Positions 1-39,967 of a DNA stretch of 39,967 nt are shown here, in pieces; position 1 is the first letter of the stretch; every line of letters begins with the position of its first letter. The notes under the pieces were generated by a model. It was not told the DNA's origin. It made no database searches and worked only from the letters and a program-made list of their open reading frames with translations. The stretch is from assembly GCA_903873905.1 (NCBI GenBank), contig CAIQQJ010000093.1, positions 1 through 39,967 of the forward strand, given 5' to 3'. The translations under genes were made by a program, and so were the position numbers. Origin of the DNA: an uncultured Flavobacteriales bacterium. Lineage in GTDB: Bacteria > Bacteroidota > Bacteroidia > Palsa-965.

Positions 1-932
1 TAATATTCATTGCTCTTTGGTTCTGGCAACCATTTTATTTCAGAAATAATTCCTTTCGAAATGATTTCAGATAGATTTTGTTTTACAATTCCAACATTCC
101 ATTGTTCTGGCTGGAATAATTCATGCCAATGGAATTTCATTTTTGCCGCCTTGCTGATTCTCCAAGCACGAATCATTTGTGCGTTGGTTGGGAAAGAATA
201 AACCTTTGCAGAAGATTTCTCTTGACTTTCAAGGTTGGCTGGTAAATTGCCATTCGCAAGATCTATCAAGGCCTGTTTCATCCATGATGTTGATCCTTTG
301 ATTAATTGTACAAGGTTTACGCTGTAAGAGCGACTGATTGTTTTGAAATAACCTTTCCTCAAAATTATTCCTGAATCCAATTTTTCTGTTAATCGTTGAA
401 GGATCGCGCCCGTCACAGGGATTTTATTGTGAATTTCCCAGAATGCAGCTGGTCCACCGCGAATAATTTGTTCATCAGCATGATGATAGGACCAAACTCC
501 ATGTTTTGCCACTGTAAGTATTTCACCTCTCAAAATGTTGTAAGCAAATCGAAGAAGAACATCAGGCTGATGCGATTTTATTTTATCCAAATCTATCTCT
601 GAAAAATATTGAGAATATTTTCCTTTCAATTCAGCTTTGCAATAAATCAGTGGCGTGTCTTTTAATTCAGCTTCGAGACTTACAGTTTTGTAAGCATCAA
701 TTTTTATTTTAAACCGTTTATAAAACCGCCATAAAATATTTCTGTAAGGATAATGGGATAGTTTATGCAAAAAGGTTTTCGGAATATTTTCCTCTCCCGG
801 TTCGGCGATCAACAAAACAATTTCAACAAAGGGCAATGACATAACCTGACGAATGCATTCAGCTTCCCAGGCATCGAAGGAATAACCACGGCAAAGAATC
901 GCTACACGAAATTGCTTTTCTTTACTTGCCAT
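1..932 (-). CDS. Formyltransferase-like protein with GINT1-like C-terminus (partial, cut by window edge)
   Basis: I translated this open frame by hand from the ATG at 932 down to base 1; 310 codons are visible and no stop is reached, so the C-terminus lies outside the window. Residues about 1-230 resemble the methionyl-tRNA formyltransferase fold: a Rossmann-like start (FRVAILCRGYSFDAWEAE), then KHGVWSYHHADEQ..RGGPAAFW and PVTGAILQRL..KLDSGIIL, which match the family's HPSLLP..RG..P.. and tG.t....lDtG.i segments. The segment near residue 275 (EQWNVGI) followed by KWLPEPKSNEYY resembles the start of the propeller domain of glucosamine inositolphosphorylceramide transferase-like proteins (inference from memory of the family). 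The start overlaps the upstream glycosyltransferase stop by 11 bp. It probably modifies a surface sugar rather than tRNA; acceptor and product are unknown. Confidence 0.6.
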   Translation of the reverse strand, partial: MASKEKQFRVAILCRGYSFDAWEAECIRQVMSLPFVEIVLLIAEPGEENIPKTFLHKLSHYPYRNILWRFYKRFKIKIDAYKTVSLEAELKDTPLIYCKAELKGKYSQYFSEIDLDKIKSHQPDVLLRFAYNILRGEILTVAKHGVWSYHHADEQIIRGGPAAFWEIHNKIPVTGAILQRLTEKLDSGIILRKGYFKTISRSYSVNLVQLIKGSTSWMKQALIDLANGNLPANLESQEKSSAKVYSFPTNAQMIRAWRISKAAKMKFHWHELFQPEQWNVGIVKQNLSEIISKGIISEIKWLPEPKSNEY

Positions 933-2109
933 TATTTAAAAGAGTTGTTTGGTAAAGATTGTCCAATGTTTTTCCAACAGCGCTTAAACTGTATTTTGCA
1001 TTCGCCTCACTCGAAATTTTATTGGAAGAATAGTTGGAAAGATTTTCTTTCAATTTAATTATAGCCATTTCAAGAGCGGCTTCATCATTAGGATTAACCA
1101 AAATTCCGTTTGAATCATTTACCATTTCAGGAATTGAACCCGTTCTTGTGGCAATGACAGGTAAGCCACAACATTGCGCTTCGATTATGGTCACTGGCAT
1201 TCCCTCATAATTGCTAAACATAATCAAGGCTGCTGACTTTCCCATTTCCGTTGCGATATCTTCTGGAGATTTATATCCAAGAAAAAAAACTGTTTTATTT
1301 AGAATTCCTAATTGCTTTGCATGCTCTTCGTGTTTTTTTCTTTCGGGCCCATCACCAATAATTTTCAATGTGATTTCATCTTTGGTTGAAATTGATTTCA
1401 TCACATTCAATAATCCTGAAATGTTTTTTTCCTTATCGACAAGCATGGAAACGTGCAGAAGTTGAAAATGTTTGTTGTCTGTTGTTTGATGTTGGTTGTG
1501 GAAAATGGTGGTATCAACTGCATTATGCAATAATGAAAAGGAAGTTCCTAAGCCGTGTTGTTTCATGGCATCTTCCATGCGTTTTGAAACAACGGTGATA
1601 TGATTTGCTTTTTCCGCAAGATGTTTTGAAATGTTTTTTTGAATTAAGCCTTTGTAATTTCCATCTTCTGGCAAATAGCCAGACCAATGTTCTGAAATAA
1701 GGAGAGGGATTTTATATTTACTCAACAATGGAAGAACTGCAATTGCTGCTGGATAAATTACATGGACATGTATCAAATCAGGAGCGCCATTTTTCTTTAT
1801 TGCCAAATCAACACCTTTTTGAATTGCATTTTTATAAGCATCTCTCTTTTTCAATTGTTTAATTACGGGAAGAAATGATTTTGTCTTGCCAAAGTATAAA
1901 ACATATTCTGACAAATTTCCATTGTGATTTTCTACAATTTCAATTTTCTCTTCGGGAATATCATTTTCACTGGCAGCAAATATTACCGAAATTTTGTTGT
2001 TGATAGCAGCTGCGTGCGCATGCTGTTGTATGAAATTTCCTAGCGCAGGAGTATTTCTGTTGGGATACCAACTAGCGATGAACAAAATATGTTTTTGATT
2101 CGCAGACAT
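922..2109 (-). CDS. Glycosyltransferase family 4 (group 1)
   Basis: A 395-residue cytoplasmic or membrane-associated retaining glycosyltransferase with a GT-B fold. The N-terminal half has the SWYPNRNTPALGNF opening typical of GT4 enzymes, then LIHVHVIYPAA and ISEHWSGY. The C-terminal Glycos_transf_1 domain (about 200-380) shows LLHVSMLVDKEKN, IIGDGPER, FFLGYKSPEDI and the EGMPVTIIE motif, an EX7E nucleotide-sugar site. Its ATG overlaps the stop of the upstream FkbM gene by one base (TAATG), and its own end overlaps the next gene by 11 bp, so the three are translationally coupled. It probably adds a sugar to a cell-surface glycan or glycolipid; donor and acceptor cannot be read from the sequence. 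Confidence 0.9.
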   Translation of the reverse strand: MSANQKHILFIASWYPNRNTPALGNFIQQHAHAAAINNKISVIFAASENDIPEEKIEIVENHNGNLSEYVLYFGKTKSFLPVIKQLKKRDAYKNAIQKGVDLAIKKNGAPDLIHVHVIYPAAIAVLPLLSKYKIPLLISEHWSGYLPEDGNYKGLIQKNISKHLAEKANHITVVSKRMEDAMKQHGLGTSFSLLHNAVDTTIFHNQHQTTDNKHFQLLHVSMLVDKEKNISGLLNVMKSISTKDEITLKIIGDGPERKKHEEHAKQLGILNKTVFFLGYKSPEDIATEMGKSAALIMFSNYEGMPVTIIEAQCCGLPVIATRTGSIPEMVNDSNGILVNPNDEAALEMAIIKLKENLSNYSSNKISSEANAKYSLSAVGKTLDNLYQTTLLNNGK

Positions 2110-2903
2110 TATTGACGGGAAGCATAAATTTCGACCATGGCATCAAAGCCATTCTCAATAATCCCATTGCTGAACGGAGCTTTTGGCAGTTTATTATGTA
2201 AGCGATAGCGAAATCCAGTTTCTTTTAATACTAAAAGGAATTCCGACAGGTTTTGATTGTCATTTGCGGAGCCATGCCATTCCACCAAAAGCTTTTCAAC
2301 TTTCGATAACTGTTCCTTACAATCGGAAAGCACTTCCATTTCCGCGCCTTCAATATCCATTATAAGAAGATCTATTTTTGATTCTTTCTTCAATTCATCA
2401 GAAAGCCGAATTGTTGGAACAGAAATATTTCCAGAACCTGTTTTTCCGCCAAGTGCTCCATCAGCTTGAAAAGAAATGCTTCCATTCTCTTTCCAAATGG
2501 CAGCTGAAATTGCTTCCACATTTCTTATATTATTTCTGGAAATATTATCACAAAGGATTTGTGCAATTTTTGGGTCTGCTTCGAAAGCACGAATCTTGCA
2601 TTCAGGATATTGTTTTTTGAAAAAGAATATTTCCAAACCGATATTTGCGCCGCAACAATAAATTAGTGGATCGTTTTTCTGAAAATCAGTTTCAACAGAA
2701 CGATTGACAAATATTTCTTCATACTGATATAGAAAAGAAGCTGCATCATTTCCGGAAATTTCAAATCCGGCAATATTCATTTCAATAGCAGTTCCTTTTT
2801 GTTTTCCTCTACAATGCGTTTTCACCTTAATATATTCCCTGAAATCTCTATCGCTTAAATAAGCGATGGCAGGTTTGAAAATTTCACGGAATAATTGAAA
2901 CAT
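2109..2903 (-). CDS. FkbM-family SAM-dependent methyltransferase
   Basis: FkbM-type methyltransferase of 264 residues, a family that O-methylates sugars and other small or glycan substrates. The core has a SAM-binding start (LIYCCGANIGLE), FEADPK as the acidic strand-2 end, and DLLIMDIEGAEMEVL followed by LLVEWHG, all typical of the family. I chose the ATG at 2903, four bases after the ATPase stop; a longer frame begins at 2948 but would overlap the ATPase by about 40 bp. It lies in a run with a glycosyltransferase and a formyltransferase-like gene, so a role in decorating a surface glycan is inferred. The aromatic-rich N-terminus before residue 60 has no recognisable domain. Confidence 0.85.
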   Translation of the reverse strand: MFQLFREIFKPAIAYLSDRDFREYIKVKTHCRGKQKGTAIEMNIAGFEISGNDAASFLYQYEEIFVNRSVETDFQKNDPLIYCCGANIGLEIFFFKKQYPECKIRAFEADPKIAQILCDNISRNNIRNVEAISAAIWKENGSISFQADGALGGKTGSGNISVPTIRLSDELKKESKIDLLIMDIEGAEMEVLSDCKEQLSKVEKLLVEWHGSANDNQNLSEFLLVLKETGFRYRLHNKLPKAPFSNGIIENGFDAMVEIYASRQ

Positions 2904-2907
2904 ATTA

Positions 2908-5043
2908 TTAGGAAAGTTTTTTGGAACGTAGACGAATTGAATTTCCAATTACAATAACATCAGAAAACGCCATAGATAAGGCTGCCACAATTGGACTGAG
3001 CAATCCGAAAGCTGCGATTGGAATGGCAATTGCATTATAGAAAAATGCCCAGAAAAGATTTTGTTTGATGGTTCGTAAACTGTGTTTACCAATAAGAAAA
3101 GTTTCACGAATGCGTGACAGATCACCGTGTCCAAGTAAAATTACTTGCGCTGATTGCATAGCCGATTTTGTTGCTTCTCCAGGTGAAATACCTACATCTG
3201 CACGTGCAAGTGCAGGAGCATCGTTGATTCCATCGCCAACCATTGCGGTTTTATTCTCTTTTGATAAACGACTGATCAATTCAAGTTTTTGTGCAGGTAA
3301 TTGTTCTGAATAAACTTCTTGTATGCCAATTGATTTCGCAACCGTTTCACATTTTTCTTTTCGATCGCCACTCAATAGTATGGTGTGAATGTTTTTTGAA
3401 TGAAGGAAACTTATCAATTCTTTCATACCAGAACGAATCTCATCTTCAAGTGTAATTCCGGCAATGAGTCCACCGTTCTTCATGAGATAGATATCATGGC
3501 CTGTAGCTTGATTGTTTTTTAATGTTCTCCACGAACCAAGCGACCAATTATTATTGGCAGTATCAATTGCATTCAAACCAATTCCTTGTTCTTCCGTGAT
3601 TTTTTCAATTTCAGAACTTGCAATGATGTTTTCCTTCTGTAACAATCCAACTATTGATTTTGCGAGCGGATGTGAAGAATGTGATTCCAATGCCAATAGT
3701 ATTTCCTTTATTTTGTTTGCATCCAAATCAGAGAAGGATTGGATTTGAATGTTGGAAAAATTTCCAGTTGTAATTGTTCCTGTTTTATCGAACACAACAG
3801 TTTTTATTTCTGCAATTTGTTCCAATGTTCTTCCACCACGAATAAGAATCCCATTCTTTGCTGCTCGGCCAATTCCAACCATTACGGCTGTCGGAGTTGC
3901 AAGTCCCATAGCACAAGGACAAGAAATGACAAGTACAGCAATGCTATTCATGAGCGCATCCTTCATCGAATGATGAAAACCGAAATGTGCAATCAAAAAT
4001 GTTGATAGGGAAATTGCAAGAACAACAGGAACAAAAATGGCGCTGATTTTATCGGCCAATTGCTGAACTGGAGGTTTATCCTGTTGCGCTTTTTTTACCA
4101 TTGAAATGATTTGTGCAAGAACAGAATCTGATCCAATTTGTGTTACACGCATTCGAATGGGACCATTGATCAAAATTGTCCCTCCAGTCACAGCGGAATG
4201 AAGCAGTTTTTCTACCGGCGCACTTTCTCCTGTAATCATGGATTCATTTGCTGTTCCTGAACCATTGATTACTTCACCGTCTGCAGGAAAACTTTCGCCG
4301 CCATTTACCAAGAGCATATCACCTTTTTGCAATTGGGAGGAAGGAATTTCTTCAAATGTTTCTTTTCCATCCTTCATTATCAAACGTCTAGCAACTTCCG
4401 GTTGTAAAGAGGAAAGTTCGTTGATTGCAGATGTAGTTTTCTTGACTGAAATATGTTCCAAAAGATTTCCAAGAAGAACGAGTGAAATAATTGTTGCTGT
4501 TGTTTCGAAAAACATGTACTGATGAACTAGGTGTACATCTTTTACCATTATCATTCCCGCAACACTATAACCAAATGAAGAAACAGCTCCAATAAAAATC
4601 AAAACATCCATATTGGGAACACCTGACTTGAGTGATCCCAATGCACTCTTTCCGAAAAACCAGAATCCAATTGCAAAAACCGGTATACAAAGGAGTAATT
4701 GGGTAATTGGCTGTGCAATCCAGGAATCGTGGGGAAAAAACATGTGTCCGAAAAAAAGCGGAACAGTAAAAATCAAGCTGAACCAGAATTTTTCAGCAAT
4801 ACCGAAAGAAAACCCCGTTTTCTTTTCATCTCCAATCACTTTATAACCAAGACTTTCAATATCGTGTATAACATCGTTGATGTCATGGTTTTCCGCAATT
4901 ACAAAGGAAGCTTCACCTGTGGCAAAATCAACATGTACGTCCTCATGCCCGTTTTTAGTGAGTTTGCGGGTAATGCCGAGTGCGCAGTTGGCACAATCCA
5001 TGCCTTCTACTTTAAGAATGATCGGTTCGTTGTGATTATGCAT
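2908..5043 (-). CDS. copA: Heavy-metal translocating P-type ATPase (CPx type, probable Cu+ exporter)
   Basis: An inner-membrane P1B-type ATPase of 711 residues. One HMA metal-binding domain is at the N-terminus (GMDCANC, Cys17 and Cys20). The body has the actuator motif GES, the CPC membrane site (Cys375-Pro-Cys377), the phosphorylated Asp419 in DKTGT, SSHPLAKS for the nucleotide domain and GDGINDAP. Transmembrane segment 7 keeps the YN pair (FFYNAIAIP) of copper pumps; segment 8 reads MAFSDVIVIGNS where copper exporters usually have MxxSS, so metal specificity is less certain. The start is the ATG at 5043 (MHNHNEP); the frame stays open to 5139 but that would run through tRNA-His. No CopY or CsoR gene or copper operator is seen nearby. 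FkbM follows after four bases. Confidence 0.92.
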   Translation of the reverse strand: MHNHNEPIILKVEGMDCANCALGITRKLTKNGHEDVHVDFATGEASFVIAENHDINDVIHDIESLGYKVIGDEKKTGFSFGIAEKFWFSLIFTVPLFFGHMFFPHDSWIAQPITQLLLCIPVFAIGFWFFGKSALGSLKSGVPNMDVLIFIGAVSSFGYSVAGMIMVKDVHLVHQYMFFETTATIISLVLLGNLLEHISVKKTTSAINELSSLQPEVARRLIMKDGKETFEEIPSSQLQKGDMLLVNGGESFPADGEVINGSGTANESMITGESAPVEKLLHSAVTGGTILINGPIRMRVTQIGSDSVLAQIISMVKKAQQDKPPVQQLADKISAIFVPVVLAISLSTFLIAHFGFHHSMKDALMNSIAVLVISCPCAMGLATPTAVMVGIGRAAKNGILIRGGRTLEQIAEIKTVVFDKTGTITTGNFSNIQIQSFSDLDANKIKEILLALESHSSHPLAKSIVGLLQKENIIASSEIEKITEEQGIGLNAIDTANNNWSLGSWRTLKNNQATGHDIYLMKNGGLIAGITLEDEIRSGMKELISFLHSKNIHTILLSGDRKEKCETVAKSIGIQEVYSEQLPAQKLELISRLSKENKTAMVGDGINDAPALARADVGISPGEATKSAMQSAQVILLGHGDLSRIRETFLIGKHSLRTIKQNLFWAFFYNAIAIPIAAFGLLSPIVAALSMAFSDVIVIGNSIRLRSKKLS

Positions 5044-5083
5044 AATTTGAACGCAATTTACGCATTTTGAAAGTGAAGAACGA

Positions 5084-5114
5084 TTTGCAGGTAGTTGCGG
5101 AAGTAGTATCTTTG
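5084..5114 (+). promoter_or_regulatory. Bacteroidota promoter of tRNA-His
   Basis: TTTG at 5084-5087, a spacer of exactly 19 bp, then TATCTTTG at 5107-5114. This fits the Bacteroides sigma-70 consensus TTTG-N19-21-TAnnTTTG fully. Transcription should begin about 5118-5121, roughly ten bases before the mature tRNA 5' end. Confidence 0.75.
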
Positions 5115-5130
5115 GCCTCCAAAGTAAAAT

Positions 5131-5205
5131 GGTGGCCATAGCTCAGCTGGTTAGAGCATCGGTTTGTGGTACCGAGGGTCGTGGGTTCGAGCCCCATTGG
5201 CCACC
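5131..5205 (+). tRNA. tRNA-His (anticodon GTG)
   Basis: A full cloverleaf can be folded by hand. The acceptor stem is 5132-5138 with 5198-5204, the D-stem GCTC/GAGC (5141-5144 with 5154-5157), the anticodon stem TCGGT/ACCGA (5159-5163 with 5171-5175) with GTG at 5166-5168, and the T-stem GTGGG/CCCAT (5181-5185 with 5193-5197) around TTCGAGC. The tRNA-His identity marks are present: an encoded G at -1 (5131) facing discriminator C73 (5205). CCA is not encoded; the base after 5206 is G. The gene stands alone, with its own promoter and terminator. Confidence 0.98.
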
Positions 5206-5208
5206 CGA

Positions 5209-5241
5209 AGAGATCGTCAGAAATGACGGTCTCTTTTTTTT
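5209..5241 (+). terminator. Rho-independent terminator of tRNA-His
   Basis: An 11-bp stem (AGAGATCGTCA at 5209-5219 with TGACGGTCTCT at 5224-5234, one G-T wobble) closes a GAAA tetraloop and runs straight into eight T residues. It starts four bases after the tRNA 3' end. Confidence 0.9.
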
Positions 5242-5294
5242 ATGAATAGTATGTAGTTTGAGAAGGAGAATCCATTCAATGCAAAGGTTTGCTT

Positions 5295-5313
5295 TTTGAA
5301 ATCGTATTTCAAA
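5295..5313. repeat. Small palindrome TTTGAAAT-CGT-ATTTCAAA
   Basis: Perfect 8-bp arms around CGT in the intergenic stretch between the tRNA terminator and the histidine kinase. The same arm sequence recurs in palindromes at 9125-9140 and 37415-37433, all intergenic. No T-run follows, so it is not an obvious terminator. Confidence 0.45.
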
Positions 5314-5332
5314 TGGACTTTAAATAATTAAA

Positions 5333-5362
5333 TTGATAATTCTTCCCATCTACTTATCTTTC
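5333..5362 (+). promoter_or_regulatory. Candidate promoter of the histidine kinase gene
   Basis: TTG at 5333-5335, a 19-bp spacer, and TATCTTTC at 5355-5362 (seven of eight positions of TAnnTTTG). The box ends only four bases before the GTG start at 5367, so the message would be leaderless or nearly so. Confidence 0.4.
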
Positions 5363-5366
5363 ATCT

Positions 5367-8345
5367 GTGAAACCCTATTACTTGAAGGCACTTCCTATTT
5401 TTTTCGCCTGCACATTTTTGTTCGTATCTCTTTTTTCACAAACAAATTATGAACCTGGTGGTTTTCGGCATTTAAGTGTTCGTGATGGTTTGCCGAGTTC
5501 TGAAGTTTATAAAATCATTCAGGATCATGCAGGCTATTTGTGGATGTGCACTGATGCAGGTGTGTGCAGATACAATGGTTATCAGTTTCAATCTTTTACA
5601 ACAGAAGATGGATTAACGGATAATACCATTTTCCGAATGAAGGAAGACAATAGCCAGAGAATCTGGGCACAGGGATTTTCGGGAGCACTTAGCTATTTCG
5701 ACGGCAATAAATTCAATGCTATTCCAGCTAACGACTCACTTGTATCCATTTATAAAAATGGTCAAAAAAATGGTTTTTATTTCGAAATTGATTCTGTTGG
5801 TGGGGTAATTGTTGGGGGATTGTTTACCCGTGGACTTTTTAAAGTTTCACCTGTAGATAAATACAGTGTACCTCATGCCTTACAAGTTCCAGAAATAACA
5901 GATCATTTCAAATTGGTTTGGGAAAAAACAACTGAACATGATAAGGCATACGCCTGCATGTCAGATTATGCACGCTCCATTACTTTTTTTCATAATGAAG
6001 TGCATACAACTATTGACCTTTCCGACATCAAAACGCTTCTTACTAATTATCAGATTTTTGAAATGCACGATAAGAGAATTCTATTCTCTTTTTTTAATAA
6101 ATTATATTGTGTTGATACTACTGGGAAATATGAAGTAGCTGAATTTCCGGGAAATATCATTAGTGTTGAAGAAGATCGCAACAACAATGTTTGGGTTTCA
6201 GTTTTTTTTGGAGGTACTTATTTATGTCCTAAGGGAAAATTCAATACGGAAAGAAAACTTTATCTCCCAGGCAAAACAATAAGCTGTGTCTTTGAAGATA
6301 ATGAGCAAGGGTATTGGTTTGCAACGGTTGGGGAAGGTGTTTTTTATTTGCCTCAAATCCGTTTTGGATATTTGACTCCATCGGAAGGTTTTACTGAACC
6401 GAATATTAAAGGACTTATTCCTTTTAAAAAACACAAAGTAATTATAGGAAGGGAAAAGGGAGGCGTTTCAATTTTTGATCCTACAAGTGATGTTGAAAAC
6501 AGATTTATTTCGGCTAATCCAAAAATAAATTGTCCCTACCCAACAGAAGCTATTGTGACTCTTCATGATTCCATCATTGTAAGCGCAAGTGGAATTATTG
6601 TTATGGACTCTTCACTTAATATCATTCAAACCATTGGTAATATTGGACATTTCAAAGGAGCCGTTTCAAATGCAGCATCTGGTGGTGTAATGTTTTATTC
6701 CATATCTGGAATGATTTGGTTGAATTCTAGAATTGAGAAAGACAGCACTTCAAGTACAAATGTTCGATTTACTACAGCCTATTCAGCAAAAGATGGAACG
6801 ATATGGTTGGGAGCATTAAATGGCTTGTGGAAATTGAAAGGAAGTCAGGCAATTTATTTGGGTGATTCCACTTGTGGAATAAAGTCAAGAATTGATGAAA
6901 TATGTGAAGATAAAAGTGGATTTCTTTGGATTGCCACACGTGGTGACGGTGTTTACGCAATTAAGGAAAAAAAGAAATGGCATTTTGGTGAGGCGGAAGG
7001 AATCTCTTCCAATACTTGTCGTGCAATTTCAATTGATGGTTTCGGAAGAGTCTGTGTTGGTACAAATCATGGCATTACATTGATAATGAATTTCGATCCT
7101 CAAACGGGAAAGGCAAAACTGAGGACTTTTAATTCATCTCACGGATTATTAAGTGATGAAGTAAAATTTATTCTTTGCCATGATAATAAATTGTGGCTGG
7201 GAAGTAATGATGGCTTGTGTTGGATTGACATGAAGGACCTGATGCGAGATTCAATTGGTCCACCAGTTTATATTACTAATGTATTGTTTGGAAAGGATTC
7301 GATTCGAAAGGATTCTCAAACAATATTTAGTTATTCTGACAATACAATCAGGGTTTTTGTGGAAGGACTTTGCTTTCGCGATCCGCAGGGAATTCGTTAC
7401 AAATACCGTTTGCTGGGTGGCGATGAAAAATGGCTGACAACGGCGAATCGTGAAATAAGTTTTGCAGGACTTGCTCCAGGCGAATATCGATTGGAAATTG
7501 TTGCCATAAATAGTGATGGCATTGAGAGTGTTCATCCTGCCGAATTCTCATTCAAAATATTATCGCCATTCTGGAGAACGTGGTGGTTTATATTGATGAT
7601 AATTCTAGTATTAATAATTCTTGTTTGGCGAGTGACGAATTATCGACTACGAGCAATACAAAAACGTGCGAAAGAAAAATCGGATACGGAAAAAAGAATT
7701 GTTGAATTGCGTTTGTCTGCATTGAGAGCTCAAATGAATCCGCATTTTATTTTTAATGCAATTAATTCCATTCAACATTTTGTTTTGCAAAACGACAGTG
7801 AACAAGCCTATAATTATCTCGCGAAATTTTCACGGTTGATTCGCTTAGTGCTTGAGCAATCGCAATCGGAAACGATTTCACTTGATCAGGAATTGAAAAT
7901 GTTGAATCTCTACATTGAATTGGAACAATTACGTTTTGAGCGTCCATTTACCTATGAAATAAAGGTTGACCCAAAATTGATCGATGAAAATATTCGAATA
8001 CCGGGAATGTTGGTACAACCTTTTGTTGAAAACGCAATTTGGCACGGACTGCTACCCAAAAAATCGGGAGACGCGTGGATTCAAATTTCATTTCTAAAAA
8101 AGGAAAAAAATGCAGAAATAATTATTGAGGATAATGGAGTTGGAAGAAAAATAGCTGCCCAGAAAGTACAAGTCGATAGCAAACATCATTCCTACGGGTT
8201 ACAGATCACTGAGGAGCGCTTGCATTTATCCGAAAATAAAAATTCGGGAGAACCTGTCATTCAAATTTTCGACTTAAAAGATCCAGACGGCAATCCGAGC
8301 GGTACAAAAGTTGAGATTCATCTTTCGTCGGAAGATGATGATTAA
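5367..8345 (+). CDS. Propeller-type sensor histidine kinase (LytS/YehU class)
   Basis: A 992-residue membrane sensor. Residues 1-25 form a signal peptide. Residues about 30-650 are periplasmic two-component-regulator propeller repeats (for example GLPSSEVYKI, GYLWMCTDAGVCRYNG, GTIWLGALNGLWKL). About 660-730 form the Y_Y_Y domain (YKYRLLGGDEKW, LAPGEYRLEI). A single transmembrane helix lies at about 737-757. The cytoplasmic kinase is of the LytS His_kinase type with His793 in LRAQMNPHFIFNAINS, an N-box PFVENAIWHG near 885 and the G-box EDNGVGR near 921. There is no receiver or AraC domain, so this is not a hybrid one-component system. The start is GTG, chosen because the signal peptide begins there and no ATG precedes it. 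The partner regulator starts 30 bp downstream. The ligand is unknown. Confidence 0.93.
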   Translation: MKPYYLKALPIFFACTFLFVSLFSQTNYEPGGFRHLSVRDGLPSSEVYKIIQDHAGYLWMCTDAGVCRYNGYQFQSFTTEDGLTDNTIFRMKEDNSQRIWAQGFSGALSYFDGNKFNAIPANDSLVSIYKNGQKNGFYFEIDSVGGVIVGGLFTRGLFKVSPVDKYSVPHALQVPEITDHFKLVWEKTTEHDKAYACMSDYARSITFFHNEVHTTIDLSDIKTLLTNYQIFEMHDKRILFSFFNKLYCVDTTGKYEVAEFPGNIISVEEDRNNNVWVSVFFGGTYLCPKGKFNTERKLYLPGKTISCVFEDNEQGYWFATVGEGVFYLPQIRFGYLTPSEGFTEPNIKGLIPFKKHKVIIGREKGGVSIFDPTSDVENRFISANPKINCPYPTEAIVTLHDSIIVSASGIIVMDSSLNIIQTIGNIGHFKGAVSNAASGGVMFYSISGMIWLNSRIEKDSTSSTNVRFTTAYSAKDGTIWLGALNGLWKLKGSQAIYLGDSTCGIKSRIDEICEDKSGFLWIATRGDGVYAIKEKKKWHFGEAEGISSNTCRAISIDGFGRVCVGTNHGITLIMNFDPQTGKAKLRTFNSSHGLLSDEVKFILCHDNKLWLGSNDGLCWIDMKDLMRDSIGPPVYITNVLFGKDSIRKDSQTIFSYSDNTIRVFVEGLCFRDPQGIRYKYRLLGGDEKWLTTANREISFAGLAPGEYRLEIVAINSDGIESVHPAEFSFKILSPFWRTWWFILMIILVLIILVWRVTNYRLRAIQKRAKEKSDTEKRIVELRLSALRAQMNPHFIFNAINSIQHFVLQNDSEQAYNYLAKFSRLIRLVLEQSQSETISLDQELKMLNLYIELEQLRFERPFTYEIKVDPKLIDENIRIPGMLVQPFVENAIWHGLLPKKSGDAWIQISFLKKEKNAEIIIEDNGVGRKIAAQKVQVDSKHHSYGLQITEERLHLSENKNSGEPVIQIFDLKDPDGNPSGTKVEIHLSSEDDD

Positions 8346-8346
8346 T

Positions 8347-8361
8347 GTATTTTTAAAATAC
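8347..8361. other. 15-bp dyad between kinase and regulator genes
   Basis: GTATTTT-T-AAAATAC is a perfect inverted repeat inside the 30-bp gap between the kinase stop and the regulator start. It could be a weak attenuating hairpin or a regulator site; AT-rich chance symmetry is also possible. Confidence 0.3.
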
Positions 8362-8375
8362 TATTTTTATATTCT

Positions 8376-9125
8376 ATGAAAGCAATTATTGTTGATGATG
8401 AGCCAAAGAGCAGGGAAGTTTTGAAAACATTACTGGAACGATTTTGCCCAGTTGTAAGTGTTATTGGAAGCGCAGCTAACGTAGACGATGCAAAAAAATT
8501 GATCTCTGCTTTGCAACCTGAACTCGTTTTTCTTGATGTAGAAATGCCTGGAGGAAACGGATTCAGTTTACTTGATGAAATAGATCGAAATGATTTTGAA
8601 ATCATTTTTGTTACTTCTTACGGACACTATGCAATTCCTGCTTTGCGATACAGCGCCATTGATTATTTGCTGAAGCCAGTAGAAATAGTTGAATTGAAAA
8701 ATGCTGTATTGAGAGTTGAAGAACGATTGGAAAAGAAAAACGATTTAAAATTAAATTATCGCGAATTAAATCAAAACCTTTCTGTACCAGCAAGTCAGCA
8801 ACGAATTGCCATACACGGCGTAAATGAAATTCGTTTTATTGCGGCAAAGGATATTATCCGCCTCGAAGGCGACAATAATTACACCTTCATTTTTACTTCT
8901 ACCAGTGCAAAATATCACACCTCAAAAACATTAAAGGATTATGAGGAACTATTACAGGCCTTACCGAATTTTGTTCGTGTGCATAAATCACATATGGTAA
9001 ATCTTGATCACCTCACGAAATTCATGAAAGATGATGGTGGCTACATCATCATGTCTGATGGATCACAAGTGGAAGTTTCTAGAAGAAAAAAACAGGATTT
9101 GTTGGATCGACTAAAAATCCAATAA
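8376..9125 (+). CDS. LytTR-family response regulator
   Basis: A 249-residue cytoplasmic response regulator. Residues 1-115 are a receiver domain with the acidic pair Asp7/Asp8, the phospho-acceptor Asp54 (VFLDVEMP), the conserved Thr in FVTSYG and Lys in LLKPVE. Residues about 140-245 are a LytTR DNA-binding domain (IRLEGDNNYTFIFT, SKTLKDYEELL, FVRVHKSHMVNLDH). It sits 30 bp after the LytS-type kinase and is almost certainly phosphorylated by it. LytTR proteins bind pairs of direct repeats; I did not find a clear pair in the upstream regions of this window, so the target genes may be elsewhere. Confidence 0.95.
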   Translation: MKAIIVDDEPKSREVLKTLLERFCPVVSVIGSAANVDDAKKLISALQPELVFLDVEMPGGNGFSLLDEIDRNDFEIIFVTSYGHYAIPALRYSAIDYLLKPVEIVELKNAVLRVEERLEKKNDLKLNYRELNQNLSVPASQQRIAIHGVNEIRFIAAKDIIRLEGDNNYTFIFTSTSAKYHTSKTLKDYEELLQALPNFVRVHKSHMVNLDHLTKFMKDDGGYIIMSDGSQVEVSRRKKQDLLDRLKIQ

Positions 9126-9140
9126 TTTGAAATTTCAAAT
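9125..9140. repeat. 16-bp perfect palindrome ATTTGAAATTTCAAAT
   Basis: It lies in the 21-bp gap between the convergent LytTR regulator and the HTH gene. It is fully self-complementary, so it would form the same hairpin in both transcripts. It shares its arms with palindromes at 5295-5313 and 37415-37433. There is no T-run on either side. Confidence 0.45.
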
Positions 9141-9146
9141 GAAATA

Positions 9147-9560
9147 TTAATCCTTCTTCTTCAATTGATTTTCCAATCCCTGAATAAACAATTCCTTCTT
9201 CGCAATTTCCATTCTTAACCGTTCCACCTCATCACGCAGGGTATTGTTTTCTGTGCGAAGTTGAATTTCTTCGGGAGCCCAAATATTAACATTATAGAAA
9301 GGATGTTCCTGAGCACCTTGCTCCCCATTTGGATTTCGGAAGAAACTATACAGTGGAATGCGAAGCTCTTTTGAAATTAATTCCAGTGTTCGAATCTCAA
9401 TGGTGATTTGTTCAAGCGCCTCATCCAATGCTTTTTCAGTAACGCCAATATAATCAACAAGCTGTTCGTAGGTCAAATTCCTTGCACGCAGAACAGAAAT
9501 GATTCTCTCCTTCAGATTTGGAATGGTGTGTTCTAATTCAATATGCACGGAATCGTCCAT
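9147..9560 (-). CDS. Small HTH protein with C-terminal coiled coil
   Basis: A 137-residue soluble protein I do not recognise by name. Residues about 13-72 look like an XRE-type helix-turn-helix: IISVLRARNLTYEQLVDYIG, TEKALDEALE, and LELISKELRIPLYSFF all follow the spacing of Cro/C1 repressors. A linker (73-95) leads to a heptad-rich tail (about 98-135, IQLRTENNTLRDEVERL and KELFIQGLENQLKKK) that should form a dimeric coiled coil. It starts seven bases after the thioredoxin-like gene's stop and is probably cotranscribed with it. A DNA-binding regulatory role is inferred; no operator can be assigned. Confidence 0.65.
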   Translation of the reverse strand: MDDSVHIELEHTIPNLKERIISVLRARNLTYEQLVDYIGVTEKALDEALEQITIEIRTLELISKELRIPLYSFFRNPNGEQGAQEHPFYNVNIWAPEEIQLRTENNTLRDEVERLRMEIAKKELFIQGLENQLKKKD

Positions 9561-9567
9561 CTTAAAA

Positions 9568-10173
9568 TTAATGAGGTGCTGGAACTGGAGTTTGTTGTGT
9601 TGGATCCGCGGGAGGCAAATTACTCTTAAATGTTTTCTTGTACTCTTCGTAAGTCATTGTTTTTTCCTTGTCTTCACCATAAAAATGCAAGTAAGGTTCA
9701 AACTGATCAGGTGGCATATAACCTTGCATGATGGTAAATGACAAACGGTCTTTGCTGATGAATGCAAAAGAAGGGTAGGAGAGATGTCCTTGCAAAACAG
9801 TAATTGCGAAATCATTTGCACTTCTCTGATTTACCGGACCACGATTGGCAAATTTCTGTCCATTAAAAACAACAGTGTCACGTGTTTCTGCATCGAACTT
9901 TACACAGTAATAAGTGTCGTTCATATATTTCGCAATGATAGGATTGTGAAAAGTATTTGCATCCATGGTTTTGCACCATCCACACCAGCTTGTACTGATG
10001 TCGAGAAATATTTTGCGTGGAGCAGCATCACTTAGTTTCTGTGCTTCTTCCAAAGTATACCAATGTATTTCAGGTACGACCTCAACTTTAACAGCAGAAG
10101 CTGTATTACGCATAAATGCAAAAGTTCCCAATGCGGTTGCAATTGCCAGTCCTATGATTATTTGTTTTTTCAT
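9568..10173 (-). CDS. Periplasmic thioredoxin-like protein (Thioredoxin_7 type)
   Basis: A 201-residue exported protein. An N-terminal hydrophobic segment (KKQIIIGLAIATALGTFAF) acts as signal peptide or anchor. The thioredoxin fold follows: IHWYTLEEAQKLS, then KIFLDISTSWCGWCKTMD with a CGWC redox pair (Cys64 and Cys67), and a cis-Pro in HLSYPSFAF. A proline-rich tail ends the protein. I chose the ATG at 10173 over one at 10188, because a -7-like box (TAACTTCG on the minus strand, 10198-10191) places the transcript start close to 10186. It probably reduces or isomerises disulfides in the periplasm. The downstream HTH gene follows after seven bases. Confidence 0.85.
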   Translation of the reverse strand: MKKQIIIGLAIATALGTFAFMRNTASAVKVEVVPEIHWYTLEEAQKLSDAAPRKIFLDISTSWCGWCKTMDANTFHNPIIAKYMNDTYYCVKFDAETRDTVVFNGQKFANRGPVNQRSANDFAITVLQGHLSYPSFAFISKDRLSFTIMQGYMPPDQFEPYLHFYGEDKEKTMTYEEYKKTFKSNLPPADPTQQTPVPAPH

Positions 10174-10190
10174 TTGAGTATTTTCCATAA

Positions 10191-10198
10191 CGAAGTTA
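10191..10198 (-). promoter_or_regulatory. Candidate -7 box for the thioredoxin-like gene
   Basis: TAACTTCG on the minus strand matches seven of eight positions of TAnnTTTG. It lies in the 40-bp gap after the OPT transporter stop and implies that the thioredoxin-like and HTH genes can be transcribed separately. Confidence 0.35.
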
Positions 10199-10213
10199 CT
10201 AAAATCAGGCCAA

Positions 10214-12271
10214 TTATGCTTTTTTACGTGCTGTTCTATATAAAAGCCATGCTAAGCCAACAAAAAACAAAACGCCAACAAGGGAATACATTCCACTTCC
10301 CATAGCATTAGAAATTTTATCACCGAAACTCAATTTATCCATGAAGCTCTGGTCATCGGGTTTGCTTTTCATATTTTCTGCAATAACAACAAGTATGGCA
10401 ACAATAACTCCCATTAAGGCACCACCAGCAACTAATCCTGTGGCAAATAAGCTGCCTTTCCCTAATTCACCTTCTTCCACTTCTTCCCCTTTGCGTTTTG
10501 CTTTCCAATCCACAATTCCTTTAACACAACCTCCTGCGAAAATTGGAAGTGTTGTTGAAAGAGGAAGATAGGCTCCAACTGCAAATGAAAGTGAATTCAC
10601 ACCCATCAATTCAACAGTAATTGCAAGAAATACTCCGACCATTACAAATTGCCAATCCAGATTGAAAGACAGCAAACCTTTGATTAATGTTGCCATCAAT
10701 GTTCCTTGTGGTGCATTGAAGGTTGTTCCGATAGCATGATGAATTCCGTGTGATAATTGTGTAGACGTTGGTGTGTCCAAAATTTTCACCACAAAACCAA
10801 CAACAAAAGTTGAAACGATTGCGCCAATGAAAAGTGCAAGTTGTTGTGAACGCGGAGTTGCTCCAATGAGATAACCTGTTTTTAAATCTTGAGAAGTATT
10901 TCCTGCATTTGCGGCTGCTATGCAAATCAAACTTCCAACAACAAGCACCAGCGGTTCGAATGCTTTTCCTGTCAAACCGAAAGCAATAAAGACCAATGAA
11001 GTTCCCATAATTGTTGCAATCGTCATTCCTGAAACTGGAGAATTGCTTGATCCAATAATTCCAACAATACGGCTGGAAACAGTAACAAAGAAAAAACCGA
11101 AAATGATTACAAGAACTCCGATCAATAATTTTCCGAGAATTCCTGCTGTTGGAAGATTCGGAAGCAATGCAATAATCACAACAAGAACAGCACAACCGAT
11201 TAAAGTAACTTTCAAAGAAAGATCACGATCCGTTCTTTTTTTGGAAGAACTTACTTCGCGATTTTTCATTGAGGATAAACCTTCTTTGAAAGATGAAATA
11301 ATAGTTGGAAGTGTTTTGAATAAAGTGATGAACCCTCCAGCCGCAACACATCCCGCACCAATTTGTCGAATGTATGCGCGATATACGGCTTCAGCAGGAT
11401 CAGCAAAAATATGTTTGATTGGATCCCAACCACCGCATCCACCACTAGCATCTTGAAGACTTTGCAAGAATCCAAGTTTCACTTGTTGCAACGCAATAAC
11501 ATCAGGAGGTAGAAGAAATGCGCACAATGGAATTAAACACAGCCAAGCAAGAACACCACCGGCAACTAATTGTCCAGCAATTTTTGGTCCGATGATGTAA
11601 CCGACACCAAGATACTCTGGTGTGTTTTCCAAATCAATTCTTGCGGAAGGCATGAACTTATTGGTTTGGGCAACGAGGTAAGAAGGTGTTTCAGCAATGA
11701 CATGGAAAATTCTTTGAAGAAATGCATAAGCAGTTGCAGCGGCCAATCCGAGATAAGCTGTTTTTGCAAAATCTCCACCTTTGTCACCGGCAACCAAAAC
11801 TTGTGCACAAGCTGTTCCTTCTGGATAAGGGAGTTTGCCATGCTCTTTCACAATGAGAGAGCGACGAAGTGGAATCATCATTAAGGTTCCAAGTAATCCA
11901 CCAATTACAGCGAGTGAAAGAATAGTCCAATAATTAAAAAACACCTCGCCGTGTGCATCAGCACTAAGAAAAAGAAAAGCTGGCAATGTAAAAACAACAC
12001 CCGATGCAATTGATTCTCCTGCAGAACCGGTGGTCTGAATAATGTTGTTTTCAAGAATACTGGTCTTAAGAAATTTTCTTCCAAGAGAAATTGCCAAAAC
12101 AGCAATAGGAATGGAAGCAGACACAGTTAAACCTGCTTTTAATGCGAGATAAACATTCGCAGCACCGAATATTACCCCGAAAATACAGCCGAGCACAACA
12201 GCACGAAGTGTAAATTCCGGAAGAATCGTATCAGCGGAAACATAAGGTTTGAATTCTTTTTCTTCAGCCAT
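10214..12271 (-). CDS. OPT-family oligopeptide transporter
   Basis: A 685-residue integral membrane protein with about 14-16 hydrophobic segments. The start (ADTILPEFTLRAVVLG) and the motif NIIQTTGSAGESIASGVVFT are hallmarks of the prokaryotic OPT family, which imports oligopeptides or metal-chelate peptides with protons. A short charged cytoplasmic loop lies near residue 340 (SSKKRTDRDLS). It ends with an arginine- and lysine-rich tail. It is the distal member of a DPP IV-POT-OPT run on the same strand, separated by 164 bp from the POT gene, so a role in peptide nutrition is inferred. Metal-chelate uptake is the alternative. Confidence 0.93.
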   Translation of the reverse strand: MAEEKEFKPYVSADTILPEFTLRAVVLGCIFGVIFGAANVYLALKAGLTVSASIPIAVLAISLGRKFLKTSILENNIIQTTGSAGESIASGVVFTLPAFLFLSADAHGEVFFNYWTILSLAVIGGLLGTLMMIPLRRSLIVKEHGKLPYPEGTACAQVLVAGDKGGDFAKTAYLGLAAATAYAFLQRIFHVIAETPSYLVAQTNKFMPSARIDLENTPEYLGVGYIIGPKIAGQLVAGGVLAWLCLIPLCAFLLPPDVIALQQVKLGFLQSLQDASGGCGGWDPIKHIFADPAEAVYRAYIRQIGAGCVAAGGFITLFKTLPTIISSFKEGLSSMKNREVSSSKKRTDRDLSLKVTLIGCAVLVVIIALLPNLPTAGILGKLLIGVLVIIFGFFFVTVSSRIVGIIGSSNSPVSGMTIATIMGTSLVFIAFGLTGKAFEPLVLVVGSLICIAAANAGNTSQDLKTGYLIGATPRSQQLALFIGAIVSTFVVGFVVKILDTPTSTQLSHGIHHAIGTTFNAPQGTLMATLIKGLLSFNLDWQFVMVGVFLAITVELMGVNSLSFAVGAYLPLSTTLPIFAGGCVKGIVDWKAKRKGEEVEEGELGKGSLFATGLVAGGALMGVIVAILVVIAENMKSKPDDQSFMDKLSFGDKISNAMGSGMYSLVGVLFFVGLAWLLYRTARKKA

Positions 12272-12307
12272 TATTGAAAAAAATTACAAATAACAAAAAA
12301 TCAAATT

Positions 12308-12420
12308 CCAAAGTATTAATTGGGAATCTGTTTTTAATGTGATTTTATTTATTATTAAATTGATTATAAAAACAAATTCCAAATTCCTGAATTAAAAATC
12401 TGGAATCTGGAATCTGTTAA
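12308..12420. repeat. Degenerate AATTCC / GGAATCTG intergenic repeats
   Basis: The gap between the POT and OPT genes holds two copies of CAAATTCCAAA (from about 12303 and 12372) and three of GGAATCTG (12325-12420), which are partly complementary to each other. They could fold into imperfect hairpins in the transcript. The stretch is otherwise AT-rich with no recognisable gene or promoter. Confidence 0.35.
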
Positions 12421-12435
12421 TCGGTAATCTTTTTT

Positions 12436-14493
12436 TTATCTGATGCCGTGCATCATTTTTACCATTTTGCCTGATATTGCAAAGAGAAGAATTGAAGCAG
12501 CTCCTGCCAATACAACAAACAACATGAAGAATCGGAATAAGCCAGTAATTTCAACTCCAGCAAATTTTGGTTTCGTTGGATTCAAATCATAAACTGTAAT
12601 TTCTCCTTTGCTCCAAACTGCGAAGTATTTTCCTCCACCGCCTTTTACAAATGAAAATCTCATTCTGCGTTCGTCAGTAGAAGCAATCCATTTGGTGTCA
12701 ATTTTTGCTTGCTTCTTTACGTCCGGTGACTTTTCCTTTTCCAAATTGATTTTTACAATCTGTTTGAATTTGTATAATGGGATTTTTGCAGCAGTATCGG
12801 AAGCAAAACTGTTGGCCATTTTCGTCAAGTGAACCTCCATTTTGCCTTTGTCATTTTTCACACTCACGGTATCAAGATTCCAATAAGGAACACCTGCTTT
12901 CAAAACCAAATTGCTATCTAATTTAGGACCTTCAGGGGCTTTAATGTCGAATGATTTGATGTAGAAATCTTTGGACTCTGTGAATTGATTAACAATAAAC
13001 GCACTGTCGTTTTTTACATTTTCAATTCTAGCAGGAACAGTGTCGTGAGCTGGAATTAATGTGTAAGGAAATTCTGGTGCTTTATACGTTTGAACAATTT
13101 TCACATCTTCAGGATATAATCCTGAAAGCATTCCAGCAAATTTATTAGCAGTAGCATTCGCCACAAACCAAACACCCATTAACAGGGACGCAAATTTTAT
13201 TGGCGCAAGTTTGTTCACCATTGATAATCCAATAGGCGAGAGGCAAAGTTCTCCGAAAGTGTGAATCACATACAAACCAATTAACCAAAGCATGTTTGAT
13301 TTTTCACCAGCTCCAATTGAATTCACGCCAAGTGCAATAACCAAATAACCAAGTGATAGCAATGCAAGACCATAAGCCTGTTTGTAAGGTGAAGCAGGTT
13401 CACGATTTCGTTTATTTAAGGTTGTCCAAAGAGCTGCGAATAAAGGAGCGCAAATAACAATGGCAACAGCGTTAATCGATTGGAAATAACTTGCAGGAAC
13501 AGTCCATCCGAAAAGGACACGATCGGTTTGTTCATCTGCAAAGAATGTCAAAGAAGCGCCAGCTTGTTCAAATGCCGACCAGAAAAAGATTACGAAGAAA
13601 GCGGCAATATAAATTACCCAAATGCGATCCTTTTCAGGTTTTGTAAGTGAACGATCTGAAATGATCAATCCTGGAATTGCCAGCGCCATTCCGAAAATGA
13701 GCGATCCGAAGAAATCAAATCCAACAACAAAATAAAACAGGGCAACAAGGCTGATACCAATTAATGCCCAAACACCTGCTTGTGCTTTGCTGAGTTCTTG
13801 TGAAGGTGCTGCATTTATATCAGCAATAACCGCTGGTTTTTTTTCAGGTTTAGTGCCAATTTGTACGCCTTCTGGAGAAACGAGATATTTATTTTTCAGC
13901 CAAATGAATAATACAAGTGCACAAAGCATTCCTATACATGCCGCAAGGAATCCCCATTTAAAATCTGCAGGATCTCCTGTGTCTCCCAATGCACCACAAA
14001 TCAATGGAGAGAAAAACGCTCCAAGGTTAATTCCCATATAGAAAATAGTGAAAGCCGAATCTACTCGTTTGTCTCCCTTGGAATAATGCGAGCCTACCAT
14101 TGTAGAAATGTTTGGCTTGAAAAATCCGTTTCCGAAAATCAAGAAGAACAAACCAACAAGCATTAGAATTCTCGCAAAATCTGTTTGCTCATAAAATGAA
14201 CCGGCAAGGAACATAAAGAATTGTCCCAAGGCCATTAAGAATCCACCTACAATAATTGATTTTCGATTTCCCCAGAATCTGTCAGCTATAAAGCCTCCTA
14301 ACAATGGCGTGAGATAAACAAGTCCGGTATAACTACCATAAATACTGGAAGCTTCAGCCTTATCGAATTTCAAAGCGTTTACAAGAAACAGGATGAAAAT
14401 GGCGCGCATCCCATAATAACTGAATCGTTCCCACATCTCTGTGATGAACAAAACGTACAATCCTTTCGGATGGCCTTTTTGTATTTCTGACAT
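12436..14493 (-). CDS. POT-family proton-dependent di/tripeptide transporter
   Basis: A 685-residue MFS-fold importer. The N-terminus has MWERFSYYGMRAIFILFL, matching the ExxERFxYY proton-coupling motif, then GGFIADRFWGNRKSI and FYMGINLGAFFSPLICG, the PTR2 signatures. Typical members are near 500 residues; the excess here is an extra hydrophilic block at about 460-645, between a late membrane helix and the final one (LFRFFMLFVVLAG). From topology this block should be periplasmic. It contains VPARIENVKNDSAF and many Lys/Asp residues but no domain I recognise. The gene lies between DPP IV and OPT on the same strand, supporting uptake of dipeptides released by the peptidase. Confidence 0.93.
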   Translation of the reverse strand: MSEIQKGHPKGLYVLFITEMWERFSYYGMRAIFILFLVNALKFDKAEASSIYGSYTGLVYLTPLLGGFIADRFWGNRKSIIVGGFLMALGQFFMFLAGSFYEQTDFARILMLVGLFFLIFGNGFFKPNISTMVGSHYSKGDKRVDSAFTIFYMGINLGAFFSPLICGALGDTGDPADFKWGFLAACIGMLCALVLFIWLKNKYLVSPEGVQIGTKPEKKPAVIADINAAPSQELSKAQAGVWALIGISLVALFYFVVGFDFFGSLIFGMALAIPGLIISDRSLTKPEKDRIWVIYIAAFFVIFFWSAFEQAGASLTFFADEQTDRVLFGWTVPASYFQSINAVAIVICAPLFAALWTTLNKRNREPASPYKQAYGLALLSLGYLVIALGVNSIGAGEKSNMLWLIGLYVIHTFGELCLSPIGLSMVNKLAPIKFASLLMGVWFVANATANKFAGMLSGLYPEDVKIVQTYKAPEFPYTLIPAHDTVPARIENVKNDSAFIVNQFTESKDFYIKSFDIKAPEGPKLDSNLVLKAGVPYWNLDTVSVKNDKGKMEVHLTKMANSFASDTAAKIPLYKFKQIVKINLEKEKSPDVKKQAKIDTKWIASTDERRMRFSFVKGGGGKYFAVWSKGEITVYDLNPTKPKFAGVEITGLFRFFMLFVVLAGAASILLFAISGKMVKMMHGIR

Positions 14494-14668
14494 ATTCTGT
14501 AAAATGTTGGTTTTTGGTGCTTGCGAAGATAATTATTTAGTTGGGAGTTGGGAGTCAAGAGTTAGCTGTTGGGAGATAATAAATCAACCCACTTTTGAGG
14601 GCTATTGAACTTTAGTTACACTACATTTAACTTTAGCCCAACACCTCAAACTCCTGACTTCAAACTAA

Positions 14669-16867
14669 TTATAAGTTTGTTTTAATAAAGTCGGTCATTT
14701 TTGTATAAAGATGATAGGTGGAATTGCCATCGCGAATTCCATGATTTCTATCAGGATACATGTAAAATTCATATTGTTTGTTCGCATCAATTAATGCATT
14801 GATCAATTCGACTGAATTCTGGAAATGCACATTATCATCACCAGTTCCGTGAACCAATAATAATTTCCCTTTCAATTTATCCATGTTATTCACAGGAGAG
14901 AAATCATCGTAACCATGTGCATTGTCTTTTGGAAGACCCATGTAACGCTCCGTGTAGATGGAATCATAAAATCTCCAATTCGTTACAGGAGCAACGGCAA
15001 TGGCCATTTTAAATACATCGGCACCAACTGCCAAACACAAACTTGACATATATCCACCGTAACTCCAACCCCAAATTCCTATTCTGTTTTTGTCAACGTA
15101 AGGAAGTGTTCCCAAATATTTCGCCACATCAATTTGATCTGCACTTTCCAATTTCCCCATTTGTCCATATGTGCATTTCTTGAAAGCCTTCCCTCGGAAT
15201 TCGGTTCCGCGATTATCAACTGCTACAATAATTACACCTTGCTGAGCAAGCATTTCATGCCAATACAATCCGCTACCTGTCCAAGCATCAACAACCATAT
15301 TACTTCCCGGTCCACCATAAACAACTTGAAGAACAGGATATTTTTTTCCAGCTTCCATCTTGTTTGGCTTGATCATCCAACCATTGAGAGAAACGCCATC
15401 ACGATCCGTCACTTTGAAAAATTCTTTTGGTGAAAATCCATAGGTCAAAACTTTCTGAGCGAGTTTGGCATTATCCTTCAACACTTTTATCTGTTTTCCA
15501 TTGGAGGAATTGACCGTTATGAAATAAGGCGTATTGGCATTGGAAAAAACATTGAGATAATACTTCATCCCTTCACTGAAATTTGCAGTGTTGGTTCCAA
15601 CTCTAGTGGAAAGTTTCTTCTTGCTGGAACCGTCGAGTTTTATGGAATACACATCGCGTTGTGTGGCATTTCCTTCATCGGACTGGTAATAGAATGTTTT
15701 TGTTTTTTCATCATAACCATAAACATCCGTGATGTCGAATTCTCCTTTGGTAATTTGATTCATGATTTTTCCATCCGTACCAATTTGATATTCCTGCACC
15801 CATCCATCCATGTCGCTTGTCCACAGAAATGATTTTCCATCGGGAAGAAAAACAATCGGATCATAAACTTCAAGATATGTATCACTTTTCTCTGTGTAAA
15901 TTACTCTTGCAGTTCCATCAGTTGCATTGGCAAAAAGTAATTCCATATTATTCTGCAAACGATTCAAACGAAGAAAGGCAAGCGTATTCGCATCTTTTGT
16001 CCACATCACTCGTGGAATGTATTGATCCGTTTTAGCACCAACGTTTACTGGAATAGATTGTTTGGTTGCCAAATCATAAACATGTAGCGTTACACTTGAA
16101 TTTTCCTCTCCTGCTTTTGGATATTTGTATGAATACGGTTCAGGATATAATCCTGTATTGTACATCGTCATTTGAAATTCCTTCACACGACTTTCATCAA
16201 ATCGATAATAAGCTACTTTTTTACTGTCGGGCGACCAATACAAACCGTTAGGCAATGCGAATTCCTCTTCGTAAACCCAATCGGTTCCTCCATTGATGAT
16301 TTTATTCCATTCGCCATCGGTGGTGACTTGCGATTCTTTTCCAGTTTCCAAATCAACAATGAAAATGTTATTGTCACGAACGAATGAAACTTTTTTACCA
16401 TCCGGAGAAAAAGCGGCAAGTCGCTGTTTTCCATTGGTGGAAAGTGGTGTCATTTTTTTTGTTTTCAAATCATAAACATAATTTGTCTCCTTGGTGGAAT
16501 AGCGATAAATATGTTCCTGTTCGGTGGCAATCAAAACTTTTGATTCATCGGAACTCAATACATAATTTGCAAAATCAACAGGTTTTGTTTCACCTGTGGG
16601 AATGAGTTCATTCAATTTAAAAAAAACTGCAATTTGTTTTCCGGTTTTATATTCATATTCAACAAGTGCCTGTTCTTTTTTGATGGAATCAGCAACACCA
16701 AAAGCCACATAATGCTCACCATCCTTCAGTGAAGCTCCGCCATAGGAATATTCTGCCCTGAAGGTGCCGTTTTTGTAAATATCGTCTAGCGTAATTGTGT
16801 TTTGTGCGCTCAGGAATAAAGTAGTTCCGAATAAAAATGCCGAAATTGTGCTAATGAATCTTTTCAT
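14669..16867 (-). CDS. Dipeptidyl peptidase IV (S9B prolyl peptidase)
   Basis: A 732-residue exported serine peptidase that releases X-Pro or X-Ala dipeptides from peptide N-termini. Residues 1-21 form a signal peptide ending at LSAQ. About 80-450 make the DPP IV propeller, including the substrate-binding double Glu (DWVYEEEFAL). The C-terminal alpha/beta-hydrolase domain has Ser602 in GWSYGGYMS, Asp677 in HGTGDDNVHF and His709 in RNHGI. The frame is open to 16981, but I chose the ATG at 16867 because the signal peptide starts there. It diverges from the FAD oxidase across about 100 bp. With POT and OPT downstream on the same strand it forms a peptide-use set. Confidence 0.95.
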   Translation of the reverse strand: MKRFISTISAFLFGTTLFLSAQNTITLDDIYKNGTFRAEYSYGGASLKDGEHYVAFGVADSIKKEQALVEYEYKTGKQIAVFFKLNELIPTGETKPVDFANYVLSSDESKVLIATEQEHIYRYSTKETNYVYDLKTKKMTPLSTNGKQRLAAFSPDGKKVSFVRDNNIFIVDLETGKESQVTTDGEWNKIINGGTDWVYEEEFALPNGLYWSPDSKKVAYYRFDESRVKEFQMTMYNTGLYPEPYSYKYPKAGEENSSVTLHVYDLATKQSIPVNVGAKTDQYIPRVMWTKDANTLAFLRLNRLQNNMELLFANATDGTARVIYTEKSDTYLEVYDPIVFLPDGKSFLWTSDMDGWVQEYQIGTDGKIMNQITKGEFDITDVYGYDEKTKTFYYQSDEGNATQRDVYSIKLDGSSKKKLSTRVGTNTANFSEGMKYYLNVFSNANTPYFITVNSSNGKQIKVLKDNAKLAQKVLTYGFSPKEFFKVTDRDGVSLNGWMIKPNKMEAGKKYPVLQVVYGGPGSNMVVDAWTGSGLYWHEMLAQQGVIIVAVDNRGTEFRGKAFKKCTYGQMGKLESADQIDVAKYLGTLPYVDKNRIGIWGWSYGGYMSSLCLAVGADVFKMAIAVAPVTNWRFYDSIYTERYMGLPKDNAHGYDDFSPVNNMDKLKGKLLLVHGTGDDNVHFQNSVELINALIDANKQYEFYMYPDRNHGIRDGNSTYHLYTKMTDFIKTNL

Positions 16868-16968
16868 GGTGGATGGAGTAATTTTGTGTGAAAATAACGA
16901 AATTGACCACTGAAAGAAAAATTCATTTCTCAATGGACTTTGAAAAGGTTTAACGGTAGAAGAAAAGG

Positions 16969-18381
16969 ATGAATTACGCAACGATTACGAAAGAAATTCT
17001 CAACGATTTGAAAAGGATTGTTGGGGAAGAATTTATTCATGAAGATGAAGAACGTTTGGATATTTATGGTCGCGATCATACGGAGGATTTGCATTATAAA
17101 CCCCGTGTTGTATTGCGCCCACAAACTGCCGAAGAAATATCTTCCATTCTCAAAATTGCAAATGAAAAAAACATTCCCGTTACGCCTCGTGGTGCTGGTA
17201 CAGGATTGAGCGGAGGTGCATTGGCAATTTACGGTGGCATTTGTTTGTCAATGGAACGTTTCAATAAAATCTTGGAAATCGATGAACGAAATTTGCAAGC
17301 CACAGTTGAACCTGGAGTTATCAATGAGGAATTTCAGAATGCGGTGAAGGAAAAAGGTTTGTTTTATCCGCCCGATCCTGCATCTAAAGGATCTTGTTTT
17401 TTGGGTGGGAATCTCGCACTCAGTTCCGGTGGACCGAAAGCTGTTAAGTACGGCACCACGCGTGATTATGTTTTGAATATGCAAATGGTTTTGCCAACTG
17501 GAGAAATTATTTGGACGGGAGCGAATGTTTTGAAATATTCCACTGGATACAATCTCACACACTTGATGATTGGCAGTGAAGGAACATTAGGAATTATTAC
17601 AAAAATTGTATTTCGCTTGATTCCATATCCGCAAAACAATATTGTGATGTTGGTTCCTTTCAATTCGGCGGAAAAAGCATGTGAAGCGGTGAGTGCTGTT
17701 TTTCGAGCAGGAATTACACCGTCAGGAATGGAATTCATGGAACGCGATGCGATCGATTGGGTACGAAAATTTGAGAGTGACATTAACATTGATGTTCCAG
17801 CTGAAGTGCAAGCGCATTTATTAATTGAAGTGGACGGAAATGATTTGGATCTTTTGTACAAAGACACAGAAAAAATTGCTGAGGTGATGTCGAATTTCGA
17901 ATGCGGAGAAATTCTTCTTGCTGATACAGCAGCTCAGAAAGATATGCTTTGGAAAATGAGGAGACAAGTGGCAGAAGCGGTGAAATCAAATTCGGTTTAT
18001 AAGGAAGAAGATACTGTTGTGCCAAGAGCTGAATTGCCCAAATTATTGAAAGGCGTAAAAGCGATAGGGAAGAAGTACGGTTTCAAATCGGTTTGTTACG
18101 GTCATGCTGGCGATGGAAATTTGCATGTGAATATTATCAAGGGTGATTTGTCGGATGAAGTTTGGAAAAATGAATTACCCAAAGGCATTTCAGAAATTTT
18201 CAAATTGTGTGTTGATCTTGGTGGAACAATTTCCGGTGAACATGGAATTGGATTGGTACAACAGTCGTATTTGAATATTGCCATTGATGAAAAACGTTTG
18301 GAATTAATGCGCGGAATAAAAATACTGTTCGATCCGAAATTGATACTTAATCCTGGAAAAATATTTTATAATGGGCTTTAA
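16969..18381 (+). CDS. FAD-linked oxidase, GlcD family (glycolate/lactate dehydrogenase type)
   Basis: A 470-residue flavoprotein without a signal peptide. The FAD_binding_4 (PCMH) domain spans about 40-180, with VTPRGAGTGLSGGA as pyrophosphate-binding loop, PPDPASKGSCFLGGN, and GSEGTLGIIT. The C-terminal FAD-oxidase_C domain (about 215-465) ends with YGHAGDGNLHVN and GTISGEHGIG, which carry the metal and substrate ligands in D-2-hydroxyacid dehydrogenases. No GlcE or GlcF partner lies nearby, so it is probably a stand-alone D-lactate or D-2-hydroxyacid dehydrogenase; the substrate is inferred only from family. Confidence 0.9.
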   Translation: MNYATITKEILNDLKRIVGEEFIHEDEERLDIYGRDHTEDLHYKPRVVLRPQTAEEISSILKIANEKNIPVTPRGAGTGLSGGALAIYGGICLSMERFNKILEIDERNLQATVEPGVINEEFQNAVKEKGLFYPPDPASKGSCFLGGNLALSSGGPKAVKYGTTRDYVLNMQMVLPTGEIIWTGANVLKYSTGYNLTHLMIGSEGTLGIITKIVFRLIPYPQNNIVMLVPFNSAEKACEAVSAVFRAGITPSGMEFMERDAIDWVRKFESDINIDVPAEVQAHLLIEVDGNDLDLLYKDTEKIAEVMSNFECGEILLADTAAQKDMLWKMRRQVAEAVKSNSVYKEEDTVVPRAELPKLLKGVKAIGKKYGFKSVCYGHAGDGNLHVNIIKGDLSDEVWKNELPKGISEIFKLCVDLGGTISGEHGIGLVQQSYLNIAIDEKRLELMRGIKILFDPKLILNPGKIFYNGL

Positions 18382-18484
18382 GCGCGAAGACGCAAAAGGG
18401 CACGAAGATACGCGGAGAAAAAACTTGGCGAATCACTGCGTCCCTGCAACTTGGCGATTGAAACTATGAACTGATGTTTTGTAA

Positions 18485-19225
18485 ATGAAACTGAGGATTT
18501 TTCTTCTTCTTTTTTCCCTCTCCACAATTTTTTGTTTTGTGGAATGGAAAAGTGCGGATATAGCTCATCAGATTTCTTCCAGTAGTGAGATAGCGATTAA
18601 GAAAAAGAAAAAACGAAAGAAGCCGAAGAAGAAAAAACCAGTAAAGAAAAAAAAGAGAGCAACAAAGAAAATTCCAACCGCCAAAGATTCTGCCAGAACT
18701 GTAAGAGTAAAAAAACGAGCTCAAAAAAGAATCGACAGAAATTTAGGAAAGCTCGACAAGAAAAAAGATAAGAAAGCGAAAACCGTTAAGAAAGCGCAAG
18801 ACGATCGAAAGACATTTGACAAATGTGATAGTGCCGATGTATTGCGGACTTCTCAAGACACCGCTCTTCTTGCGAAATACATAAAGATTTACAGATCGCT
18901 TGGGGGAATTTGTTACATCATTCATTTGCAGGACATGGCAGATCTTCAAAAAACTGCCGATGGATTTTATTCCGTACAAATTACAAACAGTAAAGATCCT
19001 CGCGCTCCTGCAGCTTGGCAAACCTACTTGTTTTGTCCGATTGGAAAACCGAATGGAACAATTGCATTGATGAATCCTGAAGGCGATACGATTCAAATGT
19101 GCACGTATACGAATGAAAAAAAGAATGGTGTGATGTATTATGTAAAAAAAGGGAAAGGTGTAATTTACAAGGAGAAGTTCGTTGATGATATTAAGATTTG
19201 GGAAAAGAAACCAGATGAGGAATGA
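18485..19225 (+). CDS. Exported protein with lysine-rich low-complexity domain
   Basis: A 246-residue protein I do not recognise. Residues 1-17 look like a signal peptide (LRIFLLLFSLSTIFCF). Residues about 38-113 are extremely basic, with runs of Lys and Arg (such as KKKKKRKKPKKKKPVKKKK) and few other residues. The remaining part is ordinary and globular, with Cys residues at FDKCDSAD and GGICYII, and an end that loosely resembles a MORN_2 turn (GDTIQMCTYTNEKKNGVMYY). The coding stretch 18600-18800 is almost pure purine, yet the frame stays open, which argues for a real gene. The following gene encodes another exported protein of unknown role. Confidence 0.7.
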   Translation: MKLRIFLLLFSLSTIFCFVEWKSADIAHQISSSSEIAIKKKKKRKKPKKKKPVKKKKRATKKIPTAKDSARTVRVKKRAQKRIDRNLGKLDKKKDKKAKTVKKAQDDRKTFDKCDSADVLRTSQDTALLAKYIKIYRSLGGICYIIHLQDMADLQKTADGFYSVQITNSKDPRAPAAWQTYLFCPIGKPNGTIALMNPEGDTIQMCTYTNEKKNGVMYYVKKGKGVIYKEKFVDDIKIWEKKPDEE

Positions 19226-19320
19226 TTTCAGATTAACTGATTGAAGATTTGATTGAATAAAATATTTTAAAATCAATGTTCCTTTTCGAAATCATTCCGT
19301 TATAGGTGAAAATTCATTTT

Positions 19321-20346
19321 ATGAAATACACTTTACTTTTTTTTATTTTATTTCCCTTGTATATTTTCGCGCAAAACGATTGGCATCATAGTGAAATTGA
19401 ATGGGTGTCGTGTGCGCAGGCGAAAACCAAGCAGATCAAATTGCAGAAACACATTACAGTACTTACTTCTTTCCATAGCGGTGTGGCTGCTCATGATACG
19501 GTGAATGTGAGTACGCAGGAATACGATGCGAATGGAAATATTATTAAAAGGACCTTGGCGGTTGATGTCGATAAAAGTCATTACAAGACACGAACGGATT
19601 ATTTTTATGATAACAAAGGACAAACTATTCGATTTGTTAGTTATGAAACAGATGCCAATTATGAAAATCAAAAAGTGATTGATAGTACAGTGGTCCTTCA
19701 ACAGTTGCCGCATTACAAAGCAACTGACTATAGAAAAGGAGATGTCATTGCTGTTGAACGAATCGGTGATTCATTGAATTATATTGAAACAAAAAAACGT
19801 GCTGTTGGAAAGGATACTGTTGTTGAAATAGAAGTGGATAAATGTGCATATGATCAGACAGGAAATATTTCCTCTAAACAATTCTATAGAACTAGAACCT
19901 TTCAGGGAATTACAGATACAAGTGTTTGTGGAATAACGCATTTTTACGGTAGTCGGGATTTTGAACTGACGTACTACTTCAAAGGGAAGTTTTACGCACA
20001 CTTCAAAACACATTTCGATTCGCTTCTGCATACCGATACATTCACCTATTTCAATAAAAAAGAAAAATGTATCATGACCATAGTTGATCATCTCGACAGC
20101 TTGAATCACGTCACAAATGCTGATTATTTCAACAAGCGAAATGGGAACTATAAAGTTTACAATTGTCCTTATAATGACCTTTACAATATGTCATTTTATT
20201 TACCGTTAAATTTACTCGGTAAGATGAGGTATCAGGTTGTAAGAAATTACAACACAAAAGGATTGATTATTTCTGAAAAACATATTTCTCTGAAAAAGAA
20301 AAAGCCCTTAATTGAATTGATTTATCAATATGAATATTATCAATAG
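19321..20346 (+). CDS. Exported protein of unknown function with YD-like segments
   Basis: A 341-residue protein with a clear signal peptide (KYTLLFFILFPLYIFAQ). The mature part is rich in beta-strand pattern and has short segments like EYDANGNIIKRTL and YFYDNKGQTIRFVSYE, reminiscent of the antiparallel hairpin repeats found in many Bacteroidota surface proteins; similarity to RHS/YD repeats is weak. I chose the ATG at 19321 rather than a GTG at 19306, since the signal peptide begins at the ATG. It starts 95 bp after the lysine-rich gene and converges on Maf. The function is unknown. Confidence 0.7.
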   Translation: MKYTLLFFILFPLYIFAQNDWHHSEIEWVSCAQAKTKQIKLQKHITVLTSFHSGVAAHDTVNVSTQEYDANGNIIKRTLAVDVDKSHYKTRTDYFYDNKGQTIRFVSYETDANYENQKVIDSTVVLQQLPHYKATDYRKGDVIAVERIGDSLNYIETKKRAVGKDTVVEIEVDKCAYDQTGNISSKQFYRTRTFQGITDTSVCGITHFYGSRDFELTYYFKGKFYAHFKTHFDSLLHTDTFTYFNKKEKCIMTIVDHLDSLNHVTNADYFNKRNGNYKVYNCPYNDLYNMSFYLPLNLLGKMRYQVVRNYNTKGLIISEKHISLKKKKPLIELIYQYEYYQ

Positions 20347-20427
20347 AAAATTTGGGAAGGGTGGACGTTTAGTGAGGTTTGTTCAATTCCGAACTTTTGT
20401 TGTAGAAAAAAAAGAAGTAAACGTTTC

Positions 20428-21009
20428 TTAAAACTTACACAACTCTTCATACATTTCCTTCACTGGCAAGCCCATCACATTAAAATAAGAACCTTCAATT
20501 CTTTCCATGCCAATATATCCAATAAATTCCTGTGCGCCGTAAGCACCGGCTTTATCAAAAGGTTTGTAAGTGGCAATGTAAAAATCAATTTCTCCTTCTG
20601 TCAATTCCTTAAAAAAAACATCGGTTTTAACGGAAAATGAAATTTCCTTTTTCGAGGATTTCAAACACACGCCTGTATAAACTTCGTGTTTGTTTCCTGA
20701 AAGTTCCATCAACATCACTTTTGCATCTTCCGCATCTTGCGGTTTATTCAGCACATGTCCGTTGATCCAAACAATAGTATCAGCTGTAATCACAATGGTG
20801 TTTTCATCCAATTCTCTTTCGAACGCATCGGCTTTTTTGCGGGAGAGAAACAATGGAATTTCATCACGTTCCAAATGTTCGGGAAAAGATTCATCCACTT
20901 CTTTCGTTTCCAATTCAAAATCAATTCCCAATTCACGCAACAAATATTGGCGACGAGGAGATTTTGACGCAAGAATAAATCGGAATTGGTTAAGATGCTC
21001 AGGATACAT
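20428..21009 (-). CDS. maf: Maf nucleoside triphosphate pyrophosphatase
   Basis: A 193-residue cytoplasmic enzyme that hydrolyses non-canonical or methylated nucleoside triphosphates. It has the family start FILASKSPRRQYLL, the acidic ESFPE, ADTIVW (catalytic Asp) and KPFDKAGAYGAQEF. The DKAGAYG version suggests the dTTP/UTP-type YhdE subgroup. Its start overlaps the end of the UbiA gene by 11 bp, making it the last gene of the DUF2520-KdsC-UbiA-Maf string. Confidence 0.95.
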   Translation of the reverse strand: MYPEHLNQFRFILASKSPRRQYLLRELGIDFELETKEVDESFPEHLERDEIPLFLSRKKADAFERELDENTIVITADTIVWINGHVLNKPQDAEDAKVMLMELSGNKHEVYTGVCLKSSKKEISFSVKTDVFFKELTEGEIDFYIATYKPFDKAGAYGAQEFIGYIGMERIEGSYFNVMGLPVKEMYEELCKF

Positions 21010-22012
21010 CGGCAGTTATCAATGCGTTAATCTGATGCGCGTATAGAAAGAGAAAACTGATTCCAACAACCATAATGAGTTTCACCATCAAACTTGTAAA
21101 TCGCCAATCGCTTTTCCCTTTCGCGGTTAAAATGCGATAACACAAATAAATTAAAGGGAGTTGGAGAAATAATGTGAAATAGAAATAAATTGACATGGAG
21201 AAATTTTCCGGTAAAAGTGTGCCAGAGATTTGTTGAAATTCCAACCATCCTAGTAGCACAATAACAATACTGCAAATTGTTGCCAATACTATTTTAGTTC
21301 TTGCGAGTCCAATAACAATTGGCATTGTTTTGCAGCCATATTCCATATCGCCTTCGTAATCTTCAACATCCTTTATTATTTCTCTGAGAAGCGAAACAAT
21401 GAATGCAAACAAGGCAATGGTTTGAGTCACATGCAACGCATCCGTTAAATTCAGATATTCTGATTGAACCAACTCAGGAAACGCCTTGTAAATATTTGGA
21501 ATTTCAAATAAGATCACCATCATTGGAACAATTCCTGACAATAAGGCGATAACCAAATTACCAACAAGAAATTGTCTTTTGAGATTGGTGGAATAAAACC
21601 AAAGCAGAGCAGGAGCACTGATAAAAAGAAAGGATCCTACACGAAAGAAATTGTATTTCCAGGATAAGTATAAACCAAGTCCTGCGCCAATTATATTGAT
21701 GGTCATGTGTGCTCCCATTGCAACACGGCGCTTAATTACTTTTCCTACAACATTTGTATTTGGTCGATTCACACTATCCACTCGAATGTCAAAATAATCA
21801 TTGATGATATATCCCGCAGCGCCAATCATTACAGTTGAAAGAACCAGTAGAAAAAAATCAATTTCTGTCATTTGAACTTTCAGCAATGAATAATCCAAAT
21901 CATGAGCCTTTAAATTCAAAATAGGAATCAACAAAAACCAACGCACCATGTATTGCGTAAACGCCATGATGAGCAAATTCGGCCAACGGATTAATTTTAG
22001 AAATGGGATCAT
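20999..22012 (-). CDS. UbiA-family prenyltransferase (geranylgeranylglycerol-phosphate type)
   Basis: A 337-residue integral membrane enzyme with about nine helices. The two Asp-rich prenyl-diphosphate motifs are NDYFDIRVDSVNRP (near residue 70-85) and DVEDYEGD (near 215). This Bacteroidota group is usually annotated as geranylgeranylglycerol-phosphate geranylgeranyltransferase, which would attach a second prenyl chain to a glycerol lipid; the actual acceptor could equally be a quinone precursor. Its reading frame overlaps maf by 11 bp. It follows the KdsC-like gene after 113 bp that contain a nested inverted repeat. Confidence 0.85.
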   Translation of the reverse strand: MIPFLKLIRWPNLLIMAFTQYMVRWFLLIPILNLKAHDLDYSLLKVQMTEIDFFLLVLSTVMIGAAGYIINDYFDIRVDSVNRPNTNVVGKVIKRRVAMGAHMTINIIGAGLGLYLSWKYNFFRVGSFLFISAPALLWFYSTNLKRQFLVGNLVIALLSGIVPMMVILFEIPNIYKAFPELVQSEYLNLTDALHVTQTIALFAFIVSLLREIIKDVEDYEGDMEYGCKTMPIVIGLARTKIVLATICSIVIVLLGWLEFQQISGTLLPENFSMSIYFYFTLFLQLPLIYLCYRILTAKGKSDWRFTSLMVKLIMVVGISFLFLYAHQINALITADVS

Positions 22013-22044
22013 TATGTTGTAAAAATAGGGAAAGAAAATCAGTT

Positions 22045-22110
22045 GGCGGTTGATGGTGGGCAGTCAATATTATTGGATACTGTTGTTGACTGAATGACTA
22101 ACAAACCGCC
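22045..22110. repeat. Nested inverted repeat between KdsC-like and UbiA genes
   Basis: The outer arms GGCGGTT (22045-22051) and AACCGCC (22104-22110) enclose the inner arms CAGTCAA (22061-22067) and TTGACTG (22086-22092). Both pairs are perfect 7-bp complements, so a 66-base two-tier hairpin is possible in either strand. There is no T-run after it on the transcribed (minus) strand, so it does not look like a terminator. Confidence 0.5.
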
Positions 22111-22125
22111 TGCGGCAAATTGATG

Positions 22126-22626
22126 TCACCATTTCTTATTTAAGCGAAGAACCTGTTCAATAACATCTCTCACACAACCTTCTCCACCTTTTAATGGTGA
22201 TACATAAATACAAATCTCACGGATTTCAGAAGCGGCATCATAAGGACAGGTTGCAACACCTGCACGTTTCATTGCGAATAAATCGGGAAGATCATCACCC
22301 ATGTAAAGAACTTCTTCTTCCTTCAAATCATAAACAGTAGTGAATTCCTTGAACGTTTCTTCTTTATCGTATGCGCCAAGATAAACTTCTTGCAATCCGA
22401 GATTTTTAAAACGATTTTTTAAATTCTCGTCTTTGGCTGCTGAAATGATTGCAACGGTAAATCCTTCATGAACGGCTCGTTGTAATGCAAAACCATCTCT
22501 AGCATTTACACGTCGGGAAGTTGTGTTATCGGAATGAAACTGAATAGATCCGTCGGTGAGCACGCCATCAATGTCAAAAACAAATGCTTTGACCTTATTC
22601 AGACGTTGCTTGAAATTATCACTCAT
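22126..22626 (-). CDS. KdsC-type HAD phosphatase
   Basis: A 166-residue C0-type HAD hydrolase, the size of 3-deoxy-D-manno-octulosonate 8-phosphate phosphatase, which makes KDO for lipopolysaccharide. The catalytic pair is Asp18/Asp20 in FDIDGVLTDG; motif II is the Ser in AIISAAKD, and MGDDLPDLFAMKRAGV is motif III with the cap-less pattern of KdsC. Its ATG overlaps the stop of the DUF2520 gene by four bases (ATGA). KDO synthesis is the likeliest role, although KdsA, KdsB and KdsD are not in the window. Confidence 0.88.
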   Translation of the reverse strand: MSDNFKQRLNKVKAFVFDIDGVLTDGSIQFHSDNTTSRRVNARDGFALQRAVHEGFTVAIISAAKDENLKNRFKNLGLQEVYLGAYDKEETFKEFTTVYDLKEEEVLYMGDDLPDLFAMKRAGVATCPYDAASEIREICIYVSPLKGGEGCVRDVIEQVLRLNKKW

Positions 22627-23417
22627 TTTTTCTTGCGTGATCGTTTGATAATTCCAGCACTCATTTCATTATACAATTTTTTCAATTCAGGATGTTTTTT
22701 CAAAAGGGCAATTTGAGCATTCATCACTTTTGTATCCTTACGAACAGCAGGACCTGTTTGTGCTTCTGCAGGTGATAATTCCATCACTTTAACAGCAGTT
22801 TCATCAATCAATGGACGAATCAAGTCGAAAGGAAGTTTTTGTTCATTCAATAAATCTTCCGCGATTGCATAAATATGATTGGTGAAATTATTTGCAAATA
22901 CTGCAGCTAGATGTGCCGCTTGACGTTGTTTTGAATCGAGATTATAAACACAATCTGAAAGAGTTTCCGCTACATTCATCAATGAATGAAGTGTGCTGAT
23001 GTCGCTTCCTTCAATGCAAATCGGAACAATACTGAACTCTTTCTTTCTATTTTTTGAAAATGTTTGAAGCGGATAAAAAACGCCATACTGTTCAAACTTT
23101 TTCAATACGTCCATTGAAACACTTCCAGAAGTATGTACAACAATTCCTTCGGTGACTTTCATCTTTTTTACAAGAGCTGGAATTGCATCATCTTTCACTG
23201 CGATAATAATCAATGCAGGGCGTTTATCAATTTTCGTAATATCAGTAAGAACTTTTGCCTTTAGTTTTTTTGCAAGAACTTTTGCGTTGGCTTTATTGCG
23301 ACTATACACCTGAACAATTTCCGCATCAGCTTCTTTCAAAGCTTCGCCTAAATTTGTTGCGACATTTCCGGAACCGAGAAGGATAACTCGAAGACGTTGT
23401 AGAGAATTTTCTGGCAT
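22623..23417 (-). CDS. Rossmann-fold / DUF2520 oxidoreductase-like protein
   Basis: A 264-residue protein with an N-terminal NAD(P)-binding Rossmann domain (LLGSGNVATNLGEAL, then VQVYSRN as the end of strand 2, and VHTSGSVSMDVL) and a C-terminal helical DUF2520 domain (about 130-255, AAVFANNFTNHIYAIAEDLL, TGPAVRKD). The fold is that of 6-phosphogluconate or ketopantoate reductase-like dehydrogenases. The reaction is not known. It begins 50 bp after ccmF and overlaps the KdsC-like gene by four bases, so it is part of the same transcription unit. Confidence 0.85.
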   Translation of the reverse strand: MPENSLQRLRVILLGSGNVATNLGEALKEADAEIVQVYSRNKANAKVLAKKLKAKVLTDITKIDKRPALIIIAVKDDAIPALVKKMKVTEGIVVHTSGSVSMDVLKKFEQYGVFYPLQTFSKNRKKEFSIVPICIEGSDISTLHSLMNVAETLSDCVYNLDSKQRQAAHLAAVFANNFTNHIYAIAEDLLNEQKLPFDLIRPLIDETAVKVMELSPAEAQTGPAVRKDTKVMNAQIALLKKHPELKKLYNEMSAGIIKRSRKKK

Positions 23418-23467
23418 TGGACTTAGTATTAAAATTGTTTATCCGCAAAGTCGCAGAAGCGCTGAGC

Positions 23468-26194
23468 TTACTTTTTCACTTCCTCCGTGATTTTATTTTT
23501 CCTTTTCCGTTCACGTACGGCAAGGAATGTTCCAGCTACCATGATGAGGCAACCAATCCATAAAATATTTATTCCTGGGAATACAGAAGCTTCCAAAACA
23601 ATAAAATCTGCTTTTTTTGATTCTTTGACAGATGAATAAACTTCAATGTTATGATCTTCCGGTCTTAATTTCCAGAAAGTCAATTTAACTCCAAGATCTT
23701 CATCAATGGCATCAATTTGTCTTGTTACACCGGTATTTCTATTGATAAAGAAATAAGCCTTCAGAAATTTCTTATTTAATGTCCCATCGAATATTTGGAA
23801 ATTAGCAACGATTCCATATTCATCCTTAGCGATTTTTATATCGGTGGAATCAATGCGTTGCATACTGTCGAGAATAGCAATGCAATTATCCAAACCAAGT
23901 GTATCACCAACAGCAAGCGTATGATTCACTGGCGTGCTAAATAAGTCTCCTTTTTGACCTTCTTTTCCTTCGTTACCAACTAGTGAAGCGGGATCAACAA
24001 ATTTTATAAAAGAGTAAATGTCTTTGTGCAAATAATGTTTGGTATCCGGTTCAGCTGCATTTCCCATGAAAGGATTAAGTTGAATAAACGGTCGAAGAGT
24101 AAATGCTTTTTCCGGTTTCCCTGCATCTGATTTTTTAAGGAAATCTACATTGAAAAAAACGTATTTCGTGCCATCCTTTGTTTTCGGTTCACGATTTGTA
24201 TACGTCACGAGATAATCTCCCATGGTTAAGGTATCACCGCGCTTGAGATAAATATTTTCCGCATTTGAACCCTGATTTGTGAATGCACCGATATCAAAGT
24301 GAGAAGTGTTCGAAGAAATTGTTTCTTTTTTCGAAGTGGAAATCACAATTCCAAGCAGCAATACAGCAAATCCAATATGTGCAATTGACGAACCTGCTTT
24401 TTTAATGTTACCCTTGAAAATTTTATACCAATAATCTGCATTGGCAATAATTGCGAAAATACTTGAGAAAACAAGGAAGGAGCAAATAATATAAATTCCG
24501 CGTTTGTCGGCATTTGCAAGTTCATAAGCAGAATTGAAATAAATCAGGAAAACCAATGGAAAAGAAATGGCAAGACTGATAATAAATGATCTTCTGATTT
24601 GACGGCTAAATGTTTTGAAATCGGTCGTCTTGTATTTGAAAAACTGTGTCACCGCCATTAACAAAGAAATAATGACTGCGAAAGGTATTTGCCATTTGTT
24701 GTAAAATAAGATAACCTTATCGCCGGCACCTGGAGCCATTCGTGCTTCAGCAAGTTTCGGAACCCACGACCAATTTGTTTTTACCATCAACCACTGAAAA
24801 AATTCATGAATGCTGTCAATCTTTAGGAATTTGTTGACAACGGGAGACGATGTGTAAAAAATAATCTGGAAAGAGGCTATTAGAAATACAATCGAACCAA
24901 TAAACATCCAGAATTCCCTTGACCATAAATCTTCTTCTTCCTTTTGTTTTGGGAAATATTTCATGTATCCAATCAACATGAATAGGAATGAACTTACCAA
25001 TAGAATTAACATGGATGAAGCATGATGTCCTGCTACAAATTGGAACAGAACAATAAGTGCAATTCCAGTATAAAGGATTTTCAGCCTCCAATTGAACGCG
25101 AGCAGAAATACGGAAAGCCATAAAAAGAATCCCATAAATGCAGTGAGTTCTTCATTGAGACCATCATCTGTAAATGCATGTACCGATGAGTCACTGAGAA
25201 TTCCGCTCTTGGTAAGAAATGTTGAATAGACAATCAACAGGAATGTTGCAATGCAAAGAAAAAATGTTGTGAATAAAGATTGCCCTTTATTGCGGTACAG
25301 AAGCATTACGTGCGCAGCACCAACCAAAATCAACCAAGGAACGAAAGATGCATTCTCGACAGGATCCCATGCCCAAAATCCGCCAAAGCTTAATGATTCA
25401 TAAGCCCATGCGCCACCCATTAAAATTCCAGTTCCCAAAACCATTACACCAATGTAAGCCCAGGTTAATGCGGGCTTTTGCCATTCGTAATAACGTTTTG
25501 TCCATAAGCCCGCCAATGCAAAAGCGAATGGTACTGTTGTTAAGGCAAAACCTAAAAATAAGGTTGGAGGATGAATGGTCATCCAATAGTTTTGCAAGAG
25601 TGGGTTTAAGCCACGGCCATCTTGAAAGAGCGGAATTTTAGTGAGGTAGTCGGGAATTTTAGTCCATGGCAAACCAATGTTGCTTTCTTTCAATCGCATC
25701 AGTTCAAATGGATTGCTTCCTACGTGAACGTTGCCGAAATAAACACCAAGTAACATCATGGAGAGGAAAACCTGAACCAAAGAAACAATTGTGATTACAG
25801 GAGCTTCCCATTCTTTTGCTCGACGCATCAAAACCAAACCGATAACGGCATGCCAAAAAAGCCATAATAAGGTGCTACCTTCTTGACCTTCCCACATACA
25901 AGCAAGAACATAATTCATTGGCATATCACGTTTCGAATGTTGCCAAACATATTGGTATTCGAATCGATGGGAAATAACCATCATTAAAAGCGTGATGAAT
26001 ATTCCAAAGACTGCGATAGCGTGTGTGATATACAAACTATGCGCTGTAATTTTCCAGCCAGCATCTCCAGAAATATCTCGCGTTCGGATAATGTTTGCAA
26101 CGACAGAAAACAATGCCGTTACAAATGCAAGGACCACGAAGAAATGGCCCAATTCACCCCACCATACTTGTTCTCCAACGTATTTAATTTCCAT
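23468..26194 (-). CDS. ccmF: Cytochrome c maturation protein CcmF (heme lyase component)
   Basis: A 908-residue polytopic inner-membrane protein. The N-terminal half has the CcmF signatures WEGQEGSTLLWLFW, MTIHPPTLFLGF (a probable heme-ligand His) and the WWD domain GGFWAWDPVENASFVPW near residue 276. The C-terminal part has more helices and a large periplasmic block (about 630-860) before a final helix (ILWIGCLIMVAGTFLAV). It is longer than the roughly 650 residues of proteobacterial CcmF, mostly because of that block. CcmF transfers heme from holo-CcmE to apocytochrome. It follows ccmE by about 50 bp. No CcmH or CcmI gene lies in the window. Confidence 0.95.
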   Translation of the reverse strand: MEIKYVGEQVWWGELGHFFVVLAFVTALFSVVANIIRTRDISGDAGWKITAHSLYITHAIAVFGIFITLLMMVISHRFEYQYVWQHSKRDMPMNYVLACMWEGQEGSTLLWLFWHAVIGLVLMRRAKEWEAPVITIVSLVQVFLSMMLLGVYFGNVHVGSNPFELMRLKESNIGLPWTKIPDYLTKIPLFQDGRGLNPLLQNYWMTIHPPTLFLGFALTTVPFAFALAGLWTKRYYEWQKPALTWAYIGVMVLGTGILMGGAWAYESLSFGGFWAWDPVENASFVPWLILVGAAHVMLLYRNKGQSLFTTFFLCIATFLLIVYSTFLTKSGILSDSSVHAFTDDGLNEELTAFMGFFLWLSVFLLAFNWRLKILYTGIALIVLFQFVAGHHASSMLILLVSSFLFMLIGYMKYFPKQKEEEDLWSREFWMFIGSIVFLIASFQIIFYTSSPVVNKFLKIDSIHEFFQWLMVKTNWSWVPKLAEARMAPGAGDKVILFYNKWQIPFAVIISLLMAVTQFFKYKTTDFKTFSRQIRRSFIISLAISFPLVFLIYFNSAYELANADKRGIYIICSFLVFSSIFAIIANADYWYKIFKGNIKKAGSSIAHIGFAVLLLGIVISTSKKETISSNTSHFDIGAFTNQGSNAENIYLKRGDTLTMGDYLVTYTNREPKTKDGTKYVFFNVDFLKKSDAGKPEKAFTLRPFIQLNPFMGNAAEPDTKHYLHKDIYSFIKFVDPASLVGNEGKEGQKGDLFSTPVNHTLAVGDTLGLDNCIAILDSMQRIDSTDIKIAKDEYGIVANFQIFDGTLNKKFLKAYFFINRNTGVTRQIDAIDEDLGVKLTFWKLRPEDHNIEVYSSVKESKKADFIVLEASVFPGINILWIGCLIMVAGTFLAVRERKRKNKITEEVKK

Positions 26195-26245
26195 ACAATA
26201 AATGTGATTTGTAAATGGCGATTAGCATAACCTAATAACCAATCA

Positions 26246-26632
26246 CTATTTTGTTACAGCTACTTGGCCATTGTTATATTTCGAAGGACATTTCATTAAA
26301 ATATCTTTCGCTACAAAATCATCGCCTTTCATTGATCCTACAATTACAACTTGCTGTGAACGTTCGAAATCTTGGGGTTTACTTTTCAATAGCACAACAT
26401 GCTTTTCATTACCATTTCTGTCTTTCATGTAAAATGAAAATTTGTTAGGATCTACTGCAGGATTATATTCCATTGGTTTACTACGGTCCAAAGTTCCTGC
26501 TACGTGCACCTCTGCATTTCCATCTCCAGCTTGTTTGAAATCAGCATATGTGCTGGAATTTCCTAACAACGTAAACATGGCTCCAATTGCAATTGCAATT
26601 ACAATGATTCCAACTATATGTGTCTTTTTCAT
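26246..26632 (-). CDS. ccmE: Heme chaperone CcmE, Cys-type (CxxxY) variant
   Basis: A 128-residue membrane-anchored periplasmic protein. Residues 5-24 form the single anchor helix; about 38-112 form the OB-fold barrel (EVHVAGTLDRSK, FSFYMKDRNGNEK, VVIVGSMKGDDFVAKDILMK). The heme site reads KCPSKYNN: Cys115 stands where proteobacterial CcmE has the covalent heme-binding His, and Tyr119 keeps the axial-ligand position (CxxxY instead of HxxxY). I checked these codons by hand on the minus strand (TGT then TAT). The Cys form is known from archaea and some bacteria that lack CcmH. The gene is 11 bp after the ccmD-like gene and 51 bp before ccmF. Confidence 0.95.
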   Translation of the reverse strand: MKKTHIVGIIVIAIAIGAMFTLLGNSSTYADFKQAGDGNAEVHVAGTLDRSKPMEYNPAVDPNKFSFYMKDRNGNEKHVVLLKSKPQDFERSQQVVIVGSMKGDDFVAKDILMKCPSKYNNGQVAVTK

Positions 26633-26643
26633 TTGGCGGGTTT

Positions 26644-26883
26644 TTATTTATTGATTTGTTTTTCAAGTTTGGAAACTTTTCTTTCGAGTCTGAAAAGTGT
26701 TATGAATAATCCTAGAAGAATAATTCCAATGATTGCAACAACCACATTGAGTGAAGCGTGTCCATGCAATCCCTCGAATAATTTTTCATCCATGGAATTA
26801 TTGGGTTGTGCGTTTATGGTCAATGATTGGAATAATGCCAAAGCCAAAAATGCTACAATGCGTACTTGGAAAATATTTTTCAT
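26644..26883 (-). CDS. CcmD-like small membrane protein
   Basis: A 79-residue protein with an N-terminal hydrophobic signal-like segment (VRIVAFLALALFQSL), a short periplasmic stretch, and one transmembrane helix (LNVVVAIIGIILLGLFITLF) followed by the basic, heptad-like RLERKVSKLEKQINK. Small size, the helix-plus-charged-tail form and the position between ccmC and ccmE fit CcmD, which helps release holo-CcmE from CcmABC. Its ATG overlaps the ccmC stop by four bases (ATGA). Sequence identity to classical CcmD is low, so the name rests partly on context. Confidence 0.75.
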   Translation of the reverse strand: MKNIFQVRIVAFLALALFQSLTINAQPNNSMDEKLFEGLHGHASLNVVVAIIGIILLGLFITLFRLERKVSKLEKQINK

Positions 26884-27914
26884 GATTCAAGTGTGTGTTC
26901 GTGTAATTTGTGAATTCGTAGACGAAGTGAATAAATCCAAAAGCCAAGAAGAATCCATCCCAAAACTCCGCAATAAAAAACAGGTCGTATGGAATTATCA
27001 AGATCATATTTATTGAAGCCGGGATTTCCACCATTGCCAGGATGCAATGAATCTGTTCCTTGCAAACGAGGAAGAATTCCAATCAGTACAATCATCATTA
27101 CATAAGCGAAAATGCTGTAGATAGCGGAAACACGCGCTCGTTTTTGTTCATCGTCCATTGCATTTCGCAATACGGCATAAGCAAGGTAGGCCAACATGGT
27201 AATTGCCGTTCCATTCAACTTCACATCATCCACCCACCATGCACCCCATGTAACACGTGCCCACAAAGAACCAGTAATCAATCCAAGAACGCCGAAAACC
27301 AATCCGACATTTACGGCAGCATTGGCTTTTTGGTCGTATTTCAAATCAAATCCTCGTAGATATTTTAGATTATTCCACAGCGCCCAAGAGAGCAATGCAA
27401 TCATGGTAAACCACATGGGTACATGGAAAAACAAATTGCGTAGAGATTCATAAAGAATAAATTGAAATGGAATTGCCCAATGGTCTTGTTCTTCATTTTT
27501 TACAACAGGATGACAAACAGGAACTATTCCACCACGTGTGGTATCAATGGTTGAAATGGCATTATTCATTACCAATCTTCCATCTTTATCATTGTAAACT
27601 GTTAAACCAAAAACAGGATTCGTGAGAGGAGCAATAGGAGGGAAGTCAAGTTCAAGATGGGTGTTGTCAACTACACGAATTGCATTAGTGCAATTATTCT
27701 GATTATCATTTATTAACCAAGCAGAAAGGCTTGCATTCTGATCTTTGAAATGCGTATTGTAACCCGTAACTTTTACAGTAAAAGGGCCTGAATAAGTTGA
27801 TTGTACAGAAGATGTTGCCTTAATTAGTCCAGGCGCTAAAGGAACAAGTAGACCTGCAAAAAACGTAAAAAACAATAGGGCTACACAAAGAATTTTCCAC
27901 CAATTCCGCTTCAT
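26880..27914 (-). CDS. ccmC: Heme transport protein CcmC/CcsA family, with extra periplasmic domain
   Basis: A 344-residue inner-membrane protein that loads heme onto CcmE. The WWD-type segment reads WGAWWVDDVKLNG, compared with WGTWWVWDARLT in classical CcmC. It also has RVTWGAWW preceded by GLITGSLWA and the late helix ILLGFWIYSLRLRIHKLHEH. Proteobacterial CcmC is about 245 residues; here roughly 130 residues are inserted after the first helix (about 35-155, including VKVTGYNTHFKDQNASLSAW), predicted to be periplasmic. The gene is 14 bp after ccmB and overlaps the ccmD-like gene. Confidence 0.92.
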   Translation of the reverse strand: MKRNWWKILCVALLFFTFFAGLLVPLAPGLIKATSSVQSTYSGPFTVKVTGYNTHFKDQNASLSAWLINDNQNNCTNAIRVVDNTHLELDFPPIAPLTNPVFGLTVYNDKDGRLVMNNAISTIDTTRGGIVPVCHPVVKNEEQDHWAIPFQFILYESLRNLFFHVPMWFTMIALLSWALWNNLKYLRGFDLKYDQKANAAVNVGLVFGVLGLITGSLWARVTWGAWWVDDVKLNGTAITMLAYLAYAVLRNAMDDEQKRARVSAIYSIFAYVMMIVLIGILPRLQGTDSLHPGNGGNPGFNKYDLDNSIRPVFYCGVLGWILLGFWIYSLRLRIHKLHEHTLES

Positions 27915-27928
27915 CTAAATTTCTTTTT

Positions 27929-28591
27929 TTAATCACGCCAAAGGTAAGGAAATAACAAGTAAGCAAGTGCCGCAATTACCAGATTCAAAGTTACCAAAAC
28001 GCCAATGTAAGTTAAGGCCCCATTCCAAGCCAATCCATCAGCTGCGTATTTGGAAAGTTTTAATGTTGCAAGTAATAATGGAATAACAACTGGAAATCCA
28101 AGAATAGCCATAAGGGTAAAATTATTCCCAGCCTTCGAAGCAATTGCTGATATCATAGTAAAAGCCACTGCAAGTCCAGTACAGCCTAAGAATAATGCAA
28201 GAAAAAACAAGGGGGAATTCTGAATTGGGTAACCAACAAGAAATGAAAAGACAAGTAATCCTGCGAAACCGAGGAATACCATCAGAATAATACTGTAAAC
28301 CATTTTTGCCAGTAATACAGCGCGTGGATCAGCGAGTGTATATAAATAAAGCAATCGACCTCTACTTTCTTGAGCAAAACTCCTTGCAACACCTGTTACT
28401 GACGCAAAAAGAAGGATAATCCAGAATAGTGCATTCCAAACTGGAACCTCATTGATTACCCGAAAACTGAATTTGGCAACAAAAACTGTTGAGACTACAA
28501 AAAGGAGAACGCCATAAAATGCATATTTCTGCCTTTGTTCAAGTAGAATTTCACGTTTGATGAGAGAGCCCGTTTGTTTTAATAGCGACAT
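27929..28591 (-). CDS. ccmB: Heme exporter-like membrane subunit CcmB
   Basis: A 220-residue membrane protein with six predicted helices, the ABC-2-type membrane part of the CcmABCD complex. Family traits are KREILLEQRQKYAFYG, SFAQESRGRLLYLYTLADPRAVLLAK and GFPVVIPLLLATL. The frame is open to 28726, but a consensus -7 box sits at 28604-28597, so the ATG at 28591 is the right start. The ATP-binding partner CcmA is not in this window. It is the first gene of a unit that seems to run to maf (20428). Confidence 0.93.
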   Translation of the reverse strand: MSLLKQTGSLIKREILLEQRQKYAFYGVLLFVVSTVFVAKFSFRVINEVPVWNALFWIILLFASVTGVARSFAQESRGRLLYLYTLADPRAVLLAKMVYSIILMVFLGFAGLLVFSFLVGYPIQNSPLFFLALFLGCTGLAVAFTMISAIASKAGNNFTLMAILGFPVVIPLLLATLKLSKYAADGLAWNGALTYIGVLVTLNLVIAALAYLLFPYLWRD

Positions 28592-28596
28592 CGGTA

Positions 28597-28604
28597 CAAA
28601 GTTA
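28597..28604 (-). promoter_or_regulatory. -7 promoter box of the ccm operon
   Basis: TAACTTTG on the minus strand is an exact TAnnTTTG match. Only five bases (TACCG) separate it from the ccmB ATG, so the message is probably leaderless. No clear TTTG at -33 is seen. Confidence 0.6.
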
Positions 28605-28708
28605 GGTGTTTGTTGTTCATAGAAAATTTCAAAAACACAAAAACTGGTTTTGACAAAAATACGATGGGGAATTGCTCCAAATTTGTAATAAAAAAGTGTC
28701 TTTAATTG

Positions 28709-28741
28709 AAAAAAAAACGCCTCCAAAAATTATGGAGGCGT
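28709..28741 (-). terminator. Rho-independent terminator of the cytochrome c gene
   Basis: ACGCCTCC and GGAGGCGT form a perfect 8-bp stem with a nine-base loop (28741-28717 on the minus strand), followed by a T-run in the minus-strand reading. It begins about 30 bp after the cytochrome stop and separates that gene from the ccm operon. Confidence 0.88.
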
Positions 28742-28771
28742 AAAATCAAAAAATCAAATCAAAAAAACACT

Positions 28772-29656
28772 TTAGAAACCAGGGTATGCTAATGCATTTT
28801 GTCCCGCTTTCAACAAATCTTTCACCATACTTTCAGTCATATTTGGGAAAGTATGCATCAATGATGCTGGGGTTCCACATCGCACTTTATGTTGAAATTC
28901 ATCAGGACTGTTTCTCATAAAATCGCCAACGTAGGCAGAACTGTCATCAACCGCAATGAAAGTCCCGTTTGTTCCGTGACAAGTAACACAGTTAGCCGCA
29001 TAAACAGCATCTCCATTAGCAGCATTACCATCCAAACCGACATTTGTAATTACGGCTGTTCCTGTTGGGTAAAAACCTGAAGTGGTGAGGTCATAAAGTC
29101 TGAAAGTGTTCAAGGCTTTTGTTTTGAGGAATTTTGTGATCTTCCAAAGTTCATTGTCAGTTAGCAATAAGCTAAAATCTGGCATTGAAGCATTGTAGGA
29201 TCTGTTGTTTGCATTTGACATTCTGTTTCTTCCTCCAGTATGTTTTACTGCATTAAAAACTTCGCGCAAATTATGTGTTTGTGCAAAAACATATAAGTCG
29301 TTTGGTGCTACAGCAGGTCGAATAGAATCAGGAACTGCATTGATGAGAACTCCTGCACTTCCTCGTAAATCAAATCCATGGCAAGAGCCACAAGTGAAGA
29401 AATCTTCATGGTTCAATAGAGCTGTGTCTGTTACTGCTAACTCCTCAATAAAATTATCATACAAACGTCCTCCGATTAATCCATCTGCAGCATCAAAAGC
29501 AGACTGATCCGCTGCACTCACAACATTTCCATCAAGACCATTTGTACCGGCAGGCCCAGCAGGTCCTTCTTTTTTGCAACTTGAAGTAAATACAATTGCG
29601 GAATAGAAAACTGCCGTAAAAATAACGGCAGAGATCTTTATTGAGCTAGTTTTCAT
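28772..29656 (-). CDS. Diheme c-type cytochrome lipoprotein
   Basis: A 294-residue exported protein. A lipoprotein signal peptide ends at Cys27 (VFTSSCKKE). A short collagen-like stretch follows (GPAGPAGTNGLDGN). Two heme-attachment motifs are visible: CGSCH (Cys89, Cys92, His93) and CVTCH (Cys223, Cys226, His227), each within a small cytochrome domain; Met158 (NASMPDFS) is a probable axial ligand of the first. I chose the ATG at 29656 because it starts the lipoprotein signal. It has its own promoter and terminator and lies directly upstream of the ccm genes that would mature it. The electron partner is unknown. Confidence 0.9.
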   Translation of the reverse strand: MKTSSIKISAVIFTAVFYSAIVFTSSCKKEGPAGPAGTNGLDGNVVSAADQSAFDAADGLIGGRLYDNFIEELAVTDTALLNHEDFFTCGSCHGFDLRGSAGVLINAVPDSIRPAVAPNDLYVFAQTHNLREVFNAVKHTGGRNRMSNANNRSYNASMPDFSLLLTDNELWKITKFLKTKALNTFRLYDLTTSGFYPTGTAVITNVGLDGNAANGDAVYAANCVTCHGTNGTFIAVDDSSAYVGDFMRNSPDEFQHKVRCGTPASLMHTFPNMTESMVKDLLKAGQNALAYPGF

Positions 29657-29682
29657 TTGAATTGGGTTAAAGTGTAGGGCTA

Positions 29683-29710
29683 TACAAATGTATTTATGTG
29701 TGTAAATACA
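29683..29710 (-). promoter_or_regulatory. Promoter with overlapping palindromic operator, cytochrome c gene
   Basis: On the minus strand TACATTTG (29692-29685) is an exact -7 box, about 22-30 bp before the ATG. Two dyads overlap it: TACA-AA-TGTA (29683-29692), matching the TACAnnTGTA core recognised by BlaI/MecI/CopY-type repressors, and TGTATTTA-TGTGTG-TAAATACA (29689-29710) with perfect 8-bp arms and the 22-bp length common for CRP/FNR-type sites. Which protein binds is inference. Confidence 0.5.
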
Positions 29711-29939
29711 CGAACTGACGCTGATCATGTATTTGAAGATTTAACACGCCTTTTTTTTGCAGGAAACTTGACTAAAAAAATCTTTTCATTTGCATACTTA
29801 GTAAAATAACCGCAAGCAATAAAATCTCGATTGAAATATTGCATGTGACTGATATAATGGTATTTATAACCAGATAAAAAGACAATCAAAGGATTAATTT
29901 GTAAGGATTTGTGGCATACTTACATGGATTCAATTTCAT

Positions 29940-29947
29940 TAACTTTG
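29940..29947 (+). promoter_or_regulatory. -7 promoter box of the peroxidase gene
   Basis: TAACTTTG is an exact TAnnTTTG match 17 bp before the ATG. The upstream TTTG at 29908 is too far away (28 bp) to be a normal -33 element. Confidence 0.5.
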
Positions 29948-29964
29948 TGTAAAATTTTACCGCC

Positions 29965-30525
29965 ATGAAAAAAATATTAATTCCAGGAGTCCTTATGATC
30001 TCCATTATCGTCATGTCATTTCAAACTGACACGCCACCCAAAAATCTTTTTGATTTCAAAGCGAAAACACTCGATGGTGTAGACTTTGATTTCTCAACAT
30101 TAAAAGGGAAAAAAGTATTGATTGTAAATACCGCTTCAGAATGTGGTTTTACTCCTCAATACAAAGATCTTGAAGCTTTGTATGAAAAGTATGGAAAGGA
30201 TGGGAAATTTACCATTTTAGGATTTCCTTGTAACCAATTCGGTGGACAGGAACCTGGCAGTTCAACTGAAATCAAAACGTTCTGTACAAAAAATTATGGC
30301 GTAACTTTTCAAATGATGGCAAAGATCGATGTGAAAGGTGATGCGCAAGATCCTATTTACAAATGGCTTTGCAATAAATCTGAAAATGGTGTGGAAAGTT
30401 CAGATGTGAAATGGAATTTTCAGAAATACATGATTGATGAAAATGGTCATTATGTAGGGCATGTGCTTTCAATAGAAAAACCTTTTTGCGATAAAATTGT
30501 AAACTGGATTGAAGGGAAAAAATAA
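29965..30525 (+). CDS. Glutathione peroxidase-family thiol peroxidase
   Basis: A 186-residue protein with an N-terminal hydrophobic leader (KKILIPGVLMISIIVMSFQ), so probably periplasmic. The GPx fold follows: FDFKAKTLDGVDFDFSTLKGK, then NTASECGFTPQY with the peroxidatic Cys60 (a TGT codon, not selenocysteine), LGFPCNQFGGQEPG with the resolving-type Cys and catalytic Gln, and KWNFQKYMID with the catalytic Trp. Enzymes of this Cys class usually use thioredoxin rather than glutathione. The bacillithiol gene bshB1 follows 63 bp downstream on the same strand. Confidence 0.93.
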   Translation: MKKILIPGVLMISIIVMSFQTDTPPKNLFDFKAKTLDGVDFDFSTLKGKKVLIVNTASECGFTPQYKDLEALYEKYGKDGKFTILGFPCNQFGGQEPGSSTEIKTFCTKNYGVTFQMMAKIDVKGDAQDPIYKWLCNKSENGVESSDVKWNFQKYMIDENGHYVGHVLSIEKPFCDKIVNWIEGKK

Positions 30526-30588
30526 ATTGATAACCGATTTTGTATTTGCAATTTTATTTATGGCTGAATTTAAAATAGAAAAACTTTT

Positions 30589-31302
30589 ATGGTAGATATT
30601 TTAGCATTTGGCATTCATCCTGATGACATTGAATTGAGTTGTTCGGGAACTTTATTGAAACATATTGCTGCAGGTTATTCTGTAGGGATCATTGATTTGA
30701 CTAAAGGAGAATTAGGGACAAGAGGAACAGCGGAATTACGCTTGCAAGAGGCAACTGCTGCTGCAAAAATACTGGGTGTGCAATTCCGTGAAAATTTGGG
30801 ATTTCAGGATGGGTTTTTCAGAAATGACAAGGAAAACCAATATAAAATCATAGAGAAAATCCGTCAATATCGACCGAAGATTGTTCTTTGTAATGCAATT
30901 TCCGATCGTCATCCTGATCATGGAAGAGCCGCTCAATTGGTTTCTGAAGCTTGTTTCTATGCTGGATTGAGTAAAATTGAAACTGCTTACAACAAGGAAA
31001 TTCAAGATGCATATCGTCCGAAAGCCGTTTACCATTATATCCAAGACCGACAATTGAAACCGGATTTTGTTGTTGATATTTCAGCATTCATGGATAAGAA
31101 AATTGAAGCCATCATGGCATTCAGTTCTCAGTTTTTCAATCTAAATTCCACTGAACCTGTGACACCCATTTCCTCTCCTGAATTCATTGAAACAGTGAAA
31201 GGAAAAAACAGGACTTTTGGAAGAGAAATTCTAGTTGAATTCGCAGAAGGATTTACGGTGGAAAGGAATATTGGGGTGGAAGATTTGCTTTCGCTGAAAT
31301 AA
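30589..31302 (+). CDS. bshB1: Bacillithiol biosynthesis deacetylase BshB1
   Basis: A 237-residue zinc-dependent deacetylase of the LmbE/PIG-L family that converts GlcNAc-malate to GlcN-malate in bacillithiol synthesis. The metal site is FGIHPDDIELSCSGT (His10, Asp12, Asp13) plus the later SDRHPDHGRA. GELGTRGTAELRLQEA and GFQDGFF are typical of the BshB1 subgroup. BshA and BshC are not in the window. It ends convergent with the DUF5808 gene, 23 bp apart. Confidence 0.92.
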   Translation: MVDILAFGIHPDDIELSCSGTLLKHIAAGYSVGIIDLTKGELGTRGTAELRLQEATAAAKILGVQFRENLGFQDGFFRNDKENQYKIIEKIRQYRPKIVLCNAISDRHPDHGRAAQLVSEACFYAGLSKIETAYNKEIQDAYRPKAVYHYIQDRQLKPDFVVDISAFMDKKIEAIMAFSSQFFNLNSTEPVTPISSPEFIETVKGKNRTFGREILVEFAEGFTVERNIGVEDLLSLK

Positions 31303-31325
31303 ATATTTACTGATTTGCTTTTCAA

Positions 31326-31550
31326 TTACCGATTGAATAAATAGGTAGTGATAATTGCAATGATTATTACCAAAGCAAAAGCCAGAACTGAAAACGGGTT
31401 TGCGAAATTTACGGTCCAACCCATGCCATATTTTTTCGGCGGAAAAATTCTTTTGTCGTTTGGATTGTAATAAATAAAACCAGCCTTCCAATTCGCACTA
31501 TCATTTAGCCACTTTTCCTTCGTGGCATCATCTGGTTTTTCTTTCATCAC
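31326..31550 (-). CDS. DUF5808 small membrane protein
   Basis: A 74-residue protein. The central part WKAGFIYYNPNDKRIFPPKKYGMGWTVNFA matches the DUF5808 pattern (positions about 21-50: W..G..YYN..D.R.F.PK..G.GW..N), followed by one transmembrane helix (SVLAFALVIIIAIITTYLF). Two ATG codons in a row open the frame. It is the last gene of the unit that begins with the phosphosulfolactate synthase-like gene. Its function is unknown. Confidence 0.8.
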   Translation of the reverse strand: MMKEKPDDATKEKWLNDSANWKAGFIYYNPNDKRIFPPKKYGMGWTVNFANPFSVLAFALVIIIAIITTYLFNR

Positions 31551-31580
31551 AATTAAAAATCAAGAATTAAAAATTCAAAA

Positions 31581-32336
31581 TTATTTTCGCCAAATCTCCC
31601 AAGCCTTTTCCGCTTGCATCTTCAACATATCCAATCCATTCATGATTTGCGCGCCTTGCATTTTTCCTCTTTTCAGAAATTCCGTTTCTGCAGGATTGTA
31701 AATCAAATCGTAAAGAAAATGTTCTTTTGAAATTGATTCATAAGGAATGTTTGGAAATTCATTGACATTCGGAAAGGTACCAAGTGGAGAACAGTTCACA
31801 ATCAATTTGCAGGAATCAATTACGTAGGAATTTAATTCTTCATAAGTAAGAATCGTTTTTCCCACAATGTTTTTCTTTTCACGCGAAACGAAAATGCATT
31901 CCACGCCAATTTGTTTCAATACATATTCAACTGCTTTTGACGCACCTCCCGTTCCGAGAATTAGCGCGCGCTCGTGTGCAGATGTGAGAAATGGTTTCAA
32001 TGATTTTCTAAAACCATGCGCATCCGTATTGTATCCAATGGTCTTGAAAGTTGAATTTTGAAAGTTGAATTTTATTGTATTTACCGCACCAATAACTTTT
32101 GCTGATTCATCCAATTCATCAAGAAATGAAATTACTTTTTCCTTGTAGGGAATTGTTACACTCAGTCCAACAAGATTTGGATTTTCAGAAACAAGCTGTG
32201 GTAATTTCTCAATGGAATCAATTGGAAATAATTTGTATTGAGCATCAGAAATATTTTCACGAAGGAATTTTTCAGTGAAATACTTTTCCGAAAAGGAGTG
32301 GGAGAGGGGATAACCGATGAGTCCGAAGAGTCGCAC
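31581..32336 (-). CDS. aroE: Shikimate dehydrogenase
   Basis: A 251-residue cytoplasmic enzyme that reduces 3-dehydroshikimate to shikimate with NADPH. The substrate-binding residues are Ser12 and Ser14 (GYPLSHSFSEKYF), catalytic Lys65 (TIPYKEKV), Asn86 and Asp105 (YNTDAHGF). The NADP loop is ILGTGGASKAVEY, and the end has NGLDMLKMQAEKAWEIW. It begins three bases after the DedA stop, so it is cotranscribed with it. Confidence 0.95.
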   Translation of the reverse strand: MRLFGLIGYPLSHSFSEKYFTEKFLRENISDAQYKLFPIDSIEKLPQLVSENPNLVGLSVTIPYKEKVISFLDELDESAKVIGAVNTIKFNFQNSTFKTIGYNTDAHGFRKSLKPFLTSAHERALILGTGGASKAVEYVLKQIGVECIFVSREKKNIVGKTILTYEELNSYVIDSCKLIVNCSPLGTFPNVNEFPNIPYESISKEHFLYDLIYNPAETEFLKRGKMQGAQIMNGLDMLKMQAEKAWEIWRK

Positions 32337-32339
32337 GGT

Positions 32340-33014
32340 TTAGGATTTTTTCTTGCTGAATTTGTGATTCAGAAATGCTATTACCATTGGTAGAACTGAA
32401 ATCAATATGATCGCAACAACAACAATTTCAAAATGCTTTTTTACCCATTCATTCGTTCCAAGAAAATAGCCAGACAATGACATGGTGCTGATCCAAAGAA
32501 TTCCGCCCACAACATCAAAAGGAAGGAATTTTGATTTGTAATTCATCTTACCAACTCCAGCAACAAAAGGTGTGAACGTTCTTATAATCGGAACAAATCT
32601 CGCCATGATAATTGCTTTGGTTCCATACTTTTCAAAAAACGAGTGCGTTTTTTCGATGTAGGCTTGTTTCACCAAATTCTTCTTTCCGATTTTCAAATTG
32701 ACTGCACGCGTTCCCAAAAATCTTCCAATTGCATAATTGGAATTGTCACCAAGAATTGCGGCAGCAGACAACAACACTATCAAAACCAAAATATTCATTG
32801 GAGCATTTGGTTCGCCAGCGCTACGGGCACAAATTGCACCTGCAGCAAATAACAAAGAATCGCCGGGAAGAAATGGCATGATTACAATCCCTGTTTCAAC
32901 AAAAATAATTGCGAACAAAATTCCATAGATCAAGTTTCCATATTCAGCCACAAGGCTATCAAGATGATCATTGATGTGGAGAATGAAATCGAGAAGGGAA
33001 TGAAGAAAACTCAT
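32340..33014 (-). CDS. DedA-family membrane protein
   Basis: A 224-residue integral membrane protein of the DedA (SNARE-associated/VTT) family, whose members act in phospholipid or undecaprenyl-phosphate flipping and membrane homeostasis. The signatures are ETGIVIMPFLPGDSLLFAAGA, ILGDNSNYAIGRFLG and MARFVPIIRTFTPFVAGVG. It starts five bases after the rhodanese stop and stops three bases before aroE. Confidence 0.92.
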   Translation of the reverse strand: MSFLHSLLDFILHINDHLDSLVAEYGNLIYGILFAIIFVETGIVIMPFLPGDSLLFAAGAICARSAGEPNAPMNILVLIVLLSAAAILGDNSNYAIGRFLGTRAVNLKIGKKNLVKQAYIEKTHSFFEKYGTKAIIMARFVPIIRTFTPFVAGVGKMNYKSKFLPFDVVGGILWISTMSLSGYFLGTNEWVKKHFEIVVVAIILISVLPMVIAFLNHKFSKKKS

Positions 33015-33019
33015 TTGAA

Positions 33020-33337
33020 TTAATAGGTTGCTAAAGTCGGATCAATTTCTCTTGTCCAAGCAAGAATGCCACCTTTAAGATTGAAAAGATTAGTGAAACC
33101 ATATTGTTTTTCAAGAGCGAGAATAACGGTTGCAGAACGGGCACCACTTCTACAATGAATTATTACAGGTTTGTCTTTTGAGATTTTTTCAGGTTTACTG
33201 ACAATGTCACCCATCGGAATTAGTTCTCCATTGATGGCAGCAATTTCTGCTTCATGTGGTTCTCTAACATCAATCAATTGAAAAACTTCATGACTATCGA
33301 GCATGTGTTTTAATTCCTGAACAGTAACTTCTTTCAT
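33020..33337 (-). CDS. Single-domain rhodanese-like protein
   Basis: A 105-residue cytoplasmic protein. It shows LIDVREPHEAEIAAI, the active-site loop IIHCRSGARSA with Cys62, and the closing FNLKGGILAWTREID, all typical of single-domain rhodaneses that carry persulfide sulfur. It sits 25 bp after the phosphosulfolactate synthase-like gene; a link to sulfur supply for that pathway is possible but only contextual. Confidence 0.93.
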   Translation of the reverse strand: MKEVTVQELKHMLDSHEVFQLIDVREPHEAEIAAINGELIPMGDIVSKPEKISKDKPVIIHCRSGARSATVILALEKQYGFTNLFNLKGGILAWTREIDPTLATY

Positions 33338-33362
33338 TGGCGGCGGTATGTTGAATAAAATA

Positions 33363-34142
33363 TTAGGTTTTTTTCTGTAATTTTTTTGGAAGGAAAGAAA
33401 AGAAAGTATCTCCGCGCAATCCTAAACGAAGTGTTTCCAATGGAATGGCATCATCATAAGCAATGTTTCCAAGGTTGACATTCGAACCAAATAATTTTAT
33501 GAAATAGATCTGTTGACCTTTCTGCGGAGCTTCCCATAAAATATTTTCAGGTTTTACCTTGGCAATTATCTTATTGATAAGCAGCGTGTGTGCTTGTCCA
33601 TTACGATGATAAATTCCTACAGTACCACTTTCACGTGCCTCTGCAATAACTTTCCATGAACCAGCCTCCAATTCCTTCAACATCATGGAAGTCCATTTGT
33701 TGGGATGAATTATAATTCCCTCTTCCTTAGATCCAACTTCGGAAAGCACAGTAAAATGTTTCGAAAGTTTTCGAATCAATTCACACTTTTCATCGTGCTC
33801 AATATTGATACAACCATCTGAAACCTCAGCATGATCAAGTTTAAGTTTTGTTGCGAATTTGATATACTCATCAACCATCCCGCGGACAAGGAATGCTTCG
33901 AATAAGGTTCCACCCAAATACACACGGAAACCAGCCTCTTTATAAAGTTTAATTTTTGTCTCCAGATTTTTTGTGACAACTGAAGTGCCAAAACCCAATT
34001 TTACTATATCAACAAAATCTGCTGAAGCATCAATGAAATGTTCAGCTTGCTTGATCCCCAATCCTTTATCCATTACCATGGTCAAGCCTTTTTTACGTGG
34101 GCGGTCGGGGCGGTCGGGGAGATGTGGGAGATTTACATTCAT
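33363..34142 (-). CDS. Phosphosulfolactate synthase (ComA)-like protein
   Basis: A 259-residue cytoplasmic TIM-barrel protein of the ComA family, which adds sulfite to phosphoenolpyruvate to give phosphosulfolactate. Family features: GLTMVMDKGLG, FVDIVKLGFGTSVV, VYLGGTLFEAF, HAEVSDGCINI, LSEVGSKEEG and LWEAPQKGQQIYFI. ComA was defined in coenzyme M synthesis of methanogens; in Bacteroidota a different product, such as a sulfonate or sulfonolipid precursor, is more likely (inference). The start is the ATG at 34142; the GTG at 34166 lies within the -7 box. It leads a five-gene unit. Confidence 0.85.
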   Translation of the reverse strand: MNVNLPHLPDRPDRPRKKGLTMVMDKGLGIKQAEHFIDASADFVDIVKLGFGTSVVTKNLETKIKLYKEAGFRVYLGGTLFEAFLVRGMVDEYIKFATKLKLDHAEVSDGCINIEHDEKCELIRKLSKHFTVLSEVGSKEEGIIIHPNKWTSMMLKELEAGSWKVIAEARESGTVGIYHRNGQAHTLLINKIIAKVKPENILWEAPQKGQQIYFIKLFGSNVNLGNIAYDDAIPLETLRLGLRGDTFFSFLPKKLQKKT

Positions 34143-34165
34143 GATTTTACTTCTTGATATGGGCA

Positions 34166-34173
34166 CAAAACTA
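34166..34173 (-). promoter_or_regulatory. -7 promoter box of the phosphosulfolactate synthase-like operon
   Basis: TAGTTTTG on the minus strand is an exact TAnnTTTG match, ending 23 bp before the ATG at 34142. It gives a short leader and rules out the upstream GTG start. No good -33 element is visible. Confidence 0.5.
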
Positions 34174-34428
34174 AATAAAAAATGAACGCATTGACCTACC
34201 TTTTGGTGAAGATCATATATTAACTAGTTTGGGTCAATTAATGCAAATAGTTTTTCTTTGAATCAAATCAACCAAGCCCATTTGTTCTTGTAAATTTATT
34301 TGGAACACAAGGATTAGGTTCGACGTTCACTAGTTCGTTTGGATTATCAAACCTATTTCATTTTTCAAGTCTGAATTGATTTGTAAAATAAATTCAAATT
34401 CACACAACGAAATATTTCAATCAGAATT

Positions 34429-35823
34429 TTAATCCAATCGACGATAAGACTCGATGATTTCATTCAATCCTGTGTTCTCTTTTAGGGCAGGACGAAATTC
34501 AAAAATGGTACTATGCTTGTCAAAGTCCAATGACAAAGCCCGATGCAAATAAGAAAGTGCTTCCTGTTTTTTTCCTAGACTCAACAAATACGCAGACATT
34601 CTATAATTCAATTCAGCATTTTGTGGATGGTATTTGATTCCTTCCATTAAAGTTTCCATTGCCATATTGCAATGTTCCATTTCAAATTGCACTCCAGAAA
34701 AATCCAACCAGATATTCGGATTTTCAGGTTCCAATTCCACCACTTTTTTATAAGCCATTTCCGCTTCTTCCTGAAATCCCATTTTCAATTGAAGATCACC
34801 GAAAATGTACCAGTATTCTGCATTGTCAGGAACAATGTCAATCGCCTTTTTTACATAGTGAATTCCTTCTTGCAAACGATTTTGTTGCTCCAGAATAATT
34901 CCGCTTCCCAACCAAGCATCTGCATATTCGGGATCTATTCGTGTTGCGCGATTGTAGTGTACCAACGCTTGGTCGAAATCATTTTTTTTCTCGAAACATT
35001 CTCCGAGATAATAATGTGTGTCCGCACGAGGTTCTTCAAACTTGAAAGTTTCCTTATATGTCTCAATGGCCTCATCAATTAATCCAGTCGCTGCTAGTGC
35101 ATTTGCTTTATTAAAAAGTGCAGAAGGAAAATCTTCCTTAATTACCAATGCATATTCATAAGCTTCTAGTGCTTTTTCATACAAACCGCTTCTGCTATAT
35201 GCAACGCCCAGGTTAAACCAAGTTTGAGGATTATAAGGCCGAACATCTGTGAATTTATTGAAAAAGTGAATGCTTTCTTCCTGATCGTTCACCATTTCAT
35301 AGCAATACGCTAGTTCATTCTGTGCATTTTCATAATCAGGATTTATTGCAAGCACACGTCGAAGTAAAGGAATCGCTTCTTTGTGGCGCCCCATATTTGT
35401 ATATTCAAAAGCACAACAAAATTTCACTTCTTCTTCAGGAACATCATATTCACCAGCACGCTTGTAACTGAGCATTGCTTTTTCATGCAAACCCATTTGT
35501 CCATAAATACTTCCACGTGTCATGTGAATCTCTCCAAAAAAAGGTTCCATTCGTTCTGCCTCATCAAGAATTTCCAATGCAACCTGATTTTCACCAAGTT
35601 GAACATGAACCTGAGCTTTGAGCACAATGAACAAGGGAGAAAAAGGATGCTGATTTCTAGCAATCGCAATTACCTCAAGCGCTTTCCGATTCTGGACAGC
35701 TTGCATATAGTGTTCTGCGAGTTCTTCAAGTTCCTCTTCATCAAAAAAAGAGGAGGACTTTCCACTTAACATCGCTTCAAACCGTTCTACCAAGCCATCA
35801 TCTATATTTGGCGTATCATCCAT
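34429..35823 (-). CDS. Tetratricopeptide repeat protein
   Basis: A 464-residue protein without signal peptide or membrane segment. From about residue 30 onward it is built of roughly twelve TPR units (for example PQTWFNLGVAYSRSGLYEKA, ADTHYYLGECFEKKNDFDQA, AEYWYIFGDLQLKMGFQEEA), with the W/L/G/Y/A/P pattern of the 34-residue repeat. The N-terminus is acidic (DDTPNIDDGLVERF). It is a protein-interaction scaffold; partners are unknown. It is transcribed alone, divergently from glmM. Confidence 0.93.
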   Translation of the reverse strand: MDDTPNIDDGLVERFEAMLSGKSSSFFDEEELEELAEHYMQAVQNRKALEVIAIARNQHPFSPLFIVLKAQVHVQLGENQVALEILDEAERMEPFFGEIHMTRGSIYGQMGLHEKAMLSYKRAGEYDVPEEEVKFCCAFEYTNMGRHKEAIPLLRRVLAINPDYENAQNELAYCYEMVNDQEESIHFFNKFTDVRPYNPQTWFNLGVAYSRSGLYEKALEAYEYALVIKEDFPSALFNKANALAATGLIDEAIETYKETFKFEEPRADTHYYLGECFEKKNDFDQALVHYNRATRIDPEYADAWLGSGIILEQQNRLQEGIHYVKKAIDIVPDNAEYWYIFGDLQLKMGFQEEAEMAYKKVVELEPENPNIWLDFSGVQFEMEHCNMAMETLMEGIKYHPQNAELNYRMSAYLLSLGKKQEALSYLHRALSLDFDKHSTIFEFRPALKENTGLNEIIESYRRLD

Positions 35824-35829
35824 AGACCG

Positions 35830-35855
35830 GTTATAAATTTGTTATAACAAAGATA
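35830..35855 (-). promoter_or_regulatory. Promoter of the TPR gene with adjoining dyad
   Basis: TATCTTTG (35855-35848, minus strand) is an exact -7 box, 25 bp before the ATG. Directly downstream, GTTATAA-ATTTG-TTATAAC (35830-35848) is a perfect 7-bp-arm inverted repeat placed over the expected transcript start, a suitable place for a repressor. Confidence 0.5.
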
Positions 35856-35975
35856 CGCTATTCGCCTACGAATGTTGCCAAATGGCTGTTAAACCATCAA
35901 AAAAAATCATTTGAACCGCACTTACGGTTGTTAGTATGTTTCGAAAAAAAACGGTTCACTTTTTTTTACCCGATG

Positions 35976-35983
35976 TATCTTTG
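35976..35983 (+). promoter_or_regulatory. -7 promoter box of glmM
   Basis: TATCTTTG is an exact TAnnTTTG match 26 bp before the GTG start. The -33 region (near 35953) has no TTTG. Confidence 0.55.
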
Positions 35984-36009
35984 CAGTCCAATTTAAAATC
36001 TAGTTATAA

Positions 36010-37416
36010 GTGGCATTGATAAAATCTATTTCCGGAATACGTGGTACCATCGGTGGTCGTCCTGGCGAAGGACTTAGTCCTGTTGACGTTGTGAAATTTA
36101 CAGCTGCTTATGGAACTTGGCTAAAACGACGTGCTGGTGAAAAAACGAAAATCCGAATTGTTGTAGGCCGTGATGCTCGCATTTCGGGTGAAATGGTAAA
36201 TCGTCTTGTTACAGGAACTTTGATGGGCCTGGGAATCGACATTACTGACATTGGTCTTTCAACAACACCAACAGTTGAAGTTGCGGTTATTGCTGAAAAA
36301 GCTTCTGGTGGAATTATCTTGACAGCCAGTCATAATCCAAAACAGTGGAACGCATTGAAATTGCTCAATGAAAAAGGTGAATTCATTTCAGGAAAAGATG
36401 GTGAAGACGTTTTGGCAATTGCGGAAAAAGAAGATTATACTTTTACAGAAGTGAGTGCCTTGGGAAAAGTAATTTACAACGATACATACATTCAATTCCA
36501 TATTGATCAAATTCTTGCACTTCCGCTTGTTGATATTAATGCAATTAAAGAGAAAAATTTCCGAGTTGCAGTTGATGCAGTGAATTCTACTGGTGGAATT
36601 GCTGTTCCAATGTTATTAAGAGCATTGGGTGTTGAAAACATTACTGAATTATATTGCGAACCAACTGGAGAATTTTCACATAATCCAGAACCGCTTCCTG
36701 AAAACCTACGCGACATTGCAAAAGTAGTGCTGAAGAGCAAATCCCATTTGGGAATTGTAGTGGATCCTGATGTGGATCGTTTGGCTATTGTTTGTGAAGA
36801 TGGAGAAATGTTCGGTGAAGAATATACGCTTGTCGCTGTTGCTGATTATGTTTTACAAAACAATAAAAATGGCAATACTGTTTCCAATTTATCATCCACT
36901 CGTGCTTTACGTGATGTGACAGAAAAATCTGGCGGAAAATATTTTTCATCTGCCGTTGGTGAAGTGAATGTGGTGGACATGATGAAAGCAAATAATGCAG
37001 TAATCGGTGGTGAAGGTAATGGTGGTGTAATTTATCCGGAATTCCATTATGGCCGTGATGCTTTGGTAGGAATTGCATTGTTCCTCACGCACCTTGCCAA
37101 ATACGGAAAAAGTTGTTCCATGTTGAGATCTTCTTATCCTGATTATCACATTTCAAAAAACAAGATTGAGTTGACTCCTGAAGTGAATGTCGATGCTATT
37201 CTTTCGGGTATTCAAGCGAAATATAAAAAGCAACCTGTCAATACTGTTGACGGAGTAAAAATTGAATTTGAAAATGAATGGGTTCACTTGCGTCGTTCCA
37301 ATACAGAACCGATCATTCGAATTTATTCTGAAAGTGAATCGGAATCAACTGCTAATAATCTTGCGAATAAAATCATTACAGATATTCGTGAATTAATTAA
37401 AGAGCAACAAGCTTAA
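36010..37416 (+). CDS. glmM: Phosphoglucosamine mutase (phosphohexomutase family)
   Basis: A 468-residue cytoplasmic alpha-D-phosphohexomutase. It has ISGIRGTIGGRPGEGL at the start, the phosphoserine loop TASHNPKQWN with Ser107, the metal loop DPDVDRLAIV, the sugar-binding GEGNGGVIYPEFHYGRD and the phosphate-binding RRSNTEPIIRIYSES. In Bacteroidota this form is annotated as GlmM, converting glucosamine-6-phosphate to glucosamine-1-phosphate for peptidoglycan and LPS; phosphomannomutase activity cannot be excluded. The start is GTG, placed by the conserved N-terminus. Confidence 0.9.
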   Translation: MALIKSISGIRGTIGGRPGEGLSPVDVVKFTAAYGTWLKRRAGEKTKIRIVVGRDARISGEMVNRLVTGTLMGLGIDITDIGLSTTPTVEVAVIAEKASGGIILTASHNPKQWNALKLLNEKGEFISGKDGEDVLAIAEKEDYTFTEVSALGKVIYNDTYIQFHIDQILALPLVDINAIKEKNFRVAVDAVNSTGGIAVPMLLRALGVENITELYCEPTGEFSHNPEPLPENLRDIAKVVLKSKSHLGIVVDPDVDRLAIVCEDGEMFGEEYTLVAVADYVLQNNKNGNTVSNLSSTRALRDVTEKSGGKYFSSAVGEVNVVDMMKANNAVIGGEGNGGVIYPEFHYGRDALVGIALFLTHLAKYGKSCSMLRSSYPDYHISKNKIELTPEVNVDAILSGIQAKYKKQPVNTVDGVKIEFENEWVHLRRSNTEPIIRIYSESESESTANNLANKIITDIRELIKEQQA

Positions 37417-37433
37417 TTTGAAGATTTCAAATT
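37415..37433. repeat. Palindrome AATTTGAA-GAT-TTCAAATT after glmM
   Basis: Perfect 8-bp arms overlap the glmM stop codon. It shares its arms with palindromes at 5295-5313 and 9125-9140. No T-run follows. Confidence 0.45.
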
Positions 37434-37721
37434 GAGGATTCGTTCTTTCACTTTTTCCAATTGATCATTTTTTAATCCTTGGGGATTGGTGACGTGAACA
37501 GGGAGTTAAAAGAGCATAATTGATACTTTCCTGGAACAAAACACTTCTCACTCCTCATTCATGCGTCCTTTGTCCCTTTTTGCCTTTCCTGACATTTTCC
37601 AGACAATAATATTTTGACACATCCTAACTTAGAATTGATATTCAACAATAAGAACCATTGAATTTTGAGTTTTTGAATTTTTGAATATTACCTTTGATTA
37701 TTGAATTTTACCGCCATAATT
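37417..37721. other. Intergenic region between glmM and the cysteine desulfurase
   Basis: These 305 bp carry no supported gene. The left end holds the palindrome at 37415-37433. The middle is unremarkable. The right end (37655-37712) has several copies of TTTTGA/TTGAATTTT and the promoter of the next gene. Confidence 0.65.
37664..37696 (+). promoter_or_regulatory. Promoter of the cysteine desulfurase gene
   Basis: TTTG at 37664-37667, a 21-bp spacer, then TACCTTTG at 37689-37696, a full match to the Bacteroidota consensus. The ATG follows 26 bp later. Confidence 0.65.
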
Positions 37722-38861
37722 ATGAAAGTCTATTTTGATAACGCCGCAACAACAGCTCTTGACAAAGAAGTTCTTGATGCAATGATGCCGTTGATGACCG
37801 AACATTACGGAAACCCTTCCTCCATTCATGCATATGGAAGACAGACACGCGCCTTACTTGAGCAGGCACGTAAGACTGTTGCACGGCTATTGGATTGTTC
37901 TCCCTCAGAAATATTTTTCACTTCAGGCGGAACAGAAGCCGATAACATGGCTATTCGCTGTTCCATCGAAGGTTTGGGCATTAAACACGCCATAACTTCT
38001 CCAATTGAACATCATGCAGTTTTGCATACGCTTGAGGCAATGGCTGATCGAGGTTTCATCAAATTGAGCATGGTGAAACTTGGACCAAATGGTCACATCG
38101 ATTTGCAGCATTTGGAAGAGCTTTTGAAAACCAATGAACGTTCTTATGTTTCATTGATGCATGCAAATAATGAAATTGGAAATCTTCTTCCCATAAAGAG
38201 AGTAGGGGAGATTTGTAAAAAATACAATGCCATTTTTCAATCCGATACTGTCCAAACTGTTGGTCATTATAACATCGACGTTAAAGAAATCAATGCCCAT
38301 TTTTTGAATTGTGCTGCTCACAAATTTCATGGACCAAAAGGTGTAGGCTTTATTTATATCAACAGTGACATTCAAATTGCGCCAATGATTATTGGTGGAG
38401 CACAAGAAAGAAACATGCGTGGCGGAACTGAGAATGTTTATGGAATTATAGGTTTGGCAAAAGCAATGGAAATTGCATACCGTGATTTGACAAAACATCA
38501 GGAATATATTCTTGGATTAAAAAATTACATGATTCAGGAATTGGAAAAAAATCTTCCAGGTGTCTCCTTTAATGGTGATGCATTGGGCAATTCACTTTAT
38601 ACAGTGCTGAATGTTTGTTTGCCTCCAACTGAAAATGCTGAAATGTTGGTTTTTAATTTGGACATAAATGGAATTGCAGCATCAGCAGGAAGTGCTTGTT
38701 CATCTGGAAGCAACATGGGTTCACATGTATTACACGCAATTGGAACAGACATGTCTCGTCCTTCTGTTCGTTTTTCTTTTAGCAAATACAACACAAAAGA
38801 GGAAATTGATTATACCATTTCCAAATTGAAGGAATTATTTCCTGTAGCAATGAAGAATTGA
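37722..38861 (+). CDS. Cysteine desulfurase (NifS/IscS-like, class V aminotransferase)
   Basis: A 379-residue PLP enzyme that takes sulfur from cysteine for Fe-S clusters and thio-modified molecules. The start is VYFDNAATTALDKEV; ITSPIEHHAV holds the PLP-stacking His; CAAHKFHGPKG has the Schiff-base Lys201; SAGSACSSGSN carries the catalytic Cys326; and RPSVRFSFSKYNTKEEID closes the family pattern. I chose the ATG at 37722 over an upstream TTG. It stands alone with its own promoter and terminator; no IscU or SUF gene is adjacent. Confidence 0.93.
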   Translation: MKVYFDNAATTALDKEVLDAMMPLMTEHYGNPSSIHAYGRQTRALLEQARKTVARLLDCSPSEIFFTSGGTEADNMAIRCSIEGLGIKHAITSPIEHHAVLHTLEAMADRGFIKLSMVKLGPNGHIDLQHLEELLKTNERSYVSLMHANNEIGNLLPIKRVGEICKKYNAIFQSDTVQTVGHYNIDVKEINAHFLNCAAHKFHGPKGVGFIYINSDIQIAPMIIGGAQERNMRGGTENVYGIIGLAKAMEIAYRDLTKHQEYILGLKNYMIQELEKNLPGVSFNGDALGNSLYTVLNVCLPPTENAEMLVFNLDINGIAASAGSACSSGSNMGSHVLHAIGTDMSRPSVRFSFSKYNTKEEIDYTISKLKELFPVAMKN

Positions 38862-38885
38862 TTCTTTAGTAAAAAGTTTTAATGC

Positions 38886-38917
38886 AAAAAGTCCTTCGAA
38901 TTCGAGGGACTTTTTTT
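38886..38917 (+). terminator. Rho-independent terminator of the cysteine desulfurase gene
   Basis: AAAAAGTCCTTCG (38886-38898) pairs with CGAGGGACTTTTT (38903-38915) around an AATT loop, with one G-T wobble, and ends in seven T residues. The A-run on the left makes it usable in both directions, but only the left gene is close. Confidence 0.9.
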
Positions 38918-38955
38918 ATGGAATGAAGTGAATGTTCATCCTGTCTTAAATAAAC

Positions 38956-38963
38956 TAATTTTG
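38956..38963 (+). promoter_or_regulatory. -7 promoter box of the MORN_2-repeat gene
   Basis: TAATTTTG is an exact TAnnTTTG match 44 bp before the ATG. No clear -33 TTTG at the usual distance. Confidence 0.45.
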
Positions 38964-39007
38964 TTTTCAAATCTCTAAGAAAAACTCAAAGCCAAACCCT
39001 CCCTTAA

Positions 39008-39967
39008 ATGAAAAACCTATCGCTATTACTTGTTTTTTTCTCCCTGAATTTCATTGCTGTTCAAGCCCAAACTTCAGGATTTACGAATAGAGCTGAAGCA
39101 AAAAATGTGATGAAGGATAGTTTGAAAGATGGAAAGTGGGTTGAATATGTTGATGAAGATGGCACAAGTTTGGAATCATCAAATGGTGCATTTGGATATT
39201 TCCTTTCCACCTTTTTGAAAGATACCGCAATTGGAATTTCAAGAGGATATTTGATAAATGGAAAATTAAGAATTGAGATTCCCTATACAAAAGGAAAGAT
39301 CAATGGAACCGTGAGAAGATATTATGAAAGTGGGAAAATCGAACAAGAGTTGAATTTTCTAATGGACAAACAAAATGGCTGGACAAAATATTATTTTGAA
39401 AATGGACAAATTTCTAGCCAAGGCAATTTTGTAAATGATACTGTCGTTGGAGTGGCAACTTCATACTTTGAAAATGGAAAAATTTCTATGATAGGGGCTT
39501 ATAAAAATGGTTTGAAAGCTGGTACACACAAAGAATATTATGAAAATGGAAATTTGAGCTCTGAAACAAATTACAATGACGGACTGACAGATGGCTCAGC
39601 AAAAATATTTTTTGAAAATGGAACGGTGCAGAACGAAGCAACTTATTTCAATGGAAACATTGTTGGAATGGAAAAAGAATATTACGAAGATGGAAAAACT
39701 GCAAGAGAAACTTCTTGGGATAATGGAGAAAAGAATGGCAATGAAATTGAATATTTTGAAAATGGAAAAATAAAACGGAAGGCTTCCTATAAAACAGGAT
39801 TGGAAAATGGACTCTTTAATGAATATTTTGAAAATGGAAATATTTCTTCAGAAAAGATCTATGTAGATGGACAACAGGACGGAATTGAAAAAGAGTATTT
39901 TGAAAGCGGTAAAGTGCAATTTGAATCAACTTTTAGAAATGGTGATCAAATAGGAGATGCAATAGAA
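39008..39967 (+). CDS. Exported MORN_2/YwqK-like repeat protein (partial, cut by window edge)
   Basis: Open from the ATG at 39008 to the window end, 320 codons without a stop, so the C-terminus is outside. Residues 1-21 are a signal peptide (NLSLLLVFFSLNFIAVQAQ). Residues 100-315 are nine consecutive 24-residue repeats of the form GxxKEYFENGKISSExxYxNGxxx (for example GTHKEYYENGNLSSETNY and GNEIEYFENGKIKRKASY), the MORN_2 type found in YwqK-family proteins. These form beta-hairpin arrays on the cell surface or in the periplasm. The repeats also show at DNA level as a 72-bp period over 39305-39952. The role is unknown. Confidence 0.8.
   Translation, partial: MKNLSLLLVFFSLNFIAVQAQTSGFTNRAEAKNVMKDSLKDGKWVEYVDEDGTSLESSNGAFGYFLSTFLKDTAIGISRGYLINGKLRIEIPYTKGKINGTVRRYYESGKIEQELNFLMDKQNGWTKYYFENGQISSQGNFVNDTVVGVATSYFENGKISMIGAYKNGLKAGTHKEYYENGNLSSETNYNDGLTDGSAKIFFENGTVQNEATYFNGNIVGMEKEYYEDGKTARETSWDNGEKNGNEIEYFENGKIKRKASYKTGLENGLFNEYFENGNISSEKIYVDGQQDGIEKEYFESGKVQFESTFRNGDQIGDAIE
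39305..39952 (+). repeat. Nine tandem 72-bp coding repeats
   Basis: Each unit encodes 24 residues and contains a recognisable TATTTTGAAAATGGAAA-like core. Copies have diverged at most third positions except in this core, so the array is old rather than freshly expanded. A tenth unit begins at 39953 and is cut by the window edge. Confidence 0.8.

Follow-up and report, generated by a model that had tools for sequence, protein, structure and literature searches.

A Probable System I* with Cys-Type CcmE and No Recognizable CcmH in an Uncultured Flavobacteriales Bacterium, and Its Counterparts in Other Bacteroidota

An uncultured Flavobacteriales bacterium very probably possesses a complete System I* for cytochrome c maturation, with CcmA encoded elsewhere than in the ccm operon. 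The window, as the whole stretch of 39,967 nucleotides is called below, is contig C93; it contains the operon and belongs to a genome of 3.93 Mb that is scored 100% complete. System I* is a named variant that has been studied since 2006 (Allen et al., 2006; Goddard et al., 2010; PMC3601427). An earlier note on the window had proposed a variant System I that is Cys-type and CcmH-free, and it was right: with a CPSKY motif in its only CcmE and no CcmH, the system corresponds to the published System I*. The core proteins CcmB, CcmC, CcmE, and CcmF are all present and keep their heme-ligand residues. The sole CcmE of the genome carries the Cys and the aromatic residue at +4 of System I* (C115 and Y119), and has Cys115 in place of the His of the HxxxY motif of canonical System I. 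Among the sampled Bacteroidota with System I, a Cys-type CcmE without a canonical CcmH is the rule and is not peculiar to this genome. What is new here, a little above routine, is this phylum-wide Cys-type pattern, a probable relocation of ccmA, and the periplasmic domains of CcmC and CcmF.

The ccm Operon and Its Neighbors

The operon is a compact minus-strand run of ccmB, ccmC, ccmD, ccmE, and ccmF with no more than about 50 bp between neighboring genes, and all of its genes are intact with their catalytic residues conserved. The first gene, ccmB (27929..28591, (-)), encodes the permease of the heme-release complex (Pfam CcmB, 1.2e-11, residues 54-255 of the long frame); its open frame extends to 28726, and the likely ATG start is at 28591. 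It is followed by ccmC (26880..27914, (-)), which encodes a 344-aa WWD heme-handling protein (Pfam Cytochrom_C_asm, 1.2e-14), and by ccmD (26644..26883, (-)), which overlaps the end of ccmC and encodes a 79-aa protein with a single transmembrane (TM) segment (Pfam CcmD_alt, 6.1e-9). Then come ccmE (26246..26632, (-)), discussed below, and ccmF (23468..26194, (-)), encoding a 908-aa holocytochrome c synthase with the WWD motif (Pfam Cytochrom_C_asm, 7e-27, and CcmF_C). No CcmH, CcmI, or CcmA is recognizable beside the operon.

In alignments to the E. coli proteins, CcmC keeps the P-His residues H164 and H291 together with W218 and W223, and in CcmF the four heme histidines are all retained (H208, H295, H339, and H606, corresponding to E. 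coli H173, H261, H303, and H491). CcmC matches the E. coli CcmC 7f02, and its predicted fold matches 8ce1_C (Z 21.1). Similarly, CcmF matches the Thermus CcmF 6zmq by sequence, and its AlphaFold2 model (mean pLDDT 86.8) matches the same structure with a Z of 34.3 over 575 residues.

Upstream of ccmB is a gene for a diheme c-type cytochrome (28772..29728, (-); Pfam Cytochrome_CBB3 and Cytochrom_C) with two CxxCH motifs, CGSCH and CVTCH. Between the two genes is a terminator-like hairpin with a T8 tail (28717..28741, (-)), consisting of nine pairs, six of them GC; two such sites were found vs. 0.2 expected in shuffles. This hairpin sets the ccm operon apart from the cytochrome gene, and the cytochrome, in its own transcription unit, is a plausible substrate of the ccm system. 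On the other side of the operon (window positions 20428-23417, (-)), ccmF is followed by a gene for a DUF2520 oxidoreductase, as it is in many relatives, and the translations in this region include, as judged by eye, a KdsC-like phosphatase, a UbiA-like prenyltransferase, and a Maf-like protein.

CcmE and Its Predicted Heme Site

The product of ccmE is a 128-aa Cys-type periplasmic heme chaperone with an N-terminal anchor and an OB-fold domain (Pfam CcmE, E 6.8e-10; 39.6 bits vs. a cut-off of 24.6). Its reading frame begins with ATG, and the protein ends in ...ILMKCPSKYNNGQVAVTK. The residue expected to attach heme covalently is Cys115 (codon TGT, 26288..26290, (-)) in the motif K-C-P-S-K-Y119. 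When aligned to the MG1655 proteins, C115 and Y119 fall in the columns of E. coli CcmE His130 and Tyr134. Further, a profile built from eight Bacteroidota CcmE (n=8) matches the solved CcmE structures 2kct, 1sr3, and 8ce8, and places the C115 column at the KCP of the Cys-type 2kct and at the KHDENY of the E. coli 1sr3. Cys115 thus stands where the heme-binding His of CcmE normally is, as the earlier note had read it from the sequence. It is not a product of chance or sequencing error, because the CcmE proteins sampled from about 90 further Bacteroidota genomes all have the same CPSKY. CPSKY was also the commonest motif among the variant CcmE examined in 2011 (25 of 36; PMC3601427).

The Cys-type CcmE of Desulfovibrio binds heme covalently via its Cys (PMC3601427), and in Methanosarcina C120 of CcmE is required and CcmABCEF are sufficient (PMC9084895). 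By analogy with these experimentally studied relatives, a covalent bond between C115 and heme would be expected here. In another genome, a 312-aa open reading frame near the true ccmE (L220, G402:C44) has a CcmE-like domain without the CxxxY motif.

CcmH and the Pattern across Bacteroidota

The earlier note's reading of the operon as lacking CcmH extends to the genome as a whole, in which there is no match to Pfam PF03918; the same search was positive in the control genomes of E. coli, Caulobacter, Thermus, and Deinobacterium. CcmE has exactly one match genome-wide. The two findings that would have spoken against a CcmH-free variant, a CcmH gene elsewhere in the genome (by PF03918) and a second, His-type CcmE, were therefore both looked for, and neither turned up.

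The comparison of CcmE and CcmH across the phylum, which had been proposed as a check, gave the same picture. CcmE was found in 264 of 392 Bacteroidota genomes, and CPSKY is the motif in every CcmE that was read, which covered about 90 genomes from many families picked irrespective of motif. The CcmH profile scored in 12 of the 392 genomes, in five of them above the cut-off. Once these 12 matches had been inspected, none of the 392 genomes was left with a canonical CcmH, as judged with one Pfam profile on draft genomes, an approach that would miss a replacement that is very divergent or non-homologous. Ten of the 12 matches are CcmH-like domains, mostly zinc-ribbon fusions, in families outside the class; two were rejected as false (a histidine-kinase-like and a TPR frame). 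The two matches within the class (G076 and G355) have no CxxC.

We also scanned the 392 genomes for a His-type CcmE with the DNA pattern CAYGAYGARAAYTAY (HDENY). It matched in 78 genomes, at about the same rate as a reversed control pattern, and none of them coincides with a listed CcmE match when compared by eye; the 10 match loci that were inspected contain no CcmE. A further 80 loci from Pedobacter, Chitinophaga, Mucilaginibacter, Pontibacter, Spirosoma, and others have an operon built in the same way; they were baited with ILxKCPSKY, and are thus used for anatomy only and are uninformative on Cys vs. His.

The absence of CcmH is common in System I* without defining it, as about one third of Cys-type bacteria retain CcmH (PMC3601427). 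This retention, and the occurrence of CcmH-like CxxC domains with zinc ribbons in about a dozen other Bacteroidota, would favor the reading that a CcmH function is present and has gone unrecognized, in which case CcmF would have as its partner either a diverged CcmH or some unrelated thiol protein. We consider this unlikely, given the lack of any PF03918 match in this genome and of any credible match in its class among the 392 genomes, and given that the Desulfovibrio and archaeal relatives function without CcmH (PMC3601427, PMC9084895); the Desulfovibrio System I* operon yields holocytochrome in E. coli with neither CcmH nor CcmG (PMC3601427). On the strength of these published relatives, cytochrome synthesis without CcmH appears to be the better reading for the present genome. 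As for the CcmH-like CxxC proteins themselves (L036-L044, L046, and L048), they occur outside the class and away from the ccm operon, and most have an N-terminal zinc ribbon and a TM segment.

Reviews list Proteobacteria, Chloroflexi, Firmicutes, Deinococci, and archaea as hosts of System I*, and Bacteroidota are not listed (PMC3601427, PMC3884852). Our searches of the open-access literature turned up no description of System I* for Bacteroidota; a Sediminibacterium CcmC is aligned in one paper (PMC12077264). Two questions have been open since the discovery of System I*, namely how CcmF acts without CcmH and how the thioether between heme and CcmE is undone (PMC3601427). The Bacteroidota offer hundreds of natural replicates, including the easily grown hosts Pedobacter, Chitinophaga, and Mucilaginibacter, and are suited to testing such questions because every sampled System I of the phylum is Cys-type and none has a canonical CcmH.

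A Candidate CcmA Away from the Operon

The earlier note was correct that neither CcmA nor CcmI is in view in the operon. The loss of CcmA from the genome does not follow, since a probable CcmA is encoded on another contig. This candidate is an orphan ABC ATPase of 207 aa in the CcmA clade (G000:C160:18331-18951, + strand; L269 6332-6952), located in the gene order lpxD-lpxC/fabZ-lpxA-(two repeat proteins)-ATPase-efp. It stands alone, without an adjacent permease gene, and is similar in size to E. coli CcmA.

In a phylogenetic tree, the orphan ATPase clusters apart from the other ABC ATPases of the genome and groups with E. coli CcmA (support 94/89). The tree has long branches, and the orphan ATPase (own_C160) is flagged as one of them; when the long branch of E. 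coli CcmA is left out, the orphan ATPase groups with the ccmB-linked CcmA of other Bacteroidota (100/99). An orthologue is present in 35 of 39 relatives, one per genome, and lpxA adjoins it in 24 of 30. The ATPase is present in 34 of the 36 relatives that have CcmE and is missing in two of the three without CcmE (Fisher p 0.02, uncorrected for relatedness).

We regard it as likely that the ATPase between lpxA and efp is CcmA, and the absence of CcmA is probably an effect of looking at the operon and not a gene loss. The alternative is that CcmA is truly absent, so that heme loading by CcmBCD(E) proceeds without ATP hydrolysis and the ATPase at lpxA-efp serves another transporter. Its long branch would fit this alternative, as would the genome G403, which has the ATPase without a detected CcmE, and the score against the NCBIfam ccmA model TIGR01189 (83.7 bits vs. 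a cut-off of 131.6, with no protein of the genome above it); the ccmB-linked CcmA of other Bacteroidota likewise fall below this cut-off. Against it stand the grouping with these CcmA and with E. coli CcmA, the stand-alone form without a permease gene, and the co-occurrence with CcmE, and we judge a true absence improbable. Gene calling in these bacteria should accordingly look for ccmA in the lpxA-efp interval, and an operon without this gene is not to be taken as a sign that it was lost.

Between lpxA and the CcmA-like gene are two adjacent genes of SxSWDNWE-type repeat proteins (L269 5172-6271) without a Pfam match.

A reading in which the ccm operon survives as a relic, with System II (CcsBA) maturing the cytochromes, is hardly credible: some members of the class without CcmE exist and Bacteroides has a fused CcsBA (PMC10663686), but ResB/CcsB of System II has no match to PF05140 in this genome (control genomes were positive), the operon is intact with conserved catalytic residues, and a diheme cytochrome c is encoded alongside it.

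Periplasmic Domains of CcmF and CcmC

CcmF has an enlarged C-terminal periplasmic beta domain (residues 640-873; 23576..24277, (-)), for which AlphaFold2 predicts beta strands over residues 648-873. The domain is about 250 aa long vs. about 100 aa in E. coli, where it comprises residues 510-611 (PMC3884852). The tail past the last TM heme His, which contains the domain, is 302 aa long here, 278-411 aa in 49 relatives, and 156 aa in E. coli. A match to ResB at residues 852-898, below the cut-off, raised the idea that the domain is a relative of CcsB/ResB. This found no support, as the Foldseek and VIA-align matches to CcsBA cover the TM core only.

Besides CcmF, CcmC also contains extra periplasmic sequence, a predicted all-beta insert at residues ~30-150 (27465..27827, (-)), after TM1 and ahead of the first heme-ligand His. 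The surplus is a single block of about 110 aa, and the CcmC of most relatives is about 220 aa long and has no insert. A search with the insert detected it in at least 31 of the 345 class genomes, spread over several families; the seven members sampled from the window's own genus all carry it, and a standard CcmC is found in other genera of that genus's family. The insert has a recurrent GYNTHF-like motif, and its two cysteines (C75 and C134 in the window's CcmC) mostly occur as a pair, with both missing in two cases, a pattern that suggests a disulfide. The AlphaFold2 model predicts beta strands at low confidence, from an alignment containing one insert-bearing homologue. No Pfam family scores above its cut-off (weak match to Wzt_C, E 0.0088). 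The insert appears to be undescribed, since according to a 2023 review CcmC lacks any significant periplasmic domain (PMC10663686).

Speculatively, the CcmC insert, located above the heme hand-over site, may guide CcmE or cap the heme, and the CcmF beta domain may take over part of the apocytochrome holding by CcmH. A broader scenario, in which the CcmF domain holds the apocytochrome in place of CcmH, a CcmC beta cap is added in some lineages, and System I* took over the phylum, is offered tentatively and with rather low confidence.

Proposed Mechanism and Comparison with Known Systems

In the proposed System I* of this bacterium, CcmB, CcmC, and CcmD together with CcmA from the lpxA-efp locus would load heme onto the WWD/P-His site of CcmC and then release it on CcmE. 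A heme vinyl group would be bonded to Cys115 of CcmE by a thioether, and the iron would likely be ligated by Tyr119. The resulting holoCcmE would pass its heme to CcmF, which would form the two thioether bonds to the CxxCH of the apocytochrome without CcmH. The reductant for the apocytochrome would probably come from DsbD/CcdA-type proteins of the genome, in which DsbD-type proteins are encoded on contigs C157 and C7. Judging from the work on Desulfovibrio and Methanosarcina (PMC3601427, PMC9084895), the chemistry of both heme capture and apocytochrome reduction is expected to be unlike that in E. coli.

The closest counterpart is the System I* of Desulfovibrio and archaea, with which the present system shares a CPSKY CcmE, the lack of CcmH, the proteins CcmB, C, D, E, and F, and a CcmD as in D. 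desulfuricans; it differs in the putative ccmA at the lpxA-efp locus and in the larger periplasmic beta domains of CcmF and CcmC. Like CcmABCEF of Methanosarcina acetivorans (PMC9084895), it combines a CXXXY CcmE with the absence of CcmH, and of CcmI from the vicinity of the operon, and has genes apparently spread beyond one operon; unlike it, CcmD is present and CcmF is a single protein instead of CcmF1/F2. In CcsBA of System II (PMC10663686), a large periplasmic beta domain lies by the WWD heme site as in CcmF here, and the structural match is limited to the CcsA-like TM core (Z 22.5, residues 10-420 of the CcmF model).

A near-DNA search with E. coli gave no match. Compared with CcmABCDEFGH of E. 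coli, the order of CcmB, C, D, E, and F and the heme-ligand residues of CcmC and CcmF are alike, whereas here Cys replaces His130 of CcmE, CcmH is lacking, and the likely CcmA is unlinked. Both WWD proteins are also longer than in E. coli, with 908 aa vs. 647 aa for CcmF and 344 aa vs. 245 aa for CcmC.
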